Origin: Hymenobacter sp. DG25A
GTDB taxonomy: Bacteria > Bacteroidota > Bacteroidia > Cytophagales > Hymenobacteraceae
DNA: 64,000 bases
Assembly (NCBI RefSeq): GCF_001280305.1
Contig: NZ_CP012623.1
Span: 3,713,137 to 3,777,136, forward strand
Direction: 5' to 3'
The translations under genes and the position numbers were made by a program. Below, one piece after another: positions 1-64,000 of this stretch. The notes beneath the pieces are model-generated. The model was given only the letters and a program-made list of their open reading frames with translations. It was not told the origin of the DNA and made no database searches. Positions within the stretch are counted from its first letter, which is position 1. Each line of letters begins with the position of its first letter.

Positions 1-49
1 CCGCTGTAAGGCCGGCCAGCCCACCCCCTATAATGAGTACATCCTGCAT
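1..49 (-). CDS. FAD/NAD(P)-dependent oxidoreductase, N-terminal fragment
   Basis: Only the first 16 codons lie in the window; the gene continues past the left edge. The frame begins with ATG at 49 on the minus strand and reads MQDVLIIGGGLAGLTA. This is a beta strand followed by a GxGxxG glycine-rich dinucleotide loop, the usual extreme N-terminus of a Rossmann-fold flavoprotein. Families that begin this way include geranylgeranyl-reductase-like, monooxygenase and amine-oxidase flavoproteins, and nothing visible separates them. It is divergent from the next gene. Confidence 0.6.
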   Translation of the reverse strand, partial: MQDVLIIGGGLAGLTA

Positions 50-144
50 GCTTACATGAAAAAAAATATCGGAAAAGCTAAAGTGCATGCAGCTTTTATC
101 CCAAAGAAAGTATATATAGCTAATCAGTTTCACAATTAGGTGGT

Positions 145-152
145 TACCTTTG
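145..152 (+). promoter_or_regulatory. Possible -7 promoter element (TACCTTTG)
   Basis: TACCTTTG fits the Bacteroidota -7 consensus TAnnTTTG. No TTG is found at the expected 19-21 bases upstream, so only half of the promoter is supported. If used, transcription would begin near 158. That rules out the GTG at 140 as a start and agrees with the signal-peptide ATG at 224. Confidence 0.3.
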
Positions 153-223
153 TAAACCTAACCGAATACTTCACGTTACCCAAGTATCCGGCCCCTGAAT
201 TTGCCCACACGCTACTGCCTGCT

Positions 224-598
224 ATGATGAAACTCCTACGCTATATTTTGTTGCTATGTCTCTTGTGCGTTGGCCCATTACGCATGAGTATTCCGGCTGC
301 TATAGCCCAACCGGCAACCAAGCCCACGGCTAAAACCGCCCTGGAGGAAAAAAGTCTTTTGGTGTTTCCTAACCCCAGTACGGGTATTGTGCATATCTCT
401 ATTTCCGGGGCCGAAGGCCGCAAAATGGAGCTGCGCATTCTGAACGTTATTGGAACGGTTATCTACCGGGAATCACTCACAGAGCTGAACGACCGTTTTA
501 CCAAAACGCTGGACTTAAGCAAGTTTGCCAGCGGATTGTATTACGTTAAGTTGGAGTCTGATGAGAGCAGCACCATGCGCAAGCTGGTCATCCGCTAA
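224..598 (+). CDS. Secreted protein consisting almost only of a T9SS type A sorting domain
   Basis: The protein is 124 residues long from ATG 224. It has a signal peptide (about residues 1-29, charged start then a Leu/Cys-rich core, ending near AIAQ), a short Thr/Ala/Lys linker, and then a domain that fills the rest of the chain. That domain is a Por-secretion-type C-terminal signal: it opens with VFPNPSTG, passes through a LRILNVIG strand and a LDLSKFASGLYYVKL segment, and ends in MRKLVIR. T9SS CTDs are about 75-80 residues long and normally follow a large cargo, but here no cargo domain remains. An in-frame GTG at 140 would add 28 residues before the signal peptide and is less likely. Followed by an intrinsic terminator. 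Confidence 0.8.
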   Translation: MMKLLRYILLLCLLCVGPLRMSIPAAIAQPATKPTAKTALEEKSLLVFPNPSTGIVHISISGAEGRKMELRILNVIGTVIYRESLTELNDRFTKTLDLSKFASGLYYVKLESDESSTMRKLVIR

Positions 599-620
599 AG
601 TAGGCTGTACGTCCTCCTTC

Positions 621-654
621 AAAAAAGCCGCCTCCTTACCGGGGCGGCTTTTTT
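621..654 (+). terminator. Rho-independent terminator after the sorting-domain gene
   Basis: A-tract, GCCGCC stem, short loop, GGCGGC and a T-run, 23 bases past the stop codon at 598. Confidence 0.75.
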
Positions 655-704
655 ATTGTTGCACTCTGGCGGGAAAGGTAGCAGCCGGCGCCATAATCTT
701 GTTC

Positions 705-745
705 AAAAAAAAGCGGTGCCTCCCGGGGAAAGCACCGCTTTAAAA
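705..745 (-). terminator. Rho-independent terminator for the minus-strand small gene
   Basis: AAGCGGTGC (711-719) pairs with GCACCGCTT (732-740). The longest T-run appears when read on the minus strand, directly downstream of the small ORF ending at 761. It probably also backs up the plus-strand terminator before it. Confidence 0.6.
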
Positions 746-760
746 AGTTACAACGGAGGC

Positions 761-877
761 CTAACGGCGCCGTGCCGGAACGGGTACCGGCTGTAGGGCG
801 GTGTGCCGGGTGGGCCAGGAATGGCGCAACACCAGGGTAGCTACAAGGGAAATTCCCGCGAAAATGGCCAGTGACAT
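761..877 (-). CDS. Small single-span membrane protein, 38 aa (hypothetical)
   Basis: This minus-strand ORF runs from ATG 877 to TAG 761. Residues 2-17 are strongly hydrophobic (SLAIFAGISLVATLVL), enough for one membrane span. They are followed by a tail rich in Arg, His and Pro that ends PVPARRR. A positive C-terminus would suggest N-out/C-in topology. A good intrinsic terminator lies 16 bases past the stop on the same strand, which is the main support that this is a transcribed gene. No family is recognised. Confidence 0.45.
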   Translation of the reverse strand: MSLAIFAGISLVATLVLRHSWPTRHTALQPVPVPARRR

Positions 878-1061
878 AGGGTTCAGGGCTAAAAGACAGA
901 ACAAAAAAAACAACTACTCAAGTCAACTTCTTCCAGGCAAACGACACGGTGAAGCAGCTATTATAAGTTCAACCCCTAAACAGAGCAGCAGGTTTCGTAA
1001 GCCCGACAATGCGCACGGATAACCTGCCATATTTGTACCCAAATAGTGCTGTTCCGTTTTT

Positions 1062-1916
1062 ATGCTGCGAGTTGATTACTGCCGGGCTGGGTTACTGCTT
1101 TTTATGACGATGCTGGCCGCCTGTACCGAACAGGAGCCGACTGCCGGAGGGCCGGCCACGCGGGACGACAACCTGGCCCTGGGCAATCCCAGCGGGGCAG
1201 TGGCAGATGCCACCCAATATGGGAATTACCTGTTGGTGAAGCCCCAGTACACGCTGAGCTACCACCGCGACCGGGGCACGCCCAACTGGGTGAGCTGGCA
1301 CCTGAGCTCGGCTTGGCTGGGTTCTGCCGCCCGCCAGGACGACTTCCGGGCCGACAACACGCTGCCCGCCGGCTGGTATCAGGTATCGGCTTCCAGCTAC
1401 TCCGGCTCGGGCTTCGATCGGGGCCACAACTGCCCCTCCGCCGACCGCACCGGCTCCAGCAGCGACAACTCGGCCACCTTCCTGATGAGCAACATGATTC
1501 CGCAGGCCCCGCAGAATAACCAGCAGACGTGGGCCAGCCTGGAGAACTACTGCCGCACCCTGGTTAACAGCGGTAATGAGCTCTATATCACCATGGGCCA
1601 GTATGGGAAAGGCGGCACAGGCTCGGCCGGCTACTACACCACCCTTAGCAGCGGGCATGTAACCGTGCCCAAGCGTATCTGGAAGGTCATTGTGGTGCTG
1701 CCCAACGGCACGGGCGATGCGGCCCGGGTAACCAGTAGCACACGGGTTATTGCTGTGGATACGCCCAACGATAATAGCTTGAACCCCAACTGGAGTACCT
1801 ACCGCACCAGCGTGGATGCCATTGAGCAAGCCACTGGCTACGACCTGCTATCTGCAGTATCTGGTACTGTGCAGAACACCCTCGAAGCAAAAGTGGATAA
1901 CGGCCCGGTACAATAA
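1062..1916 (+). CDS. DNA/RNA non-specific endonuclease, lipoprotein
   Basis: The 284-residue protein belongs to the beta-beta-alpha-metal (NUC1/Endonuclease_NS) family, which cuts DNA and RNA without sequence preference using a Mg-bound His. It starts with a lipoprotein signal whose lipobox is LAAC near residue 21, so the mature enzyme should be anchored to a membrane by a lipid. The catalytic signature DRGH is present (RGHNCPSADRT, about residues 123-133), followed by SNMIPQAPQNNQQTW, which supplies the metal-binding Asn, and by LYITMGQYG. Members of this family in Bacteroidota are usually exported and scavenge nucleic acid. No inhibitor gene is adjacent, as expected for an exported nuclease. 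The start was chosen because it directly precedes the lipoprotein signal. Confidence 0.9.
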   Translation: MLRVDYCRAGLLLFMTMLAACTEQEPTAGGPATRDDNLALGNPSGAVADATQYGNYLLVKPQYTLSYHRDRGTPNWVSWHLSSAWLGSAARQDDFRADNTLPAGWYQVSASSYSGSGFDRGHNCPSADRTGSSSDNSATFLMSNMIPQAPQNNQQTWASLENYCRTLVNSGNELYITMGQYGKGGTGSAGYYTTLSSGHVTVPKRIWKVIVVLPNGTGDAARVTSSTRVIAVDTPNDNSLNPNWSTYRTSVDAIEQATGYDLLSAVSGTVQNTLEAKVDNGPVQ

Positions 1917-2047
1917 GCTGCCGGCAGGGCAGATCTGCGGTTGTTGTATATAAAATGTTGTCATTAACCGGCTGATGCTCAAACCATCTGGCGTCTTCAT
2001 CGTAAGCCAGTCTGGTGAGTATTTTTGAAGTTTACTGGGATTGAAGT

Positions 2048-2079
2048 CAAGCCGCGCTGCAACGCGGCTTGTTTCGTTT
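2048..2079 (+). terminator. Intrinsic terminator downstream of the endonuclease gene
   Basis: The inverted repeat AAGCCGCG...CGCGGCTT has a very short loop and is followed by GTTTCGTTT. It lies about 130 bases past the endonuclease stop. Confidence 0.55.
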
Positions 2080-2157
2080 ATAGCTGCCAGGGCAACGGGA
2101 TGCTATATCAGGCTCAGGCCGGCGGCTTTCTGGTATAACCATCTGGCTCTGTAACAC

Positions 2158-2193
2158 AAAAAAGCCTCCCCAATTCCTGAGGAGGCTTTTGTT
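2158..2193 (-). terminator. Terminator of the DUF4468-like gene
   Basis: AAAAGCCTCC and GGAGGCTTTT flank a 12-base loop. On the minus strand it ends in six T, 16 bases after the stop codon at 2209. Confidence 0.75.
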
Positions 2194-2208
2194 GAAAGTG
2201 ATGGCTAC

Positions 2209-2787
2209 TCACTGCCCGTCCGAGCCGGGCAGGCCCACGGTGCTGTCGTCCGTAACGGGCATGCTGTTCATATAGGAGCGGAAGCTCATGGAAATTTCGC
2301 TGGCCAGGGCAGTGGCCTGGGCTCTTACGCGCCGGTCGTTGTGGGTGCGCGAGTTGCTGCGCTCCTGCGCCAACTGGGCGATATACTCATCAAGCGGCAC
2401 GGAGGCGGTTGGATTCTCGGGGTCAGTTATGCAGCGGAAAGAGCCCACGCTATAGGTATAGCCCTGCTCCGTACAGCGAAATACGAACTCAAAGCGTACC
2501 GTGAACTCCTGGTCTTTGCCGGATGCCGTAACCGGCGTCACCTTGCTGGTACCGGTTACCCGGACCTCGCCGGTAGCCGCATCCTTTCGGAAATCTGTTT
2601 TGGGGCCAAAGGCAAAGCGGTTTTCCACCCAGTTGGCTCCGCGCAAAAACAGGGCATTCTTGCCCGGTTCGGGGGCTGGTACCTGCTCACTGTATCCCAC
2701 GGGAGCGGAGTCAGACGTTTGCGCACGAAGGGGAGCCGAGAAAAAAAGCATCCCGCAGCATACCAGAGAAAGTAAGGTTGTTTTCAT
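2209..2787 (-). CDS. Exported protein with a DUF4468-like domain
   Basis: A 192-residue protein with a clear Sec signal peptide (residues 1-23, cleaved after APLRAQ). The central part has the pattern LFLRGANWVENRF, then several alternating polar/hydrophobic strands, then FEFVFRCTEQGYTYSVGSF. This is like the TBP-like-fold DUF4468 domain common in exported Bacteroidota proteins. The last 60 residues are polar and probably helical. The biochemical role of the family is unknown. The protein sits alone, with its own terminator and an AT-rich region upstream. The family assignment rests on pattern only. Confidence 0.6.
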   Translation of the reverse strand: MKTTLLSLVCCGMLFFSAPLRAQTSDSAPVGYSEQVPAPEPGKNALFLRGANWVENRFAFGPKTDFRKDAATGEVRVTGTSKVTPVTASGKDQEFTVRFEFVFRCTEQGYTYSVGSFRCITDPENPTASVPLDEYIAQLAQERSNSRTHNDRRVRAQATALASEISMSFRSYMNSMPVTDDSTVGLPGSDGQ

Positions 2788-3248
2788 AAACAGAGAGGAG
2801 CGTATGTGCGTGAAAAACCAACTGGAGAATAAAGGTACTATATCTATTGTTATTGCACATTACAAAGTCTGTTATCTATTTGTTAAAATACCAGAAATTG
2901 TGTTTTAATAATACAGGTATGCTCAGTGATTATAAGTAGCTTAACTGAAAAGCAAGGTGCAGATAAAATAGTTTCGGGTTTCTGATGAGCTTGGACAAGC
3001 ATTTTCACTGATCAAAGGCGGCTGGAAAGATGTCGGATTTACGGACCTTTTATAGCAGAAAGTATGATTGTTTTTCGGGATGATAATCAGCATCAGCGCT
3101 GGCAAAATCCTGGTATTTTTTCTGCTTTTGAGCTTGGTAGTGCGTTGATAGTCATGGTGCTATAGCGGGAGGCAGCGGGCGGCTACCTGGAGGGTGCAGT
3201 GGAGGCGTGTAAGATTCCGGCAACAAGAAAAATTATGTTACCCCATTG
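2788..3248. other. AT-rich intergenic region without a supported gene
   Basis: This stretch is clearly richer in A and T than its surroundings. The left end must hold the promoter of the minus-strand gene at 2209-2787; TACCTTTA, read on the minus strand about 50 bases upstream of its ATG, is a possible -7 box. Only tiny overlapping ORFs occur near 3064-3164, and I do not call them. Confidence 0.5.
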
Positions 3249-3278
3249 TTGCGCCATCAAAAAGTAGTTGTAGATTTG
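3249..3278 (+). promoter_or_regulatory. Bacteroidota-type promoter, full consensus match
   Basis: TTG at 3249-3251, a 19-base spacer, then TAGATTTG at 3271-3278. This equals the published Bacteroidota sigma-ABfr consensus TTG-N19-TAnnTTTG without mismatch. Transcription should begin near 3284. No good ORF begins soon after it. Confidence 0.6.
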
Positions 3279-3283
3279 GCCTG

Positions 3284-3367
3284 TGCTTCAGATACACCCC
3301 AACATCTAATGAAGCGCGGGACTCGACATAACGAGGTCCTGCGAAAAGGCCGAGAGGTCTTTTGCTT
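3284..3367 (+). ncRNA. Candidate small RNA
   Basis: A structured stretch between a consensus promoter and a terminator-like hairpin. GGAC...GTCC with an inner CG/CG pair forms one stem (about 3329-3340). AAAAGGCC-GAGA-GGTCTTTT (3344-3363) forms a second, terminator-like one. A frame that begins with ATG at 3310 runs through the hairpins, but its Phe-rich translation does not look like a protein. The RNA could equally be a leader of the 49-residue ORF downstream at 3516. Confidence 0.35.
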
Positions 3368-3411
3368 TATTGACTCTTTTGTTTTTTCTGGATTTCCCGT
3401 CTTTGCCGCTC

Positions 3412-3434
3412 CGGTTTTCGAAGCGGTTTTTTTG
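3412..3434 (+). terminator. Second hairpin with T-run downstream of the candidate RNA
   Basis: CCGCT...AGCGG with a TTTT loop region and one internal mismatch, followed by seven T. It may end read-through from the candidate RNA. Confidence 0.45.
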
Positions 3435-3515
3435 TGTCCAATCGGGTCGGTTGGCGCAGTGGGAGCCTCATGCTCTGCCGTTTTCTAAACCATCAATCCA
3501 TACCTGATCCAACCC

Positions 3516-3665
3516 ATGAACGACAATACCACCCTTGCCCAGGAGATGGTAGCCGCCGCTCCTGGCGCCACCCGCAACGTCAACCTGAGCACTGACTCCA
3601 AGCGCATGGCCGTCATCAAAATATGGGATGCTATGTTCCACGCATCCTGCAAGTACAAAACGTAA
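3516..3665 (+). CDS. Small hypothetical protein, 49 aa
   Basis: An ATG-to-TAA frame of 49 residues starting MNDNTTLAQEMVAAAPG. It has codon usage like its neighbours, no hydrophobic stretch, and a mixed C-terminal half (STDSKRMAVIKIWDAMFHASCKYKT, split here as STDSKRMAVIK and IWDAMFHASCKYKT). An intrinsic terminator begins 19 bases after the stop. The nearest promoter seen is at 3249-3278, with a terminator-like hairpin in between. I do not recognise the family. A soluble, possibly regulatory, small protein is the most that can be said. Confidence 0.5.
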   Translation: MNDNTTLAQEMVAAAPGATRNVNLSTDSKRMAVIKIWDAMFHASCKYKT

Positions 3666-3684
3666 TCTAACTTCCCTTCTCCGC

Positions 3685-3716
3685 AAGCGTCCGGCTCTGC
3701 CGGGCGCTTTGCTTTT
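3685..3716 (+). terminator. Intrinsic terminator after the 49-aa gene
   Basis: AAGCGTCCGGC and GCCGGGCGCTT pair around a TCT loop with one T:G pair, followed by TGCTTTT. Confidence 0.7.
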
Positions 3717-3906
3717 AGGGCAGTTCAAGCCCAAGCATAACCAGCGGAACCGGCCTCTCTTTTATTCCCTGCGGCGCCAGCCAACGGGCGGGTGGTTCTG
3801 GAATGACAGCCTTGAACTTAGGGGAAATTGGTGAAAGTGCTGTCAGGAAGGAGCCACCCCTTGAGGTCAGGAAAAGCGCCCGCAGAATTTCTTAACTTGA
3901 ATCATC

Positions 3907-4770
3907 ATGCAACTCGGTACTCTTACTTTACAAAGCCCCGTTTGCCTGGCCGCCGCGCCGTGGCAGCTACCCACGGGGCCCGCTTACGAGCGTCTGGGAG
4001 CTATTTTTACCCGTACCGTGACTATGGAGCCCAAGCCCGGGCTCTATGAGGAAGGTATCTGGCAGGTGAATGAGCAAACCCTGCTCAACGCCACCAACAT
4101 GCGCACGGAAAGCGCCGAAATTCTGGTGCAGGAGCATTTGGCTCACCTGCTCAGCTACGGCGTGCCCGTGTTTGTGAGCATCACCGCTCCCGGCATCCCC
4201 GGCTTCCGCAAAATTGCCCGCTTTCTGGCCCGGGAAGTCGGCGCGCAGATAGCCGGCGTGGAAGTCTACATCACCCAACCCGACACGGGAAAGGGCGAAG
4301 AACTGACCGCCAAGTTTGTGCGCGACGCCACCCAGGCCGTGCGCAACGAACTGGGCCCCGATGCCGCCATTATTGTGAAGCTGCCGCCGTGGCCCGAGCA
4401 TATCCGCGGCCTCGCGCTGGGCGCCCAGGAAGGCGGCGCTACCGCGCTGGCAGCTACCAACCTGCTTAAAGCCCTGCACCTGCCGGAAGATGCTACCGCC
4501 GCTCCCGTGGCCGGTGGCTTGTCGGGCGAGGCCCTGCGGCCCGTAGCCCTGCGCTGCGTGTGGGAGCTGGCGCATGATGAACAGATTACGCTGCCCATTT
4601 TTGGTACCGGCGGCGTGTTTACCGCCGCCCATGTAACCGACTACCTGCGCTGCGGTGCCAGTGCCGTGCAGGTGGCCAGCGGCGAGTGGCTGGAGCCTGG
4701 CCTGTCGGCCCGACTGGCTATGGAATGTGACCACACCCACCCTAAAACTGCTTCCGCATGGAAAAGCTGA
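3907..4770 (+). CDS. Dihydroorotate dehydrogenase-like protein lacking the catalytic loop (PyrD family)
   Basis: The 287 residues follow the class 1B PyrD barrel from end to end: an N-terminal LTLQSPVCLAAAPW strand, IVKLPPW, GGLSGEALRPVALR, and the FMN-phosphate motifs FGTGG and RCGASAVQV. PyrD oxidises dihydroorotate to orotate using FMN. However, the active-site loop that normally reads N-x-S-C-P-N here reads VYITQPDTG. The catalytic Cys and both orotate-binding Asn are therefore replaced, and the usual Lys after strand 2 is Arg (FTRTVT). FMN binding looks intact but the normal reaction is doubtful, so another PyrD probably exists elsewhere in the genome. The gene overlaps pyrF by 13 bases and should be co-transcribed with it. 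Confidence 0.75.
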   Translation: MQLGTLTLQSPVCLAAAPWQLPTGPAYERLGAIFTRTVTMEPKPGLYEEGIWQVNEQTLLNATNMRTESAEILVQEHLAHLLSYGVPVFVSITAPGIPGFRKIARFLAREVGAQIAGVEVYITQPDTGKGEELTAKFVRDATQAVRNELGPDAAIIVKLPPWPEHIRGLALGAQEGGATALAATNLLKALHLPEDATAAPVAGGLSGEALRPVALRCVWELAHDEQITLPIFGTGGVFTAAHVTDYLRCGASAVQVASGEWLEPGLSARLAMECDHTHPKTASAWKS

Positions 4771-5522
4771 TTCAACGTGTTCAGTACGCAAACTCGCTGC
4801 TTTGCGTGGGCCTCGACCCCGTAGGCGACGATGCGCAGGTAGCCCGCCGGCTGGCCGAAGTCATTGACCAGACTCATGATTATGCCGCCGCTTTCAAGCC
4901 TAATCTGGCCTTTTTCCTGAGCCGGGAAGATGGCGTGAAGCTGCTGCGCGAAACCGTGCAGCGCATCCCCGAAAGCATCCCGGTTATCCTGGACGGCAAG
5001 TTCGGCGACATAGCCAACACCGCAGACCACTACGCCCGCTTCGCCTATGACATCATTGGGGCCGATGGCGTGACGGTGAATCCCTATATGGGCGACGACG
5101 CTATTCTGCCCTTCGCTCTCCCCGGCAAAATGGTGTTTGTGCTGGCCAAAACCTCCAACAAACCTGCTCACTCCCTGCAGGATGTAGCCCTCACCCGGGG
5201 CGGCTCCCTTTCCGATTGCGCGGCCCGCGTGGCCCGTAAGCTGGACGAAGAGCATGGCGGCGGTATTGGGCTGGTAGTTGGTGCCACCAACGCCGAAGCC
5301 GTGGGCCGGATGCGTGCCATCAGCCCGAAGCAGTGGTTCTTGGTGCCCGGCGTGGGCGCCCAGGGCGGCGACCTGCAGGCTACCCTACGCGCCGGCCTGC
5401 GCCCCGATGGCTCCGGTTTGCTGATCAACACTTCCCGCGCTTTGTGGCAGGCGGCCGATGCCGCCGCCGCCGCCCGGGAATTGGTCGAGCAAATCAACCA
5501 GTTCCGGCCGGTAACAGTGTAG
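4758..5522 (+). CDS. pyrF: Orotidine 5'-phosphate decarboxylase
   Basis: This enzyme decarboxylates OMP to UMP, the last step of de novo pyrimidine synthesis. The protein has 254 residues and belongs to the longer type 2 group of PyrF (about 270 residues). The catalytic DxKxxD array appears as ILDGKFGDIANTADHYA (about residues 75-92). The substrate-binding parts AAFKPNLAFF, GVTVNPYMGDDA and the phosphate-gripping LVPGVGAQGGD follow. Its start lies inside the end of the preceding PyrD-like gene. The TAG stop forms the first bases of a palindromic repeat element, so the element abuts or was inserted at the very end of the gene. Confidence 0.95.
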   Translation: MEKLIQRVQYANSLLCVGLDPVGDDAQVARRLAEVIDQTHDYAAAFKPNLAFFLSREDGVKLLRETVQRIPESIPVILDGKFGDIANTADHYARFAYDIIGADGVTVNPYMGDDAILPFALPGKMVFVLAKTSNKPAHSLQDVALTRGGSLSDCAARVARKLDEEHGGGIGLVVGATNAEAVGRMRAISPKQWFLVPGVGAQGGDLQATLRAGLRPDGSGLLINTSRALWQAADAAAAARELVEQINQFRPVTV

Positions 5523-5621
5523 CGCGAAGCTCCGGCTTCGCGCATGAGCGTAGCGAGTAGCCGGAACCGCGCCATATTAGGAACTCGCTCTGCTCGTGCG
5601 CGAAGCCGGAGCTTCGCGCTA
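5520..5621. repeat. Intergenic palindromic element with perfect 25-bp arms
   Basis: 5520-5544 and 5597-5621 are exact reverse complements (25 bp). Each arm is itself partly self-complementary (GCGAAGCTCCGGCTTCGC). The inner parts also pair imperfectly. The left arm supplies the pyrF stop codon. The form is that of a REP/BIME-like dispersed element. It lies between two genes expected to be co-transcribed and could affect mRNA processing. Confidence 0.75.
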
Positions 5622-5652
5622 TTTCCACACCTTTCATCCTACAGTACCACCC

Positions 5653-6267
5653 TTGAGTTCCACCCACACCACCCTCACCCCGGCAACCCTGGAGCAGCAA
5701 TTGCTGCAGGAAGATGCGCTGCTGCGCGGGCACTTTCGCCTTTCCTCCGGCCTGCATTCCGACACCTATGTGCAGTGTGCCCGATTCCTGCGCCGGCCCG
5801 ATCTGGCTGCCCCGGCTGCCCAACAGCTGGCTGATATGATTCGTGAAGCCGGTTTGCAGCCGGATCTGGTAGTAGGCCCGGCTATGGGCGGCGTAGTCAT
5901 TGGCTACGAGCTGGCCCGGCAGCTGGGCGTGCCCGGCATATTTACCGAGCGGGATGATACGGGGCAGATGACCCTGCGCCGCGGCTTTACCGTGGAGCCC
6001 GGCCAGCAGATTATCATTGCAGAAGATGTAGTGACTACCGGCAAGAGCACCAATGAGGTAGCCCGCGTGTTGGAAGGGATGGGCGCAAAAGTTTTGGCCG
6101 TGGCGAGTTTAATTGACCGCACGGGTGGGGATGCTGCGCTGAATTTTCCGAACTTTGCCCTGCTGCCGGTAACGGCGGCTACCTACGCACCCGATGATTG
6201 CCCGCTGTGCCGGGCAGGTATTCCGGTGGTAAAGCCTGGCAGTCGGCCAGATAAAGCGTTTTCTTAA
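5653..6267 (+). CDS. pyrE: Orotate phosphoribosyltransferase
   Basis: PyrE joins orotate to PRPP to give OMP, the substrate of PyrF just upstream. The PRPP-binding signature is present as IIIAEDVVTTGKSTNE, and the N-terminal substrate region as FRLSSGLHSDTYVQC. An open frame extends upstream to 5596, but those codons lie in the palindromic repeat. The TTG at 5653 gives 204 residues, matching the usual length of about 210, and is preferred; no ATG is available nearby. The upstream repeat separates pyrE from pyrF by 130 bases, yet strand and function argue for one unit. Confidence 0.92.
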   Translation: MSSTHTTLTPATLEQQLLQEDALLRGHFRLSSGLHSDTYVQCARFLRRPDLAAPAAQQLADMIREAGLQPDLVVGPAMGGVVIGYELARQLGVPGIFTERDDTGQMTLRRGFTVEPGQQIIIAEDVVTTGKSTNEVARVLEGMGAKVLAVASLIDRTGGDAALNFPNFALLPVTAATYAPDDCPLCRAGIPVVKPGSRPDKAFS

Positions 6268-6392
6268 ACCTACTACGGCGCAAGCGGCTCCGGAGCAAGG
6301 CATTTTCGGCGTACCCTGCGTGGGTATGCTTCCTCACGGTGGCACTTTCGCCGCAGCGTGGGAAACCCGAAAAATAGATAAACACCCATCTT

Positions 6393-9300
6393 TTGGAATC
6401 TACCCAAAGAACTATTCAGCTTCTGCTTAAGCCTGGCCAACATGATGGCGAGGGCCAACGCATAGCCGAAGCTGCCCAACGTCACCTTGGCCTGAATACC
6501 GGCCGGGTGCAAAGCACCGCCCTCTACACGGTGCGCTACCCCCTGAGCGGTGAGCAGCTGCGCGACTTCGCCACCCACTGCCTCCAGGATCCGGTGCTGC
6601 ACGACGTGGCCCTCGACGAGTTCCGCCACGGCGCCGAATACAAAAGCTATATCTTGGTGGCCAAGCTGCCCGGCGTGACGGACGACGAAGGCATATCGGC
6701 CCAGAACGCCCTCGGCGACTTCCTCAACGAGCCGCTCGATATCCATACCCAGCACATCTTCAGCAAGCGGCTCTACTTCCTGGAGCACGAGTTGCCGGAG
6801 AGTAGTCTGCGCCGCCTTGCCGAAGAGCTGCTCGGCAACAAGCTCATCAACCGCTTCGAAGTCGGCCCCATAACCCAGATCCGCGACTACACGCCGCGCC
6901 CGGGTGGTGGGGCCGAATCTATTACGGACACCGTGCGCCTGCTGGGCCTCTCGGATGAGGAGCTGGTTAAGCTGTCGAAAGACAACCTCTACGCCCTGAA
7001 CCTGGAGGAAATGCGCGCCGTGCGCGACCATTATACCAGCATTGCCCAGGAGCGCCAGGCCGCCGGCCTGCCCCAGGACCCCACCGACTGCGAGCTGGAA
7101 ATTATTGCTCAGACCTGGTCGGAGCACTGCAAGCACAAGGAGTTTTCGGCCCTCATTAAGTATAAGGATGCCGACACCGGCGAAACCTTCGAAGTCGACT
7201 CCTTATTCAAGACTTACATTAAAGACGCCACTTCCGAGGTAGACCGCCAGCTGCGGGCCAACGGCAACGACTGGCTGATTAAGGTATTCTCCGACAACGC
7301 CGGGGCCGTGCGCATCAACCCCGAGTCGTTGTTCGTGTGGAAGGTAGAAACGCACAATTCGCCCTCGGCCATCGACCCCTACGGCGGAGCTATAACCGGC
7401 ATTCTGGGCAACAACCGCGACCCGCTGGCTACCGGCATTGGCGGCGCGCGGCTGCTGTTCAATACCAACGTGCTGTGCTTCGGCAACCCCGAGTTTTCGG
7501 GTACTTTGCTGAGCAACCAGCTGCACCCGCGCCGCATTTTTGAAGGCGTGCGCAAGGGTATCGAGGACGGCGGCAACAAATCGGGCGTGCCTACCGTGAA
7601 CGGGGCTATTGTGTTTGATGACCGCTACGCCGGCAAACCGCTGGTGTACTGCGGTACCGGCGCCGTGATGCCCATGCAACTGGCCGGCCACGATTCTTGG
7701 GAGAAGAAAATTGACGCCCAGGACCGCATCATCATGGCCGGTGGCCGGGTGGGTAAAGACGGTATCCACGGCGCTACTTTCTCTTCCATTGAATTAGACG
7801 AAACCTCGCCCGCCACGGCGGTGCAGATCGGCTCGCCCATCACGCAGAAGCTGGCCATGGACTTCCTGATCCTGGCTACGCGCCGCGGCCTGATTAAGTG
7901 CAGCACCGATAACGGTGCGGGCGGCTTATCCTCCAGCATCGGCGAGCTGGCTACTATCAGCGGCGGTGCTGTGGTAGAGCTGGAAAAAGTACCCCTGAAA
8001 TACCCCGGTCTGCGGCCCTGGGAAATCTTTGTTTCCGAGTCGCAGGAGCGGTTTTCGCTGGCTGTGGAGCCCGCTAAGCTGGACGAGCTGCTGGCGTTGG
8101 GACAGGAAATGGAAGTAGAGCTGACTGACATCGGTTACTTCACTTCGGATGGTTTCCTGGATGTGCGCTTCGATGGCGCGTCAGTAGCCCATCTGAACAT
8201 GCATTTCCTGCACGAAGGCGTGCCGCGCAAAGTGCTGGAAGCCGAGTGGTGCAAGCCCCAGGCTTCAGAGCCGGCGCTGCCCACCAACCTCGACTATACC
8301 GACGTGCTGAGCCGCCTGCTCGGCAGCCTCAACATCTGCTCGCGCGAATCGGTGATTCGGCAGTACGACCACGAGGTGAAAGGCCGCACGATTATCAAGC
8401 CGCTCATGGGCGCTACCGGTCAGGCGCCGCAGGACGCGGCCGTGGTGCGCTTCAACTTCGAGAGCTGGGAAGGCGTGGCCGTGAGCAACGGTATTCTGCC
8501 TCGCTTCGGTGATTTGGATGCCTACCATATGTCGGCCGGCGCGTTTGATGAGGCTGTGCGCCAGATTGTAGCCGTGGGCGGGAAGCTTCCCAACCTGAGT
8601 TATGGCGACGGCAACTTCTGGTCCGTGAACGACAACTTCTGCGTGCCCGACTCGGTGTACGACCCCATCGGCAACCCCGATGGCAAACAGAAGCTGGCCA
8701 AGCTGGTGCGTATGTGCCAGGCCCTGCGTGATGCCACGGCAGCCTACTGCATCCCGCTCACCTCGGGCAAGGACTCCATGAAGAATGACTTCAAGGCCGA
8801 CGGCGTAAAGATTTCGGTGCCGCCCACGGTGCTGTACTCCATGACCGCCAAAATTGAGGACGTCCGCCATACCATCACCTCCGACTTCAAGCAAGCCGAC
8901 GATGTGGTGTACCTGCTGGGCGAAACCTACGACGAGCTGGGCGGCTCAGAGTTCTACCAGCTGCTGGGTGAGCTGGGAGCCAATGTGCCCCAGGTTCGTT
9001 TCGCGGAAGCCAAAGCCCTGTACACGCTGATGGGAGAGGCCAACGATAAAAAGCTCATCCAATCCTGCCACGACCTCTCGGATGGCGGCCTGGCGGTGGC
9101 ACTTGCTGAGGCCACATTTGGTTATGGCTTTGGCGCTGCTATAGAATTGCCGGCCAGTGGGTTGAGTGTAACAGCACAGTTGTTCTCAGAGTCGCACTCC
9201 CGCTTTGTGGCCACGGTGGCCCCGGAAGATGTGGTGGCTTTTGAGCAGCACTTCGGCAGCCGGGCCACGCGCCTGGGCCGCGTAACCCAGGACGGCCAGC

Positions 9301-9422
9301 TGACGGTACAGCACGGTGGTCAGACGGTCGTTTCGGCCAGCACGACGGCCCTGCGCCACGAGTGGACCAATGGTCCCGTTAATCGAATCATCGGCTTCGG
9401 CCAGCATGCGGAAGCGCAATAG
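6393..9422 (+). CDS. purL: Phosphoribosylformylglycinamidine synthase, synthetase subunit (PurS-PurL fusion type)
   Basis: PurL makes FGAM from FGAR with ATP and ammonia from glutamine. The chain is 1009 residues: an N-terminal PurS-like/linker part (about 1-220), then two AIRS-type halves. Recognisable motifs are ETHNSPSAIDPYGGA, GGRVGKDGIHGATFSS, STDNGAGGLSS, LTSGKDSMKND and CHDLSDGGLAVALAEA. The chain stops after the second half, without the glutaminase domain that ends the 1200-1300-residue large form. The stand-alone small form is only about 740 residues, so this is an intermediate layout. Glutaminase is encoded by the next gene, 4 bases on. The start is TTG at 6393; no ATG fits. Confidence 0.93.
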   Translation: MESTQRTIQLLLKPGQHDGEGQRIAEAAQRHLGLNTGRVQSTALYTVRYPLSGEQLRDFATHCLQDPVLHDVALDEFRHGAEYKSYILVAKLPGVTDDEGISAQNALGDFLNEPLDIHTQHIFSKRLYFLEHELPESSLRRLAEELLGNKLINRFEVGPITQIRDYTPRPGGGAESITDTVRLLGLSDEELVKLSKDNLYALNLEEMRAVRDHYTSIAQERQAAGLPQDPTDCELEIIAQTWSEHCKHKEFSALIKYKDADTGETFEVDSLFKTYIKDATSEVDRQLRANGNDWLIKVFSDNAGAVRINPESLFVWKVETHNSPSAIDPYGGAITGILGNNRDPLATGIGGARLLFNTNVLCFGNPEFSGTLLSNQLHPRRIFEGVRKGIEDGGNKSGVPTVNGAIVFDDRYAGKPLVYCGTGAVMPMQLAGHDSWEKKIDAQDRIIMAGGRVGKDGIHGATFSSIELDETSPATAVQIGSPITQKLAMDFLILATRRGLIKCSTDNGAGGLSSSIGELATISGGAVVELEKVPLKYPGLRPWEIFVSESQERFSLAVEPAKLDELLALGQEMEVELTDIGYFTSDGFLDVRFDGASVAHLNMHFLHEGVPRKVLEAEWCKPQASEPALPTNLDYTDVLSRLLGSLNICSRESVIRQYDHEVKGRTIIKPLMGATGQAPQDAAVVRFNFESWEGVAVSNGILPRFGDLDAYHMSAGAFDEAVRQIVAVGGKLPNLSYGDGNFWSVNDNFCVPDSVYDPIGNPDGKQKLAKLVRMCQALRDATAAYCIPLTSGKDSMKNDFKADGVKISVPPTVLYSMTAKIEDVRHTITSDFKQADDVVYLLGETYDELGGSEFYQLLGELGANVPQVRFAEAKALYTLMGEANDKKLIQSCHDLSDGGLAVALAEATFGYGFGAAIELPASGLSVTAQLFSESHSRFVATVAPEDVVAFEQHFGSRATRLGRVTQDGQLTVQHGGQTVVSASTTALRHEWTNGPVNRIIGFGQHAEAQ

Positions 9423-9426
9423 CCAG

Positions 9427-10467
9427 ATGGAACAGCAACCAATTTTGCCGGATTTAACCACGCCGCCCCGGCCGCAGCACGACGACCCGGGCCACGAAGT
9501 GGTGGACCGGGAGGGCAACATCAAGTTGCCCGGCTACAAAAGCGTAGACCCCGGCCACGAAACAACGGAGCCGCTGAAAAGTAGCCCGGAGTCCGGACAT
9601 AGCCCGAAAGTGCGCGCCCTCATTCTGACCGGTTTCGGCATCAACTGCGAGGAAGAGTACGCCGCCGCTTACCGGCTGGCGGGCGCCGAAGCCACCATTG
9701 TGCACCTCAACCAGGTGCTGCACGGCCACGTCAGCATCCACGACTACGACATCCTGAACTTCCCCGGCGGTTTTTCGTTCGGCGACGACCTCGGCTCGGG
9801 CGTGGTGCTGGCAAACAAGCTTCGCTACCGCAAAAACGCCGAGGGTCGCACCCTGATCGACGACATCAAGCAGTTCGTTGCCAACGGCAAGTTTGTGATG
9901 GGCATCTGCAATGGCTTCCAGGTGCTGGTGAAGCTGGGCCTGCTGCCCAACCTAAGCGGCCACGTAACGCCGGAAGTGACCCTGACGCACAATGCCTCGG
10001 GCCGTTACGAAGACCGTTGGGTGAAGCTGAAAGTCAACCCGAAATCAAACTCTCCCTTCCTGAAAGGCATTGACACGATGGAAGTGCCGGTGCGCCACGG
10101 CGAAGGTCGCCTTATTATTAAGGGCGAAGACACGCTGGCGGAAATTGAAGCCCGGGGCCTGAATTGCCTGGCTTACACCGATTTCGACGGCTCGCCGACG
10201 GACGTGTATCCTTTCAACCCCAACGGTGCCGACCTGAATTGCGCCGGCCTGACCGACACCACCGGCCAGGTATTCGGCCTGATGCCGCACCCTGAGGCTT
10301 TCCTCTCGCTGTACAATCACCCCGACTGGGCCCGGCGCAAGCGCCAGAACCCCCAGCTGAGCGAGGAAGGCGACGGCCTAAAGCTGTTCCGCAACATTGT
10401 GGAACACGTGCAAGGCCAGCGCCAGGCCGCTACTACGCCCCAGCAAGCCCGCCAGTTTACATCCTAG
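9427..10467 (+). CDS. purQ: Phosphoribosylformylglycinamidine synthase, glutaminase subunit
   Basis: This class I glutamine amidotransferase releases ammonia for the PurL partner. The nucleophile motif GICNGFQVL and the His/Glu motif LMPHPEAF complete the Cys-His-Glu triad. The protein is 346 residues from ATG 9427, longer than ordinary PurQ (about 230), because of a polar extension of about 58 residues before VRALILTGFGINCE. The extension contains a duplicated DPGHE segment (DDPGHEVVD and VDPGHETTE). The frame is open further upstream inside purL, but the ATG 4 bases after the purL stop is the natural start. Translational coupling with purL is likely. Confidence 0.92.
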   Translation: MEQQPILPDLTTPPRPQHDDPGHEVVDREGNIKLPGYKSVDPGHETTEPLKSSPESGHSPKVRALILTGFGINCEEEYAAAYRLAGAEATIVHLNQVLHGHVSIHDYDILNFPGGFSFGDDLGSGVVLANKLRYRKNAEGRTLIDDIKQFVANGKFVMGICNGFQVLVKLGLLPNLSGHVTPEVTLTHNASGRYEDRWVKLKVNPKSNSPFLKGIDTMEVPVRHGEGRLIIKGEDTLAEIEARGLNCLAYTDFDGSPTDVYPFNPNGADLNCAGLTDTTGQVFGLMPHPEAFLSLYNHPDWARRKRQNPQLSEEGDGLKLFRNIVEHVQGQRQAATTPQQARQFTS

Positions 10468-10513
10468 ACACCTCCGCACTCCGCTGACCTAGTGCCGGCT
10501 GCTAATTCGTCGT

Positions 10514-11446
10514 ATGAACACCCTCAATCACTTCGATACCCCCCAGCTCGAACTCCTGCACCGCGGCAAAGTTCGCGACTCGTACCGCGCGCCTTCGGGC
10601 GAGCGGCTCATCGTGGTAACCGACCGTCTGTCAGCGTTTGACTCGGTGCTGGAAACGCCCGTGGCCCACAAAGGCGCGGTGCTGAACGGGCTGGCTGCTT
10701 TCTGGTTCGACAAAACCCGGCACATCATCCCCAACCACGTGATTTCGCTGCCCGACCCGAACGTGACGCTGGCCAAGGAAGCCGAGCCGATTCGGGTGGA
10801 GATGGTGGTGCGGAACTACCTCACGGGCTCCATGTGGCGCGGCTACCAGCAGGGTCAGCGCACGTTCTCGGGCGTGACGGTGCCGGACGGCCTGACCAAG
10901 CACCAGAAATTCCCCGAGCCCATCGTGACGCCTACCACCAAGGAGGAGTCGGACCGCGAGATTACGCCGGAGAACCTGGTATCGGAAGGCTGGGTGTCGG
11001 CGGAGCTGTATGAGAAGATGCGGGTGAAGTCGCTGGAGCTGTTCAACTTCGCTTCCCAGTGGATGGCGGAGCGCGGCATCATCCTGGTGGATACCAAGTA
11101 CGAGTTTGGTTTGCTGAATGGGGAGCTGATTCTGATTGACGAAATCCACACGCCCGATTCGTCGCGGTTCTGGAGCGCCGAGGACTATGCCAAGAACCCC
11201 GAAACGGCCGAGCAGATGGACAAGGAATACGTGCGCCAGTGGCTGATTGCTAACAAAACGGAAGCAGGCTACCCCCGCGCCCTCACGCCCGAAGTGTCCG
11301 CCGAAGCCACCCGCCGCTACCTCGATATCTACGAGCGTATCACGGGTGCCCCACTGCCCACCGGCAACGAAACCACTGCCGGCGGCGACGTCCGGGCCCG
11401 CCTTGTGGGCAACCTCGTGCGCGCCGGTATCATGAAAAATGAATAA
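10514..11446 (+). CDS. purC: SAICAR synthetase (phosphoribosylaminoimidazole-succinocarboxamide synthase)
   Basis: PurC couples CAIR with aspartate using ATP. The protein is 310 residues, the longer form typical of Bacteroidota and yeast Ade1. It shows the N-terminal LLHRGKVRDSY glycine-rich loop, VVTDRLSAFDSVL, VVRNYLTGSMWRGY, and the nucleotide-site motif ILVDTKYEFG followed by LIDEIHTPDSSRFW. It is 46 bases downstream of purQ. Downstream, two genes unrelated to purine synthesis interrupt the series before purD. Confidence 0.95.
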   Translation: MNTLNHFDTPQLELLHRGKVRDSYRAPSGERLIVVTDRLSAFDSVLETPVAHKGAVLNGLAAFWFDKTRHIIPNHVISLPDPNVTLAKEAEPIRVEMVVRNYLTGSMWRGYQQGQRTFSGVTVPDGLTKHQKFPEPIVTPTTKEESDREITPENLVSEGWVSAELYEKMRVKSLELFNFASQWMAERGIILVDTKYEFGLLNGELILIDEIHTPDSSRFWSAEDYAKNPETAEQMDKEYVRQWLIANKTEAGYPRALTPEVSAEATRRYLDIYERITGAPLPTGNETTAGGDVRARLVGNLVRAGIMKNE

Positions 11447-11536
11447 GCTCGTCGGTGATTATGCCCTCGGCTACTCCTAACCTCACAGTAGTGCGCCCCG
11501 ATAACGCTAAGCTGCGGGCGCTGTAATACCAAGCCA

Positions 11537-11920
11537 ATGAACGTTGCGAAACACAAACAACTAGTGCAAGATTACATTGAAGCGTACAACCGCTTCGATG
11601 TAGAGGGGATGGTGCGCCATCTGCACGAAGACGTGGTGTTCCGCAACATTTCCGGCGGCGAAGTCAACCTGACAACCACCGGTAAGGAAAGCTTCCGTCA
11701 GCAGGCCGAGCAAGCCAGGCAGTACTTCTCGCAACGGAAGCAGCACATCACTAATTGGCTGGTAGCCGACAACCGCGTGGAAGTGCTGATTGACTATACC
11801 GGCGTGGCGGCCATTGAGTTTCCTAATGGTTTAAAGCCGGGCGATACGCTACAGCTGCAGGGTAAGTCGGTTTTTGAGTTTGCCGATAGTCAGATTGTTT
11901 CCATCAACGACATCAGCTAG
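11537..11920 (+). CDS. SnoaL/NTF2-like protein
   Basis: The 127 residues fit the cone-shaped NTF2/SnoaL fold: an N-terminal helix (KQLVQDYIEAYNRFDVEGMVRH), a HEDVVFRNI strand, and alternating strands through VLIDYTGVAAIEF to SVFEFADSQIVSINDI. The family is diverse (cyclases, isomerases, pure binding proteins) and no catalytic residue can be assigned. The stop is 4 bases before the acetyltransferase start, so the two genes form a pair inserted in the purine cluster. Its base composition is closer to neutral than the GC-rich pur genes. Confidence 0.8.
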   Translation: MNVAKHKQLVQDYIEAYNRFDVEGMVRHLHEDVVFRNISGGEVNLTTTGKESFRQQAEQARQYFSQRKQHITNWLVADNRVEVLIDYTGVAAIEFPNGLKPGDTLQLQGKSVFEFADSQIVSINDIS

Positions 11921-11924
11921 ACGC

Positions 11925-12560
11925 ATGAGTAAATTTGGTCCCGATACAGCAATAAAGTTTCCCCTGGCCGCTTATAGTCGCCTGTGCTTCTTGAAAAATG
12001 TTGTGACGAATCCAAATATCATCGTGGGTGACTACACCTACTATGATGACTTCGAGGATGTTGCCAACTTTGAAAAGAATGTGAAATATCATTTTGAGTT
12101 CACGGGTGACAAATTGATTATTGGGAAATTTTGCATGATTGCCTCCGGTGTAACCTTCATTATGAACGGAGCTAATCATTTAACTGATGCCCTTACCACG
12201 TATCCGTTTGCCATATTCGAGCACGGCTGGGAAGGCGCTATGACTGGGAAGAGCTATCCTACAAAGGGAGACTTGGTGATTGGCAATGATGTTTGGATTG
12301 GCCACAATGCCACTATTATGGCTGGCGTAACCATTGGCGACGGTGCTATAATCGCTACTAACGCTACTGTAGTGAAGGATGTGGCACCTTATACCATCGT
12401 GGGAGGCAATCCGGCGCAGACTATCAAGCAGCGTTTTTCGGCAGAAGAAACTGCGGCGCTTTTGCAAGTCAAGTGGTGGGATTGGAGTCCGGAGAAAATC
12501 ACCAGTAATCTCGCGGCGCTGACCAGTAACAACGTTAAGGCGCTTAAGCAGTGTATTTAA
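11925..12560 (+). CDS. Vat/CatB-type xenobiotic O-acetyltransferase (left-handed beta-helix)
   Basis: The 211 residues align along their length with the streptogramin A acetyltransferase (Vat) group: VGDYTYYDD, IIGKFCMIASGVTFIMNGANH with the catalytic His, TYPFAIFEHGW, then hexapeptide repeats IGNDVWIGHNATIMAGVTIG, and GGNPAQTIKQRF-KWWDW. These trimeric enzymes transfer acetyl from acetyl-CoA to a hydroxyl of a small molecule. Chromosomal homologues often have no proven drug substrate. The gene is visibly more AT-rich than purC and purD on either side and starts 4 bases after the NTF2-like gene, which suggests acquisition as a pair. ATG 11925 is chosen over an upstream frame that overlaps the previous gene. 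Confidence 0.85.
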   Translation: MSKFGPDTAIKFPLAAYSRLCFLKNVVTNPNIIVGDYTYYDDFEDVANFEKNVKYHFEFTGDKLIIGKFCMIASGVTFIMNGANHLTDALTTYPFAIFEHGWEGAMTGKSYPTKGDLVIGNDVWIGHNATIMAGVTIGDGAIIATNATVVKDVAPYTIVGGNPAQTIKQRFSAEETAALLQVKWWDWSPEKITSNLAALTSNNVKALKQCI

Positions 12561-12582
12561 GAAATGATGCTTCCTGAATAAT

Positions 12583-13866
12583 ATGGCAACTTCTAAACCC
12601 ATAGTACTTCTCGGCGGCGGGGCCCGTGAACACGCCATGGCGTGGAAGCTGACCCGCGACGGCGCCACCGTGCACGTGCTGCCCGGCAACGGCGGCATCC
12701 CCAACAGCCATCCCGAAATCAGCGCCACCGACTTTCCGGCTATCCAGGGGTTCTGCGAAGCGCACGGTATCAAGCTCATCGTGGTAGGACCAGAGGCGCC
12801 TTTGGCCGCCGGGGTAACCGACTATTTTGTCGCTTCTGATATCCGGGTGTTTGGTCCGAGCCGGGCCGGGGCTACGCTGGAAAGCTCTAAGGTGTGGAGC
12901 AAAGATTTTATGCGGCGGCACGGGGTGGCTACGGCTATGTCGTGGCAGTACCGCAGCGACAAGCTGGAAGCTGCCCGCGCCAAAGCCACCGAGTTGGCAG
13001 GGCAGGTAGTAGTGAAATATGATGGGCTGGCTGCGGGCAAGGGCGTGTATGTGTGCTCTTCCGTGGAAGAGGCCCACGCCGCGCTGGACGATTTGCAGCA
13101 GCAGCACACCGGCTGGTTTAGCTTCCTGCTGGAAGAAAAGCTGTCCGGCCCCGAAATCAGCATTATCGGCGTAACCGATGGCAACCGCATCCGGCTGCTG
13201 GCGCCTTCCCAGGACCACAAGCAGCTGCTGGCCGGCGACCAGGGCCCCAACACCGGCGGCATGGGCGCCTACTGCCCCGTGCCCTTCGCTGATGATAACG
13301 TGCTGGCGGCCATCCGCACCGCCATTGTAGATCCTACGCTGGGTGGCCTGCAGAAAGAGCAGTTCAACTTCAAAGGCTTCCTGTATTTCGGCATCATGCT
13401 CACGCCCCAGGGGCCCAAGCTGCTGGAATACAACGCCCGCCTCGGCGACCCGGAAGCCGAAGTGCTGCTGCCCGCCCTGGAAAGCAGCCTGCTGGAGCTG
13501 ATTGAAGCCACGCTGGATGGCCGGCTGCAGGAAACGGTGGTTCGCCAGCGCCGCGGCTACTACGTGGGCGTGGTGCTGGCCTCGGGCGGCTACCCCGCCG
13601 CACAGTTCCCCACCGGCTTCCCCATCACCGGCCTGGACCAGCTGCACCCCAGCATCCTGGCCTTCCACGGCGCTACCAAGCACAATGCTGAAGGCCAGCT
13701 GGTAACTAGCGGCGGCCGGGTAATGGTACTGGTGGGCCACGGTGATGAGCTGGAAGAGGCTGTGCATCACGTGTATCGGGAAGCAGAAAAGGTTAAATTT
13801 CAGGATGTGTACATCCGCACAGACATTGGCCAGCGGCCGACTCCCGTTCTTGAACTCACCCGGTAA
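12583..13866 (+). CDS. purD: Phosphoribosylamine-glycine ligase (GAR synthetase)
   Basis: PurD is an ATP-grasp enzyme that joins glycine to phosphoribosylamine. The protein has 427 residues, the family's usual length. Visible are the N-terminal LLGGGAREHAMAWKL loop, VVVGPEAPLAAGV, VVVKYDGLAAGKGVYVC (ATP-grasp), the substrate loop DHKQLLAGDQGPNTGGMGAYCPVP and the metal-binding LEYNARLGDPEAEVLLP. It follows the acetyltransferase by 22 bases and its end overlaps purN. Confidence 0.95.
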   Translation: MATSKPIVLLGGGAREHAMAWKLTRDGATVHVLPGNGGIPNSHPEISATDFPAIQGFCEAHGIKLIVVGPEAPLAAGVTDYFVASDIRVFGPSRAGATLESSKVWSKDFMRRHGVATAMSWQYRSDKLEAARAKATELAGQVVVKYDGLAAGKGVYVCSSVEEAHAALDDLQQQHTGWFSFLLEEKLSGPEISIIGVTDGNRIRLLAPSQDHKQLLAGDQGPNTGGMGAYCPVPFADDNVLAAIRTAIVDPTLGGLQKEQFNFKGFLYFGIMLTPQGPKLLEYNARLGDPEAEVLLPALESSLLELIEATLDGRLQETVVRQRRGYYVGVVLASGGYPAAQFPTGFPITGLDQLHPSILAFHGATKHNAEGQLVTSGGRVMVLVGHGDELEEAVHHVYREAEKVKFQDVYIRTDIGQRPTPVLELTR

Positions 13867-14542
13867 CCATACTACCCGCAAGCAGCGCCTGGCCATTTTA
13901 TTGTCGGGCAGGGGCTCCAATATGGTGGCGCTGGTAAAAGCCGTGCAACACGGGGTGCTGCAGGATGTGGCCGAAATAGCGGTGGTATTCAGCAACAAGC
14001 CTGATGCCCCCGGCTTGGAAACCGCCAGGGCGCTGGGCTGCCTCACCGATAGCCTGAGCAGCCAGGGCCATAAACGGGCCGATTTTGATGCCGCGGTAGT
14101 AGATATTCTGAACAGCTACCAGCCTGATTACGTGGTGCTGGCCGGCTACATGCGCATCCTGTCGCCTACGTTTATTCGGGCGTTTGCCGGGCGCATTCTC
14201 AACATTCACCCCGCTGACACCCATCAGCACCAAGGGCTGCACGCTTATGAATGGGCCTTTGAACACCAGCTGCCGGAAACCAAAATCACGGTGCATCTGG
14301 TTGACGAAGGCCTGGATACCGGGCCTGTGCTGGCCCAGGAACCAGTTGATCTGCGCGGGGCTGATACCCTGGCAGAAGTAGAGCGCCGCGGCCTGGCCGT
14401 GGAGCATCAGCTTTACGCCACTACGCTGGCCCGCCTGCTTCGGGGCGAGCTGCCTGACCTGCCTGCCGAAGCGGCTCTGACCACACCCCATACACCACCC
14501 ACCTCCGTTGCCAGCCTCCCGGGGCCGGCAACTAACAACTAA
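13850..14542 (+). CDS. purN: Phosphoribosylglycinamide formyltransferase
   Basis: PurN transfers a formyl group from 10-formyl-THF to GAR. The core shows LAILLSGRGSNM (phosphate loop), VVLAGYMRILSPTF, NIHP and VDEGLDTGPVLAQ, so the catalytic Asn, His and Asp remain. The loop that normally reads HPSLLP is instead HPADTHQHQGLHA, unusual but of the same length. Start choice is uncertain: the TTG at 13850 overlaps purD by 17 bases and gives 230 residues. An ATG at 13805 lies too deep in purD. The last 30 residues are a Thr/Pro-rich tail absent from shorter family members. purF follows after 8 bases. Confidence 0.85.
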   Translation: MNSPGNHTTRKQRLAILLSGRGSNMVALVKAVQHGVLQDVAEIAVVFSNKPDAPGLETARALGCLTDSLSSQGHKRADFDAAVVDILNSYQPDYVVLAGYMRILSPTFIRAFAGRILNIHPADTHQHQGLHAYEWAFEHQLPETKITVHLVDEGLDTGPVLAQEPVDLRGADTLAEVERRGLAVEHQLYATTLARLLRGELPDLPAEAALTTPHTPPTSVASLPGPATNN

Positions 14543-14550
14543 GAACTGCC

Positions 14551-16059
14551 ATGTGCGGAATTGTAGGTTTTTACGGCCCCGATGACGTTGCTCACGACAT
14601 CGTATTTGGTCTTACCGCGTTGCAGCACCGCGGGCAGGACGCGGCCGGCATTGCCACCTTCGACGAAAATTTCCACCTCTGCAAAGGCAACGGCCTGATT
14701 GCTGATGTGTTCAAGCCCAAGCAGCTTAAGAAGCTGAGAGGCAACATCGGTATCGGTCATGCCCGCTATACCACCCAGGGCTCCGGCGACGCCGAACTGG
14801 CCCAGCCGTTTACCACCAGCTACCCCTTCGGGCTGTCGATGGTGCACAACGGCAACGTCATCAACTTCCGCCAGGCCGCCAAGCGCCTGCATGATACCTA
14901 CCACGTGCTGCCCAAAACCAGCAACGACCTGGAGCTCATCATGTACACCTTCGCCTCGGAGCTGCGCCTGAAGAACCTGGATGCGCTGTCGGTTGTGGAT
15001 ATCTTCGATGCCGTAGAAACCACCCAGGAGCTGGTGAAAGGGGCCTACGCCACTATTACCATTATTGCCGGCCATGGCCTGCTGGCCTTCAACGACCCGC
15101 TGGGCATCCGGCCCCTGGTGCTGGGCCGCCGCCAGACGGAGAACGGTCCGGTTTACGCCTTTGCCTCGGAAAGCACCTGCTTCGATTATCTGGGTTTCGA
15201 ATTCCTGGAAAACGTAGGGCCCGGCCAGGCGGTATTCATCGACAAAGACTTTAAAGTACACCACAAGAACCAGCAGGAGCAGCCCAAAAACTTCTGCGTG
15301 TTCGAGCACATCTACTTTGCCCGCGAAGACTCCACCATTCATGGCCGATTGGTGGCCCGGGAGCGGGTGCGCCTGGGTAAGATGCTGGCCCGTAAGGTAA
15401 TTGAGTCAGGTATTCAGCCTGATATGGTGATTGATGTGCCTTCCTCGGGCTACTTTTCGGCCTCTGGTCTGGCCGAGGCCATTGGGGTGCCCTACCGCCG
15501 GGCGCTGGTGAAAAACAACCACATGGGCCGCTCCTTTATTGTGAGCAGCCAGGCCGGCCGCGAGGACATTGTGAAGAAAAAGCTGAACCCCATCCGGGAG
15601 TTTGTGGAGGGCAAGAAGATTGCCGTAGTCGATGACAGTATTGTGCGGGGCACCACCTCGCGGCGCATTGTGCGCATTCTGCGCGAGGCCGGTGCTTTGG
15701 AGGTCTACTTCATTTCCAGTGCGCCGCCCATTATTGCGCCCTGCATCTATGGTATTGATATGGCCATGAGCACGGAGTTGATTGCCGCCAACTACACCGA
15801 GGAGGAAATCTGCCGCTACATTGAGGCTGATAAGGTTATCTATCAATCGATAGAAGACCTGAAAGAGCTTTTCTCGGAGGATAAGGGCCACGGCGGCAGC
15901 TGCTTTGCCTGCTTCACCGGTGAGTATCCTACCGGCGACGTGACCAAGTACCTGCGCCACATTCAGGAGGAGCGCCAAAGCCACCGCGGCGACAAAAAGA
16001 ACCGCACCGATGTGGTACCCTCCGTCAGCGCCAAGGCCCCCGAACCAACGGAACACTAG
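14551..16059 (+). CDS. purF: Amidophosphoribosyltransferase
   Basis: PurF makes phosphoribosylamine from PRPP and glutamine, the committed step of purine synthesis. The protein starts Met-Cys-Gly-Ile-Val-Gly, so after Met removal Cys is the N-terminal nucleophile; no propeptide is present. The PRPP motif is VVDDSIVRGTTSRR. Four Cys match the 4Fe-4S ligands of the Bacillus-type enzyme: FCVFEHIYF, APCIYG and SCFAC (two). The cluster, and the oxygen sensitivity it brings, is therefore likely. It has 502 residues, with a polar tail of about 30. A perfect palindromic repeat lies directly after the stop. Confidence 0.95.
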   Translation: MCGIVGFYGPDDVAHDIVFGLTALQHRGQDAAGIATFDENFHLCKGNGLIADVFKPKQLKKLRGNIGIGHARYTTQGSGDAELAQPFTTSYPFGLSMVHNGNVINFRQAAKRLHDTYHVLPKTSNDLELIMYTFASELRLKNLDALSVVDIFDAVETTQELVKGAYATITIIAGHGLLAFNDPLGIRPLVLGRRQTENGPVYAFASESTCFDYLGFEFLENVGPGQAVFIDKDFKVHHKNQQEQPKNFCVFEHIYFAREDSTIHGRLVARERVRLGKMLARKVIESGIQPDMVIDVPSSGYFSASGLAEAIGVPYRRALVKNNHMGRSFIVSSQAGREDIVKKKLNPIREFVEGKKIAVVDDSIVRGTTSRRIVRILREAGALEVYFISSAPPIIAPCIYGIDMAMSTELIAANYTEEEICRYIEADKVIYQSIEDLKELFSEDKGHGGSCFACFTGEYPTGDVTKYLRHIQEERQSHRGDKKNRTDVVPSVSAKAPEPTEH

Positions 16060-16080
16060 TATCCATCAGCTAAAAAACAC

Positions 16081-16182
16081 CTGTCATCCTGAGCCTGCGA
16101 AGGACCTTATCACGCCTGAACTACCATCGTAACAACGACTCGTTTCAACGGGAGAAGGTCCTTCGCAGGCTCAGGATGACAG
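16081..16182. repeat. Palindromic element, perfect 28-bp arms
   Basis: 16081-16108 and 16155-16182 are exact reverse complements. The centre carries AACGACTCGTT, itself a short palindrome, preceded by CGTAAC. The same core and arm sequence return at 25016-25117 and 49424-49530. An A-rich run follows the right arm. It fills the gap between purF and purM and could act as a processing or termination signal. Confidence 0.85.
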
Positions 16183-16201
16183 AAAAAAATAAATAGACCG
16201 C

Positions 16202-17311
16202 ATGTCCACTTCCTCTCAGAAACCCGCCGGCTACGACATCGACCTCGGCAACGAATGCTCCCGCAACGCTTACGCCTGGTCCAAGAAAACCTTCGCCAAC
16301 CGCGCTGGCAAGCCTGGCGAGGCGGCTCAGGATCTGGAGGGCGGCTTCGCCAACGAAATCCGCTTCGGCAACGCCCGCCTGGGTATTTCCTCCGATGGCA
16401 TCGGGACTAAGATTGAGGTAGCGGAGCGGGTAGGCAAGTTCGATACGCTGGGCTACGACCTGGTAGCCATGACGGCCGACGACCTCATCGTGGGTGGTTT
16501 CGTGCCTACCAACCTCTCCAACATCATCGACGTGAATACCCTCGACTATGAGGTGATTGACGAGATGATGCGCGGCTTGCACGATGCCTGCAACTTTGCG
16601 GAAATGGCCATTACGGGCGGCGAAATTGCCGAGCTGGGCAACCGCATCGGCGGCTGGCCGGGTGCTAAAATGAACTTCAACTGGTGCTCCACGGCCATTG
16701 GTAGTCTGCACCCCAGCCTGGAGCGCCCCCTGAGCGGTGCCGGCGTGAAAGCCGGTCAGGCAGTAGTAGCACTTCGCTCGCCCAGCTTCCGTTCCAACGG
16801 CTTTTCCCTGGCCCGCCGCACCCTGCAAAACCTGTTCGGTGACAACTGGCACTCAGCTCCCTATGATGGGCTGGATGCTACGCCGCACGGTAGCGCCGGC
16901 CACACCTGGGGCGAGGTGCTGCTGGCGCCTTCGCTCATCTACTCGCCCGGCGTGGCGCGGGTGCTGGACGCGGGCCTGCCGCTCTACGCCGCCGCACACA
17001 TCACCGGCGGCGGCATTGCCGATAACTTCAAGCGCGTGCTGAAAAACGGCGTGGGCGCCGAGCTGACGAACATTTTCGAGCCCCTGCCCGCCATGCAGAA
17101 GCTCACCGAGCTGGCCGGCATCACCCCTGCCGATGCCTATCTGTACTGGAATATGGGCAACGGCATGCTATTGGTAACCGATGAAGCCCAGGCTGAAACC
17201 ATAGCCGCCCAGCTCCGTGCCGATGGCTACGACGCCCAAGTAGCCGGGCGCATCACCGCTGAGCCCGGTATCCGGCTGAAAGTAGGCGCGGGCGAGTTGA
17301 GCTACGCGTAA
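16202..17311 (+). CDS. purM: Phosphoribosylformylglycinamidine cyclo-ligase (AIR synthetase)
   Basis: PurM closes the imidazole ring of FGAM to give AIR with ATP. The 369 residues show the AIRS fold hallmarks: LGISSDGIGTKIEVAERVG, YDLVAMTADDLIVGG, AITGGEIAELG, LRSPSFRSNGFSLAR and HITGGGIADNFKRVL. It is 15-25 residues longer than the common enzyme. It lies 142 bases after purF, with the palindromic element in the gap, and it is the last gene of the cluster. purB, purE/K and purH are not in the window. Confidence 0.95.
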   Translation: MSTSSQKPAGYDIDLGNECSRNAYAWSKKTFANRAGKPGEAAQDLEGGFANEIRFGNARLGISSDGIGTKIEVAERVGKFDTLGYDLVAMTADDLIVGGFVPTNLSNIIDVNTLDYEVIDEMMRGLHDACNFAEMAITGGEIAELGNRIGGWPGAKMNFNWCSTAIGSLHPSLERPLSGAGVKAGQAVVALRSPSFRSNGFSLARRTLQNLFGDNWHSAPYDGLDATPHGSAGHTWGEVLLAPSLIYSPGVARVLDAGLPLYAAAHITGGGIADNFKRVLKNGVGAELTNIFEPLPAMQKLTELAGITPADAYLYWNMGNGMLLVTDEAQAETIAAQLRADGYDAQVAGRITAEPGIRLKVGAGELSYA

Positions 17312-17346
17312 GCCGGCGTTACGAGCCAGCAAATTCAATAGAAAGG

Positions 17347-17453
17347 AACGTCATGTCGAGCGCAGTCGAGACATCTCGCTAGTGTGTTGAATAGTGTAAT
17401 TACTATCCCAACATCAGCACGCGAGATGTCTCGACTGCGCTCGACATGACGTT
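17347..17453. repeat. Palindromic element, second family, perfect 33-bp arms
   Basis: 17347-17379 and 17421-17453 are exact reverse complements containing GTCATGTCGAGCGCAGTCGA and GACATCTCGC. The 41-base centre is AT-rich with a weaker inner repeat (GTGTTGAATAGT / ACTATCCCAACAT). A T-run follows the right arm, so it may double as the purM terminator. A diverged copy forms the outer arms of the nested element at 24962-25157. Confidence 0.85.
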
Positions 17454-17615
17454 TTTAAGGTCTTGACAGTCCGTTTTAAGGTTAAGAACAGAAGTAGAAA
17501 ATTCTGCCCATCCGTTAGCTGCCCGTAACGGCGCTGGCAAATTACCCGTTCAGCCTACCCAGATGTTAGCGTAGGGCTTGTTAAGAACGGTTTCGACTCT
17601 TCCGCTTCGCGGCGC

Positions 17616-18737
17616 ATGTTTCTGCGCCAGGCGGGCCAGGCGGTGGCCACGGTTATCGTGGCCGGGCCAGCGGCTGCATCTGCTCCTTCACCTCTTGATG
17701 ATGCCATGCAGTACGACGACCAGAAGAAAGTTGGCTTTGCTATAGTAGGGCTGGGCAAGTTTGCCACCCAGCAAATGATGCCCGCCTTTAAAGACTGTAA
17801 ACACGCCCGCATTGCGGCTTTGGTCAGCGGCTCGCCCGACAAAGCCAAGAAGCTGGCCCGTCAGTATGGGGTAGAGGCCAAAAACATCTATAACTACGAG
17901 AACTTCGACACCATTAAGGATAACCCCGAGGTAGATGTCGTCTACATTGTGCTACCAGTAGGCCTGCACGCCGAGTACACCATTCGGGCGACCAAAGCGG
18001 GCAAGCACGTGCTGACGGAAAAGCCCATGGCTACCTCCCCGGAGGATTGTCAGAAGATGATAGATGCCTGCCAGAAAGCCGGCAAAAAGCTAATGGTGGC
18101 CTACCGGGCCCAGTACGAGCCGTTTAACCTGGATGCCATTGCCCGCATCCGTAAGGGCGAGCTGGGCAAGTTGCTGCAAATCACCGCCGACCATGGCCGT
18201 AGCGTAGACCCCACCGGCGACAAAGCCGACTCCTGGCGGGTGCAGAAAAAGCTGGCCGGCGGCGGCTCCCTCATGGACATCGGCATTTATTCCCTGAATG
18301 CCACCCGCTACCTCACCGGCGAAGAGCCGGTAGAAGTAACCGCCATCGAATCAACTGACAAAAACGACCCGCGTTTCCAGGAAGTAGAAGACCGGATTCA
18401 CTTCACGCTTCGCTTTCCCAGCGGCGTGCTGGCCACCTGCACCAGCTCCTACAGCATTCAGGAAGTGAAGCGCTACCGTGTGTTCGGCGACAAAGCCTGG
18501 CTGGACCTGGACCCCGCCACCGACTATAAGGAGCACAACCTGAAGATTGGCGACAAAAACGGGGAGCGGAAACCCAACGTAGACGAAGGCAATCAATTTG
18601 CCGCTGAGCTGGACCACATGGCCGAGTGCGTGCTCAACAACACCACGCCCAAAACACCCGGCGAGGAAGGTCTGCGGGATATCAGGCTGATTCACGCCAT
18701 TTATGATACCCGTACCGGTAAGCGGGTGAAGGTGTAA
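17616..18737 (+). CDS. Gfo/Idh/MocA family oxidoreductase with an apparent Tat signal
   Basis: An NAD(P)-dependent sugar-type oxidoreductase of 373 residues from ATG 17616. The Rossmann start is VGFAIVGLGKFATQQMMPAF (about residues 39-58), the catalytic Lys motif is VLTEKPMA and the second-domain motif is GGGSLMDIGIYSLNATRY. The residues just before the core, FLRQAGQAVATVIVAGPAAAS, look like the hydrophobic part of a Tat signal. Reading upstream in the same frame gives SASRR immediately before the ATG, making SRRMFLR, a full twin-arginine motif. No ATG, GTG or TTG exists between this ATG and the upstream stop at 17526. Either a rare codon such as ATT at 17541 is used, or the start has been lost. 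The protein resembles glucose-fructose oxidoreductase-like periplasmic enzymes. Confidence 0.85.
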   Translation: MFLRQAGQAVATVIVAGPAAASAPSPLDDAMQYDDQKKVGFAIVGLGKFATQQMMPAFKDCKHARIAALVSGSPDKAKKLARQYGVEAKNIYNYENFDTIKDNPEVDVVYIVLPVGLHAEYTIRATKAGKHVLTEKPMATSPEDCQKMIDACQKAGKKLMVAYRAQYEPFNLDAIARIRKGELGKLLQITADHGRSVDPTGDKADSWRVQKKLAGGGSLMDIGIYSLNATRYLTGEEPVEVTAIESTDKNDPRFQEVEDRIHFTLRFPSGVLATCTSSYSIQEVKRYRVFGDKAWLDLDPATDYKEHNLKIGDKNGERKPNVDEGNQFAAELDHMAECVLNNTTPKTPGEEGLRDIRLIHAIYDTRTGKRVKV

Positions 18738-18780
18738 CAAGAGGTTGCTTTGTCCCGTCTCGATCCAAAAAGCAGAGAAA

Positions 18781-19200
18781 ATGCCAAAGTATTTCTTGCA
18801 GGAGTCATTTAACAAACTCCCTGCAACACGCTGGGGTGAATTGCTTGATAAAGCCCTTCCCAAAGCAAATTACTTAGAGCTGAATCAACTGTGGTCAAAA
18901 GCTCGATTGTCTCCTGTGCTTGCTCAAGCACAGGTTTTCCTGCCTACTAACATTCCGCGAGTTTATAAAGCCACACACCGTTTCTCGCTTACACCAGAAG
19001 TAGTGGCGTATATCAAATCGGTGCCATACAAAGATTGGCAGGGAAGTGACTTTGAAGACCCAGCTTTATATCATGATAATACCTTATTGCTGGGTACCAT
19101 CAGTCATGAAGATTATGTGATATCCCCCTTGACAGAGGACGAAAGGGCGCAGCTTAATGGCCGAGACTTAGACTTTTGGTGCGAGTGGATTTTTGATTAG
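18781..19200 (+). CDS. Hypothetical protein, 139 aa
   Basis: I do not recognise this family. The ATG at 18781 begins a soluble protein of mixed composition, rich in aromatic and acidic residues near the end (DFWCEWIFD), with no signal peptide or membrane span. Motif-like segments are FKLT-type RFSLTPEVVAYIKSVPYKDW and YHDNTLLLGTISHEDYVISPL. It is clearly more AT-rich than the flanking genes, which suggests later arrival. It starts 43 bases after the oxidoreductase, on the same strand, and faces pncB tail to tail with 10 bases between stops. Confidence 0.6.
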   Translation: MPKYFLQESFNKLPATRWGELLDKALPKANYLELNQLWSKARLSPVLAQAQVFLPTNIPRVYKATHRFSLTPEVVAYIKSVPYKDWQGSDFEDPALYHDNTLLLGTISHEDYVISPLTEDERAQLNGRDLDFWCEWIFD

Positions 19201-19210
19201 AACCTACTTT

Positions 19211-20701
19211 TTACGCAGGCCGCAATGGCCGCTTCTCCAGAATCAGCTCCGTTCGGAAGGTATTGAGCGTTTCTTCCAGGCCCACCGGGTAGGTGTGGGG
19301 GTTGAGGAAGCGGCGGATGCTGGGGTCCAGGCTTTGCACTTCACGCTGGGCGCGGGCGCGGCTTTCCGCCAGGGTAGGTAGCTCCTGCACCTGCTGCCCG
19401 CGGCGGAAAACAGGCTCCAATAGCTCCCGAAAAGCAGCATCGGGGCGCACGAGGCGGCGGCGGGTGGCATCCAGTGGATCGACGATGGTGAGCTGGTTGG
19501 GGAGGGGCTCGGCGGTGTTGTAGAGCATATCGGCGCGGGGCTGGCCTTTTTCCGACTTGTAGCGCCGCACCTGCAGAATGCCCGGGATGCTGGTTTTCAC
19601 CAGCTGCTCCGAGAGCTTAATGGTGTAGTCCCAGCCCGAATCGTCGGGTTTGCGCAGGGCAGCCATTTTGTACACGCCCCCCAGGGCCGGCTGGTCGTAG
19701 GCGGTAACCAGCTGCGTGCCCACGCCCCAGGTATCGATGCGGGCGCCCTGCTGCTTGAGGCTGGTAATGAGGTTTTCTTCCAGGTCGTTGCTGGCCACAA
19801 TGCGGACTTGCTGGAAGCCTGCCTCGTCCAGCAGGGCGCGAGCCTCGCGGCTGAGGTAGGCCAGGTCGCCGGAGTCCAGGCGGATGCCGCCCAGCTCGTG
19901 GCCGTTGGCGCGCATTTCGCGGGCCACGGCAATGGCGTGGCGCACGCCTTCCAGCGTATCGTAAGTGTCTACCAGAAATACCGAGTCATCCGGGAAAGCC
20001 TGGGCGTAGGCCTTAAAAGCCGTTTCCTCGTCTTCAAAAGCCATAATCCAGCTGTGGGCGTGGGTGCCCTTTACAGGAATGCTGAAGCGCTGCCCGGCCA
20101 GTACGTTGGAGGTAGCATCGGCCCCGCCCAGATAGGCGGCCCGGCTGGCGGAAAGGCCGCCGTCGAACCCCTGAGCGCGCCGCAGGCCAAACTCCAGCAT
20201 CTGGTCCTCAGGGCCTATTGCTTCGCGCACGCGGGCTGCTTTGGTTGCCACCAGCGTCTGGAAATTAACCAGCGTGAGCAGGGCGGTTTCTACCAGCTGG
20301 GCCTGCAGCAAAGGGCCCTGCACCCTAATCAGGGGCTCATTGGCGAAAACCACCGTACCCTCCGCAATGGCATCCACATCACAGGTGAATTTCAGCTCGC
20401 GTAGGTATTCCAGAAACTTAGGGTCGAAGAGCGGAGTGCCTTTGCTGCCTTTCAGGCTGCGCAGGTACGTCAGGTCATCCTCGGAGAAATGGAGGTGCGA
20501 AAGCCAGTCGGCGGCGTAGGCCAGGCCTGCGCACACGGCATAGCCGCCCTCAAAGGGCGGGCGGCGAAAGTATAGGTGAAACACGGCTTCGCGGTCTTGT
20601 AGGCCCTGTTGCCAGTAGCCATAGGCCATGGTAAGCTGATAGAGGTCGGTGAGCAGACTAAGCGAGGGCGCATACAGGCCGGAAAGCGGGGCTGAATTCA
20701 T
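19211..20701 (-). CDS. pncB: Nicotinate phosphoribosyltransferase
   Basis: This enzyme joins nicotinate and PRPP to nicotinate mononucleotide, recycling nicotinate into NAD. The 496 residues begin with the family hallmark LLTDLYQLTMAYGYW. They continue with FHLYFRRPPFEGGYAV, LLTLVNFQTLVATKAARV, EFGLRRAQG, GTHAHSWIMAF (the region of the phosphorylated His) and GIRLDSGDL. The length fits the long bacterial/animal type. It is a single gene, convergent with the hypothetical gene at 18781. Upstream lies a 458-base AT-rich gap shared divergently with the PAS-LuxR regulator. Confidence 0.93.
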   Translation of the reverse strand: MNSAPLSGLYAPSLSLLTDLYQLTMAYGYWQQGLQDREAVFHLYFRRPPFEGGYAVCAGLAYAADWLSHLHFSEDDLTYLRSLKGSKGTPLFDPKFLEYLRELKFTCDVDAIAEGTVVFANEPLIRVQGPLLQAQLVETALLTLVNFQTLVATKAARVREAIGPEDQMLEFGLRRAQGFDGGLSASRAAYLGGADATSNVLAGQRFSIPVKGTHAHSWIMAFEDEETAFKAYAQAFPDDSVFLVDTYDTLEGVRHAIAVAREMRANGHELGGIRLDSGDLAYLSREARALLDEAGFQQVRIVASNDLEENLITSLKQQGARIDTWGVGTQLVTAYDQPALGGVYKMAALRKPDDSGWDYTIKLSEQLVKTSIPGILQVRRYKSEKGQPRADMLYNTAEPLPNQLTIVDPLDATRRRLVRPDAAFRELLEPVFRRGQQVQELPTLAESRARAQREVQSLDPSIRRFLNPHTYPVGLEETLNTFRTELILEKRPLRPA

Positions 20702-21159
20702 GCGGGCAAGTTGGGAAGAATTGCTTCTACTACGGTGGAGCTGTCAATATGGTGCTGAAGCGGCAGTTTCTTGCTGAAACAGTATGCCGGAAGGGCCATG
20801 AACAGAATAGGTACTCCGCGTTTCAACTAAAATAATGGCCGACAGATAATATTCCCCAAAAGCTATGCAACCTTCTGCCGCGCCGCGTATACTATCTTGT
20901 AAAGTAAATTGCGGCTATATATAAACAGCATATCACCTGATAGTTATCATGTATTATCAGCCTTGTAATATAAAAAATATAAAATTATATATATAATTCG
21001 TTATATTTAAAATATTGAATTGGTGGTGGGAGAACAAAACCCAGCACAGTAGCAGATTCTCTTGCCGATACCTCAGACCGAGGGTGCGACTATAGGCAGG
21101 GGAAACGAGCAGGAAGAGGGGATGGAGTAGCGTAGAGGGGAGTAAAATTTGAGAAGGCT
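20702..21159. other. AT-rich divergent intergenic region
   Basis: It separates pncB (leftward) from the PAS-LuxR gene (rightward). From about 20915 to 21020 the sequence is almost only A and T. It includes TGATAGTTATCA (20938-20949), an inverted repeat of TGATA around GT, which could be an operator for a LuxR-type dimer. No coding frame is supported. No full TTG-N19-TAnnTTTG promoter was found. Confidence 0.4.
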
Positions 21160-21954
21160 ATGGAAGAGGTTTTGCAGGTGTCGCACACCTCGGTAAGCCA
21201 GCTAGTGCAGCGTTACCGGACTCATGCAGCCGGGGGTAGCTCGTTTGATAAAGAGCTGCTGTTGCAGCATAATCCGCTGCTAGAGAAGATTTTTGTCATG
21301 GTAGACTGCGGCGTGGCTATTTTCGATGCCAGTCAGGCCAGCTACGTCTATATCAGCGACATGGTGGAACGGGCCCTGGGCTACAAAGCCGAGCGGTTTC
21401 TGACCGGGGGCCTGGATTTCACCTTCACCATTGTGCACCCCGACGACTTGCCGGGCTTGGTGCGTTTTCTGGAGCTGGAGCTGGATTATCTGGATGCCAT
21501 GCCCGAGCGGCAGCACCGTCTAAACTACCGCTCCAGCTACGATTACCGCCTGCGGTGCCTCAATGGCAACTACATGCGCGTATTGCAGCGCAATGCCATT
21601 CTGGATCTGGATGAGGAAGGTAATGCCTGCCGGATGCTGCTGATTATCAGCAATGTGTCGCACCTGAAAAAGAACGATAACATGATGATTAACATCGTCC
21701 GAGACCAGCACACCGATCTGCTTTATACTTACAATACCGAAAGCCACACGCTCAGCACCGATAACTTCCTCAGCAAGCGGGAGCTGGAGATTCTGCGCCT
21801 GCTGGGCCGGGACTTCACCAGTAAGGACATTGCCGATCAGCTCTTTATCAGTGTGCATACGGTGGAAACCCACCGGCGCAACATGCTGGAAAAGACCAAC
21901 ATCAAAGACACATCCAAGCTGGTAAGCTTTGCCGAAGCGGCCGGCTTGATTTAA
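21160..21954 (+). CDS. PAS domain LuxR-family transcriptional regulator
   Basis: A 264-residue protein. Residues about 40-175 form a PAS domain (VMVDCGVAIFDASQASYVYISDMVERALGY, later a HPDD motif and ISNVSHLKKND). Residues about 200-264 form a GerE/LuxR helix-turn-helix (LSKRELEILRLLGRDFTSKDIADQLFISVHTVETHRRNML). No receiver domain is present, so the signal is probably sensed by the PAS domain in the cytoplasm. It lies directly upstream of the efflux unit, but a strong terminator and a sigma54-type promoter separate them, so it is not the obvious regulator of that unit. Confidence 0.88.
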   Translation: MEEVLQVSHTSVSQLVQRYRTHAAGGSSFDKELLLQHNPLLEKIFVMVDCGVAIFDASQASYVYISDMVERALGYKAERFLTGGLDFTFTIVHPDDLPGLVRFLELELDYLDAMPERQHRLNYRSSYDYRLRCLNGNYMRVLQRNAILDLDEEGNACRMLLIISNVSHLKKNDNMMINIVRDQHTDLLYTYNTESHTLSTDNFLSKRELEILRLLGRDFTSKDIADQLFISVHTVETHRRNMLEKTNIKDTSKLVSFAEAAGLI

Positions 21955-21960
21955 GATCCG

Positions 21961-21990
21961 CTTTACCCGCTTTACCCGCTTTACCCGCTT
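21961..21990. repeat. 9-bp tandem repeat
   Basis: CTTTACCCG is repeated three times in perfect tandem and begins a fourth time (CTT), starting seven bases past the LuxR stop codon. Such a repeat can change copy number by slippage. It is upstream of the terminator and outside any gene. Confidence 0.8.
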
Positions 21991-21996
21991 GCGGCC

Positions 21997-22043
21997 ACCG
22001 GCCCCGGCCTTCCTGAGAGGGAGCCCGGGGCCGGTGTTTTTTG
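21997..22043 (+). terminator. Strong intrinsic terminator after the PAS-LuxR gene
   Basis: ACCGGCCCCGG pairs with CCGGGGCCGGT around a 16-17-base loop and is followed by GTTTTTTGT. Confidence 0.8.
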
Positions 22044-22070
22044 TGACCGATGGTGGAGAAGGGCGCTTTC

Positions 22071-22100
22071 ATTTCCGAACACCCTGTCCATTTTTGGACA
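22071..22100 (+). promoter_or_regulatory. Upstream activator site 1 for the sigma54-type promoter
   Basis: ATTTCCGAACACCCTGTCCA followed by TTTT and TGGACA. The inverted repeat TGTCCA-N4-TGGACA (22085-22100) is a dimeric binding site. The 20-base left part is identical to the site at 25831. Its centre is 74 bases upstream of the -24 element, as in the second copy. Confidence 0.7.
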
Positions 22101-22134
22101 TAATTTGGGATAGGGATAATCTAATATTTGTATT

Positions 22135-22147
22135 CAAAATATTGATA
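22135..22147 (-). promoter_or_regulatory. IHF-like bending site 1
   Basis: On the minus strand it reads TATCAATATTTTG, which fits the E. coli IHF consensus WATCAANNNNTTR without mismatch. It lies between the activator site and the -24/-12 element, at the same place as in the second copy. Which HU/IHF-family protein would bind here is not known. Confidence 0.45.
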
Positions 22148-22165
22148 AACAATGCCTTATAAAAA

Positions 22166-22182
22166 TGGCACGGGCATTGGCT
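22166..22182 (+). promoter_or_regulatory. Sigma54-like -24/-12 promoter 1 (HlyD-TolC unit)
   Basis: TGGCACG-GGCA-TTGGCT. The -24 half is a perfect TGGCACG. The -12 half is TTGG(C) instead of TTGC, the same variant as in the second copy at 25926. Transcription would begin near 22192, 26 bases before the HlyD ATG. Confidence 0.65.
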
Positions 22183-22217
22183 ATACCTGCAGGAACCTTT
22201 ACCCTTCCTGCACGAAA

Positions 22218-23465
22218 ATGGACAGAGCAATTTCTACCGCCATTCAAACCCGCCGCCAGCGTCGTCGTTGGCTGATTGTTTTTCTGGTGGTGGCCGTAGC
22301 AATAGGCGGCCTGCTAGCTTTCCGCACGGTGCTGCGGCCCAGCGTGAAAAGCACCGATATTCTCACCGCCACCGCGGAAACCGGCGACGTAGAAGCCTCC
22401 CTCACAGCCTCGGGCCTCATTATTCCCGGCCACGAGGCCGTCATTACCAGCCCTATTCAAAGCACCATCCGGCGGGTGGCCCTACAGGTAGGGGAGAAGG
22501 TAAAGCCCGGGCAAACCATTCTGGAGCTGGATAAAGATCTGACCACCAGTAGTCTGGCCAAGCTGCAGGACGAGCAGCAGCAGAACCGCAATAAAAACTC
22601 CCAGCTGCAGCTCAAGCTGGAGCACGGCCTCAACGATTTGCAGTCTCAGGAGCAGGTGCAGCAGGTAAAAGTGCGCAGCCTGCAGTCGGCGCTGCACGAT
22701 GAGCAGTACCTGCTCAAAATAGGCGGCGGCACTACCGAGAGTGTGCGCCAGGCCGAGCTGAGCCTGAAAGTGGCCCAACTGGAGCTGCAGCGCCTGCGCG
22801 AGCAGATCCGCAACCAGCGCCTGAGCAACGCCGCCGACGTGCGCGAGCTGGGCTACACCATGCAGATGCAGGACCGCAGCATTTCCGACCTGGCCGGCAA
22901 GCTGGCCCAAGCCAACATCAGCAGCCAGCAGCCCGGCGTGGTTACCTGGGTAAACGATGAGCTGGGCACCACCGTGAACCAGGGCGACCCCCTGGCCCGC
23001 GTAGCCGACCTGACCAGCTTCCGGGTGAAAGCCTCCATTTCCGATTCCTACGCCGATGCCCTGCATGTGGGTGCGCCGGTGGTGGTGCGCCTAAACGGCA
23101 CTGACCTGCGCGGCACCATCAGCACGGTAAGCCCGGCCGTGGATAAGGGCGTGGTGAACTTCTATGCTACGCTGGAGGAAAACCACCACCCGGCGCTGCG
23201 CTCCAATCTGCGCGCCGATGTGTACGTGGTAACCAAAGCGCACAACCACGTGACGCGCGTAAAAAACGGCCCCTTCTACCAGGGCGGGCAGGAGCAGAAA
23301 GTATTTGTAGTGAAGGGCGACAAAGCCGAGCAGCGCACCGTGCGCTTCGGCGACAGCAACTTCGACTACGTGCAGGTGCTCAGCGGCCTGCAGCCCGGCG
23401 ACGAGATTATCATCTCGGACATGAAGGAGTACGATACCACGCCTCTCCTGACGATTAAAGACTAA
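22218..23465 (+). CDS. Efflux periplasmic adaptor subunit (HlyD/MacA family)
   Basis: A membrane-fusion protein of 415 residues that should link an inner-membrane ABC transporter to an outer-membrane channel. It has an Arg-rich cytoplasmic start, one membrane span (about residues 18-36, WLIVFLVVAVAIGGLLAF), a lipoyl half (EAVITSPIQSTIRRVALQVGEKVKPGQTILELD), a long Gln/Leu-rich coiled coil (about 105-225), the second lipoyl half, and a beta-barrel plus membrane-proximal domain ending LQPGDEIIISD. The frame is open upstream to 22152, but that stretch contains the -24 element, so ATG 22218 is used. TolC follows 20 bases later; ATPase and permeases lie in the second unit. Confidence 0.92.
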   Translation: MDRAISTAIQTRRQRRRWLIVFLVVAVAIGGLLAFRTVLRPSVKSTDILTATAETGDVEASLTASGLIIPGHEAVITSPIQSTIRRVALQVGEKVKPGQTILELDKDLTTSSLAKLQDEQQQNRNKNSQLQLKLEHGLNDLQSQEQVQQVKVRSLQSALHDEQYLLKIGGGTTESVRQAELSLKVAQLELQRLREQIRNQRLSNAADVRELGYTMQMQDRSISDLAGKLAQANISSQQPGVVTWVNDELGTTVNQGDPLARVADLTSFRVKASISDSYADALHVGAPVVVRLNGTDLRGTISTVSPAVDKGVVNFYATLEENHHPALRSNLRADVYVVTKAHNHVTRVKNGPFYQGGQEQKVFVVKGDKAEQRTVRFGDSNFDYVQVLSGLQPGDEIIISDMKEYDTTPLLTIKD

Positions 23466-23485
23466 CTCCGCGCCTTTCCTGAGCT

Positions 23486-24940
23486 ATGAAACGTTTTCTA
23501 TTTGTCGCTTTGCTGTTGGTGCCCGGGCTGCGCCTGACTGCCCAGGCCCCCCCCGCGCCGCTCACCCTGGAGCAGGTAATTGCCCAGGCACTGGCGCAGT
23601 CATCGGTAGCCAGGCAGGCGCAGACCAACCGCGAAACCAGCTATTGGCAGTGGCGCACCTATCGCGCCAACTACCGCCCCCAGCTGGCCCTGCAGGGTGC
23701 CATTCCGGACTTCAGCCGCCAGATAGCCCCGGTAGTGCAGCCCGATGGCACCACCGCCTTCCGGGCCGTGCGCTTCAACAACTCCAACCTGGCGGCCACC
23801 CTCACCCAGAATATTGGCTTCACCGGCGGGCAGATTATGATTGCCTCCGAGATGCAGCGCTTCGATAATTTTAACACCAGCCAGCGCAGCTATAGCAACC
23901 GGCCCATTGGCATTGGCCTCACGCAGCCCCTGGGCGCATACAACTCCCTGCGCTGGGCCCGGCAAATTGAGCCTTTGCGCTACCAGGAGTCGCAGCGGCA
24001 GTACGTGGAGGAGCGCGAGAACATTGCCCAGCGCATTACGGAGCTGTATTTCGATGTGCTTCTGCAGCAGGTGAATGCCTCAGTAGCCCGGCAGAACGTG
24101 CAAGCCAACGAAGATCTGTTCCGGATAGGGCAGGAGCGCTACAAGCTGGGCCGCCTCTCGCAGAGCGACCTGCTGCTGCTGGAGCTCAACCTGCTGAATT
24201 CCCGCCGGGCCCTGGGGCAGGCCCTGCTGGAGGCCCAGAGCGCCGCCATTGACCTGCAGAGCTACACCGGCCTGAGCGCCGAGGCGCTGCAGCTGGCTAT
24301 TCCTACCGCCGCGCCGCGCTTCCCGGTGCCCACAGATCAGGCGCTGGCGCAGGCCCGCCAGAACCGGCGCGAGTCGCTGGTGTTCCGGCGGCGTTTGCTG
24401 CAGGCCGAGAGTGAGGTGGCACGCGCCAAAGGCACTACCGGCTTTCAGGCCAGTCTGGTGGCCAACCTGGGCTACATGAACCAGGCTGAAACGTTCTGGT
24501 CGAGCTACAACAACCCACAGGACCAGCAGCAGGTGCGCCTGGCCTTCTCGGTGCCTATTCTGGACTGGGGCCGGCAGAAATCCATTGTGAAAACTGCCGA
24601 GCTCAACCGCCAACAGGTGCAGCAAACCGTAGCCCAGGAGCAGCAGACGTTTGAGCAGTCGGTGCTCACGCAGGCCGCCCAGCTCAGCAGCCTCAACGAG
24701 CAGCTGGACCTAGCCGCCCGCGCCGATACGCTGGCCCAGCGCCGCTACGATATTGCCCGCGCCACCTACCAGGTGGGCCGCATCAGCCTCACGGACCTGA
24801 ACATTGCCCTCAACGAAAAAGACCAGGCCAAGCGCAGCTACATTGCCGCGCTGCGCGCCAGTTGGGTGGCTCACTACCGCCTGCGCGCCCTCACACTGTA
24901 TGATTTTGAGCGCCAGGAGCCGCTGGTGGCGAAGCAGTAA
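23486..24940 (+). CDS. TolC family outer-membrane efflux channel
   Basis: The 484-residue protein has a signal peptide (residues 1-20, cut near LTAQA) and two repeated OEP domains of long helices with short strands. The typical sites are LTLEQVIAQALAQSS at the start, RIGQERYKLGRLSQSDLLLLEL in the middle and RYDIARATYQVGRISLTDLNIAL in the second repeat. Trimers of this family span the outer membrane and periplasm and join the HlyD adaptor encoded 20 bases upstream. A nested palindromic repeat and a terminator follow. Confidence 0.93.
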   Translation: MKRFLFVALLLVPGLRLTAQAPPAPLTLEQVIAQALAQSSVARQAQTNRETSYWQWRTYRANYRPQLALQGAIPDFSRQIAPVVQPDGTTAFRAVRFNNSNLAATLTQNIGFTGGQIMIASEMQRFDNFNTSQRSYSNRPIGIGLTQPLGAYNSLRWARQIEPLRYQESQRQYVEERENIAQRITELYFDVLLQQVNASVARQNVQANEDLFRIGQERYKLGRLSQSDLLLLELNLLNSRRALGQALLEAQSAAIDLQSYTGLSAEALQLAIPTAAPRFPVPTDQALAQARQNRRESLVFRRRLLQAESEVARAKGTTGFQASLVANLGYMNQAETFWSSYNNPQDQQQVRLAFSVPILDWGRQKSIVKTAELNRQQVQQTVAQEQQTFEQSVLTQAAQLSSLNEQLDLAARADTLAQRRYDIARATYQVGRISLTDLNIALNEKDQAKRSYIAALRASWVAHYRLRALTLYDFERQEPLVAKQ

Positions 24941-24961
24941 AGCTGTTTAAAAAGCCACCCG

Positions 24962-25157
24962 AACGTCATGCAGAGCGCCGCGAAGCATATCGCGTGCTGA
25001 CGTTGCCAAACTATATGTCATCCTGAGCAAAGCGAAGGACCTTATCACCAAAGAACGAAAAGCGTAACAACGACTCGTTCCAGCGTGATAAGGTCCTTCG
25101 CTTTGCTCAGGATGACAGGCGAAGCGGGAGAGATGCTTCGACTCCGCTCTGCATGAC
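24962..25157. repeat. Nested palindromic repeats (one element inside another)
   Basis: The inner element, 25016-25048 with 25085-25117, has perfect 33-bp arms and the CGTAACAACGACTCGTTC core of the 16081 family. The outer arms, about 24962-24990 and 25131-25157, pair imperfectly (GTCATGCAGAGCG...CGCTCTGCATGAC). Together with the flanking CGCGTGCTGACGTTGCC they match the 17347 family. So a family-one element sits in the middle of a family-two element. Confidence 0.85.
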
Positions 25158-25166
25158 AATTCAAGG

Positions 25167-25204
25167 CAAAAGCCCTTTACCGTGGCACGGTAAAGGGCTT
25201 TTTG
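25167..25204. terminator. Intrinsic terminator, probably bidirectional
   Basis: AAAAGCCCTTTACCG and CGGTAAAGGGCTTTTT form a long stem with a short loop. It lies between the convergent TolC and DUF4440-like genes and has T-runs in both directions. Confidence 0.75.
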
Positions 25205-25262
25205 TATGAGTATCGGGCGGGCTGATTCTTCGCCCGGCCGGGAATGACTAAGGGATGACGGC

Positions 25263-25658
25263 TTAGGAAGCAGCCGGAATGTTGGTGTTCCAGATATCCT
25301 GGTGCAGCTTCCACTGGCCTCCCTGCTGTTTCCAGACCACCATGTATTTGCCCTGGTCTATCAGCTGGCCGGCGCCACCGAAGAGCGTGTAGTTGCCGAG
25401 TTCAATGGCGGTGTCTTCCAGCTCTTCTACCTCCCGGGTTTTCAGCTTTACCTGCTTAATGCCCATTTCCATGGCGCCCTGCCAGAACGCCTGAATGCCT
25501 GCGGTGCCCTGAATGGGCTCCATGCCGGTGGGCAGCACTACGCCACCGTCAGTGTACAGGCGGGCAATGGCGGCGGAGTCTCCGCGCGCAAAGCTGGCTT
25601 CAAAGGTGTCGTTGGCACGCCGGATTTCATCACGAATGCTTGTGGCTGTGGTAGGCAT
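25263..25658 (-). CDS. DUF4440/SnoaL-like protein (ketosteroid isomerase fold)
   Basis: The 131 residues match the SgcJ/EcaC-like NTF2 group: SIRDEIRRANDTFEASFARGDSAAIARLYTDGGVVLPTG, then GIQAFWQGAMEMG, YTLFGGAGQLIDQGKYMVVWKQQGGQWKLHQDIWN. Members are small cytoplasmic dimers with varied or unknown function. It lies between the two efflux units in the opposite direction. It starts 173 bases from the second activator site, which might therefore influence it too. No signal peptide is present. Confidence 0.85.
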   Translation of the reverse strand: MPTTATSIRDEIRRANDTFEASFARGDSAAIARLYTDGGVVLPTGMEPIQGTAGIQAFWQGAMEMGIKQVKLKTREVEELEDTAIELGNYTLFGGAGQLIDQGKYMVVWKQQGGQWKLHQDIWNTNIPAAS

Positions 25659-25830
25659 AATGAATGAGATGAAGTGGATGGGAAAAAAATGATGCTTATG
25701 TAAGATGGAAATAATTCATAAAAATAAAAATGTCATGCTGAGGGACTTAAGGGAATAATTATGGTGGGTTTCGAGTGCGTGCTACGGCTGTTTGGGAAGA
25801 CTTGGCGCAAAAGCGCACAGTAGGCGCGCC

Positions 25831-25860
25831 ATTTCCGAACACCCTGTCCAGAAATGGACA
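25831..25860 (+). promoter_or_regulatory. Upstream activator site 2 for the sigma54-type promoter
   Basis: ATTTCCGAACACCCTGTCCA then GAAA and TGGACA. The first 20 bases are identical to 22071-22090 and the dimer symmetry is kept while the 4-base spacer differs, as expected for a real binding site. The centre is 74 bases upstream of the -24 element. Confidence 0.7.
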
Positions 25861-25894
25861 ATATTTCCTAAATGCTATTTTTATAATATTGAAT

Positions 25895-25907
25895 TAAGTT
25901 ATTGATA
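25895..25907 (-). promoter_or_regulatory. IHF-like bending site 2
   Basis: On the minus strand it reads TATCAATAACTTA, a full match to WATCAANNNNTTR. Its TATCAAT part is at the same distance from the -24 element as in copy 1. Confidence 0.45.
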
Positions 25908-25925
25908 ATGAAATAATTAAGAAAA

Positions 25926-25942
25926 TGGCACGCGGCTTGGCT
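25926..25942 (+). promoter_or_regulatory. Sigma54-like -24/-12 promoter 2 (ABC transporter unit)
   Basis: TGGCACG-CGGC-TTGGCT, sharing both halves with promoter 1. Transcription would begin near 25952, giving a leader of about 100 bases before the ATPase ATG. It should drive the ATPase, the ECF sigma factor and the permeases, and perhaps the regulator pair. Confidence 0.65.
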
Positions 25943-26055
25943 AGGTAGTAGAGGGAGAGGGGTATAGCTGTACAAAAACGGACATTCCGCCCCGGTACCG
26001 CTGCCCCTGTCACCTGGTTTCTTCTTCACTCTTCCGAAAACAAACTCCCTGCCCC

Positions 26056-26790
26056 ATGAACGCTACTACCGCTTCCAGCCCATTCACAGACTCGCCGCTG
26101 GTCCAGGCTGCGGCCGCGCCGGTTATTCAGCTGGCCGACATTGAAAAGGTATACCAGACCAGCACCGTGGAAACGCTGGCCCTCAACCGCGTAAACCTCT
26201 CCATTAACCGGGGCGAGTTTGTCTCCATTATGGGGCCTTCAGGCTGCGGCAAATCCACGCTGCTCAGCATTATGGGCCTGCTGGATGAGCCCACCAACGG
26301 CACCGTGGTAATTGATGGCCGCCCCGTGACCAGCTACTCCGACCGGGAGCTGGCCCACCTGCGCAACCACAAAATCGGGTTCGTATTCCAGAGCTACCAC
26401 CTCATCAACGACCTCTCGGTGCTGGATAACGTGGAGCTGCCTCTGCTCTATCGCAAAGGCGTATCGGGCAAGGAGCGCCGCCAGCGCGCCCACGCCGCCC
26501 TGGACAAGGTAGGCCTGAATGCCCGCATGAGCCACTTCCCCAGCCAGCTTTCCGGTGGGCAGCGCCAGCGCGTGGCCATTGCCCGGGCGCTGGTAGGCAA
26601 CCCTGAAATCATCCTAGCCGACGAACCCACCGGCAACCTGGACTCCGTGATGGGAGAGGAAATCATGGACCTGCTCCTGACCCTGAACCGCCGCGACAAC
26701 ACCACCATTGTGATGGTAACCCACGACGAGCAGCAGGCCCTGAAAACCGAGCGCATCATCCGCTTCTTCGACGGCAGCCAGGTGAGCTAA
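26056..26790 (+). CDS. ABC transporter ATP-binding protein (MacB/LolD type)
   Basis: The 244-residue ATPase powers the two FtsX-type permeases encoded downstream. Walker A is GPSGCGKST (residues 60-68), Q-loop FVFQSYHLI, signature LSGGQRQRVAIARAL, Walker B IILADEPTGNLDS and the H-loop VMVTHD. The TGNLDS form and the QxTSTVETLALNRVNL start are typical of the MacB/LolD/FtsE branch. It is the first gene after the second sigma54-type promoter. About 20 residues precede the domain and look unstructured. Confidence 0.95.
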   Translation: MNATTASSPFTDSPLVQAAAAPVIQLADIEKVYQTSTVETLALNRVNLSINRGEFVSIMGPSGCGKSTLLSIMGLLDEPTNGTVVIDGRPVTSYSDRELAHLRNHKIGFVFQSYHLINDLSVLDNVELPLLYRKGVSGKERRQRAHAALDKVGLNARMSHFPSQLSGGQRQRVAIARALVGNPEIILADEPTGNLDSVMGEEIMDLLLTLNRRDNTTIVMVTHDEQQALKTERIIRFFDGSQVS

Positions 26791-26856
26791 CCTACTGCTG
26801 TCGTCTCCTGCCGCATCTATTCTGCTTTCGCCCATACCGCCTCTCTCCCTTTTGCT

Positions 26857-27456
26857 ATGAAAACCTCCGCTGCTCACTTCATTCCGGAAGCCGAACTGAT
26901 TGCGGCCTGCCGCCAGGGCAACCCCCGTGCCCAGCGCCTGCTCTACGACCAGATGGCGCCCAAAATGCTGGGCGTGTGCCTGCGCTACCTGCGCAACCAC
27001 GATGATGCCGAAGAAGCCATGATGACGGGCTTTGTGAAGGCATTCCGGGCCCTGGAGCAGTTCCGGCAGGAGGGCAGCTTTGAGGGGTGGGTGCGCCGCA
27101 TTATGGTGCGCGAAGCCCTGAACCAGATCAGCCGCCGCGAGCCGTTCATGCTCAACCTCGACGACTGCCCCGCGCAGTACACGCCCGCCCTGCCCGCCGG
27201 CATTGAGAGTGACCTGAACGCCGCCGACCTGCTGGCCCTCATTCAGGAGCTGCCCGCCGGCTACCGCACGGTGTTTAACCTGGCTGCGCTGGAGGGCTAC
27301 ACGCACCAGGAAATTGCCGGGTTGCTGGGCATTTCCGAAGGCACCAGCAAGTCCCAGCTCAGCAAGGCCCGTGCGCTGCTGCAGCGCCGCCTAACCGCCT
27401 TAACCTATTCTTCTCCCGCCTCTCATTCTGACTCCCCATGCTGCTTAGCTATCTAA
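26857..27456 (+). CDS. ECF-type RNA polymerase sigma factor
   Basis: The 199 residues contain sigma region 2 (about 17-90; YDQMAPKMLGVCLRYLRNHDDAEEAMMTGFVKAFRALEQF, given in parts YDQMAPKMLGVCLRYL and DDAEEAMMTGFVKAF) and region 4 (about 130-185; LPAGYRTVFNLAALEGYTHQ, then EIAGLLGISEGTSKSQLSKA). Regions 1 and 3 are absent, as in the ECF group. No anti-sigma gene is next to it, and it sits between an ATPase and its permease with its end overlapping the permease by 19 bases. Its target may be the operon's own products or a cell-envelope response; no target promoter was identified. Confidence 0.92.
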   Translation: MKTSAAHFIPEAELIAACRQGNPRAQRLLYDQMAPKMLGVCLRYLRNHDDAEEAMMTGFVKAFRALEQFRQEGSFEGWVRRIMVREALNQISRREPFMLNLDDCPAQYTPALPAGIESDLNAADLLALIQELPAGYRTVFNLAALEGYTHQEIAGLLGISEGTSKSQLSKARALLQRRLTALTYSSPASHSDSPCCLAI

Positions 27457-28691
27457 AAATTGCCTGGAAGGTCTTGCTGCGTCGCAAGTTCTTCACCTTC
27501 ATCAGCCTGTTCGGCATCAGCTTCACGCTGATGGTGCTGTTGGTGGTAGTGGCCATGTTCGACCACTTTAAAGGCGCCCACGCCCCCGAATCGCGCATCG
27601 ACCGGATGCTGTTCGTCTCTTTCCTCAACCAGAAATTTGCCGACGGCGGCAACATGAACACGCCGCCCAGCCCTTACTTCCTCGAAAAGTATGTGCGCCC
27701 TATGCACACGCCCGAGAAAGTAGCCCTGTTCTCTATGTTCCACGCTATTCCCAGCTACGTGGGCAACCAGAAGCTGGACCTGGACCTGAAGTTTACCGAC
27801 AACGTGTTCTGGGAGATTTTTGACTTCACCTTCCTGGAAGGCAAGCCCTACAACGCCACCGACCTGAAGAACGCCAACCGCGTGGCCGTCATCAATGAAA
27901 CCACCGCCAAAGAGTACTTCGGTCAGGCCCGCGGGGTGGTGGGCCGCACCATTGTGGTAGACCAGATCAACTACCGCGTGGCCGGTGTGGTAGCCGATGT
28001 GCCCGTAATGCGCTTCAACTCTTACGCCGAGGTATGGGCCCCGATGACCACCACCAAAGCCGACATCAAAAACCCGGTGCTGGAGGGCGAATACTTTGCC
28101 GTGATGCTGGCCCACGAAGGCCAGGACCTGCACGAGCTGCAAAGCGAGTTCAACCAGATTATTAAAAAGGTGACCATTCTCAACTCCGGTGTAAAGTCCA
28201 TTCACATCTATGCCGATACGCTGCTGGCCGCGCTCACCCGCCAGATTATCGGGGGCGGCGACTTATCCAACACTTCTGACCGAATGGTGCTGTTCTATAT
28301 AATTGTAACCGGGCTGGGCCTGTTGTTTATGATGCTGCCTACGCTCAACTTGGTGAACATCAACCTGAGCCGCATTATGGAGCGCTCCTCCGAAATAGGG
28401 GTGCGCAAGGCCTTTGGCGCTACCGGCCGGGCCCTCATGGGACAGTTTCTGATTGAAAATATCTTCCTCACCCTGGTGGGTGGCCTGCTGGGGCTGGCCC
28501 TGGCCTATGGCGCCCTGCGGCTCATCAGCGGCTCCGATTTTATAGCCTACGCGCAGTTCTCTCTCAGCCTGCCGGTATTTGGCTGGGCCCTGTTGATTAC
28601 CCTCGTTTTTGGGATAATGTCCGGGGTGTACCCAGCCTTAAAAATGTCTCGTCTCCAACCCGTGAATGCCCTGAAGGGAGGTGCCAAATGA
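27438..28691 (+). CDS. ABC transporter permease, MacB-like (first subunit)
   Basis: This 417-residue membrane protein has the MacB layout: one span near the start (about 21-42), a periplasmic MacB_PCD domain of about 240 residues, then three spans of an FtsX domain (near 283-305, 335-355 and 375-400). The FtsX motifs ERSSEIGVRKAFGATGRALMGQF and a C-terminal MSRLQPVNALKGG are present. It has no ATPase of its own, so it should pair with the ATPase at 26056. It overlaps the sigma gene at its start and the second permease by 4 bases at its end. Confidence 0.92.
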   Translation: MLLSYLKIAWKVLLRRKFFTFISLFGISFTLMVLLVVVAMFDHFKGAHAPESRIDRMLFVSFLNQKFADGGNMNTPPSPYFLEKYVRPMHTPEKVALFSMFHAIPSYVGNQKLDLDLKFTDNVFWEIFDFTFLEGKPYNATDLKNANRVAVINETTAKEYFGQARGVVGRTIVVDQINYRVAGVVADVPVMRFNSYAEVWAPMTTTKADIKNPVLEGEYFAVMLAHEGQDLHELQSEFNQIIKKVTILNSGVKSIHIYADTLLAALTRQIIGGGDLSNTSDRMVLFYIIVTGLGLLFMMLPTLNLVNINLSRIMERSSEIGVRKAFGATGRALMGQFLIENIFLTLVGGLLGLALAYGALRLISGSDFIAYAQFSLSLPVFGWALLITLVFGIMSGVYPALKMSRLQPVNALKGGAK

Positions 28692-29881
28692 TACGTCACT
28701 TATTTACTCTGATCTGGAACCGCAAGCGGTCCAACTTCCTGCTGATTGCCGAAATCGTGCTGTCGTTCTTTGTGGTGTTTGTGGTGGGCAGCCTGCTGCT
28801 CTACAACCTCAACAACTACAGCCAGCCCCTGGGTTACAACTATGAAAACGTATGGGAAGTGAGCCTGGAGCCCGGCCCCGATACCGTAGCCCGCCGCGAG
28901 AAAATTGATCTGCTCTCGCAGCGCATCAAAGCCCTGCCAGGCGTGGTGGGCATCACCCGCAGCAGCGTGAACACGCCCTTCGCCTTCTCCACCATGACTA
29001 CCGAGCTGGAGTACAAAGGCAAAGAAACACCCTCCTCGGACCGCTACAGGGTGGATGATAACTTTGCCAAGCTAATGGAAGTGAAAGTGCTGGAAGGCCG
29101 CTGGTTTAACCAGAGCGACAACGCGGCCCAGCGGGTTCCGATTATTATCAACCAGGCCTTTAAAGACGCCGTGTTTCCCAATGAAACGGCCGTGGGTAAG
29201 ATTGTAGCGGAAAAAAATAGTACCCGCAAGTGGCAGGGGCAAGTGGTAGGGGTAGTAGAATCCTTCCGCGCCGGCAGCGACTTTGCCGAAAACAGCCCGG
29301 CGTTTTTTGAGCGCCGCATGGACGATACCACCCGCATGGCGGGCTACGATTTGCCCTGGCTGCTGATTAAAGTAAAGCCCGGCCAGGGAGCCATTCTGGA
29401 GCAGAAAATGGTGAAGGAAGTGCTGAACGTAACCAAAAACTGGTCAGTGAAAACCAACACGCTGGAGCAGAACCGCATTTCCAAGCTCAAAGTTGTGCTC
29501 ACACCCATCGTGGTCCTCGGCATTGTGTGCGTGTTCCTGATTCTGAACGTGGCCCTGGGCCTGTTTGGGGTGCTATGGTACAACATCAGTCAGCGCCGCT
29601 CCGAAATTGGCCTGCGCCGTGCCCTGGGTGCCACGGGCATGGGCATTGGCGCCCAGTTTATTGGCGAGATGCTGGTGGTTACTACGCTGGGCGTATTGGT
29701 AGGCGTGGTGCTGGCCGTGCAGTTTCCGCTGCTGGGCGTGTTTGGAGTGGCGCCGACGGTGTACGGGACGGCCATTGCGGCCGCCGCCCTCCTGATTTAC
29801 CTGCTCACGGCCATCTGTGCCTTCCACCCCAGCCGCCTGGCCGCTGGTATTCAGCCGGCTGTGGCCCTGCGCGAGGAATAA
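28688..29881 (+). CDS. ABC transporter permease, MacB-like (second subunit)
   Basis: The 397-residue partner of the preceding permease has the same layout: first span at about 15-38, a periplasmic domain, then three spans from about 270 onward. The motif is QRRSEIGLRRALGATGMGIGAQF and the end LAAGIQPAVALREE. Its ATG overlaps the previous stop (ATGA), a sign of translational coupling. Two different permeases suggest a heterodimer. Substrate is unknown; MacB-like systems export peptides, macrolides, lipoproteins or siderophores. A hairpin follows. Confidence 0.92.
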   Translation: MIRHLFTLIWNRKRSNFLLIAEIVLSFFVVFVVGSLLLYNLNNYSQPLGYNYENVWEVSLEPGPDTVARREKIDLLSQRIKALPGVVGITRSSVNTPFAFSTMTTELEYKGKETPSSDRYRVDDNFAKLMEVKVLEGRWFNQSDNAAQRVPIIINQAFKDAVFPNETAVGKIVAEKNSTRKWQGQVVGVVESFRAGSDFAENSPAFFERRMDDTTRMAGYDLPWLLIKVKPGQGAILEQKMVKEVLNVTKNWSVKTNTLEQNRISKLKVVLTPIVVLGIVCVFLILNVALGLFGVLWYNISQRRSEIGLRRALGATGMGIGAQFIGEMLVVTTLGVLVGVVLAVQFPLLGVFGVAPTVYGTAIAAAALLIYLLTAICAFHPSRLAAGIQPAVALREE

Positions 29882-29885
29882 ACAG

Positions 29886-29922
29886 CCAGCCCGTTCTGTC
29901 CTAAAAACAGAACGGGCTGTTG
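29886..29922 (+). terminator. Hairpin between permease and regulator genes, possible partial terminator
   Basis: AGCCCGTTCTGT and ACAGAACGGGCT form a 12-bp stem around CCTAAAA. Only weak T-richness follows (GTTGCCTC), so it may only lower the expression of the regulator genes rather than stop transcription. Confidence 0.5.
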
Positions 29923-29972
29923 CCTCTTCCGCCGCAAATTACGTCCTTCGCCTCTTCCCCCTTTCCAGCTCC

Positions 29973-31388
29973 ATGATTCTCATTGTCGACGACGATATAG
30001 CGGTACGCACCTCTCTGGGGCTGCTATTAAAGCAGGCCGGCTACGCCACCCGTGGCGCCGCCACCCCGGAAGAAGCCCTGCGGGCCCTGCAGGAAGTCAG
30101 CCCGCAGCTGGTGCTCATGGACATGAACTACTCCCTGGACACCAGCGGCCACGATGGCCTGGATCTGCTGGCCAAGGTGAAGGTGCTGCAGCCCGCGCTG
30201 CCGGTTATTCTTATTACCGGCTGGGGCTCCATTACCCTGGCGGTGGAAGGCATGAAAGCCGGCGCCGCTGAGTTTGTGACCAAGCCCTGGAACAACGACG
30301 CCCTGCTGCAAACCATCCGCACCATTCTGGACCTGGCCACCCAGGCCGAAGCCTCCGAGCCGGATGAATCCACGCTCACCCGTCGCCAGCTCGACCGCCA
30401 GTACGACTTCAAGAACATTGTGGGCCAGGACCCGCACCTGCTGCATGTGCTGCGCAGCGTGGGCCAGGTAGCCGCCACCGATGCTTCCGTCTTGATTGAA
30501 GGCGAGTCCGGCACGGGCAAGGAGCTTATTGCCGAAGCCATTCACCAGAACAGCCAGCGCCGCCGCCAACCCTTTGTGAAGGTAAACCTGGGCGGCATCT
30601 CGGCCTCTTTGTTTGAGAGTGAGATGTTCGGGCACCGCCGCGGGGCCTTTACCGATGCTAAAGCTGACCGGGTGGGCCGCTTTGAGCTGGCCAACGGCGG
30701 CACCATTTTCCTGGATGAGATTGGCGAGCTGGACATGGGCTCCCAGGTGAAGCTGCTGCGCGTGCTGCAGGACCGCACCTACGAGGTGCTGGGCGACAGT
30801 AAGCCGCGCCGCCTGGACATCCGCGTGATTTGCGCCACCAACCGCGACCTGGCCCATGAAGTGCGCGAGGGCCGCTTCCGCGAGGATCTGTTCTACCGCA
30901 TCAACCTGATAACCGTGCGCCTGCCCGCCCTGCGCGAGCGGCCCACCGATATTCCGCTGTTGGTGCAGCACTTCGTGGATAATCTGCGGGCTACCTACAA
31001 CCGCCCGGCCCTGAAAGTGAATACCCGCGCCATGCACTGGCTGCGCGAGCAGCCGCTGCCGGGCAACATCCGGGAGCTGAAAAACCTGGTGGAGCGCGCC
31101 GTGCTGGTGAGCGGCAAGGATGAGTTGGGCCCCGAGGAGTTTCAGGCCCAATTCCAGAAAACGCCCGTGAAGGTGACGGCCGCCCCCGGCGAGCTGCCCG
31201 CCGTGGGCTCCATGACCCTGGACGAGCTGGAATCCCAGATGATTCGCAAATCCATGGACCACTACGCGGGCAACGTTTCCAAAGTAGCCAAAGCCCTGGG
31301 CCTGAGCCGCGGCGCCCTGTACCGGCGCCTGGAGAAGTACGATATTCCGTTTGATGTGGAAAAAGGCAACGCCGCCCTGGAAGGGTAG
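29973..31388 (+). CDS. Sigma54-dependent response regulator (NtrC/AtoC type)
   Basis: The 471 residues comprise a receiver domain (1-120; acidic DDD 6-8, phosphorylated Asp50, Lys in FVTKPW), an AAA+ domain (Walker A GESGTGKE, loop GAFTDA, Walker B GGTIFLDEIGEL, arginine motif EDLFYRINLI) and a Fis-type helix-turn-helix at the end (NVSKVAKALGLSRGALYRRL). The sigma54-contacting loop is GAFTDA rather than GAFTGA, a known natural variant. ATG 29973 is chosen because an upstream frame starts inside the permease gene. It is the best candidate to bind the TGTCCA-N4-TGGACA sites at 22085 and 25845 and to activate both efflux units. Confidence 0.95.
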   Translation: MILIVDDDIAVRTSLGLLLKQAGYATRGAATPEEALRALQEVSPQLVLMDMNYSLDTSGHDGLDLLAKVKVLQPALPVILITGWGSITLAVEGMKAGAAEFVTKPWNNDALLQTIRTILDLATQAEASEPDESTLTRRQLDRQYDFKNIVGQDPHLLHVLRSVGQVAATDASVLIEGESGTGKELIAEAIHQNSQRRRQPFVKVNLGGISASLFESEMFGHRRGAFTDAKADRVGRFELANGGTIFLDEIGELDMGSQVKLLRVLQDRTYEVLGDSKPRRLDIRVICATNRDLAHEVREGRFREDLFYRINLITVRLPALRERPTDIPLLVQHFVDNLRATYNRPALKVNTRAMHWLREQPLPGNIRELKNLVERAVLVSGKDELGPEEFQAQFQKTPVKVTAAPGELPAVGSMTLDELESQMIRKSMDHYAGNVSKVAKALGLSRGALYRRLEKYDIPFDVEKGNAALEG

Positions 31389-31418
31389 CCGCCGCCAAGC
31401 GCAATGAACCAGAAACGT

Positions 31419-31503
31419 GGTTATGCTGAGCTGGCCGCAGCACGTTGGTGGTGTGGTAACTCCCAGAAAGTGGTAGAACTGCTTCGGCCAGCTTAGTATG
31501 ACC
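31419..31503. repeat. Degenerate palindromic element between regulator and kinase
   Basis: GGTTATGCTGAGCTGGCCG (31419-31437) pairs with CGGCCAGCTTAGTATGACC (31485-31503) with three mismatches. It resembles the other intergenic palindromes in shape, but its sequence is its own (TATGCTGAGC) and its arms have decayed. It lies in the 163-base gap between two genes that should work together. Confidence 0.6.
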
Positions 31504-31551
31504 TTTCTTTCGATTCAGCATCCGCTACCTTGCTGTTTCTAATTTTGCTGC

Positions 31552-32862
31552 ATGACGCTGCGCGCTAAGTTTCTGCTCTTTGCCATTATTATTCACGGGG
31601 TGCTGGTGGCCTTGGCCTGGCAGGTACTGCGCCAGAATACCGTGCTGTTCATCAGTGCCGAGCTGCTGCTGCTGGTATCGGTGGTACTGACGGTGCATTT
31701 GTACCGGGGCTTTGTGCGCCCGTTTCAACTGATTGCGGCTGGCACGGAGGCCATTAAAGCCAAGGACTTCTCCACCAAGTTCATGCCCGTGAATCAGCGG
31801 GAGATGGACCAGCTGATTGAAGTTTACAACCACATGATTGACGAGCTGCGCCAGGAGCGCATCACCCAGCACGAGAAAAGCTTCCTGCTGGAGCACCTCA
31901 TTCAGGCCTCTCCGGCGGGTATTCTCTTGCTGAATTTCGATGGCCGCATTGAGTCCGTGAACCCGGCCGCCGCGCGCATGCTGCAGCTGCCCGCCCCCGC
32001 GCTGGTGGGCCAGCTGCCGGCCGCCCTGCCCGGCGACTGGGGCCCGGCCCTGAGCAGCCTGCAGCCCGGCCACCCGCAGGTGGTGCAGCTCTCGGGCGTG
32101 CAAACCTACCGCGCGCACACCTCGCACTTCCTGGACCGGGGCTTCACGCGCTACTTTATTCTGCTGGAGGAGCTCACGCAGGACCTCATCCGGCAGGAAA
32201 AGCAGGCGTATGAAAAGCTGATCCGGATGATGTCGCACGAGGTGAACAACTCCATCGGGGCCGTAAACTCCATCCTGCAGTCCTTCCACTACTACGCCCC
32301 GCAGCTGGCCGACGAAGACCGCGCCGACTTTACGGAGGCGCTGGAAGTTTCCGTGAACCGCAGCACGCACCTAGCTAACTTCATTGCCAACTTTGCCAAC
32401 CTGGTGCGCCTGCCGCCGCCCACCCTGCGCCCCGTGGATGTGCACGAGCTGCTGAAATCTACCTGCCGTCTGCTGCAGGTACAAAGCGAAAACCGCAACA
32501 TCCGCTGGCATTGGGAGCTAACGCCGGGGCCGCTGTTTGTGGCGCTGGATGGCCAGCAGCTGGAGCAGGCCCTGCTCAACATCGGTAAAAATGCCCTGGA
32601 GGCCATTGGGGAAGATGGCAATATCTGGGTGCGCACCACGGCTTCGCCGCCCACGGTGGTGCTGGAAAACGACGGGCCCGGCATTCCGCCCGAGGTGCAG
32701 CGCCGCCTGTTCACGCCCTTCTACAGCACCAAGCGCGACGGGCAGGGCATTGGCCTTACCCTCATCCGCGACATTCTGCTGCAGCACCATTTTCCTTTCA
32801 GCCTGAAAACTCAGCCCAATGGCCGCACTGCTTTCAGTATAGAGCTGACGGCCACGGAATAA
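31552..32862 (+). CDS. Membrane histidine kinase, NtrB/NtrY-like
   Basis: The 436 residues contain two membrane spans at the start (about 5-25 and 30-50) with almost no periplasmic loop, a HAMP-like region (52-105), a PAS domain (about 110-200), a HisKA motif with His229 in RMMSHEVNNSIGAVNS, and an ATPase domain (NIGKNALEAIG as N-box, ENDGPGIPPEVQ as G1, GQGIGLTLIRDIL as G2). The short loop suggests sensing of a membrane or internal signal. It is the expected partner of the sigma54 regulator 163 bases upstream. Confidence 0.93.
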   Translation: MTLRAKFLLFAIIIHGVLVALAWQVLRQNTVLFISAELLLLVSVVLTVHLYRGFVRPFQLIAAGTEAIKAKDFSTKFMPVNQREMDQLIEVYNHMIDELRQERITQHEKSFLLEHLIQASPAGILLLNFDGRIESVNPAAARMLQLPAPALVGQLPAALPGDWGPALSSLQPGHPQVVQLSGVQTYRAHTSHFLDRGFTRYFILLEELTQDLIRQEKQAYEKLIRMMSHEVNNSIGAVNSILQSFHYYAPQLADEDRADFTEALEVSVNRSTHLANFIANFANLVRLPPPTLRPVDVHELLKSTCRLLQVQSENRNIRWHWELTPGPLFVALDGQQLEQALLNIGKNALEAIGEDGNIWVRTTASPPTVVLENDGPGIPPEVQRRLFTPFYSTKRDGQGIGLTLIRDILLQHHFPFSLKTQPNGRTAFSIELTATE

Positions 32863-32945
32863 GCACCCGCGAGGCGGCTAATTTCACTGGCCCGGATAGG
32901 CGCAGCGTGCAGGCGGTTGTGTATCTTTAGGTAGTTGCGAAACCT

Positions 32946-33629
32946 ATGAGGCAATCCGTACTAAGCACTTACTTGATGCACCACATCGGGGCACTGCCCT
33001 CGCTGGTGCGGGTCGGGCTGGCGGGTGCGCTGGCAGTGGTTACCTTTCTGCTGGTGCAGCATCAGCCGCATCTTACTACGCGCCTGCTGGCCGCCTGGAA
33101 TGCTTTTGCCTTCACCTGTCTGGTGCTCATCTGGTCGGCGGTATTCACCGCCGAGCCCGACCATATCCGGAAAGTGGCCGTGTCCGAAGACCCGGGCCGC
33201 ACCGTGCTTTTTATTTTTGTGCTGGTGGGCATTCTGGCCAGTCTGGTAGCTGTGGTAGCGCTGCTGCGCGCCATGCGCAACCTCCCGCCCGAGCTGCTCC
33301 AAACCAATGTGGGACTTTCTATTCTGGCCGTAGCATTTGCCTGGCTGTTGCTGCACACGCTCTTCACGCTGCACTACGCCCACCTGTACTATGCCCCCAC
33401 CGATGTGGAAGAGGAAGGCGGCCTGCAGTTTCCCGGCAACACCCCCGACCCGAACTACCTGGATTTCGCCTACTTCTCCTTTACCATCGGCATGACGGCC
33501 CAAACCTCCGACATCGGCGTCAGCAGCCAGCACATCCGGCGGCTGGTTCTGGTGCACGGGCTGCTCTCCTTTATTTTCAACACGGCCCTGGTAGCTATGA
33601 CCATCAGCGGGCTGGCCAGCACTTTGTAA
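32946..33629 (+). CDS. DUF1345 family membrane protein
   Basis: The 227-residue protein has five to six hydrophobic spans. It carries the DUF1345 layout, including FTCLVLIWSAVF, TLHYAHLYY, and NYLDFAYFSFTIGMTAQTSDIGVSS, which is the family's conserved part. Its function is unknown; the last region resembles the pore region of small ion channels but is not proof of one. It follows the kinase by 83 bases on the same strand. TATCTTTA at 32922-32929 may be its own -7 box. Confidence 0.88.
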   Translation: MRQSVLSTYLMHHIGALPSLVRVGLAGALAVVTFLLVQHQPHLTTRLLAAWNAFAFTCLVLIWSAVFTAEPDHIRKVAVSEDPGRTVLFIFVLVGILASLVAVVALLRAMRNLPPELLQTNVGLSILAVAFAWLLLHTLFTLHYAHLYYAPTDVEEEGGLQFPGNTPDPNYLDFAYFSFTIGMTAQTSDIGVSSQHIRRLVLVHGLLSFIFNTALVAMTISGLASTL

Positions 33630-33989
33630 GGGTTGCGGCGGCCGTGGAAGAGCCGGTGGTCTACAGTGGGTTAATTCTTGATTTTCTGTGATTTACGATA
33701 ATGGCATAAGCCGGCGGCTTACAGGCGCTGTATAAAAATACGTATTTATCGCAGTACAAAATCAGTAAGAATGCTGAGGGAATCAGCCTCTGTTTTTCCC
33801 GAACTATGCAAAAGCAAACATAGGCGGAGTAGCGGGTCTGTCGTAGGGTTCGCTACTCTGCAACCCTACCTGCGGCGACGCTTGAAATGAGATAATACAC
33901 CCCTGCTTACCATGGGGTACAGGTATATAGATCTATATCTTATAGTTATAGCCAAATTCTATTGTTATGGCTTAATGTGCATAAGGATT
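33630..33989. other. Intergenic region between convergent genes
   Basis: No gene is supported. It contains a hairpin GTAGGGTT/AACCCTAC (33843-33869) and an AT-rich stretch near 33920-33950. Apart from these I see nothing. Confidence 0.4.
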
Positions 33990-34027
33990 AAGAAAGGCTG
34001 GCGGTTTCTGCCAGCCTTTCTTCCTTT
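33990..34027 (-). terminator. Terminator of the NarL-type regulator gene
   Basis: AGAAAGGCTGGC and GCCAGCCTTTCT form a 12-bp stem with a seven-base loop, 35 bases past the regulator's stop, with T-rich sequence on both sides; it may serve both strands. Confidence 0.65.
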
Positions 34028-34061
34028 TACAGGCTGCAAGCCCGCTGTTTTGGCCGCCGGG

Positions 34062-34703
34062 CTAGGCAATAATGCCATGGCGCACCGCATACTTAATGAG
34101 GGCCGCTGTGTTCTTTACCTGCAGCTTATCCAGAATGTTTTGCCGGTGCGAATCGATGGTGCGCTTGCTGGTGTAGAGCTGTTCGGCAATTTCGTTGGTG
34201 GTGAGGCCATCCCCCATCAAAATGAGGACTTCCAACTCCCGGGCCGAGAGCTCCGGCGTATTTTCCTTGCGGGAGAGGGGCGAGATTTGCTGCAGCCGCT
34301 CCAAGGCATCCATGCCAATGGCCGTGCTCAGAAACGGCTGCCCGGCCGCTACCGTACGGATAGCGTAGGCCAGCTCGGCGGCATCGGCGGTTTTCAGGCT
34401 GTAGCCTAAAGCCCCCGCGGCCAGCATGCTACTCACCGACTGCTCGTGGTCCAGCATAGACAGGGCCAGTACTTTCACCTGGGGGAATCGGCTCAGCAAA
34501 AGTGGGAGCGTAGAAAGCCCATCCAGCACGGGCATGGCCACATCCAGCAAAATCACATCGGCTGGGGTGTGCTCCAGCATATCCAATAGTTCCTGGCCAT
34601 TGCCAGCTTCCCCTACCACCTCTACTTCTGGCACCTTTCCCAGCAATGACCGAATGCCATTGCGGAGGAGAGTATGATCATCAGTAAGTATAACACGAAT
34701 CAT
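34062..34703 (-). CDS. NarL/FixJ-type response regulator
   Basis: The 213 residues have a receiver domain (acidic pair in ILTDDHTLLRNGI, phosphorylated Asp in VILLDVAMPVLDGL near residue 54, switch region LALSMLD and a Lys in YSLKTADA) and a LuxR-type helix-turn-helix (LSARELEVLILMGDGLTTNEIAEQLYTSKRTIDSHRQNIL). No histidine kinase is adjacent, so it is an orphan here. It is transcribed alone on the minus strand with its own terminator, upstream of the tRNA gene on the same strand. Confidence 0.93.
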   Translation of the reverse strand: MIRVILTDDHTLLRNGIRSLLGKVPEVEVVGEAGNGQELLDMLEHTPADVILLDVAMPVLDGLSTLPLLLSRFPQVKVLALSMLDHEQSVSSMLAAGALGYSLKTADAAELAYAIRTVAAGQPFLSTAIGMDALERLQQISPLSRKENTPELSARELEVLILMGDGLTTNEIAEQLYTSKRTIDSHRQNILDKLQVKNTAALIKYAVRHGIIA

Positions 34704-34824
34704 GCGCGTACCTTTAAAGTATCTGAATTGAATCAGCCACGATACTCGTTGGCACGGAAGTCCGCCCTTGGTGGGCGGCCGCAGTGCAGAAACAAGTAAC
34801 GCCTGCGGAATAAACTGTAAAAAG

Positions 34825-34896
34825 TAGCCCCGGCGGGAATCGAACCCACATCAAAAGTTTAGGAAACTTCTATTCTATCCGTTGAACTACGGGGCC
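34825..34896 (-). tRNA. tRNA-Arg (anticodon CCU)
   Basis: 72 bases fold as a complete cloverleaf: acceptor GGCCCCG/CGGGGCU with a G:U first pair, D stem GUUC/GAAU, anticodon stem GAAGU/ACUUU with loop UUCCUAA, and T arm GUGGG-UUCGAUU-CCCGC. The anticodon CCU reads AGG. CCA is not encoded. A short T-run follows on the minus strand and may end transcription. Confidence 0.92.
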
Positions 34897-34910
34897 AGCG
34901 GGTTTGCGCG

Positions 34911-34942
34911 TAAAGGTAACCGGAAACACACTGGTGTGCCAA
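34911..34942 (-). promoter_or_regulatory. Promoter of tRNA-Arg
   Basis: On the minus strand, TTG (34942-34940), 21 bases, then TACCTTTA (34918-34911). The -7 box has one mismatch to TAnnTTTG. It lies 15 bases upstream of the mature tRNA. Confidence 0.5.
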
Positions 34943-34995
34943 ACCTGCGCCACAACGCCCCGCGTATCCGGTAATCTTTCGCATATTCACCCTCT

Positions 34996-36177
34996 ATGGG
35001 CTTACTTGATGATATACGTGCCGCGCGGCGCACCGTGGGCAGCCGGGTGGCCGTGCCGGAGCCACAGCCCGCGTTGCTTTTCATCCCCGATATCAGCGGC
35101 TTTACCCAGTTTATTGAAAACTCAGGCAGCCCCCTGGCGCCCTGGCTGATTGCCGATTTGCTGGAAGTACTCATTGAAGGCAATATGCTGGATATGCAGG
35201 TGAGTGAGATTCAGGGCGATGCTATTCTGTTTTACCGGCTGGGCCGGCCCCCGGCCATTGCGGAGGTAGTGGCGCAATGCCGCCGCATGTTCCTTGATTT
35301 TCAGAACTACCTGCGGTTGGTAGAGCGGGATGCCGGCTCAGCCCTAGGCGCGGCCCTGCTGGCCAACGAGCTGACGCTGAAAATCATTGTGCATTATGGG
35401 CAGGTGCACGTGGCCCAGATCCGGCAGTACACCAAGCTCATGGGCCGCGACGTAATTGTGGTGCACCGGCTGCTTAAAAACGACATTATGGGTGGGGAGT
35501 ACGCCCTGCTCTCCGATGGCTACCTGAATACGCAGCCGCCGGCGGCTATTCGGGGCAGCTTTTCCTGGACGCGCCTGCTTCACGGCTTAACTACTTACGA
35601 TGTGCTGGGGGCTATTTCCTACCGCTACGCCCACCTCACACCCCTGCGCCTGCTGGTAGACCGGCACGGCCAGGCCCGTCCGGCTGGCACCCAGGCCAAC
35701 GCCGTGGTGGTGCGCCGCGTGCTGCCGGTGCCCGCAGGCTATGCGCTGCGGATAGTGAGCAACCTGCGGCTGCGCTGCCGCTGGCTGCAGGGCGCGCACT
35801 CCGTGGAGTATGACCGAACCAAGGCCAACCGCCTGGGCACCAACTACCGTATTGGCCTGAACCGTGGCGAGATAAACGTGCAGGCCGTGCAGCGCTTTGA
35901 GCAGGGCGAGCGGCTGGAATACGTAGAGAAGATTTCCCACTTCCGCATATTCCCCAACTCGCTGCTGTTCTTTTTTCTGGAGGAGGTTTCTGACCAGGCC
36001 TGCCTGCTCACCTTGGAGTTTCGCTACGGCCATATTGCGGGGGCTTCTGCGCTTATCCGGTTTGGGCAGCTGCGGCGGCTGCAGCGCTTTCTGGGGGCCT
36101 CCATCCGGCAGCTGGAAGTTATCTGCAACCAGATGCGGGAGCGGCAACGGGCGAAAGAGACTCCCCCGGAAAAATAA
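34996..36177 (+). CDS. DUF2652 protein: class III nucleotidyl-cyclase-like domain plus SRPBCC-like domain
   Basis: In this 393-residue protein, residues about 25-180 follow the class III cyclase fold. LLFIPDISGFTQFI and SEIQGDAILFYRLG hold the two metal-binding Asp. IVHYGQVHVAQIRQYTKLMGRDVIVVHRLLKN corresponds to the last catalytic part; there the usual Asn is Ile while the Arg is kept. Residues about 240-380 look like a START/SRPBCC lipid-binding fold. No signal peptide or membrane span was seen. The family is annotated only as DUF2652; whether it makes a cyclic nucleotide is open. It faces the HD-PycTM gene tail to tail, separated by 55 bases with a shared terminator. Confidence 0.8.
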   Translation: MGLLDDIRAARRTVGSRVAVPEPQPALLFIPDISGFTQFIENSGSPLAPWLIADLLEVLIEGNMLDMQVSEIQGDAILFYRLGRPPAIAEVVAQCRRMFLDFQNYLRLVERDAGSALGAALLANELTLKIIVHYGQVHVAQIRQYTKLMGRDVIVVHRLLKNDIMGGEYALLSDGYLNTQPPAAIRGSFSWTRLLHGLTTYDVLGAISYRYAHLTPLRLLVDRHGQARPAGTQANAVVVRRVLPVPAGYALRIVSNLRLRCRWLQGAHSVEYDRTKANRLGTNYRIGLNRGEINVQAVQRFEQGERLEYVEKISHFRIFPNSLLFFFLEEVSDQACLLTLEFRYGHIAGASALIRFGQLRRLQRFLGASIRQLEVICNQMRERQRAKETPPEK

Positions 36178-36214
36178 AATGCCCGGCCACCACACGGGCA
36201 GCCGGGCATTTTAT
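36174..36214. terminator. Bidirectional terminator between DUF2652 and HD-PycTM genes
   Basis: ATAAAATGCCCGGC and GCCGGGCATTTTAT form a 14-bp stem with an inner loop, A/T-rich on both sides, so it can serve both convergent genes. It starts inside the stop codon of the DUF2652 gene. Confidence 0.8.
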
Positions 36215-36232
36215 GCTCCCTGCTAAGCAGGG

Positions 36233-37459
36233 CTACATTTTATACAGTAGCACAATGCCGAAGGAAATGGTTGTCAGAATCAGGCCAACCATAAAAATGG
36301 TGTAGCTGATGCGCAGCAGCCGGTATTTACGGGCCAGCACCTCGCCCAGGTAGTAAATATCCGTCACCATGTTGGTGTAGAGCTTTTCTTTCTGGCGCAT
36401 CAACTCGTTCATGCCGCCTTGGAAATCATCCAGATTCAGCTTGGTGAAGTTGCCGAAGAACAGCAGGTTGACGCGCCGGTTAGTAGCTACCTGCGGGCTG
36501 CGGCTCAGCCACTTAAAGCTGGTTACATCGGGTTGGGCCGAAAGGATGGCCGATACCACCGAGCCCAGCGCCGTGGCCAGCAGAATGCCCATGGGCACGG
36601 TCAGGATGGGGTTTTTTGTGAAAGCCGGCCCCAACGCCGTAGACTTGGCGCCCAGGTAGGTGATGATAACCGACATAATAACCGCATTCAGGCTGATCAT
36701 CATGTTCGCCTTTTTATCGGCCATGTCTGACAGCTTCATGTGGTTGCTGTACGTGGTTCGGAACATGGTTTCCACGCCGCGCTTGGGCTCGGCAAAGGTG
36801 TCGGTGGCCTCTTTATCTTTCTTCTTGGCCTTTTTCTCGGTCTTTTTGAGCTGCTTGCGCTGCGCCTTAATATTATCCTTCAGCTGCTCTTTGTAGCGCT
36901 CCTTGCCGGTATCACTGAGAAACTTAAAGGTGAGCAGGAAATCCAGCTGATATTCGGCCCACTCCGGGGTGCTGTATGTTTTGCCCAGGGCAGCTTCCCA
37001 CTCGGCGCGCAGTATCTCGGCGTTGCTCAGGAAATCTTCCCGCCCCAGGCTGCTCATATCGGCATCCATGAGCAGCTTCTGCATCTCGGTTTCGCAGGTT
37101 TCGTCGCGGTGCGTGGCTTTGATGAGGTCTTTCACCACGGCAATACGCTCGGGCGGGTAGCTCTGCTCCGTCAGCCACTGCTCGGCTATGGCCATGCTCC
37201 GGTACTCGTGCCCATCGTAGACTTCGGTATAGCCGGTATCGTGAAACCAGGCTGCCAGTAGCAGCATTTCCAGATCGGTGGCGGAAAGGCCCGCCGCCTG
37301 GCCCAGCGCCGCCGCCTCCTTCACGGTAGTGGCCGTGTGCTTGAAGGAGTGATAAACGAGCTGTTTGGGTAGCTTCTCCTCAAAAAAGACTTCGATGAAT
37401 TTCTTGGCCTTTTTGACGATTTCAGTTTTAGCTACACTTATGGTTTCAGAAGCTTCCAT
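36233..37459 (-). CDS. HD-domain protein fused to a Pycsar-effector-type membrane domain (PycTM/DUF5706)
   Basis: The 408 residues start with an HD phosphohydrolase domain (about 25-185): H37/H41 in YHSFKHTATT, His73-Asp74 in AAWFHDTGY and an Asp at 132/134 in LLMDADMSSL. A Lys-rich charged helix (about 200-235) follows, then the PycTM part: a conserved lead MADKKANMMISLNAVIMSVI as first span, a second span at about 288-312 and a third near the C-terminus (FMVGLILTTISFGIVLLY). PycTM domains act as membrane-damaging effectors in Pycsar anti-phage systems, activated by cCMP or cUMP. HD domains hydrolyse phosphoesters. HD-PycTM fusions are known in Bacteroidota, but their job is not settled. Confidence 0.85.
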   Translation of the reverse strand: MEASETISVAKTEIVKKAKKFIEVFFEEKLPKQLVYHSFKHTATTVKEAAALGQAAGLSATDLEMLLLAAWFHDTGYTEVYDGHEYRSMAIAEQWLTEQSYPPERIAVVKDLIKATHRDETCETEMQKLLMDADMSSLGREDFLSNAEILRAEWEAALGKTYSTPEWAEYQLDFLLTFKFLSDTGKERYKEQLKDNIKAQRKQLKKTEKKAKKKDKEATDTFAEPKRGVETMFRTTYSNHMKLSDMADKKANMMISLNAVIMSVIITYLGAKSTALGPAFTKNPILTVPMGILLATALGSVVSAILSAQPDVTSFKWLSRSPQVATNRRVNLLFFGNFTKLNLDDFQGGMNELMRQKEKLYTNMVTDIYYLGEVLARKYRLLRISYTIFMVGLILTTISFGIVLLYKM

Positions 37460-37726
37460 GGAACGATGGCGGGAACGGCGGCTGGCCGCATAAAAAAGGT
37501 GAGAGGGCGCCGCTAATTAAAGTAAAACGCGAAAAGGGCAGAGAGGTTATCCTAGGGCTGCCTGAACCGTGGGGCGCTGCTTTGCGTAGGGCTGCGCATA
37601 CATCTTTCCCAACGCCGGGCCCGTCCGGAACGTATCGGGAAATTACGCTGCTTTTGCTACAAGATAAGAAGCAGTAGCCTCCTCACCAGTAACGGCCCTC
37701 CTGATAGGGGCCGCTTCCACCATCGT

Positions 37727-40700
37727 ATGAGAATTTTTTCCGCGTTTAGTTGCCTGCTGCTTGTGCTGCTGGGCAGCGCGTTGCCTGCATCGGCCCAGAA
37801 AGTCCAGGTGCCCCACCCAGAGCGCCCCAACTACCGGGGCATAGGCAAGGACTGGAAAAAGCAAACCCCGCCCGATAGCGCCCACGTGCGCTACACTATC
37901 TTTCTAATTGGCGACGTAGGTGCCCCCGCCCTGGACTCGGCCGGGGAGCCTTCCCTGAACTTTATGCGCCGGCAGATGCTGGCCGCCGGCTCCAAAAGCA
38001 CCACTATTTTCCTGGGCGACAATATTTACGAGTACGGCATGCCCGATACCCGCGCCTACGACCGCAAAACCGCGGAGCGGCGCATTACGGCGCAGCTGAA
38101 TACCATGCGCAATTACGCCGGGGAGAAGTACATGATTCCCGGCAACCACGACTGGAAACAGGGCCTGAACGGCAGCGTAGAGCAGGTAAACCGCGAGCAG
38201 CAGTTTGTGGAGGAGTTCATGACCCGCGACTCGGCGGCGTTTGCCTATACCGGCGACTTTTTCATTCCGCGCGATGCCTGCCCCGGCCCGTTTGAGGTGC
38301 GCCTGCAGGATGACATTGTGATGATTGCCATCAACTCCCAGTGGTTTCTGCAAACCGATGAGCGGCCTTATGGCGGCAACAGCGGTTGCGGCGTAGCCGA
38401 TGAAACCGACTTTTTTACGCAGCTGGAGGATATTATTCAGCACAACGCTGGCAAGAACATTATGGTGGTGGCCCACCACCCCCTGTTTTCTGATGGTATT
38501 CACGGCGGCTACTTCACCCTGGCCGACCACTTCTTTCCGCTGTCCATCGTCTATAAATACGCTTTCCTGCCTTTGCCCATCATCGGCTCCATCTACCCGT
38601 TTGCGCGCAAGTACGGCGGGGTAAGCCAGGATATTCCGCACCCGATGTACCAGAAGTACAAAGACGGCCTGATGGAGATTTTCAATAAGTACCCCAATGT
38701 GGTGTACGCCGCCGGCCACGAGCATAACCTGCAGTACTTCACAGAGGGCAACCTGCACCACATTGTGAGCGGCTCGGGCTGCAAAACCCAGCACGTGAAG
38801 CCCGGCCCGGGCGGCAATGCGCTGTTCTCGGATAAGGAGAAAGGCTTTGCCCGCGTGAACTACTATGACAACGGTGAAGTGTGGGTGGAGTATTATATCC
38901 CCGAAGACCGGGGCGAAAAAGGTCGCCTGGTGTTCCGCACCCCCATGTATGCCCAGCAAACGGCCGAGCTGACCCAGCTGCAGGAGCGGGAGCAGCTGCA
39001 GCGCCCCCCGTTTGGCGATAGTACCATTACCCTGGCCATAAACCCGCGCTATGCCAAGCGTGGCGCCCTGCACCGCGCCCTTTTCGGCGACCATTACCGC
39101 GCCGAGTGGTCTACCCCGGTAGAGTTTCCGGTGCTGGATATGGCCACCGAGCGGGGCGGCCTGATGCCCTACAAAGTGGGCGGGGGCAAACAAACCTCCT
39201 CTCTGAAGGTGCGCAACGAGGAAGGCCGCAACTATACCCTGCGCGGGCTTAACAAAGACCCCGCCGCCGTACTGCCCGAAGCCCTGCGTGAAACCGCGGC
39301 CCGGGACATTCTGCAGGACCAAATTTCGGCGCAGCACCCCTATGCCGCCTTTGTAATTCCGCCGCTGGCCGAGGCGGCGGGTATTCTGCATACCAATCCC
39401 AAGCCCGTGTACATCCCCCGCGACCCCCTGCTGGGCCAGTACGTAGACCGGTTTGCCGATACCCCGGCCATGATTGAGGAAGATGCCAAGGATGACCAGA
39501 GCAATGTGGAATCCCTCGGCAATGCCACCAACCTGGTGGGCACCGACAAGGTGCTGGAGCGCCTGGAGGACGACAACGACAACCGCGTAAATGAAAAAGA
39601 CTTTGCCCGCTCGCGCCTCTTCGATATGTGGATTGGCGACTGGGACCGGCACGAAGACCAGTGGCGCTGGGCCGAGCGCAAGGACGCAGACGGGGACCGG
39701 AAATTTACCGCCGTGCCAGAAGACCGGGACATTGCCTTTTTCAAGGGCGACGGATTTCTGCCCTGGGTAGCCAGCCGCAAGTGGGCCATCCGCAACTTCC
39801 AGAACTTCGGAAAGGACTACGCCGACTACAAAGGCCTGAACCTGACCGCCCTGGCCAACGACCGCACCTTCCTGGCCTCGGTCAGCAAGGATAAGTGGGT
39901 GGAAATAGCCGAGGATATGAAGCGCGACCTGACCGATGCCATCATCGACAGCGCGCTGCGGGCCAACTGGGCGCCCCAGATTTACGCCCTGCACGGCCCC
40001 GAAATTGCGGCCAAGCTGAAAAGCCGCCGCGACCTGCTGCCCCAACTGGCCGCCGACTATTACGGTGTGCTGAATGAGGTGGTGGAAGTGAAAGGCAGCC
40101 GCAAGCGGGAGCAGTTTGATGTAGTGCGCCTCCCCGACAACAAGACCCGCGTCACCGTCACCAAAATCAACAAGGAGGGCAAGCGCACCAAAACCCTGTT
40201 CGATAAAACGTTTGACCCCAGCGTTACCAAGGATATTCGCCTCTATGGCTTTGCCGGGCACGATGTGTACCACGTTACCGGGGAGTCGAAAAAAGGCCCC
40301 TTGCTGCGCATTATTGGCGGCACTGAGGCCGACACCATCACCGATAATTCCCGCGTGGGCGGCTGGCGCCACCGCACACTGGTGTACGATGCCGATACCA
40401 GCAACATTATTACAGCCGGCAAGGAAACACGCCTGCACCTGGAGCCCGGCACAGAGGTGAGCCGCTACGACCACCCCAACCGCACCGACCGCAAAGACTA
40501 CCGCCTGCCTTACTTCGGTCCGGCCGTGTATTTCGGGTATAATATTGATGATGGTCTGTTTGTAGGCGGTGGCGGCACGCTGCGCACCTACGGCTTCCGC
40601 CGCTCTCCCTTTGCCACGGAGCAAACGCTGGTAGCCAACTACGCGCCCAGCCGCCAGGCGTATAACGTGCGCTACAACGGGGCCTTCACGGATGTGGTAG

Positions 40701-41623
40701 GGAAGTTTGATCTGAAGATCAACTCCCAGTTTTATGGCCCTCAGCTGCTGTATAACTACTTCGGCTCGGGCAACAATACCCGTAACGTGCTGGCGGAGCG
40801 GGGCGATGACAACCGCGTCACCAACCGCGACATCAACGACAACTACCGCATCCGCTTCTCGCGCTTTTACTTCTCGCCAGTGCTGGAAAAGGATGTTTTC
40901 AGCTTTCTGAAGGCAGGCATCGGGCCGCAGTACGACCAGTGGCGCATCTCCAAGCAAGACCTGGGCCAGCAGATTCTCAGCGGCCTTGATGAGCAGGGCA
41001 ACGGTGCCACTGGGGCCGCCACCGGCATCCGCGCCTCTGACTTCCAGCTGAACCGCTACCTGGGCGGGCGCGTGTATGTTAACCTGGACGCCGCCAGCTC
41101 CCCCAAAAACCCCCGTATTGGATTGCGCTGGTACAACTCTGCGGAGTTTAACCGCCAGCTGAACGGGGAGAAGCTGCAGTACACCCGCCTGGCTTCCGAA
41201 GCCCGGTTCTACCTCAGCCCCAACTTTCCGTTCCAGCTTACCTGGGCCGGCCGTCTGGGCATCAGTCATAACATCGGCGACTACCGCTTCTACCAAGCCA
41301 ACACCCTAGGCGGCACCACCAACCTGCGTGGCTACCGCCGCACGCGCTACGCTGGCCGCACCTCGTTGTATGGCAATGGCGAGGTGCGGGTGCAGCTTTT
41401 CACCTTCAATGCCTACCTGGTGCCCGGCAAGTTTGGCGTGCTGGGCCTGGCCGATGCGGCCCGCGTATTTACCACGCAGGACACGCGCACCGGTCTGCAG
41501 GCCTTCCATACGGCTGTGGGCGGCGGTATCTGGGTGGATGTGCTGAAGCAGGCTGTGATAAATGCTACGTACTCTGTGGGCGAGGAAAATCTGGTGTTTG
41601 TCGGCTTCGATTTCCTGTTCTAA
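37727..41623 (+). CDS. Metallophosphoesterase with C-terminal outer-membrane beta-barrel
   Basis: This very large protein (1298 residues) starts with a signal peptide (1-24). A calcineurin-like phosphoesterase domain follows (about 55-360) with all metal motifs: GDVG (62-65), GDN (97-99), GNHD (139-142), AHHPLF and GHEH. A middle part of unknown fold (about 440-920) contains NLVGTDKVLERLEDDNDNRV. From about 930 the sequence alternates in the way of strands and ends in VGFDFLF, a C-terminal Phe typical of outer-membrane barrels of the BamA/D15 type. The enzyme part would face the periplasm or the cell surface. Possible substrates are phosphomono- or diesters. ppk1 lies nearby, which hints at phosphate handling, but the link is not shown. 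Confidence 0.85.
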   Translation: MRIFSAFSCLLLVLLGSALPASAQKVQVPHPERPNYRGIGKDWKKQTPPDSAHVRYTIFLIGDVGAPALDSAGEPSLNFMRRQMLAAGSKSTTIFLGDNIYEYGMPDTRAYDRKTAERRITAQLNTMRNYAGEKYMIPGNHDWKQGLNGSVEQVNREQQFVEEFMTRDSAAFAYTGDFFIPRDACPGPFEVRLQDDIVMIAINSQWFLQTDERPYGGNSGCGVADETDFFTQLEDIIQHNAGKNIMVVAHHPLFSDGIHGGYFTLADHFFPLSIVYKYAFLPLPIIGSIYPFARKYGGVSQDIPHPMYQKYKDGLMEIFNKYPNVVYAAGHEHNLQYFTEGNLHHIVSGSGCKTQHVKPGPGGNALFSDKEKGFARVNYYDNGEVWVEYYIPEDRGEKGRLVFRTPMYAQQTAELTQLQEREQLQRPPFGDSTITLAINPRYAKRGALHRALFGDHYRAEWSTPVEFPVLDMATERGGLMPYKVGGGKQTSSLKVRNEEGRNYTLRGLNKDPAAVLPEALRETAARDILQDQISAQHPYAAFVIPPLAEAAGILHTNPKPVYIPRDPLLGQYVDRFADTPAMIEEDAKDDQSNVESLGNATNLVGTDKVLERLEDDNDNRVNEKDFARSRLFDMWIGDWDRHEDQWRWAERKDADGDRKFTAVPEDRDIAFFKGDGFLPWVASRKWAIRNFQNFGKDYADYKGLNLTALANDRTFLASVSKDKWVEIAEDMKRDLTDAIIDSALRANWAPQIYALHGPEIAAKLKSRRDLLPQLAADYYGVLNEVVEVKGSRKREQFDVVRLPDNKTRVTVTKINKEGKRTKTLFDKTFDPSVTKDIRLYGFAGHDVYHVTGESKKGPLLRIIGGTEADTITDNSRVGGWRHRTLVYDADTSNIITAGKETRLHLEPGTEVSRYDHPNRTDRKDYRLPYFGPAVYFGYNIDDGLFVGGGGTLRTYGFRRSPFATEQTLVANYAPSRQAYNVRYNGAFTDVVGKFDLKINSQFYGPQLLYNYFGSGNNTRNVLAERGDDNRVTNRDINDNYRIRFSRFYFSPVLEKDVFSFLKAGIGPQYDQWRISKQDLGQQILSGLDEQGNGATGAATGIRASDFQLNRYLGGRVYVNLDAASSPKNPRIGLRWYNSAEFNRQLNGEKLQYTRLASEARFYLSPNFPFQLTWAGRLGISHNIGDYRFYQANTLGGTTNLRGYRRTRYAGRTSLYGNGEVRVQLFTFNAYLVPGKFGVLGLADAARVFTTQDTRTGLQAFHTAVGGGIWVDVLKQAVINATYSVGEENLVFVGFDFLF

Positions 41624-41641
41624 ACCCTGGCCTTTGCCGAC

Positions 41642-41671
41642 TTGGATCCGTAAGTGGCTTATGTACTTTTC
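41642..41671 (+). promoter_or_regulatory. Possible promoter of the barrel protein gene
   Basis: TTG (41642-41644), a 19-base spacer and TACTTTTC (41664-41671), one mismatch to TAnnTTTG. The start would fall near 41678, only a few bases before the ATG, so the leader would be very short. Supports the ATG at 41681 or 41684 over the GTG at 41654. Confidence 0.4.
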
Positions 41672-41680
41672 TTATTGTTT

Positions 41681-42799
41681 ATGATGTCCTACTTTATTCC
41701 ACAATGTCGTCTGTCTGCTGCACTCCTAACGGCCGGCCTGCTGGCCCTGGCTCCGCTGGCAATGGCGCAGGTGTACCCACCACCCGCCCCCATGAAGGGT
41801 GATACGGTCGTGGACGACCAGGTGGGGAAGAACCGGGAGTTTGCCGTGCCTTCGGTGGTGGGCATGGGCCCCAGTAAGGGCCTGGTGCTGCATTATGAGC
41901 GGCTAAGCAATTTCAACATCAAATCGGAGCTGCGCGACCGGGAGCCGCAGGGCGAGGCCAGCACTACCGTTACCAAGAATGCCCGGGCCTTTGTGAAAGC
42001 CTACGCGCCCCTCTGGAACCATCCGCATCTGAAGGTGATTCTGGGCGTAAACTACGACCGTGAGGAGTTTAACTTCAAAGACCCCAACGCTTCCGTGCTG
42101 TACCGCAACCTGGAAGACAAGGGCCTGAAAACCATTGGTACGCAGCTGGCCGTTATCAGGCCCGTAGATGCCGTGCACTGGTACATTGCCCGCGTGAAAG
42201 GGGAGCTGAACGGCGACTATACCTCCAGCGAGCTGACGCTGAAAGACTACCTTAAAACCTCCGCCGAGTTTATTTACGGCTGGAAGAAGAGCCCCACGTT
42301 TGCCTGGGGCCTGGGCCTGCAGCTGGGCTACACGTTTGGGCGGCAAAGCCTGTACCCGGTGCTGCTGTATAACCGCACCTTTAGCCCGCATTGGGGCGTA
42401 GAGTCGCTGTTCCCGGCCCGCGTTACGTTCCGCTACAATGCCTCGCCTAAAACGCTGCTGTTTGCCGGTTATACCGTAGATGGTCTCAACTACAACATTA
42501 AGCTGCGGGAGCCGCTGCAGAACGGGCTGCGCACCCTTATTCTACGCGAAACAGAAGTGAAGCCCCGCGTGCGTCTTGAACGGGAAATCTACGATTTCCT
42601 GTGGTTTGGGCTGGAGGGCGGCTACCGCTACAACTACTCCTTCAACAACGTAGATCAGAACAGCAACGCCCGCAGCTTGTTTGGTGCCGGCTCCAACGAT
42701 AAAACTATTGTGAATACCCTGGGCGGTGCGCCGTATGCCAGCGTGGAGCTGTTTCTGGTACCGCCGCGCAAGTTCCTGAAGAAAACCATCAGCAAGTAA
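41681..42799 (+). CDS. Outer-membrane beta-barrel protein, hypothetical
   Basis: A 372-residue protein from ATG 41681 with a signal peptide ending LAPLAMAQ (about 30 residues). The mature part has many amphipathic strands, for example LVLHYERLSNFNIKSEL, HLKVILGVNYDREEFNF, FAWGLGLQLGYTFGRQSLYPVLLYNRTF (two strands) and FLWFGLEGGYRYNYSF. This is a pattern of a DUF6268-like or general transport-type barrel. It has no enzymatic motif. It follows the metallophosphoesterase-barrel gene by 57 bases and may be co-expressed with it; a bidirectional terminator lies after it. Confidence 0.7.
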   Translation: MMSYFIPQCRLSAALLTAGLLALAPLAMAQVYPPPAPMKGDTVVDDQVGKNREFAVPSVVGMGPSKGLVLHYERLSNFNIKSELRDREPQGEASTTVTKNARAFVKAYAPLWNHPHLKVILGVNYDREEFNFKDPNASVLYRNLEDKGLKTIGTQLAVIRPVDAVHWYIARVKGELNGDYTSSELTLKDYLKTSAEFIYGWKKSPTFAWGLGLQLGYTFGRQSLYPVLLYNRTFSPHWGVESLFPARVTFRYNASPKTLLFAGYTVDGLNYNIKLREPLQNGLRTLILRETEVKPRVRLEREIYDFLWFGLEGGYRYNYSFNNVDQNSNARSLFGAGSNDKTIVNTLGGAPYASVELFLVPPRKFLKKTISK

Positions 42800-42835
42800 C
42801 CTGCCCAGCGCCCAACCGCTTTGGCAGGCACGCTT

Positions 42836-42885
42836 AAAAGCCACCGGCCCTATCTCAAAATGCAAGATAGGGCCGGTGGCTTTTT
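42836..42885. terminator. Bidirectional terminator between the barrel gene and ppk1
   Basis: AAAAGCCACCGGCCCTATCT and AGATAGGGCCGGTGGCTTTT are perfect arms of 20 bases with a loop of about ten, between two convergent genes. Confidence 0.9.
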
Positions 42886-42899
42886 AACGTGCCTGCCGG

Positions 42900-44987
42900 T
42901 TAGCGACGGCGGCCGCTACGCTTTTTCAGATAGTCATAGGTGGCCGTTTGCGCCTGCAGGCGAAGGGTACCGGCGGCATCGGGGGCAATAAAGCAGTTGT
43001 CGAAATCCCGGGACTTCACGTTGTCCTGACGCTGCAGGTCCAGCAAGTCGCGCACTTCGCGGCGCACGGCGGGGTCGTAGAGGGGGAAGGCCACTTCCAC
43101 ACGGTGGTCCAGGTTGCGGGCCATCCAGTCGGCGGAGGCTACGTACACCTTCTCCTGGCCGCCATTGCCGAACACGTACACGCGGGCATGCTCCAGGTAG
43201 CGGTCTACCAGGCTGCGCTGCCGGATGTTCTCGCTCTGGCCCGGCACCTGCGGCACGGCGCAGGAAATGCCCCGAATCAGCAGCTCAATCTGCACGCCGG
43301 CCTGGCTGGCTTCATACAGCTTCAGAATCATCCGGTCATCCTGCAGGGCATTCAGCTTGAGAATGATGTAGGCTTCCTGGCCGGCCCGAGCATTATTTAT
43401 TTCGGTGTCGATGAGGGCATTCAGCTTCTCGCGCAGCTCGAAGGGCGCCACCAGCAAGTGCTCGAAGGGTGGGGGCGTTACCCGGTCAAGGAAATACTGG
43501 AAGATGGCGCTTATCTCCCGGGTGAGGCGCTCATCGGCCGTCAGCAGGGCGTGGTCGGAATAAATGTTGCTGGTTACCTCGTTGAAGTTGCCGGTGCTCA
43601 GGTAGGCGTACTGGCGGGAAAGGCCGGCTTCTACGCGGGTAATGAGGCAGAGCTTGCTGTGCACTTTCAGATCGGGCACGCCATAAATAACGTTGGCCCC
43701 GGCACGCTGCAGCTTCTCGGCCCAGCGGATATTGGACTCCTCATCAAAGCGCGCTTTCAACTCTACTACCACCGTTACCTGCTTGCCGTGCTTCACGGCT
43801 TTCAGCAGGGCTTTGGCTACCTCGCTTTTCTCCGCCACCCGGTACAGCGTAATGCTGATGGCCGATACGGCCGCATCGGTAGCGGCTTCGCGCAGCAGGC
43901 GCAGCACGTAGTCGTAGGTCTGGTAGGGGAAGTGCAGCAGATGGTCCTTGGCAGCCATGGCGCTGAGCAGGCTGCCGCGGGCGGGCAGCGACGGATGCTT
44001 GAGCGCGGGCTGGGCGGGGTACTGCAAATGCTTCAGGCCCATATCCGGAAAGCCGAAGAAGTCCCGGAAGTTGTGGTAGCGGCTGCCCTCTACCAGCTCA
44101 TCCTGGGTGATATGGGTTTTCTGCATCACGGCACGCAACACCTCTTTGGGCATGGCAGGGTCGTAGAGCAGGCGGGCCGGGTAGCCGGTTTCGCGCTTCT
44201 GTAGGCTGCTTTTGATTTTGGCCAGCAGGTTGCCTGATACTTCTTCCTGCAGATCCAGCTCCGCATCCCGGGAAATCTTGATGGCGTGCACCTGCACCTG
44301 CTTGAACTTCGGGAACAGCTCATGGGCGCAGCACCGGATGACATCATCCAGAAACATCACATAGTGCTCCTTACCCTCGGTGGGCAGCTGCACAAAGCGG
44401 CCGCCGTGCCGGCGGGTGGGCAGTTCCATTACCAGCACCCGCTCCTCGTCGCTGGCTTTTTTTGTCTGCAGGGGCTCCGTGAGCAGGAAAGTCATGTACA
44501 CGGTCTGATCCTTGAGGAACAGGTGGTGCAGGGTTTCATCCAGAATAACGGGAGAAAGCAAATCTTGCACCCGCTCATGAAAATACTGGCGCACAAAGGC
44601 GCGCTGCTCCTCCGTCAGATCATGCTCACTGATGAGATGAATATGCTCTTGGCGCAGCTCGGGCAGAATGCTGTTGCGGAAGGTTTCGCCAAATTCATGC
44701 TGCTGGCGGCCTACTTCGGCCAGCACCTGCTCCAGCTGGGGGGCAGGGTCTTCGCCCAGCTTGGCGCGGGTTTTCTTTTTCAGTTTCACCAGGCGGCGCA
44801 GCGTGGCCACGCGCACCTTGAAGTACTCATCCAGGTTGGAGGAGAAGATGGCCATAAACTTGAGCCGCTCCAGCAGGGGCACCTCCGGGTGCTGGGCTTC
44901 CTGCAGCACCCGGTAGTTGAAGGCCAGCCAGCTAAGCTCACGGTTGCGGAAAGGTGGGGTGGTATGGGAGGCAGAGGTTTCGTGCAT
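42900..44987 (-). CDS. ppk1: Polyphosphate kinase 1
   Basis: PPK1 makes inorganic polyphosphate from ATP reversibly. The 695 residues hold the four PPK domains: N-terminal (FRNRELSWLAFNYRVL, MAIFSSNLDEYFKVRV), head, and two phospholipase-D-like C-terminal domains. Recognisable sites are VVVELKARFDEESNI, the autophosphorylated-His region VHSKLCLITR, STGNFNE and the second His in DHRVEVAFP. A GTG at 45005 would add six residues, but ATG 44987 starts just before the conserved part and is preferred. The SixA-like gene lies 18 bases upstream on the same strand, so the two are probably co-transcribed. Confidence 0.95.
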   Translation of the reverse strand: MHETSASHTTPPFRNRELSWLAFNYRVLQEAQHPEVPLLERLKFMAIFSSNLDEYFKVRVATLRRLVKLKKKTRAKLGEDPAPQLEQVLAEVGRQQHEFGETFRNSILPELRQEHIHLISEHDLTEEQRAFVRQYFHERVQDLLSPVILDETLHHLFLKDQTVYMTFLLTEPLQTKKASDEERVLVMELPTRRHGGRFVQLPTEGKEHYVMFLDDVIRCCAHELFPKFKQVQVHAIKISRDAELDLQEEVSGNLLAKIKSSLQKRETGYPARLLYDPAMPKEVLRAVMQKTHITQDELVEGSRYHNFRDFFGFPDMGLKHLQYPAQPALKHPSLPARGSLLSAMAAKDHLLHFPYQTYDYVLRLLREAATDAAVSAISITLYRVAEKSEVAKALLKAVKHGKQVTVVVELKARFDEESNIRWAEKLQRAGANVIYGVPDLKVHSKLCLITRVEAGLSRQYAYLSTGNFNEVTSNIYSDHALLTADERLTREISAIFQYFLDRVTPPPFEHLLVAPFELREKLNALIDTEINNARAGQEAYIILKLNALQDDRMILKLYEASQAGVQIELLIRGISCAVPQVPGQSENIRQRSLVDRYLEHARVYVFGNGGQEKVYVASADWMARNLDHRVEVAFPLYDPAVRREVRDLLDLQRQDNVKSRDFDNCFIAPDAAGTLRLQAQTATYDYLKKRSGRRR

Positions 44988-45005
44988 CAGGGGAAGGCAA
45001 TTCAC

Positions 45006-45500
45006 TTATTGATGATTGCCGGGGTAATCGTAGAAGTAAAACTCAGTGGTAGCACGGTCCGTTTCCTGCCAGCGGTCAATGTTCAGGTGCAGGCACACAA
45101 CGGCAGCCGTGGACATATCCTCAATCTGGTTGGGAGAAAGCAGGTTGGCAAAGTCCGTGATGGTGTTGTTGTGGCCTACCAGCAGCACGGCGTTGGCCGT
45201 GTCGGGCAGTTTGCGCACAATGTCGAGCAGGTCGGCGGGCTCGGCGCGGTATATGCGCTCCTGCACTTCAATCCGCTCATTGGGGTAGCCTATTTCTTTG
45301 GCCACCAGCGCGGCGGTGCTCAGGGCCCGTACGGCGGGGCTGCTGATCAGCAAATCCAGCTTAATGTGGCGGTCGGCCAGGGCTTTGCCCATGCGGGGGG
45401 CGTCGTCGCGGCCCCGCTCATTCAGGGGGCGGTCGTGGTCGGTCAGGTCATCAAAGCTCCAGCTGGATTTAGCGTGGCGCATCAGGTACAGGGTCTTCAT
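45006..45500 (-). CDS. Phosphohistidine phosphatase SixA-like (histidine phosphatase family)
   Basis: The 164-residue branch-two histidine phosphatase has the phosphorylated-His motif at its start (LYLMRHAKSSW), then DHDRPLNERGRDDAPRMG, LISSPAVRALSTA and a second catalytic His in VLLVGHNNTI. SixA removes phosphate from phosphohistidine of phosphotransfer proteins; relatives act on small phosphoesters. ATG 45500 removes a 15-residue lead that the upstream frame would add. It lies directly upstream of ppk1, which itself uses a phosphohistidine intermediate. Confidence 0.88.
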   Translation of the reverse strand: MKTLYLMRHAKSSWSFDDLTDHDRPLNERGRDDAPRMGKALADRHIKLDLLISSPAVRALSTAALVAKEIGYPNERIEVQERIYRAEPADLLDIVRKLPDTANAVLLVGHNNTITDFANLLSPNQIEDMSTAAVVCLHLNIDRWQETDRATTEFYFYDYPGNHQ

Positions 45501-45542
45501 AAGGTAGGCGTAGGCGGTAGCGGGTTTCTTTACTGTTGCGGG

Positions 45543-45550
45543 CAAAAATA
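45543..45550 (-). promoter_or_regulatory. -7 promoter element for the sixA-ppk1 unit (TATTTTTG)
   Basis: On the minus strand TATTTTTG is a full match to TAnnTTTG, 42 bases upstream of the ATG at 45500. A TTG at the right distance is missing, so it is a half-supported promoter. Confidence 0.4.
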
Positions 45551-45588
45551 GTTTGGAGGCGGCAAGTAAAGCGTTGAACCTGAACGAA

Positions 45589-45616
45589 AAAAGCCCGCCG
45601 GAAAAGGCGGGCTTTT
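45589..45616 (-). terminator. Terminator of hflX
   Basis: AAGCCCGCC and GGCGGGCTT around a seven-base loop. On the minus strand it ends in six T, about 170 bases past the hflX stop and before the sixA promoter. Confidence 0.75.
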
Positions 45617-45783
45617 TGGTGGTGAGTGAGTTGTGGGAAAGGGAGCAATACCCGGCGCTGCAATTCCGGGGCAGCTAAGAACGCAATTAATTTTTGATTA
45701 AAAAGTCCGTCCCAAAAAGAAAAGCGAATTTTCGCCTGATTTTAAAACTGCTCTTACAGGTGCCTGCAGCCGGTTTTGCTCTC

Positions 45784-47115
45784 TTAACCAGCAGCTTCCG
45801 GCACCGGTTGGCTGGGAAAGCGCCGCTGCTGAATGGCCGCCACGTGGCGCACCAGCAAGGCCCGCAGCTCGTCAATATTGGTGCGCTCCTGAGCCGAGAT
45901 GAAAATAACCGGGTCGTGCATTTTGGCCATGTAGGTGGCCTGCAGCTGCTCCAGTGTGGGGCGGGGCGTTTCGTCCTCGTCGGGGTTCATACCCTCAAAG
46001 CCGTCGTGATGTTGGGCGTCGGCGTGCAGGTCGTACTGGTCTATTTTGTTGAAGACCAGCAAGGTGGGTTTATCAGAGGCGCCAATGTCCTTGAGCGTGT
46101 CATTCACCACGGCAATATGCTCTTCAAACGAGGGGTGGGAAATATCCACCACGTGCACCAGCAAATCGGCCTCCCGGATTTCATCCAGCGTGCTCTTAAA
46201 GCTCTCGATGAGGCGGGTGGGCAGCTTACGAATAAACCCTACCGTATCGGAAAGCAGGAAGGGCGTGTTTTCCAGCACCACTTTGCGCACCGTGGAGTCT
46301 ACGGTAGCGAAGAGCTTGTTTTCGGCAAACACGTCGGCGCGGCTCAGCAGGTTCATAATGGTGCTTTTGCCCACGTTGGTGTAGCCTACCAAGGCCACGC
46401 GCACCGTGTTCGTGCGCGTTTTGCGCTGGGTATGGCTTTGCTTGTCGAGGTCTTTGAGCTTCTCTTTCAGAAAGGCTATCCGGTCGCGCGCTACGCGGCG
46501 GTCAGTTTCAATTTCGGTTTCACCCGGACCACGCTGCCCTACACCGCCACGCTGCTTGTCTAAGTGAGTCCACAGGCCGGTGAGGCGGGGCAGCAGGTAC
46601 TGGTATTGCGCCAACTCCACCTGCGTGCGCGCCGTAGCCGACTGGGCCCGGCTGGCAAAAATATCAATGATGAGCAGGGAGCGGTCCACAATCTTCACCT
46701 TCAGCTCGGCCTCCAGGTTGCGGAGCTGGGAAGGCGAAAGGTCATCATCAAAAATGACCATGCTGGCCCCGCTGTGCTGCACGTAGGCTTTGATTTCGGC
46801 CAGCTTGCCTTCGCCCACAAACGTGCGGATATCGGGCTTTTCCAGGCGCTGCACAAAGCGCTTGGTAACGGTAGCGCCGGCGGTTTCGGCCAGGAAGGCC
46901 AGCTCATCCAGGTATTCCTGGGTGAGGGCGTCGGCCTGGCGCTTGTCGGGTACGGCCACCAGTACGGCGGTTTCTTCCTCGGGCGAGGTTTCGTAGGTGC
47001 CTTTCTCAGATTTGGCCAGTATGCGGCCGGCGCGGCCTTTCACGCTGTCTACGGCGCCAGGGTGGCGGGTGCTGTTGCTATGCTTGCGGCCTTTGGAAAC
47101 GGGTTTATTAGCCAT
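45784..47115 (-). CDS. hflX: GTPase HflX
   Basis: HflX is a ribosome-associated GTPase that splits stalled or stress-arrested 70S ribosomes. The 443 residues show the N-terminal HflX domain (about 45-215, with FVGEGKLAEIKAYV, VIFDDDLSPSQLRNLE, RLTGLWTHLDKQRGG and the GPGETEIETDRR turn). The G domain follows (G1 GYTNVGKST, switch LFATVDSTVRKV, G3 DTVGFIRKLP, G4 NKID). A short acidic insert (GMNPDEDETPRP) lies near the C-terminus. It is a single-gene unit with its own terminator. Confidence 0.95.
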   Translation of the reverse strand: MANKPVSKGRKHSNSTRHPGAVDSVKGRAGRILAKSEKGTYETSPEEETAVLVAVPDKRQADALTQEYLDELAFLAETAGATVTKRFVQRLEKPDIRTFVGEGKLAEIKAYVQHSGASMVIFDDDLSPSQLRNLEAELKVKIVDRSLLIIDIFASRAQSATARTQVELAQYQYLLPRLTGLWTHLDKQRGGVGQRGPGETEIETDRRVARDRIAFLKEKLKDLDKQSHTQRKTRTNTVRVALVGYTNVGKSTIMNLLSRADVFAENKLFATVDSTVRKVVLENTPFLLSDTVGFIRKLPTRLIESFKSTLDEIREADLLVHVVDISHPSFEEHIAVVNDTLKDIGASDKPTLLVFNKIDQYDLHADAQHHDGFEGMNPDEDETPRPTLEQLQATYMAKMHDPVIFISAQERTNIDELRALLVRHVAAIQQRRFPSQPVPEAAG

Positions 47116-47196
47116 GTAGGAGTGGTTGCTTAATTGGGAGAGAGCTAAGAGACATAGAACAGATTTCGGCGCGGAAACAGCCGTCCTTTTGCGCTT

Positions 47197-47541
47197 TTAT
47201 TTCAGCGTAAGGGAATAAGCCGCTACCTGTTCAATCTGCTCGGGGGTGAGCTGGCCTTTGAAGGCGGGCATGTTGCCCAGCCCATTGGTTACCATGTACA
47301 CGCGCCCCATCTGGTTTAGGTTGCTTTTGGTCAGGTCGTGGGCGCCGTTCAGGCCGCGCTTGCCATCGGGCCCGTGGCATACGGCGCAGTTGGTGGCGAA
47401 CAGGGCCTGGCCGGGAAGCTCGGCCGGTGCGCTGGCTGCGGCATCAGCCGGAGCTTCGGTGGGAGAAGAGGAGCAGGCCGATACCAGCAAACTGCTCAGA
47501 AAAATAAAAAAGGGCCGGAGCCCGTGCCAGGACAACATCAT
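47197..47541 (-). CDS. Cytochrome c, lipoprotein
   Basis: A 114-residue protein from ATG 47541 with a lipoprotein signal (FIFLSSLLVSAC, lipobox LVSAC) and an Ala/Pro/Glu linker. A single class I cytochrome c domain follows: haem motif CAVCH in ATNCAVCHGPDGKRG and the axial Met in LGNMPAFKGQLTPEQIEQVAAY. It would carry one covalent haem on the periplasmic side of a membrane and pass electrons in respiration. No oxidase or haem-lyase genes are near. It is divergent from the glycosyltransferase gene, with 107 bases between them. Confidence 0.9.
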   Translation of the reverse strand: MMLSWHGLRPFFIFLSSLLVSACSSSPTEAPADAAASAPAELPGQALFATNCAVCHGPDGKRGLNGAHDLTKSNLNQMGRVYMVTNGLGNMPAFKGQLTPEQIEQVAAYSLTLK

Positions 47542-47618
47542 TGCGAAAGAAAATACCGTAATGCGCCACAAAGTAACCGAAAGTGCGTCGCCCTGCGGCT
47601 TGCCAGTGCTTAGCCCGT

Positions 47619-47626
47619 TACCTTTG
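47619..47626 (+). promoter_or_regulatory. -7 promoter element for the glycosyltransferase gene (TACCTTTG)
   Basis: Full match to TAnnTTTG, 22 bases upstream of the ATG at 47649. The nearest TTG is 16 rather than 19 bases further upstream. Confidence 0.45.
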
Positions 47627-47648
47627 CCTTCTGAATAACCCCGTTTGC

Positions 47649-48767
47649 ATGCGCGTTGCCATTGTAATTAATACCTCCTGGAATATCTGGAATTTCCGCC
47701 GCAGCCTGGTACAGGCGCTGCAATCAGCGGGCCATGAAGTGCTGGCCATAGCCCCTCCCGATGCCTATTCTGAGCGTTTAGAAACCGAGCTGGGCTGCCG
47801 CTTTGTCCCCATTCTGATGGAAAACAAAGGCACCAACCCTCTCAAGGATGCTCTGCTCACGCGCCGCTTTTATGATATTTACAAGCGCGAGCGGCCCGAT
47901 GTAGTGCTGCAATACACCATCAAGCCCAATATTTACGGCACCCTGGCCGCCAAGCTGGCGGGAGTTCCCAGCGTGAACAACGTATCGGGCCTGGGCACGG
48001 TGTTCATCGTGAAAAACCTGGTGAGCAAAGTGGCCCTGGGCTTGTATCGGTTTGCGTTTCAATTCCCGCGCCGGGTGTTTTTTCAGAATGATGATGACCG
48101 GCAGCTGTTTCTGCAGCACAACTTAGTAAAGCAGCAGATTACCGATTTGCTGCCCGGCTCCGGCGTTGATGTGCGCAAGTTCCTTCCCGCCGACACCTTC
48201 CAACGCAACCAGCCCTTCACCTATCTCATGATTGCCCGCGTGCTCTATGAGAAGGGCGTGGAGGAATACTTTGAAGCTGCCCGCCTAGTGCGCGCGGCCA
48301 TGCCCGGCACGCGTGTGCAGCTGCTGGGCGGCATTGATGAGTCGGGTGGGGTAGGCGTGAAGCGGGCCGTATTTGACGAGTGGCTGCAGGCCGGCCACAT
48401 CGAATACCTGGGTACTTCCGATAACGTAGCCGCCCACATTGCCGAGGCCGACGTGGTGGTGCTGCCTTCTTACCGCGAAGGCACGCCCAAAACCCTGCTG
48501 GAAGCCGCCGCCATGGGTAAGCCCATTGTAACCACCGACGTGCCCGGCTGCCGCGAAACCGTCATCGACGGCTACAACGGCCTGCTCTGCCAGGTGCGCA
48601 GCGGCCCCGACCTGGCCCGCAAAATGCTTCATCTTCAGCATTTACCAGAACACAAACTGGCCGAAATGGGCCGCGCCAGCCGCCGTCTGGCCGAAGACAA
48701 GTTTGACGAGCAGCTGGTCCTGGATAAATACCTGCGCTTGGTAGCAGAAATTGGCCCTCGCTCGTAG
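47649..48767 (+). CDS. Glycosyltransferase family 4 protein
   Basis: A 372-residue GT-B enzyme. The acceptor half starts MRVAIVINTSWNIWNFRRSL and includes YTIKPNIYGTLAAKLAGVPSV, typical of the group that uses undecaprenyl-linked sugars or extends surface polysaccharide. The donor half has the hallmark PSYREGTPKTLLEAAAMGKP with the Glu-x7-Glu motif, then GCRETVIDGYNGLL. No signal peptide is present; it acts on the cytoplasmic side. rfbC follows 64 bases later, so a role in dTDP-rhamnose-containing glycans is possible but not proved. Confidence 0.9.
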   Translation: MRVAIVINTSWNIWNFRRSLVQALQSAGHEVLAIAPPDAYSERLETELGCRFVPILMENKGTNPLKDALLTRRFYDIYKRERPDVVLQYTIKPNIYGTLAAKLAGVPSVNNVSGLGTVFIVKNLVSKVALGLYRFAFQFPRRVFFQNDDDRQLFLQHNLVKQQITDLLPGSGVDVRKFLPADTFQRNQPFTYLMIARVLYEKGVEEYFEAARLVRAAMPGTRVQLLGGIDESGGVGVKRAVFDEWLQAGHIEYLGTSDNVAAHIAEADVVVLPSYREGTPKTLLEAAAMGKPIVTTDVPGCRETVIDGYNGLLCQVRSGPDLARKMLHLQHLPEHKLAEMGRASRRLAEDKFDEQLVLDKYLRLVAEIGPRS

Positions 48768-48831
48768 ATCAGCCCTTAAAGCTTCCGGCTGAAATTAGTT
48801 TTTACCTTAAAAATCTGTCCCGTTACCTCCA

Positions 48832-49374
48832 ATGGAAATCAAGCAACACGCCCTGGAAGGAGTTTTTGAGTTCACACCCCGGGTTTTCGCCGATGCCCGA
48901 GGGGCCTTTTTTGAATCCTTCAGCGAGAAAGTGCTGCAGCAGGCCGGGATTCAGGAGAACTGGGTACAGGATAATCAGTCCAGCTCTTCCCAAGGCGTAT
49001 TACGTGGCCTCCATTTTCAGCGGCCCCCTCATGCGCAGGCCAAGCTGGTGCGCGTAGCTGCCGGCCGCGCCATGGACGTCGTCGTTGATTTACGGCGCAC
49101 TTCACCTACTTATGGTCAGCACCTGGCAGTAGCGCTGGATGCTGAAAAATGCAATATTCTATATGTGCCTGTAGGCTTTGCCCACGGTTTCGTGGCGTTG
49201 GAAGACAACACACTCTTCCTCTACAAGTGCAGCAATTACTACCATCCCGCCGCGGAAGGTGGCCTGCACTGGAACGACCCGGCCCTGAGCATTAACTGGG
49301 GCATAGAAAACCCGCTGGTTTCCGATAAAGACCAGATACTTCCCTTCCTGCAGGATCTGGAAAACCCGTTTTAG
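48832..49374 (+). CDS. rfbC: dTDP-4-dehydrorhamnose 3,5-epimerase
   Basis: RfbC (RmlC) epimerises dTDP-4-keto-6-deoxyglucose on the way to dTDP-L-rhamnose. The protein has 180 residues, the family's full length. It shows the cupin core FTPRVFADARGAFFESF, VQDNQSSSSQGVLRGLHFQ with the catalytic His, LVRVAAGRAMDVVVDLR, VPVGFAHGFVAL and the Tyr of YKCSNYYHPAAEGGL. rfbA, B and D are not in the window. The long palindromic region after its stop separates it from the convergent murF. Confidence 0.95.
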   Translation: MEIKQHALEGVFEFTPRVFADARGAFFESFSEKVLQQAGIQENWVQDNQSSSSQGVLRGLHFQRPPHAQAKLVRVAAGRAMDVVVDLRRTSPTYGQHLAVALDAEKCNILYVPVGFAHGFVALEDNTLFLYKCSNYYHPAAEGGLHWNDPALSINWGIENPLVSDKDQILPFLQDLENPF

Positions 49375-49389
49375 GTTATTGTCCGAAGT

Positions 49390-49562
49390 TCAAAACAAAC
49401 CCATCAGTCATCACCCCAATTCCATCTATCATCCTGAGCTTGCGAAGGACCTTCTCACGGCTAAACGACAAGCGTAAAAACGACTCGTTCTGAATTGAGA
49501 AGGTCCTTCGGACAGCTCAGGATGACAGATGCGGTATTGATGATCGATAGGTTTGTTTCTTT
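49390..49562. repeat. Long palindromic intergenic region (family one element)
   Basis: Arms 49424-49457 and 49496-49530 pair over about 34 bases with one mismatch and one indel. They carry the same CATCCTGAGC...GCGAAGGACCTT sequence and ACGACTCGTTC core as 16081 and 25016. Weaker pairing extends outward to AAACAAACC (left) and GGTTTGTTT (right), so nearly the whole 199-base gap between convergent rfbC and murF can fold. Confidence 0.8.
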
Positions 49563-49573
49563 ATAAACAGCCC

Positions 49574-50875
49574 TTACAGCAACTCCACCAACGTCTCCAG
49601 GCCCATGCCGCGGGAGCCTTTAATAAGGATGAGCTGATTGCGCAGCGGCTGGGCCTGCAGCCAGGCGGCGGCCTCAGGTTTGGTTGAGAAGTAGTGCGCA
49701 GTCATGTGGGTTGCGGCAGCCAGGCGCATTTCCTCACCAATTAGCAGAACCGTATCGAAGGTCAAATCGGTTAGCAGGTGCCCCAATACGGTGTGCTCCC
49801 GCTGGCTTTCAGTGCCCAACTCGAACATGTCCCCCAAAATCACTACTCGCTGCTGACCGGCCAGAGTGGGGCGGGTGGCAAAGCTGGCCAGTGCGGCGGC
49901 CATGCTGCTGGGGTTGGCATTGTAGGCATCCAACAACACTTCATTGTACTGGGTGCGTACCAGCTGGGAGCGGTTATTGGTGGGTGCGTAGCTGGCCAGG
50001 GCCTGCGCAATATCCGCCGTGGGCACCCCAAAGTGCGCGCCCACGGCGGCGGCGGCGGCCAGGTTTAGGAAATTATACCCGCCATTAATCTGTGCTTCTA
50101 CCACGGTGCCCTCATACAGGCGCAGCACCACGTTGGGGGTGGCGCTCAGCAACTCGGCCGGATACGTGTCGGCCGGGTTGGGATAGGTGATGCGGGTGGG
50201 CACTACTTGCGCCAGGTTTGCTACCTGCGCATCGGCGGTGTTAACGAAGGCCGTACCGGCGTGGGCTGCCAGGTAGCGCCACATCTCGCTCTTGCCTTTG
50301 GCCACGCCTTCCACGCCGCCAAAACCTTCTAAGTGGGCTTTGCCGATGTTAGTAATGAGCCCGTGGGTGGGTTCCGCCAGCTGGCAGAGCAGGTCAATTT
50401 CGCCCTGATGGTTGGCCCCCATTTCCACAATGGCAAACTCGTGCGTATTGGCCTCAATGCTGAGCAGGGTAAGTGGCACCCCAATGTGGTTGTTGAGGTT
50501 GCCGCGGGTGTACTGCACCCGGTAGCGCCGGCTCAGCACCGCGTTCAGCAGCTCCTTGGTGGTGGTTTTGCCGTTGGAACCCGTTACGGCCAGTACCGGA
50601 ATAGAAAGCTGCCGCCGGTGGTGCCGGGCCAGCTCCTGCAAAGCCAGAAGCGGGTCGGGAGCGTAGGTATAGCGCGGGTCGGAGGCGGCCAGAGCTTCGT
50701 CGTCTACCACGGCGTAGCGGGCGCCTTTGGCCAGCGCCTGCGGGGCAAAATCCCGACCCCGGAAGCTGGGGCCGTTCAGGGCAAAAAACAGCGTGTTATC
50801 TTGCTCGTGCCGCGTGTCGGTACTGACCGACTGACATTCGAGAAAGCGGGAATAAAGAGCAGTGGGCTCACTCAT
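49574..50875 (-). CDS. murF: UDP-N-acetylmuramoyl-tripeptide--D-alanyl-D-alanine ligase
   Basis: MurF adds D-Ala-D-Ala to the UDP-MurNAc tripeptide, completing the cytoplasmic peptidoglycan precursor. It has 433 residues from ATG 50875. The N-terminal part is DTRHEQDNTLFFALNGPSFRGRDF; the ATP loop is AVTGSNGKTTTKELL; the middle part is LTLLSIEANTHEFAIVEMGANHQGEI; and the C-terminal domain has LLDAYNANPSSMAAAL. An upstream in-frame lead of 55 codons overlaps the neighbouring intergenic region and does not look coding. The gene is divergent from the FG-GAP protein gene, with 59 bases between the starts. Confidence 0.95.
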   Translation of the reverse strand: MSEPTALYSRFLECQSVSTDTRHEQDNTLFFALNGPSFRGRDFAPQALAKGARYAVVDDEALAASDPRYTYAPDPLLALQELARHHRRQLSIPVLAVTGSNGKTTTKELLNAVLSRRYRVQYTRGNLNNHIGVPLTLLSIEANTHEFAIVEMGANHQGEIDLLCQLAEPTHGLITNIGKAHLEGFGGVEGVAKGKSEMWRYLAAHAGTAFVNTADAQVANLAQVVPTRITYPNPADTYPAELLSATPNVVLRLYEGTVVEAQINGGYNFLNLAAAAAVGAHFGVPTADIAQALASYAPTNNRSQLVRTQYNEVLLDAYNANPSSMAAALASFATRPTLAGQQRVVILGDMFELGTESQREHTVLGHLLTDLTFDTVLLIGEEMRLAAATHMTAHYFSTKPEAAAWLQAQPLRNQLILIKGSRGMGLETLVELL

Positions 50876-50934
50876 GCGGCAGAAAAAAAACTTGAGTCGG
50901 GAGAAACAAATAAAGACATAAAAACCGCAGACTA

Positions 50935-53205
50935 ATGCTACGATGGATCCTGACAACCGGCGGCCTCTGCTGGTTATTACTAACAACAGCCTGGGCGCAG
51001 CAGCCGGGGCCGCTGGGATTTGAGTACCAGCCGGTGGCAAAAGTAGTGCACGGCACCGATACCATGCACCTGGCCTGGGCGGGCGGCCTCAACAGCCCGC
51101 AGTTTTCCAATATCGATTTCAACCAGGATGGGCAAAACGACCTGTTCATCTTTGACCGGATCAGCCGCCGCGTATTCACCTACCTAAACGTGGCCGTGCA
51201 CGGCAGCCAGCGCCAGTGGCAATATGCCCCGGAGTTTGAAGCCATCTTCCCCCAGGATATCAACAGCTGGGCGCTGTTGCGCGACTACGACTGCGACAAC
51301 CGCCCCGATTTGTTTGCGCACGGCGGTGGCGGCGACGTCCGGGTGTATCATAATGAGCTGGATGCCAATGGTCAGCTCAAATTTCAGTTGGTCAGCAACC
51401 AGCTCCGCTACTATAATACCAGCATCAACAACGGAAATATATTCGCCAGCTCCTATGATTTGCCGGCCATTGAAGATGTGGACGGCGACGGGAAATTAGA
51501 CCTGCTGCTGCTGGACTTTGCCACCAGCAACTATTTCACCTGGTATCGCAACGTGAGCCCGGCTTGTGGCGGACTGGATTTTAAAATTGAAACCAGTTTT
51601 TGGGGCGCAATCAGAGCCTGCGCGAACAACTGTGCCGGATTTGTTTTTGGTTCCGGGGTTAGTTGTCCGCCTGCCCGCCCGCTGCACACCAGCGGCTATA
51701 CCTTACTCATGCTGGATCTGGATGATGATGGCGACCAGGACCTTATTACCGGGCACGATGAGTGCCACGAACTGGCCAGCCTAACCAATGCAGGCACTCC
51801 CAGCGCCGCCCGCATGACGGCCGCCGGCCTGAACAAAGCATTCCCCGCCGGTAATACCCCCGCCAATGAGTTGATTTTTCCGGCGGCATTTTCAGCTGAT
51901 GTAACCTTTGATGGTCGCCCTGATCTGTTGGTTTCCCCCGCTCTGTTTAGCAACGCGCACCAGGAAAGCCTGCGGCAATCGGTGTGGCTGTATGAGAACA
52001 CCGCGGCCACTGGCGCTCCGGCTTTCACCTTCCGCCAGCCCGATTTTCTGCAGCAGCAAATGCTGGAAGTAAGCGAAGCCGCGGCTCCTGCTCTTACGGA
52101 TATGGACGCCGACGGCCTGCCGGACCTGCTCATCGGCAACGGTGGCGACGAAGTAGACGGACGCTACCGCGCCTCCCTGGCCTACTACCACAACCAGGGC
52201 ACCGCCACCAACCCCTTATTCCGGCGCGCTGCCACTGATTACCTGAACCTGTCCGGCCAGCAATTCACCAACCTAAAACCTGTTTTTGCTGATCTGAATC
52301 AGGACGGGGCGCTGGATCTGGCTTTTGCCGCTACCACTGCTGGGGGCAGCACCAGCCTGTACTATATTCTGAATACTGCGGCGGCCGGTCAACCCCTGGC
52401 GTTGGCGGCCAGCAACCTGCAGCAGGCGGGCGGCTTGGCCAACCTGCCGGGCTTGGCCCCAACCTTCATTGATATAGATGCCGATGGCTACCTAGATTTG
52501 CTCATCGGTACCAATGCGGCCAGCGCATCCGGAGGCTCGCTACGCTACTACCGGCAGCAGCCGGGCAGTACGGGTGTGCTGCAGTTTACCTTGCAAAACG
52601 AGGATTTTGGCCAGATCCGAACGGCCGCCAGCACCCGCCCCATTAACCTGTTTCCGCTGGTGCTTGACCTGGATGGGGATGCGGCGCCCGACTTATTGAC
52701 CGTGGATAATACCGGCGTAGTACAGTTCTTCAGTAACGTGCGCAGCCTTTCCGGCGCCTTCACGCCTAAAACCGACCTATTCTATCAGCCCCTGAGCAAG
52801 CAGTTTGCCGTCAGTCGTTTTGGTACGGCGTCGCAGCTGCGCCTGGCACTGGCGGCCGCCGATGTGAACGGGGATGCCGTGCCGGAGCTATTGGTGGGCC
52901 AGGAAAATGGCGGGGTGCAGAGCTTCCGAATCCGGCAGCGGCCGGCCACCGGCACGGCCACGCGCCCTGTTCAGGAGCCGCAATGGCTACAAGTCTTCCC
53001 TAACCCGGCCGTGGGTGCCGTGCAGATTATATTGCCCGGGCAAGGGCAGATCATGGTGCTGGATGTAACGGGGCGCACGGTGCGCACCGTCCGCAGCACT
53101 AGCGGCCAACCTTTGCAAATTTCTGGGCTGGCCGCCGGCGTATATGTGGTGCGGGCAACGCTGGCCGACGGGCGCCAGGCTGTGCGCCGCCTGCTGGTGC
53201 GCTAA
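50935..53205 (+). CDS. FG-GAP/VCBS repeat protein with T9SS sorting domain
   Basis: A 756-residue secreted protein with a signal peptide (1-21). Nine or ten repeats carry the calcium-binding DxDxDGxxDL motif (for example DFNQDGQNDLFI, DVDGDGKLDLLL, DLDDDGDQDLIT, DMDADGLPDLLI, DIDADGYLDLLI, DVNGDAVPELLV), forming an integrin-like beta-propeller. The end is a T9SS type A sorting domain (about 685-756: VFPNPAVGAVQI, LDVTGRTVRTV, ISGLAAGVYVVRA, RRLLVR). It is thus exported through T9SS to the cell surface. Binding or adhesion is a likely role, but no ligand is known. Its stop overlaps that of the next gene. Confidence 0.92.
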   Translation: MLRWILTTGGLCWLLLTTAWAQQPGPLGFEYQPVAKVVHGTDTMHLAWAGGLNSPQFSNIDFNQDGQNDLFIFDRISRRVFTYLNVAVHGSQRQWQYAPEFEAIFPQDINSWALLRDYDCDNRPDLFAHGGGGDVRVYHNELDANGQLKFQLVSNQLRYYNTSINNGNIFASSYDLPAIEDVDGDGKLDLLLLDFATSNYFTWYRNVSPACGGLDFKIETSFWGAIRACANNCAGFVFGSGVSCPPARPLHTSGYTLLMLDLDDDGDQDLITGHDECHELASLTNAGTPSAARMTAAGLNKAFPAGNTPANELIFPAAFSADVTFDGRPDLLVSPALFSNAHQESLRQSVWLYENTAATGAPAFTFRQPDFLQQQMLEVSEAAAPALTDMDADGLPDLLIGNGGDEVDGRYRASLAYYHNQGTATNPLFRRAATDYLNLSGQQFTNLKPVFADLNQDGALDLAFAATTAGGSTSLYYILNTAAAGQPLALAASNLQQAGGLANLPGLAPTFIDIDADGYLDLLIGTNAASASGGSLRYYRQQPGSTGVLQFTLQNEDFGQIRTAASTRPINLFPLVLDLDGDAAPDLLTVDNTGVVQFFSNVRSLSGAFTPKTDLFYQPLSKQFAVSRFGTASQLRLALAAADVNGDAVPELLVGQENGGVQSFRIRQRPATGTATRPVQEPQWLQVFPNPAVGAVQIILPGQGQIMVLDVTGRTVRTVRSTSGQPLQISGLAAGVYVVRATLADGRQAVRRLLVR

Positions 53206-53999
53206 ACAGCGGCGGGCGTTGGCAGCAGGCTGAAAGCGTCGGCGTCGTGCAGGGCCGGGAAGCGCTGGCGGAAGGCTTCCAGCTCGGCGCGGCGCAGGGT
53301 GCGGGTAATGCAGGTTTCCTGATTACCTACTTCCACCAGGTATTCCCCTTTCATATCCAGCAGGGCCGAGTCACCATTGTAGGTCTGGCCGTGGTGGTCG
53401 ATGCCCACGCAGTTCACCCCAATGGTATAGGCCAGGTTTTCGATGGCGCGGGCGCGCAGCAGGGTGCTCCAGGCGGTGCGGCGCACGGCCGGCCAGTTGG
53501 CTACGTACAGCAGCAAATCATAGGGTTGCTCGGGAGTATTGCGGCTCCAGACCGGGAAGCGCAGGTCATAACAGATCAGCGGCCGGATGCGCCAGCCTTT
53601 CAGCTCCTCCAGCAATGGCTCCGTGCCGGCCACAAACACGCTTTGCTCCTGCGCCAGGCTAAACAAATGGCGCTTATTGTAGTGGCTCATGGTGCCATCG
53701 GGGCGCACCCAGAGTAGCCGGTTGTAGAAGTAGTCTCCTTCCCGCAGCATCAGGCTGCCGGTCACTACGGCCTGCCGCTCGGCCGCCATATGCTGCATCC
53801 AGGCTACGGTGGGGCCGTCCAGCGTTTCGGCATAGGCCGCCGCCTCCATGCTGAAACCCGTGCTGAACATTTCCGGCAGCACAATGAGGTCGGTAGGGAT
53901 AGGAATTTCGTTGATCAGACGGCTCAGCTCTGCTCTATTCCCCTCAGGGTTATGCCATTGCAAAGCCGGTTGTACGCAGGAAACAGTGAGGTCAGACAC
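53202..53999 (-). CDS. Carbon-nitrogen hydrolase (nitrilase superfamily, omega-amidase-like)
   Basis: The 265 residues hold the Glu-Lys-Cys triad: LIVLPEMFSTGFSM (Glu), HYNKRHLFSLAQEQ (Lys) and IRPLICYDLRFPVWSR (Cys). The order and the FSTGFS and RFPVW forms point to the YafV/Nit2 branch, which opens omega-amides such as alpha-ketoglutaramate. The neighbouring gene on the same strand is an aminotransferase of the KAT/glutamine transaminase K kind. Such enzymes produce that substrate, so the two genes may act together in methionine or glutamine salvage. The last codons overlap the stop of the convergent FG-GAP gene. Confidence 0.9.
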   Translation of the reverse strand: MSDLTVSCVQPALQWHNPEGNRAELSRLINEIPIPTDLIVLPEMFSTGFSMEAAAYAETLDGPTVAWMQHMAAERQAVVTGSLMLREGDYFYNRLLWVRPDGTMSHYNKRHLFSLAQEQSVFVAGTEPLLEELKGWRIRPLICYDLRFPVWSRNTPEQPYDLLLYVANWPAVRRTAWSTLLRARAIENLAYTIGVNCVGIDHHGQTYNGDSALLDMKGEYLVEVGNQETCITRTLRRAELEAFRQRFPALHDADAFSLLPTPAAV

Positions 54000-54120
54000 G
54001 TAAGCAGAGACGGAGGTGGGAAACTGAGGAATAGTACGAACTAAGAACTATATCGGCTGCCGGAATAATTCTACGGCCGGGTCTTTTGCGGATTATTCCT
54101 GTAAATGGCGTTGGGGCAGG

Positions 54121-55278
54121 CTATAGCTGCCGCAGCCGCTCGGCGGCGGCATGCAGGGTTTCATCCCGCTTGGCAAAGCAGAACCGGATCAGACCTTCAT
54201 CCAGGGCATTATGATAGAAGGCCGAAATGGGCACTACGGCCACGCCGGCTTCGGTGGTGAGGCGGCGGGCAAAGGAAACATCATCCTCGGAAGAAATGCG
54301 GTGGTAGCGGGCCAGCTGGAAGTAGGAGCCGGCCGTGGGCAGCAGCTCAAAGCGGGAATCCTGCAGCAGACTGGCAAACAGGTCACGCTTGTGCTGGTAG
54401 AACGCCGGCAGGGCGTGGTAGTGGGTAGCATCGGCCAGCACCTCGGCAATGGCATGCTGGGTGGGCGTGCTCACGCTGAAGGTCAGAAACTGATGCACAC
54501 GCCGCACCTCGGCCGTGAGCTGGGGCGGGGCAATGCAGTAGCCCACTTTCCAACCCGTGGCATGGTAGGTTTTGCCGAAGGAAGATAACACAAAGCTGCG
54601 CTCGGCCAGGGCCGGGTGCTGCAGGGCGCTGCGGTGCGGCTGCCCGTCAAACACCATGTGCTCATAAACTTCGTCGCTCAGCACCAGCGTGTCGGTGCCG
54701 GCCAACAGGGCGGCCAGCTGGTCCCAGTCGGCAGCATCCATTACGGCGCCGGTGGGGTTGTGCGGCGTGTTCAGCATGATGAGGCGAGTGCGCGGCGTGA
54801 GGGCCGCGGCTACCAGGTCCCAGTCGGGCCGGAAGTCGGGCTGGCGCAGGGGCACGTACACGGGCCGGCCACCCTGTAGCCGGATGGCGGGGCCATAGAG
54901 GTCGTAGGCCGGTTCCAGCACCAGCACTTCGTCGCCGGGGTGCACCACGGCCGCCAGCACGGCGTACAGGGCCTCGGTGGCGCCGCTGGTCACGGTAATT
55001 TCAGTGTTGGGGTCGGGGGGCGTTACGCCATATATCTGCGCCGTTTTTTGGCTGATGAGCTCCCGCAGCCGGGGCAGGCCGGGCATGGGCGCGTACTGCT
55101 GATGGCCAGGCAGGCCGGCGTAATGGGCCAGCGCCTCGGTCAGGTTTGTGGGTGGGTCAAAATCCGGAAACCCCTGGGCCAGATTAATGGCGCCATGCTC
55201 GGCGGCCAGCTGCGACATCACAGAGAAAATGCTGGTGCCCACATCGGGAAGCTTCGACACAAAAGCAGGAGTAGCCAT
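54121..55278 (-). CDS. PLP-dependent aminotransferase (methionine/glutamine transaminase K type, YbdL-like)
   Basis: In this 385-residue fold-type I aminotransferase, the N-terminal part INLAQGFPDFDPP and the loop GHQQYAPMPGLPRLRELIS identify the kynurenine/methionine aminotransferase branch. The PLP Lys lies in VLSSFGKTYHATGWKVGY, the cofactor-binding residues are in NTPHNPTGAVM and the Arg in GLIRFCFAK. It uses PLP to move amino groups between methionine or glutamine and 2-oxo acids. ATG 55278 starts just before the conserved part. The omega-amidase-like gene lies 121 bases downstream on the same strand. Confidence 0.92.
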   Translation of the reverse strand: MATPAFVSKLPDVGTSIFSVMSQLAAEHGAINLAQGFPDFDPPTNLTEALAHYAGLPGHQQYAPMPGLPRLRELISQKTAQIYGVTPPDPNTEITVTSGATEALYAVLAAVVHPGDEVLVLEPAYDLYGPAIRLQGGRPVYVPLRQPDFRPDWDLVAAALTPRTRLIMLNTPHNPTGAVMDAADWDQLAALLAGTDTLVLSDEVYEHMVFDGQPHRSALQHPALAERSFVLSSFGKTYHATGWKVGYCIAPPQLTAEVRRVHQFLTFSVSTPTQHAIAEVLADATHYHALPAFYQHKRDLFASLLQDSRFELLPTAGSYFQLARYHRISSEDDVSFARRLTTEAGVAVVPISAFYHNALDEGLIRFCFAKRDETLHAAAERLRQL

Positions 55279-55443
55279 AAAATAGGGGAAGGAGGGAGGC
55301 GCCAAATATACAGGGCGAAGACCCAATAAGACAGGTGCGGCGCCCGGGAACCAACAAATGCTATCGGGCTGCTGTTTTTGGGCAACCCAGGCCCCATACC
55401 CTTTTGCTGCGCGGCCCGTTTAACCCGGGCATCCTCATCCCTT

Positions 55444-55839
55444 ATGGCCACTCAAGAACTGCTCTCCCAGCCCCATCTGCTCATTTCCTACGACTACGAA
55501 AATGAGTGGCTGTATGCCGACTGGATAGGGGACCAGGATCTGCAGTCGGTGCAGGAAGGCTGCGAGCAGCTCCTGGAGTTTCTGAAAGCGGAGCGCTGCC
55601 AGAAAGTGCTGAACGACAACTCCCGCGTAACCAGCATGTGGTCGGATGCGGCGGAGTGGGGCGGCAAGGTTTGGTTTCCGGCCATGGCCGAAGGAGGCCT
55701 GAAATATTTTGCCTGGGTATATTCGCCCAACCACTACAGCCGCTTGTCTACGGACCTGATGCTGGGCTATACCACCAGCCCCATCGTCGCTACTTTTGAT
55801 GATATTGGAACGGCCAGTGCGTGGCTGCGGCAGATGTAA
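55444..55839 (+). CDS. STAS/SEC14-like small protein, copy 1
   Basis: The 131 residues have the pattern LISYDYENEWLYADWIGDQDLQSVQEGCEQLLEFLKAERCQKVLND (given in parts ISYDYENEWLYADWIG and GCEQLLEFLKAERCQKVLND), then SMWSDAAEWGGKVWFPAMAEGG, FAWVYSPNHYSRLS and FDDIGTASAWLRQM. It is a mixed alpha/beta fold like STAS domains. A close paralogue is encoded at 60699 (shared LND, WVYSP..YSRL and FDD...WL positions). No function is known; it could bind a partner or a lipid. It starts 165 bases from the divergent aminotransferase start. Confidence 0.75.
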   Translation: MATQELLSQPHLLISYDYENEWLYADWIGDQDLQSVQEGCEQLLEFLKAERCQKVLNDNSRVTSMWSDAAEWGGKVWFPAMAEGGLKYFAWVYSPNHYSRLSTDLMLGYTTSPIVATFDDIGTASAWLRQM

Positions 55840-55873
55840 CCCGGCTTTACCTCTTTATTCTTCTTCTGGTTCT

Positions 55874-58786
55874 ATGCGTTTGTTGTTCTGGGGTGTGGTG
55901 TTGGGGTTGTGCACGGCGCTGCCGTCCCGGGTGGTAGCGCAGCAGTTTCCGGTTCTCGACCAAAACCCGCCTTCCCTACGCTGGCAGGAGCTGCGCAGCC
56001 CGCATTTCCGGCTGCTCTACCCCGCCGGCAGCGAGCAGCCCACCCAGCGCACCCTCCGGCGGCTGGAGCAGGTGTATGAGCCGGTGAGCAGCTCCCTGGG
56101 CGTGCGGCCCCGCCCGCTTACGCTGGTGCTGCAAACGCAAACCACCGTCAGCAACGGTTTTGTCACCATCCTGCCCCGGCACTCCGAGTTTTTTACCACG
56201 CCCGCTCAGGACCCCTTTCTGTCCGGCACGCTTGATTGGCTGGACCAGCTGGCGGTGCACGAGTTTCGGCACGTGGTGCAGTTTGAGAAGCCACACCAGG
56301 GCCTTTCCGAAGTAGCCTACCGGCTGTTTGGCTACGGCGGCCTGGGCGCTACCACCTTGGGCGTGCCCGATTGGTTTGCTGAAGGCGACGCCGTAGGCAC
56401 GGAAACCATTCTCACGCGCAGTGGCCGGGGCCGTATTCCTAATTTCGATGTAGAGCTGCGCGCCAACCTGCTGGCCGGGCGGCGCTACTCCTACCCCAAA
56501 GCCGTGGCCGGCTCCTTCCGCGACAATGTGCCCAATCACTACGTGCTGGGCTATTTCCTGACCACCTACGCCAAGCGCCGCTACGGCCCCGATGTGTGGA
56601 GCAACGTGCTCAACCGGTACTACCAGTTTCCGGCGTATCCGTTTTCGTTTTCCAACAGCCTGCGGCGCACCACCGGCCTGCGTACGGAAGACCTATATGC
56701 CCGCACCATGGCCGAGCTGGACTCCACCTGGCGCCGCCAGCAGCAGGACCTGCGCCCCACCCCCGCCACCGACCTTTCTGTGCAACCGGAGCGCAAAGTA
56801 TTCACTCAATATCAATACCCCCAATACCTCACCGACAGCACCCTGCTGGCCCTGAAAAGCGGCTTGGGCGATATTTCCCAGCTGGTGCTGCTCAGCCGGC
56901 GGGGCACGGAGCGCAGGGTGCACGTGCCCGGCCTGCTGAATAACCCGGAAATGCTTTCCGTGGGCGGCGGGAAAGTATGCTGGCCCGAGTTTCGGTACCA
57001 CGTGCGCTGGGGCCAACAGGTGTTTTCTGAGCTGCGCATTCTGGACGTGGCCACCGGCAAACTCACCCGCCTGGCACCCGGCACCCGCTACACCGCCGCG
57101 GCCCTTTCCCCGGATGGCACGCGCCTGCTGGCTGTTACTACCAATACCGCTTACCAGACGCAGCTGCTGGTGCTGGATGCCAACACCGGTCAGATTCTAC
57201 GGACCCTGGATAACCCGGAGCGCAACTTCTATCAGCAGCCGCGCTGGCTGGCTGATGGCCGCACGGCCGTGGCCGTGGCGCTGAAGCCCCACGGCAAAAC
57301 CCTGGAGCTGCTGAACACGGAAACCGGCCAGCGCCGGGAACTGTTGCCGGTAGCCGGCCTCAATGTGAGCCACCCGCAGCCCTGGCAGGGCTATGTGCTG
57401 TATAACTCGCCGCAGTCCGGCATCGACAATATCTATGCGGTGCACTTGGCCACCGGGCGCACCTTTCAGGTTACTTCCCGGCCGCTGGGCGCCTACCATG
57501 CCGCCGTTGCGCCCGATGGCCGCCACCTGGCTTTTCATGAGTTTGAAGCCACCGGCAGCCGCATCCGGGAAATGCCGCTGGATACCACCCAGTGGCAGCC
57601 CGTAGCCACCGCCGCGCACGACCCCGCCGCCTACGCCGAGCCCCTGACGCAGACGGACGCCGGCGCCCGCACAGTAGGCGCCATCCTCCCGCTCGATTCA
57701 GTAGGGGCTGGTGAGAAGACCATAGCCGGCAGCCGCCCGTACCGCCCGCTGGCGCATGCTTTCAATATTTATGGCTGGGGCCTGGTGCAGTCGCCGGCCG
57801 GCAGTGGGCTGAGCGTGGGCGTTCGGTCCCAGGATATGTTGAATACTCTGCAGGCTGTAGCCGGCCTGGGCTTCAACCAGACGGAGCGCACCGGTAATGC
57901 GTTTGCCACCCTAAGCTACCAGGGCCTGTTTCCGGTACTGGATGCCACCGTAGAGCGCGGCCAGCGCCGGGAATCCCTGTACATTGATGCGGAGGGGCCT
58001 CTCGATAGCCTGCGTATGGACCGTTGGAATTATACCAGCTTCACGGTAGGGGGGCGTTTGCCGCTACAGCTCACCCGCTCACGGTTTTTACAGGGCTTGA
58101 CGGTGGGCTCCTACTATGTAGGACAGCAGGTGAGCGGCTACCAGCTGCCAGTGCGCCGCTACACGGAGGTAGACAATACCGGGCTGCATGCCGTGGCCAG
58201 CTCGGTTTCCTACTACCGCCTGCTGCGCCAGAGCAAGCGGGATGTGGCCCCGCGCTGGGGGCAAACACTGCTGACTACCTGGCGCACCACGCCCTTTAGC
58301 ACCGGCCTGCGCGCCGCCCAGGTAGCGGCCCAAGGCAGCGCCTATTTCCCAGGTGTGGGCAAGCATCATTCGCTGCGCCTGCGGGCGGGGTATCAGTGGC
58401 AAAAAATGAACGACTACCGGTTTAGCGCGGCCGTATTCTTCCCCCGGGGCCAGGACTACCGCAGCTTTGCCAACCTGGCCACCGCCAGCCTGGAATACCG
58501 TCTGCCCCTGGCCGATACTGACTGGAGCTTAGGCCGCTGGCTATACATCCAGCGCATTAAGGCGGCGGCATTTTACGATGTGGCCGAGGGCCGTACGCAA
58601 ATAAAGGGCCTGGACGGTACCTCCCGTACCAGCCAGGCCAGCTACCGCACGGTGGGGGCAGATATTTCCTTCGTGTTTAATCCGCTGCGGCTGCGCACGC
58701 CTTTGGAAGTCGGGGTGCGCACCATCTACAATGCGCAAACCGGGGAATGGCTGATACAGCCGCTGGTATTGGATATCGGTTTTTAA
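55874..58786 (+). CDS. Exported metalloprotease-like, TolB-propeller and beta-barrel protein
   Basis: A 970-residue protein with a signal peptide (1-22). Residues about 35-300 contain a gluzincin site: HEFRH at 129-133 (HExxH) and Glu170 in VPDWFAEGDAVG. The middle part (about 300-620) has WD40/TolB-like blades (AALSPDGTRLLAVTT, PRWLADGRTAVAVALK, AAVAPDGRHLAFHEF). The rest (about 650-970) has alternating strands and ends IQPLVLDIGF, a C-terminal Phe, like an outer-membrane barrel. The three parts suggest a surface or periplasmic enzyme tethered by its own barrel. ATG 55874 was chosen for the signal peptide. Substrate is unknown. Confidence 0.85.
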   Translation: MRLLFWGVVLGLCTALPSRVVAQQFPVLDQNPPSLRWQELRSPHFRLLYPAGSEQPTQRTLRRLEQVYEPVSSSLGVRPRPLTLVLQTQTTVSNGFVTILPRHSEFFTTPAQDPFLSGTLDWLDQLAVHEFRHVVQFEKPHQGLSEVAYRLFGYGGLGATTLGVPDWFAEGDAVGTETILTRSGRGRIPNFDVELRANLLAGRRYSYPKAVAGSFRDNVPNHYVLGYFLTTYAKRRYGPDVWSNVLNRYYQFPAYPFSFSNSLRRTTGLRTEDLYARTMAELDSTWRRQQQDLRPTPATDLSVQPERKVFTQYQYPQYLTDSTLLALKSGLGDISQLVLLSRRGTERRVHVPGLLNNPEMLSVGGGKVCWPEFRYHVRWGQQVFSELRILDVATGKLTRLAPGTRYTAAALSPDGTRLLAVTTNTAYQTQLLVLDANTGQILRTLDNPERNFYQQPRWLADGRTAVAVALKPHGKTLELLNTETGQRRELLPVAGLNVSHPQPWQGYVLYNSPQSGIDNIYAVHLATGRTFQVTSRPLGAYHAAVAPDGRHLAFHEFEATGSRIREMPLDTTQWQPVATAAHDPAAYAEPLTQTDAGARTVGAILPLDSVGAGEKTIAGSRPYRPLAHAFNIYGWGLVQSPAGSGLSVGVRSQDMLNTLQAVAGLGFNQTERTGNAFATLSYQGLFPVLDATVERGQRRESLYIDAEGPLDSLRMDRWNYTSFTVGGRLPLQLTRSRFLQGLTVGSYYVGQQVSGYQLPVRRYTEVDNTGLHAVASSVSYYRLLRQSKRDVAPRWGQTLLTTWRTTPFSTGLRAAQVAAQGSAYFPGVGKHHSLRLRAGYQWQKMNDYRFSAAVFFPRGQDYRSFANLATASLEYRLPLADTDWSLGRWLYIQRIKAAAFYDVAEGRTQIKGLDGTSRTSQASYRTVGADISFVFNPLRLRTPLEVGVRTIYNAQTGEWLIQPLVLDIGF

Positions 58787-58798
58787 ACTTCCTGCCGG

Positions 58799-59269
58799 CT
58801 ACATAGCAGGCGGCAGAGGCGAGGCCGCTGAAGCCGTGAGGGAGCTGGCCGGAGCGGGCATGGTTTCAAATACCAGCCGGGGCTGTGGGTGGCTGTCATC
58901 AAACAGATACAGACAGCCATTATGGGTGCGGTAGCGGGTCGCCTGCTGTAGCAGATTCACGTAGTCCAGCTCCAGCCGCACGGCTTCATCGTTGCAGTGC
59001 AGCATGGCCGCAATAACGTGGGTAAGCGCCCGCACCCGCAGCTCCAGAGAAGGCCGGAAACTACCTTCACTATCCAGCTGGCCCGGTAAGGCACCCTTCC
59101 AGGCGGTGGCTGATTGAAAGCCCGGGCTGGAAATGTGTAGTCGCACCGGCTTCCCATCTATGGTTTGCAATACCCAGGGTTGGGTAGGAACAGGCTCCAT
59201 GACCTGTGCCCACCAGCTGCCGACAAGCAGCAGCGACAGGATGCCGGCTATGCTCCAAATATTACGCAT
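58799..59269 (-). CDS. Hypothetical exported or anchored protein
   Basis: A 156-residue protein from ATG 59269 with an N-terminal hydrophobic stretch (IWSIAGILSLLLVGSWWAQV, about 4-23), either a signal peptide or an anchor. The rest contains WVLQTIDGKPVRLHISSPG, ALTHVIAAMLHCNDEAVRLELDYV (split as ALTHVIAAMLHCNDEAV and RLELDYV) and an Ala/Ser/Pro-rich tail. I do not recognise a family. It faces the barrel protein gene tail to tail with 12 bases between stops. Confidence 0.55.
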   Translation of the reverse strand: MRNIWSIAGILSLLLVGSWWAQVMEPVPTQPWVLQTIDGKPVRLHISSPGFQSATAWKGALPGQLDSEGSFRPSLELRVRALTHVIAAMLHCNDEAVRLELDYVNLLQQATRYRTHNGCLYLFDDSHPQPRLVFETMPAPASSLTASAASPLPPAM

Positions 59270-59502
59270 CACAAGTAATTTTAATAATAGCAGATAGTAG
59301 GCTGTCCCTCTATGATACGCACTAAGAAAAAGAGGTTGCATCCGGCCCCTTAAGTCATTCGCAGATTCTGGTTGTGGGCAGTAATAAGATCTTTTACGAA
59401 GGCTAATGAAGGCAGATAAACCTCCGGGTATCAATGACGTACTAAAAATCGTATTATTGCCTCGGGTCATAATTATATACTACACCAATATCAACTTGCT
59501 CT

Positions 59503-59754
59503 ATGAACATGCCACCTACCCTATTACTTTCTGGTCCGCGCCGTGATGGCCCGCATATGCGCACGGAAATCACGGACCGGTTTCGCCATTTTCATGCGCA
59601 TTATCTCGCGGAGAAGGGCAAAAAGGCCATGCTGCAGGCCTACTGCCATGCCCTGAGCCAATGGGTGCAAAACCCTAATACGGACGTGTATCACATCGAA
59701 ATGCTCTTCGACGAAATCAGCCTAGCCGTACAGACTGACGAGTTGAGTGACTAA
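59503..59754 (+). CDS. Small hypothetical protein, 83 aa
   Basis: The 83-residue soluble protein is rich in His, Arg and Met, with a helical middle (TDRFRHFHAHYLAEKGKKAM, then LQAYCHALSQWVQN) and an acidic end (IEMLFDEISLAVQTDELSD). It has no signal, span or family I can name. A bidirectional terminator follows 34 bases after its stop. It stands between two minus-strand genes, so it has its own promoter in the AT-rich 230-base region before it. Confidence 0.55.
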   Translation: MNMPPTLLLSGPRRDGPHMRTEITDRFRHFHAHYLAEKGKKAMLQAYCHALSQWVQNPNTDVYHIEMLFDEISLAVQTDELSD

Positions 59755-59788
59755 TTTCACTTCCCGCACACCCGTGGCCTCACGCACG

Positions 59789-59821
59789 AAAAAGCCCCAT
59801 CCGATGACCGAATGGGGCTTT
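59789..59821. terminator. Bidirectional terminator between the 83-aa gene and msrA
   Basis: AAAAGCCCCAT and ATGGGGCTTT pair around CCGATGACCGA, with A/T runs on both sides, between convergent genes. Confidence 0.75.
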
Positions 59822-59842
59822 GAGGTGTACTGTAAGCTGGTT

Positions 59843-60514
59843 TTACTTCTTGAGCAGCTGCGGGAACTCCCGGGCAAACTGCTGGTAGTGGGGCAAGGAA
59901 ACGTGCTGAATGTAGGGGTTCTCCGGGTGCTTCACCAGGTACTCCTGGTGGTACTGCTCGGCGGGGTAGAAGGCCTTAAAGGGTACTACCTGCGTTACCA
60001 CGGGGCGGCCATAGCGCTTAGAGGCATTCACGCGCTGTATCTCGGCCAGAAGCTGCTCTTTTTCCTGCGGCGTGCGGTAGAAGGCTACCGAACGATATTC
60101 CGGGCCCACATCCGGGTCCTGGCGGTTGAGCGTGGTAGGGTCATGCTGCGCGAAGAATACCTTGGTTAAGGTTTCATAGCTGATGATTTTGGGGTCATAG
60201 TACACCTGTACAGCCTCGGCATGGCCGGTGCTGCCGTGGCCCACCTGCTGGTAGGTAGGGTTGGCGGTGGTGCCGCCGGCGTACCCGGAAATAGCGGCCC
60301 GCACGCCCCGCAGGTTTTCAAACACGTGCTCGGCCCGCCAGAAACAGCCGCTGGCAAAAGTGGCAACCGCCTCGCCGGGCAGTGGCTTGGGCAACGTGGC
60401 AAAACGTTCCCCATCCTGCTCGGCCGCCGCAGTAGCTACCGCGCCCGGCCGGGCATCACAGCTGGCAATGCTCAGCATTGTCAGCACCAGAAAAAACATA
60501 GTCTTCATACGCAT
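59843..60514 (-). CDS. msrA: Peptide-methionine (S)-S-oxide reductase, lipoprotein
   Basis: MsrA reduces methionine S-sulfoxide in proteins. The catalytic Cys lies in FASGCFWRAEHVFENLRGV; the family motifs VSGYAGG-like ISGYAGGTTANPTYQQVG, HAEAVQVYYDP and FFAQHDPTTLNRQDPDVGPEYRS follow. A lipoprotein signal (MFFLVLTMLSIASC, lipobox IASC) precedes it, so it should act on the periplasmic side, repairing envelope proteins. No MsrB domain or gene is adjacent. Three close Met codons offer starts at 60523, 60514 and 60508; 60514 keeps the basic residues of the signal. Confidence 0.93.
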   Translation of the reverse strand: MRMKTMFFLVLTMLSIASCDARPGAVATAAAEQDGERFATLPKPLPGEAVATFASGCFWRAEHVFENLRGVRAAISGYAGGTTANPTYQQVGHGSTGHAEAVQVYYDPKIISYETLTKVFFAQHDPTTLNRQDPDVGPEYRSVAFYRTPQEKEQLLAEIQRVNASKRYGRPVVTQVVPFKAFYPAEQYHQEYLVKHPENPYIQHVSLPHYQQFAREFPQLLKK

Positions 60515-60698
60515 GCCTAACATACGAAGTAGTCCCCCGGTTCGGACTTACTTCTTAGATCCATGTAAAGTAGATTGCAAGGCAAAAAACCATGGAGGCT
60601 TCTGAAGCTTTTCCGAAATACCATACGTACCAACAAAATACAGCCTGAAGCCACATGAAGGCATCCTCTCATCACTAGCCTGGGATAAGGCCCACCCC

Positions 60699-61097
60699 AT
60701 GACGACGAATGTTCTGTACGCTGCCTCCTTTATTTCCATCACCTATGATGCGAAGAAGGGCTGGCTATATGCGCAATGGAAAGGTGAGCTAAACCAGGAG
60801 CGGGTAGAAACCGGCTGCCGTCAACTCACCGAAATCCTGCAGGCTGAGGGCTGCACAAAGATTTTAAACGATAATACCCTGATTACGGCGCCCTGGCCCG
60901 AAGGCCTGATGTGGGGCCGGCAGGTGTGGCTGCCGGAAATAGCGGCGGCCGGGCTGCGCTATATAGCCTGGGTATACTCGCCCCATATCTACAGCCGGCT
61001 AATCTTCGATCTTGTCCAGCCCCACGAGGCCAACATGCCCGTAGTGGCGGCGTTTGATGATGTGGCCACCGCTTATGAGTGGCTAACCCGTCAATAA
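60699..61097 (+). CDS. STAS/SEC14-like small protein, copy 2
   Basis: The 132-residue paralogue of the protein at 55444 has the same layout: ISITYDAKKGWLYAQWKGEL, GCRQLTEILQAEGCTKILND, GRQVWLPEIAAAGLRYIAWV, YSPHIYSRLIFDLV and FDDVATAYEWLTRQ. It is followed at once by a short piece of a third copy (61099-61167), which shows that this locus once held a tandem pair. Divergent from msrA. Function is unknown. Confidence 0.75.
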   Translation: MTTNVLYAASFISITYDAKKGWLYAQWKGELNQERVETGCRQLTEILQAEGCTKILNDNTLITAPWPEGLMWGRQVWLPEIAAAGLRYIAWVYSPHIYSRLIFDLVQPHEANMPVVAAFDDVATAYEWLTRQ

Positions 61098-61098
61098 A

Positions 61099-61167
61099 CC
61101 ATTTGAGAGGTCCTTTTTCGAAGACATTGAAGCCGCCAAAGACTGGCTGCGCAGCCTGCCCAATTAA
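61099..61167 (+). pseudogene. Remnant of the C-terminus of a third STAS/SEC14-like copy
   Basis: The frame reads PFERSFFEDIEAAKDWLRSL then PN and a stop. FFEDIEAAKDWLRSL lines up with the ends of both neighbours, FDDVATAYEWLTRQ and FDDIGTASAWLRQM, and the stop falls at the family's usual place. No start codon or earlier part remains; it begins one base after the intact copy's stop. It is best explained by deletion between tandem copies. Confidence 0.7.
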
Positions 61168-61179
61168 GCGGCCGCGCGG

Positions 61180-62226
61180 CTACATTTCCAGTCGCACCTC
61201 GGTACTGCCAATGGGGTAGCCGGTGCAGGTAAGCACCAGCCCACGGGCGGTTTCCCGGTCGGTCAGCACTTCATTTACTGCCATCCATACCTGCCCGGCC
61301 GTGCAGTGTGCGGCGCACTGGCCGCATTGGCCCGCCTCGCAACTGTAGGGCAGCAGCAGCCCCTGCTGGCGCGCGGCCTGCAGAATGGTGTGCGGGTACT
61401 GCACCAGCAGATGGTGCTCCTGCCCCCGAAACCGCAGCAAAACCCGGTGTGCGTCGGTATCCGGCGGTACGGAGTGGGGCACGGTAGCAGCATCGGGGTT
61501 AAACTGCTCCCGCCGGATGTGGCTGAGCGGCAGGCCTGTTTCGTGGAGGCCGTAAGTGGCCATGCGCATAAAGTTGAGCGGGCCGCACAGGTAAGCCAGC
61601 GTGTCCTCGGGCGGGGCCGTGGTGTAGCGCCGCACCAGCTCTTCCAGCAGTTCTTTGTACAGCCGCGCCCGGGCCAGGTCAGGGTTGTTGCTATAAAGCA
61701 TTTCCAGGTGCAGGCGCTCCGGAAACAGCCGGGCCAGCGCCAGCAGGGGCTCCCGAAAAATGGTGCTTTCGGGGGTGCGGTTACTGTACAGCAGCAGCAC
61801 GCGCAGGTGCGGGTGGGCGTGCAGCACCGTTTTCAGCAGCGCAAAAATGGGCGTGATGCCACTGCCTGCCGCTACCAGCACCAGCTGCTGAAAATCCTCA
61901 ATGTCCGGGGGCAGCGTGAAAAAGCCGGCCGCGCCTATGGTGGACAGCGTGTCGCCGGGCTGGGCGTGGTCAATGAGCCGGCGCGATATCAGCCCGTTTT
62001 CAACCCGCTTTACCGTAATGCTGAGGGGCTCGTGCAGCACCGGGGCCGAGCTGATGGAGTAGGAGCGGCGCACTTCCCGCCCGTATACCTGGTGCACCAG
62101 CGTGAGATATTGCCCGGCCTGGTAGGGCAGCACCGTGCCGGCCGGCACCTCCAGCACAAAAGTTTTTACATCCGCAGTTTCCTGCCGGATGGCCCAGATA
62201 GTGAGCAGCTGATCAGCAGAAGTCAT
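61180..62226 (-). CDS. PaaE-like ferredoxin reductase with C-terminal 2Fe-2S domain
   Basis: The 348 residues are in the order FAD domain (RRSYSISS), NAD(P) domain (VAAGSGITPIFALLK, LYSNRTPES, LCGPLNFM) and a plant-type ferredoxin domain (LPYSCEAGQCGQCAAHC, later LTCTGYP). The four Cys follow C-x4-C-x2-C-x29-C. Such proteins pass electrons from NAD(P)H to a partner oxygenase or desaturase. No oxygenase gene is adjacent, so the partner is elsewhere. ATG 62226 starts close to the FAD domain; an upstream lead of 23 codons is Pro/Arg-rich and doubtful. Confidence 0.9.
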   Translation of the reverse strand: MTSADQLLTIWAIRQETADVKTFVLEVPAGTVLPYQAGQYLTLVHQVYGREVRRSYSISSAPVLHEPLSITVKRVENGLISRRLIDHAQPGDTLSTIGAAGFFTLPPDIEDFQQLVLVAAGSGITPIFALLKTVLHAHPHLRVLLLYSNRTPESTIFREPLLALARLFPERLHLEMLYSNNPDLARARLYKELLEELVRRYTTAPPEDTLAYLCGPLNFMRMATYGLHETGLPLSHIRREQFNPDAATVPHSVPPDTDAHRVLLRFRGQEHHLLVQYPHTILQAARQQGLLLPYSCEAGQCGQCAAHCTAGQVWMAVNEVLTDRETARGLVLTCTGYPIGSTEVRLEM

Positions 62227-62319
62227 TTGGCCGCCAAAATACGCAGGATGCCCCATACCGGGCCGTGGGGCCGGCCGCCGCGGCGGCAAACTCATCCGGT
62301 AGAATACCTACTCTGAGTA

Positions 62320-62350
62320 TTGATGTCGGCTGCTGACGAATGTATCTTGG
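62320..62350 (+). promoter_or_regulatory. Promoter of the YitT gene with a structured leader
   Basis: TTG (62320-62322), 20 bases, then TATCTTGG (62343-62350), one mismatch to TAnnTTTG. The leader of about 100 bases would begin near 62357 and holds two hairpins: ACACCG/CGGTGT (62362-62386) and CCGGCCC/GGGCCGG (62400-62415). No known riboswitch was recognised. Confidence 0.45.
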
Positions 62351-62458
62351 TAGCGTTCCTGACACCGTGCGCGCGCTATGCGGTGTGTTTACGTAAGGGC
62401 CGGCCCCTGGGCCGGTGCATGTGCTGTCGATGCTTACCGCACGTTTTCTCTCTGAGTC

Positions 62459-63580
62459 ATGCTAGTTCAATCCTACCCTCCGGCCGTGGCTACCCGTAGC
62501 CTCGACGGAGCCCCCATCACAACCAAAGAGCCTCCGCCCCTGGTTTCTGAGCCAGCGTTATTAGAGTTGTTGCGCGATAATGGGCAGATGCAGCCCCTGC
62601 CTCAGGCCCAGACCCTGGAAATGCCGCCCGTACCCGCCCCACTACCGGTGGCAGAACCCGCGCAGGCTCCCAGGCTGCGTCATAAGCCAATTAAGGCCAT
62701 CCGGTTTTACCTGCTCTCCAAGCGCTGGCTGCTGCGTCTGCTGCTGCAATCCGCCATCATTCTGGGTGGGGTGTTTTCAGCAGCTTTGGGTTTGAAAGGC
62801 TTTTTGCTGCCCAATGGCTTCATTGATGGCGGCGTAACCGGTATTTCCCTGCTGGTTAGTCAGCTGACCGGTATTTCTCTTTCCTTACTGATTGTTGTTA
62901 TTAACATTCCTTTTATTGTGCTGGGCTACTTTCAGATAGGCCGCGAATTCGCCCTGAAAAGCCTGGGTGCTATTTTTGCACTAGCTCTGGTACTGTTATT
63001 CGTAACGTTCCCCACGCTCACCCACGATAAGCTGCTGATTGCAGTATTCGGCGGGTTTTTCCTGGGCGGGGGCATTGGCCTGGCCGTACGCGGCGGGGCC
63101 GTGCTGGACGGTACCGAAATTCTAGCCGTGTATATCAGCAGGCGCCTGCCGCTCACTATGGGCGACATCATCCTGATCATTAATATATTTATCTTCGGTA
63201 TTGCAGCCTGGCTGCTTTCCATTGAAACCGCCCTGTTCTCCATCCTGGCCTATCTGGCCGCTGCCCGCACCGTCGATTTTATTGTAGTGGGCATTGAGGA
63301 GTATACCGGGGTTACAATTATCTCGCCCCACAGCGAAGCCATCCGGGAAATGATAACCGACAAAATGCACCGCGGTGCTACCATTTACACCTGTAACCGG
63401 GGCTATGGTACCCATGGCGCGCACCTGCGCAGCGTCGATGTCATCTTTACCGTGATAACGCGCCTGGAGGTGACGCAGCTGAGCAATGAGATTAACAAGA
63501 TTGACACGGAAGCCTTTGTGGTGATGCAAAAAGTGCGCGATGCCCGCGGGGGGCTGATGAAGCGACGCCCCTTGCGGTAA
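62459..63580 (+). CDS. YitT family membrane protein with DUF2179 domain
   Basis: In this 373-residue protein, residues about 92-285 hold five or six spans of the YitT (DUF161) membrane domain, including GLKGFLLPNGFIDGGVTGIS, FFLGGGIGLAVRGGAVLDGTE and YISRRLPLTMGDIILIINI. Residues about 290-373 form a DUF2179 domain (HRGATIYTCNRGYGT, LSNEINKIDTEAFVVMQKV), proposed to bind small molecules in the cytoplasm. The N-terminal 75 residues are Pro/Gln-rich and absent from ordinary YitT proteins (about 290 residues). Substrate is unknown. Confidence 0.88.
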   Translation: MLVQSYPPAVATRSLDGAPITTKEPPPLVSEPALLELLRDNGQMQPLPQAQTLEMPPVPAPLPVAEPAQAPRLRHKPIKAIRFYLLSKRWLLRLLLQSAIILGGVFSAALGLKGFLLPNGFIDGGVTGISLLVSQLTGISLSLLIVVINIPFIVLGYFQIGREFALKSLGAIFALALVLLFVTFPTLTHDKLLIAVFGGFFLGGGIGLAVRGGAVLDGTEILAVYISRRLPLTMGDIILIINIFIFGIAAWLLSIETALFSILAYLAAARTVDFIVVGIEEYTGVTIISPHSEAIREMITDKMHRGATIYTCNRGYGTHGAHLRSVDVIFTVITRLEVTQLSNEINKIDTEAFVVMQKVRDARGGLMKRRPLR

Positions 63581-63591
63581 GGCCCTCCTTC

Positions 63592-64000
63592 CTATTTGCG
63601 GAAGGGGTGCCGCCCCGCCGCCAGGCGCTCGGCCAGCTCTACGGCCCGCCGGGCCCGGGTTTCGGGTAGCTTGGCGGTGCCTACGTGTTGGGCCATGGCC
63701 CGCCGCATACTTCCGCGGTGCTGCTGAAATTCCGCCTCCGCCTCCGGCCATGCGGCCAATGCCTCGGCTAGTTCGTCGGGCAGGTCTACGTGGTCGGGGG
63801 TGGGGTCGGGATTTAGCGTGAGGGTTACGGACTGGCCCAGCTGCACACCAGCGGCCTGGCAGAGGACTTTGTTGATCATCAGAAACCGCTCCCCCGTCTT
63901 CATGGGCAGCAAGCCCAGGCGCACGGGGTGCCCGTTGAGGGTGCCCGCCACGCGGCGCGTTGTTTTTCCGCCCAGTGCCTCTACCACCGGCAGGGCACCA
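63592..64000 (-). CDS. YdeI/OmpD-associated family protein, N-terminally incomplete
   Basis: The frame runs from the right edge of the window to the stop at 63592; the true start lies beyond the edge. The first visible part resembles DUF1905 (VEALGGKTTRRVAGTLNGHP, later MINKVLCQAAGVQLGQSVTL). The rest has the YdeI/OmdA C-terminal pattern (LPDELAEALAAWPEAEAEFQ, then ETRARRAVELAERLAAGRHP). A GTG at 63987 could be an internal codon rather than the start. Family members are small cytoplasmic proteins, sometimes annotated as bacteriocin-protection proteins, of unclear role. Confidence 0.75.
   Translation of the reverse strand, partial: GALPVVEALGGKTTRRVAGTLNGHPVRLGLLPMKTGERFLMINKVLCQAAGVQLGQSVTLTLNPDPTPDHVDLPDELAEALAAWPEAEAEFQQHRGSMRRAMAQHVGTAKLPETRARRAVELAERLAAGRHPFRK

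Follow-up and report, generated by a model that had tools for sequence, protein, structure and literature searches.

In the typical NtrC-type layout, palindromes about 100 bp upstream are combined with a bend site and a TGGCAC −24 element, and NtrC, GlrR and ZraR, enhancer-binding proteins (bEBPs) of this type, have the domain order REC-AAA-Fis. Sites of the bEBP FleQ can reportedly be located downstream of the RpoN site (Jyot 2002). FleQ box 2 overlaps the pel start and serves repression (PMC10723142). For its oligomer to form at norVW, NorR requires three sites, each of them upstream; it has a GAF sensor instead of a REC domain, and the G266D substitution turns its GAFTGA into a GAFTDA loop (PMC2941729). 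Among the matches listed in a search of the open-access literature, no title concerned the system described below, a bEBP site at a constant downstream position in Bacteroidota, or a −12 element reading TTGG.

Here we analysed an exporter locus of Hymenobacter sp. DG25A, contained in a stretch of 64,000 nucleotides (the window) of its 3.78-Mb genome. It shares with NtrC, GlrR and ZraR the REC-AAA-Fis regulator, the palindromic upstream sites, a bend-like site and the TGGCAC −24 element, but differs in a spacing fixed over many promoters of the genus, in a copy of the same operator past the start, in TTGG at −12 and in a GAFTDA loop replacing GAFTGA. With NorR (PMC2941729) it has in common the loop of G266D and three putative dimer sites per hexamer, whereas those of NorR are all upstream. 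A bEBP site beyond the promoter recalls FleQ, but the system here combines sites on both sides of the promoter, with constant spacing. We think it likely that both control regions of the window represent a single rigid sigma54 promoter module in two copies, and that four such modules constitute the small regulon of the adjacent NtrC-type regulator and kinase. Four modules, a genus-fixed spacing, a downstream motif, covariation of operator and recognition helix, and genus-wide TTGG are all evident in the genomes compared.

The exporter locus

The following genes, all on the + strand, were assigned by profile matches:

22218..23465, +, HlyD/MacA-type adaptor (Pfam HlyD_3 and NCBIfam RND_mfp, above cut-off)
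23486..24940, +, TolC-type outer membrane channel (Pfam OEP)
26056..26790, +, LolD/MacB-type ABC ATPase (Pfam and NCBIfam matches)
26857..27456, +, ECF sigma factor (Pfam Sigma70_r2 and r4_2)
27438..28691, +, MacB/FtsX-type permease A (Pfam match)
28688..29881, +, MacB/FtsX-type permease B (Pfam match)
29973..31388, +, NtrC-type response regulator, REC-AAA-Fis HTH, GAFTDA loop, recognition helix LGLSRGALYRRL (Pfam)
31552..32862, +, sensor histidine kinase, HATPase and PAS (Pfam; HAMP slightly below the Pfam cut-off)

By Pfam, the component set of a MacAB-TolC-type exporter is complete (adaptor, TolC, ATPase and MacB_PCD/FtsX permease). With exporters of the MacAB-TolC, LolCDE and darobactin (DarBCD) types the locus shares an HlyD-type adaptor, TolC, a LolD/DarD-like ATPase and FtsX/MacB permeases; in contrast to them, it has two separate permeases, its LolD, MacB and Dar scores lie under the NCBIfam cut-offs, and an ECF sigma gene is inserted in part of Hymenobacter, sitting between ATPase and permease in nine Hymenobacter loci and the window. 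The NCBIfam equivalog profiles did not identify it as DarBCD (DarD 249 bits against a cut-off of 375, DarC 74 against 450 and DarB 27.9 against 700). In E. coli MacB, ATPase and permease are not separate proteins, whereas here they are. The gene arrangement HlyD-TolC-ATPase-permease-permease-regulator-kinase is found in 18 of 20 loci from the taxonomic order (a TolC match is lacking in L158 and L159, and a kinase match in L159) and, the ECF gene aside, is kept in most genus-assigned loci. A reading of this DNA from the sequence alone had placed a sigma54-dependent regulator and a kinase downstream of the transport genes, and Pfam confirmed both: a protein with Response_reg, Sigma54_activat and HTH_8, all above cut-offs, is followed by a HATPase/PAS kinase.

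Two copies of one control region

The control regions upstream of hlyD and of the ATPase gene contain the following elements:

22066..22081, +, UAS-A of the hlyD promoter, weaker tandem operator, right half CGAACA
22085..22100, +, UAS-B of the hlyD promoter, TGTCCA-N4-TGGACA
22135..22147, +, bend-like site YAAN4TTGATW of the hlyD promoter, at −31
22166..22182, +, −24/−12 element of the hlyD promoter, TGGCACGGGCATTGGCT
22209..22224, +, downstream operator (DS) of the hlyD promoter, third operator copy, containing the hlyD start codon (22218)
25826..25841, +, UAS-A of the ATPase (second) promoter
25845..25860, +, UAS-B of the ATPase promoter, TGTCCA-N4-TGGACA
25895..25907, +, bend-like site YAAN4TTGATW of the ATPase promoter, at −31
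25926..25942, +, −24/−12 element of the ATPase promoter, TGGCACGCGGCTTGGCT
25969..25984, +, DS of the ATPase promoter, non-coding; ATPase start codon at 26056

The duplicated layout proposed in the sequence-only reading was borne out in its coordinates and spacings: the identical block CATTTCCGAACACCCTGTCCA spans 21 bases (22070–22090 and 25830–25850), the palindrome centre lies 73.5 bases 5′ of TGG and ATTGATAA begins 25 bases before TGG in both copies. Absent from that reading are the operator past the promoter, the weaker site at −100 and two further target promoters. The in-register identities are 27/31 in the UAS block, 15/34 in the spacer, 20/31 in the AT-rich part, 14/17 in the −24/−12 element, 4/26 in the next 26 bases and 13/16 in the downstream operator that follows. 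The palindrome TGTCCA-N4-TGGACA occurs at two places in the genome, both in these control regions; because the reversed pattern, used as a control, also matches (once per strand), the palindrome carries little weight by itself.

Of 37 Hymenobacter/Solirubrum loci, 17 have the second promoter, as does the window, whereas it was seen in none of 62 other ATPase rows. This restriction to Hymenobacter and Solirubrum suggests that it probably had a single origin inside the group. The same restricted occurrence would suit a mere duplication whose likeness reflects descent and not constraint, but the functional blocks were kept while the bases between them drifted (13/16 against 4/26) and the layout is maintained in 18 loci, in a scan that permitted G, C or A at −12 and excluded T, which makes such an origin of the likeness very unlikely.

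Both copies have YAAN4TTGATW at −31, in agreement with an IHF-like site proposed there, and at least eight of its nine letters are present in 53 of 98 related promoters (a count that includes L083–L112). A search of the genome with the HU/IHF-type profile PF00216 gave one strong match and a second that just equals the Pfam cut-off, with no evident ihfA/ihfB pair.

Four modules with fixed spacing

A genome search for the palindrome had been suggested as a way of defining the regulon; the palindrome marks the two window sites only, and the whole architecture, with up to three mismatches, is present at four places in the genome and at none in the reversed control. The targets are the two window promoters, a gene for a small secreted protein, and two tandem 31-residue Arg-rich open reading frames. 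TGGCAC-N5-TTGG[CG]T is common to all four modules. Upstream, each has one operator at −81 and another, weaker one near −100; a third copy of the operator follows the promoter at a distance of exactly 26 bases.

The best palindrome lies at −81 in 32 of 34 Hymenobacter hlyD rows; in relatives the mean upstream palindrome score is second-best at −100, and base preferences are seen at −96 and −89 to −85, in the UAS-A region. When 837 spacing combinations were permitted in 390 genomes, 37 of 43 matches had one length, 129 (reversed control, one match); 30 loci of this set are listed, and of the four matches with a length of 135 bases, two merely re-read sites already counted at 129. Among genera, the operator distance varies from −67 to −101. 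Near-identical relatives, such as window/L163/L061, L168/L169 and L194/L202, were retained if they differed in DNA sequence, so the counts are not of independent events.

Probable operator recognition by the adjacent regulator

One residue of the recognition helix was compared with one operator base in loci with a readable helix (L164 had no helix match; L165, L175, L213 and L234 had no regulator match and stand outside the counts). Gly is paired with C in 35 loci and with mixed T/C in four, Ala with T in 12 and a mixed base in two, and Phe with G in 12 of 12. For Ser the operators are TT (8), CT (6), CC (4), TC (1), AA (1) and weak (1), and for Asn AA (2), weak (2), TT (1) and TC (1), several of these Ser and Asn rows being based on weak palindromes. 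On these sequences the one-residue code is incomplete and not strict, because Ser and Asn helices pair with mixed operators. When the HTH is left out of the regulator tree, two changes are required for Phe and two for Ala. Since the helix residue covaries with the operator base, binding of these operators by the adjacent NtrC-type regulator is supported, and this covariation, with the four-site regulon, likewise favours the earlier suggestion that one regulator may drive both units. The pairs Gly–C, Ala–T and Phe–G offer a ready test of site choice by Fis-type enhancer-binding proteins.

The genome has three further strong Sigma54_activat matches, any of which might supply a different driver of these promoters; the operators, however, covary with the helix of the adjacent regulator, and the two of the three C-termini that are readable carry different recognition helices, so that we regard control by another bEBP as highly improbable. 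The window regulator has GAFTDA in place of the GAFTGA loop, and among 96 regulators including it the loop is GAFTDA in 92, GAFTGA in two, GSFTDA in one and GSFTGA in one. We call GAFTDA a variant loop that would work like that of the family.

A predicted sigma54 promoter with TTGG at −12

The genome encodes one RpoN, with an intact RpoN box (ARRTVAKYRE), and the window promoters have TGGCAC at −24 followed by TTG at the usual spacing; together with the adjoining REC-AAA-Fis regulator, the single RpoN supports the predicted sigma54 control. The standard −12 sequence TTGC[AT] is replaced by TTGG[CG]T, which occurs at four genome sites. TTGG had been noted from the two copies and is no misreading, as it is present in 52 of 68 genus matches (TTGC in 7, TTGA in 5 and TTGT in 4; the reversed pattern gave 31 matches), and by this count TTGG at −12 is a habit of the genus. 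The bare pattern TGGCACGN4TTGGNT in 61 genomes showed no excess over its control (68 sites against 81 reversed matches), so only context separates true sites.

Comparison of TTGC with TTGG in 61 Mucilaginibacter-genus genomes gave no clearly enriched letter, with a pattern that misses the hlyD promoters there, mostly TGGTA-N6-TTGC/TTGT. Sphingobacteriaceae-type hlyD promoters, judged by eye, have TTGC or TTGT in 11 of 12, and in the Spirosomaceae-like loci L152, L153, L155 and L156 the usual −12 position is occupied neither by TTGG nor by TTGC. RpoN of the lineage has Ala or Ser at the place of K. pneumoniae Tyr389, near Arg383. That the −12 base may track RpoN residue 389 is a lead, RpoN having been read in four of the genomes with the 12 Sphingobacteriaceae-type promoters. 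The contrast in TTGG and RpoN gives a way to test how sigma54 contacts the −12 element, and sigma54 promoters of this lineage missed by TTGC searches could be found.

A probable operator downstream of the start

Promoters were selected solely by their upstream site; in 51 of 52 hlyD-type and 34 of 35 other promoters, the highest-scoring match on the downstream side lies at offset 26. These counts omit L083–L112, found through a pattern that demanded a downstream GGACA, and L001, L002 and L031, which repeat sites of the genome itself; in L033 the site is one base closer, at 25. The 13 Pontibacter promoters, tallied apart, keep the operator at −81 and have no site at offset 26 in any of them under three scorings, so the downstream operator is not needed in all relatives. 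If the usual sigma54 start is assumed, this operator presumably covers about +17 to +32, which we take to be close to the front edge of the open complex.

In hlyD promoters the downstream operator contains the start codon, MDR/MDK starts also occur in relatives without a downstream operator, and a leader hairpin was seen by eye in several species, all of which would fit conservation of the sequence around the start codon, or else an RNA element of the 5′ leader (a hairpin, then ATGGAC), in place of a regulator operator. The offset is nevertheless kept in the promoters of secreted proteins and in ATPase promoters, where in 18 loci the ATG lies 61–113 bases beyond the 17-mer, and non-hlyD leaders lack a comparable helix; we therefore consider this explanation unlikely. 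A specific RNA hairpin register (leader positions 9/27) was rejected, being fully paired over five pairs in only 19 of 55 leaders and not top-scoring.

As an operator, the site might act as a brake, a dimer there blocking open complex formation or clearance at high regulator level. Its location near the front edge and the limit it would set on a positive loop are in keeping with this, as is the repressive role of FleQ box 2 over the pel start (PMC10723142); the fixed geometry with two upstream sites, giving three dimers, fits a joint complex equally, and NorR needs three sites for its oligomer, albeit all upstream (PMC2941729). A brake is a real possibility. Because three dimers make one hexamer, we lean towards a clamp that would aid assembly, with a brake on promoter clearance about as likely. 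The modules form a natural promoter series with an operator on either side of the start, which asks whether a sigma54 activator acts from both sides.

The following sequence of events can be envisaged. The kinase would phosphorylate the NtrC-type regulator, dimers of which would bind TGTCC-N6-GGACA at −81 and a weaker version of it at −100. Bending at −31 may bring these dimers onto RNA polymerase-sigma54 at TGGCAC-N5-TTGGCT, and with a third dimer on a further copy of the operator motif beyond the start, the promoter would be enclosed by upstream and downstream sites. The adaptor-channel and ATPase-permease units of a MacAB-TolC-like exporter would presumably be switched on, along with the small secreted protein and the tiny Arg-rich peptides. 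A fuller model, in which a hexamer of two upstream and one downstream dimer clamps the promoter with invariant spacing, in a lineage with an Ala/Ser RpoN that reads TTGG, and the regulon couples a MacB-type exporter to Arg-rich peptides as possible cargo or signal, is speculative and, taken whole, doubtful.

The second promoter and the regulator gene

One further element lies between the permease B and regulator genes:

29883..29922, +, strong hairpin with a 13-bp perfect stem

The closed circuit suggested in the sequence-only reading, with the regulator transcribed from a promoter under its own control, is plausible. It gains from the permease–regulator gap, which is short (51–414 bases) wherever the second promoter is present (18 loci) but exceeds 900 bases in 16 of the 19 Hymenobacter/Solirubrum loci that lack this promoter; in five Runella-type loci the gap is 2 bases. 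It is weakened by the strong hairpin in the gap here, where a 66-nt stretch folds at −32.7 kcal/mol (z −6.7).

Two sigma54 promoter regions share a conserved module

The window, 64 kb from a single-contig genome of 3.78 Mb, contains two regions, 3760 bases apart, that represent a real, well-conserved sigma54 module, in which operators flank the promoter at fixed distances:

22066-22224, promoter region 1, precedes hlyD-tolC
25826-25984, promoter region 2, precedes the ATPase-ECF sigma-permease-permease unit

Behind the latter unit lie an NtrC-type regulator gene and then a kinase gene. Of 20 unnamed loci of the order, 18 kept the gene order of this exporter locus, as did most of 80 named loci; among the named relatives compared, Hymenobacter sp. 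BT730 was the closest, with 94 percent identity in permease A, and the host is accordingly taken to be a Hymenobacter. Between tolC and a DUF4440 gene stands an inverted repeat of 43 bases with 91 percent complementarity (25016-25117).

The sequence-only reading had described the same upstream palindrome and -24/-12 element in both regions, and every feature that it named was found where it had been placed. A genome search for the palindrome pattern, which that reading had proposed, returned two places, both within the window; the reversed pattern gave one match per strand in the same genome. The full layout (upstream activating sequence (UAS), 65 bases, TGGCAC-N5-TTGG, with up to three mismatches allowed) occurred at four places in the genome, and its reversed control at none. 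When both spacers were left free (31 by 27 choices) across 390 genomes of the order, 43 matches were obtained, 37 of them with a total length of 129, compared with a single match for the reversed control. Common descent is a contributor to the likeness of module copies, but between the window copies the blocks are kept whereas the spacer has diverged to 15 identical positions of 34 and the 26 bases past the promoter to 4 of 26.

An operator-like copy lies downstream of the promoter

Absent from the otherwise confirmed list of shared elements was a third operator-like 16-mer, located 26 bases past the -24/-12 17-mer in both window copies (TGCACGAAAATGGACA and TGTACAAAAACGGACA, 13 of 16 bases identical). 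Among promoters picked on the upstream site only, with loci found via a downstream-GGACA pattern excluded, the best downstream match fell exactly at 26 bases in 51 of 52 hlyD-type and 34 of 35 non-hlyD promoters. Mean letters matched at this offset were 8.4 of 10 (hlyD-type) and 7.8 of 10 (others), compared with approximately 2.5 averaged across all offsets. Pontibacter promoters had the site at offset 26 in 0 of 13 cases under three scorings. Because the start codon of hlyD falls inside the downstream site, coding constraint could help to keep it there; the motif was also present in 18 ATPase promoters, whose start codons are 61-113 bases beyond the 17-mer. Where the site at -81 scored below 7, the score at offset 26 stayed below 6, except in L083 and L084, two loci retrieved by a pattern requiring GGACA. 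A weaker tandem site precedes the main UAS by 19 bases, with means at -100 of 6.4 of 10 (hlyD-type) and 5.8 of 10 (others).

The operator covaries with the adjacent regulator

Across lineages the operator takes the form TGT-X-C-N6-G-X'-ACA, in which the variable X tracks one recognition-helix residue of the neighbouring regulator in the loci compared. Helix Gly accompanied operator C in 35 loci (plus 4 mixed T/C), Ala accompanied T in 12 loci (plus 2 mixed) and Phe accompanied G in 12 of 12; with Ser or Asn the operators were mixed. A quick regulator tree built without the helix-turn-helix required two changes for Phe and two for Ala, both forced by starred branches. Both Phe groups had operator G, and the second Ala row, L216, carried a weaker T palindrome, CGTTCGGAAATGAACG. 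In the alignment the covarying residue adjoins Fis Arg85, which is described as touching a conserved guanine in Fis-DNA structures (PMC4784862). The genome encodes four strong enhancer-binding proteins for sigma54 promoters; that the adjacent regulator, rather than the other strong ones, would bind both regions is well supported by comparison, the helix/operator covariation being the best evidence.

In the regulator (29973-31388) the GAFTGA motif reads GAFTDA, a form found in 92 of the 96 regulators compared, the window included. The matching NorR change, G266D, is described as releasing NorR from sensor-domain control (PMC2941729); by analogy with this escape, the wiring from phosphorylation to activity may differ in the GAFTDA regulator.

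Besides the window, 17 of 37 named Hymenobacter/Solirubrum loci had the second promoter, and none of the other ATPase rows did. The window (26857-27456) and nine named Hymenobacter loci carried an ECF sigma gene between ATPase and permease. The gap between permease B and the regulator was 51-414 bases in 18 of 18 loci with the second promoter and exceeded 900 bases in 16 of 19 Hymenobacter/Solirubrum loci without it. This pattern fits a regulator that would stay with the second unit, and to that extent the closed circuit proposed earlier; in the window, however, a hairpin whose 13-bp stem pairs perfectly lies in the gap, and transcripts may or may not read through it.

The -12 element and RpoN

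In 61 genomes of the genus, the pattern WWWTGGCAC-N5-TTGNNT gave TTGG 52, TTGC 7, TTGA 5 and TTGT 4 times (31 matches for the reversed control), so TTGG is habitual in this sigma54 lineage. In hlyD promoters with a UAS, tallied with a pattern that did not admit T, the -12 base was G in all 33 Hymenobacter rows and all 11 Pontibacter rows, and each of the 6 Mucilaginibacter rows had C. In the main RpoN (rows L047, L243-L260), the residue aligned to Klebsiella pneumoniae Tyr389, six after Arg383, was Ala or Ser in all but one of the 11 Cytophagales genomes read, the exception being L252 with Val. Two genomes of Chitinophagaceae type had Phe there, and the four of Sphingobacteriaceae type, whose kin mostly have TTGC or TTGT, had Tyr. 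A second RpoN was present in 4 of 17 genomes, and both second copies read had Tyr at this place. The relation between residue and -12 base is a lead, drawn from few independent clades and with exceptions. The survey also showed an identical TTTTGGCACCCGACTTGGTT shared by seven Hymenobacter genomes, plus one close variant in genome G043; this sequence may be another conserved sigma54 promoter.

Further probable targets encode small proteins

Two more modules were found in the genome of the window, and the coding regions behind them are:

L003 8527-8988, a secreted protein of 153 residues
L004 3543-3792, a tandem pair of ORFs, each of 31 residues

Proteins resembling the L003 secreted protein stand behind five other modules (L008, L025, L048, L053 and L070), and this group spans about 140-175 residues. 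No Pfam family was found for the L003 protein, and three scanned secreted proteins behind modules gave no clear one. At its N-terminus the L003 protein is similar to the 31-residue peptides, which are Arg-rich and have SAAARRRLGRFVY in common, with many third positions differing. In Solirubrum, a module 328 bases beyond the end of the kinase match is followed by three short ORFs of 26, 27 and 44 residues (L173 16046-16445), two of them tandem and Arg/Trp-rich, and then by a long inverted repeat. The tiny ORFs behind modules, perhaps cargo or signal, look like small cationic peptides.
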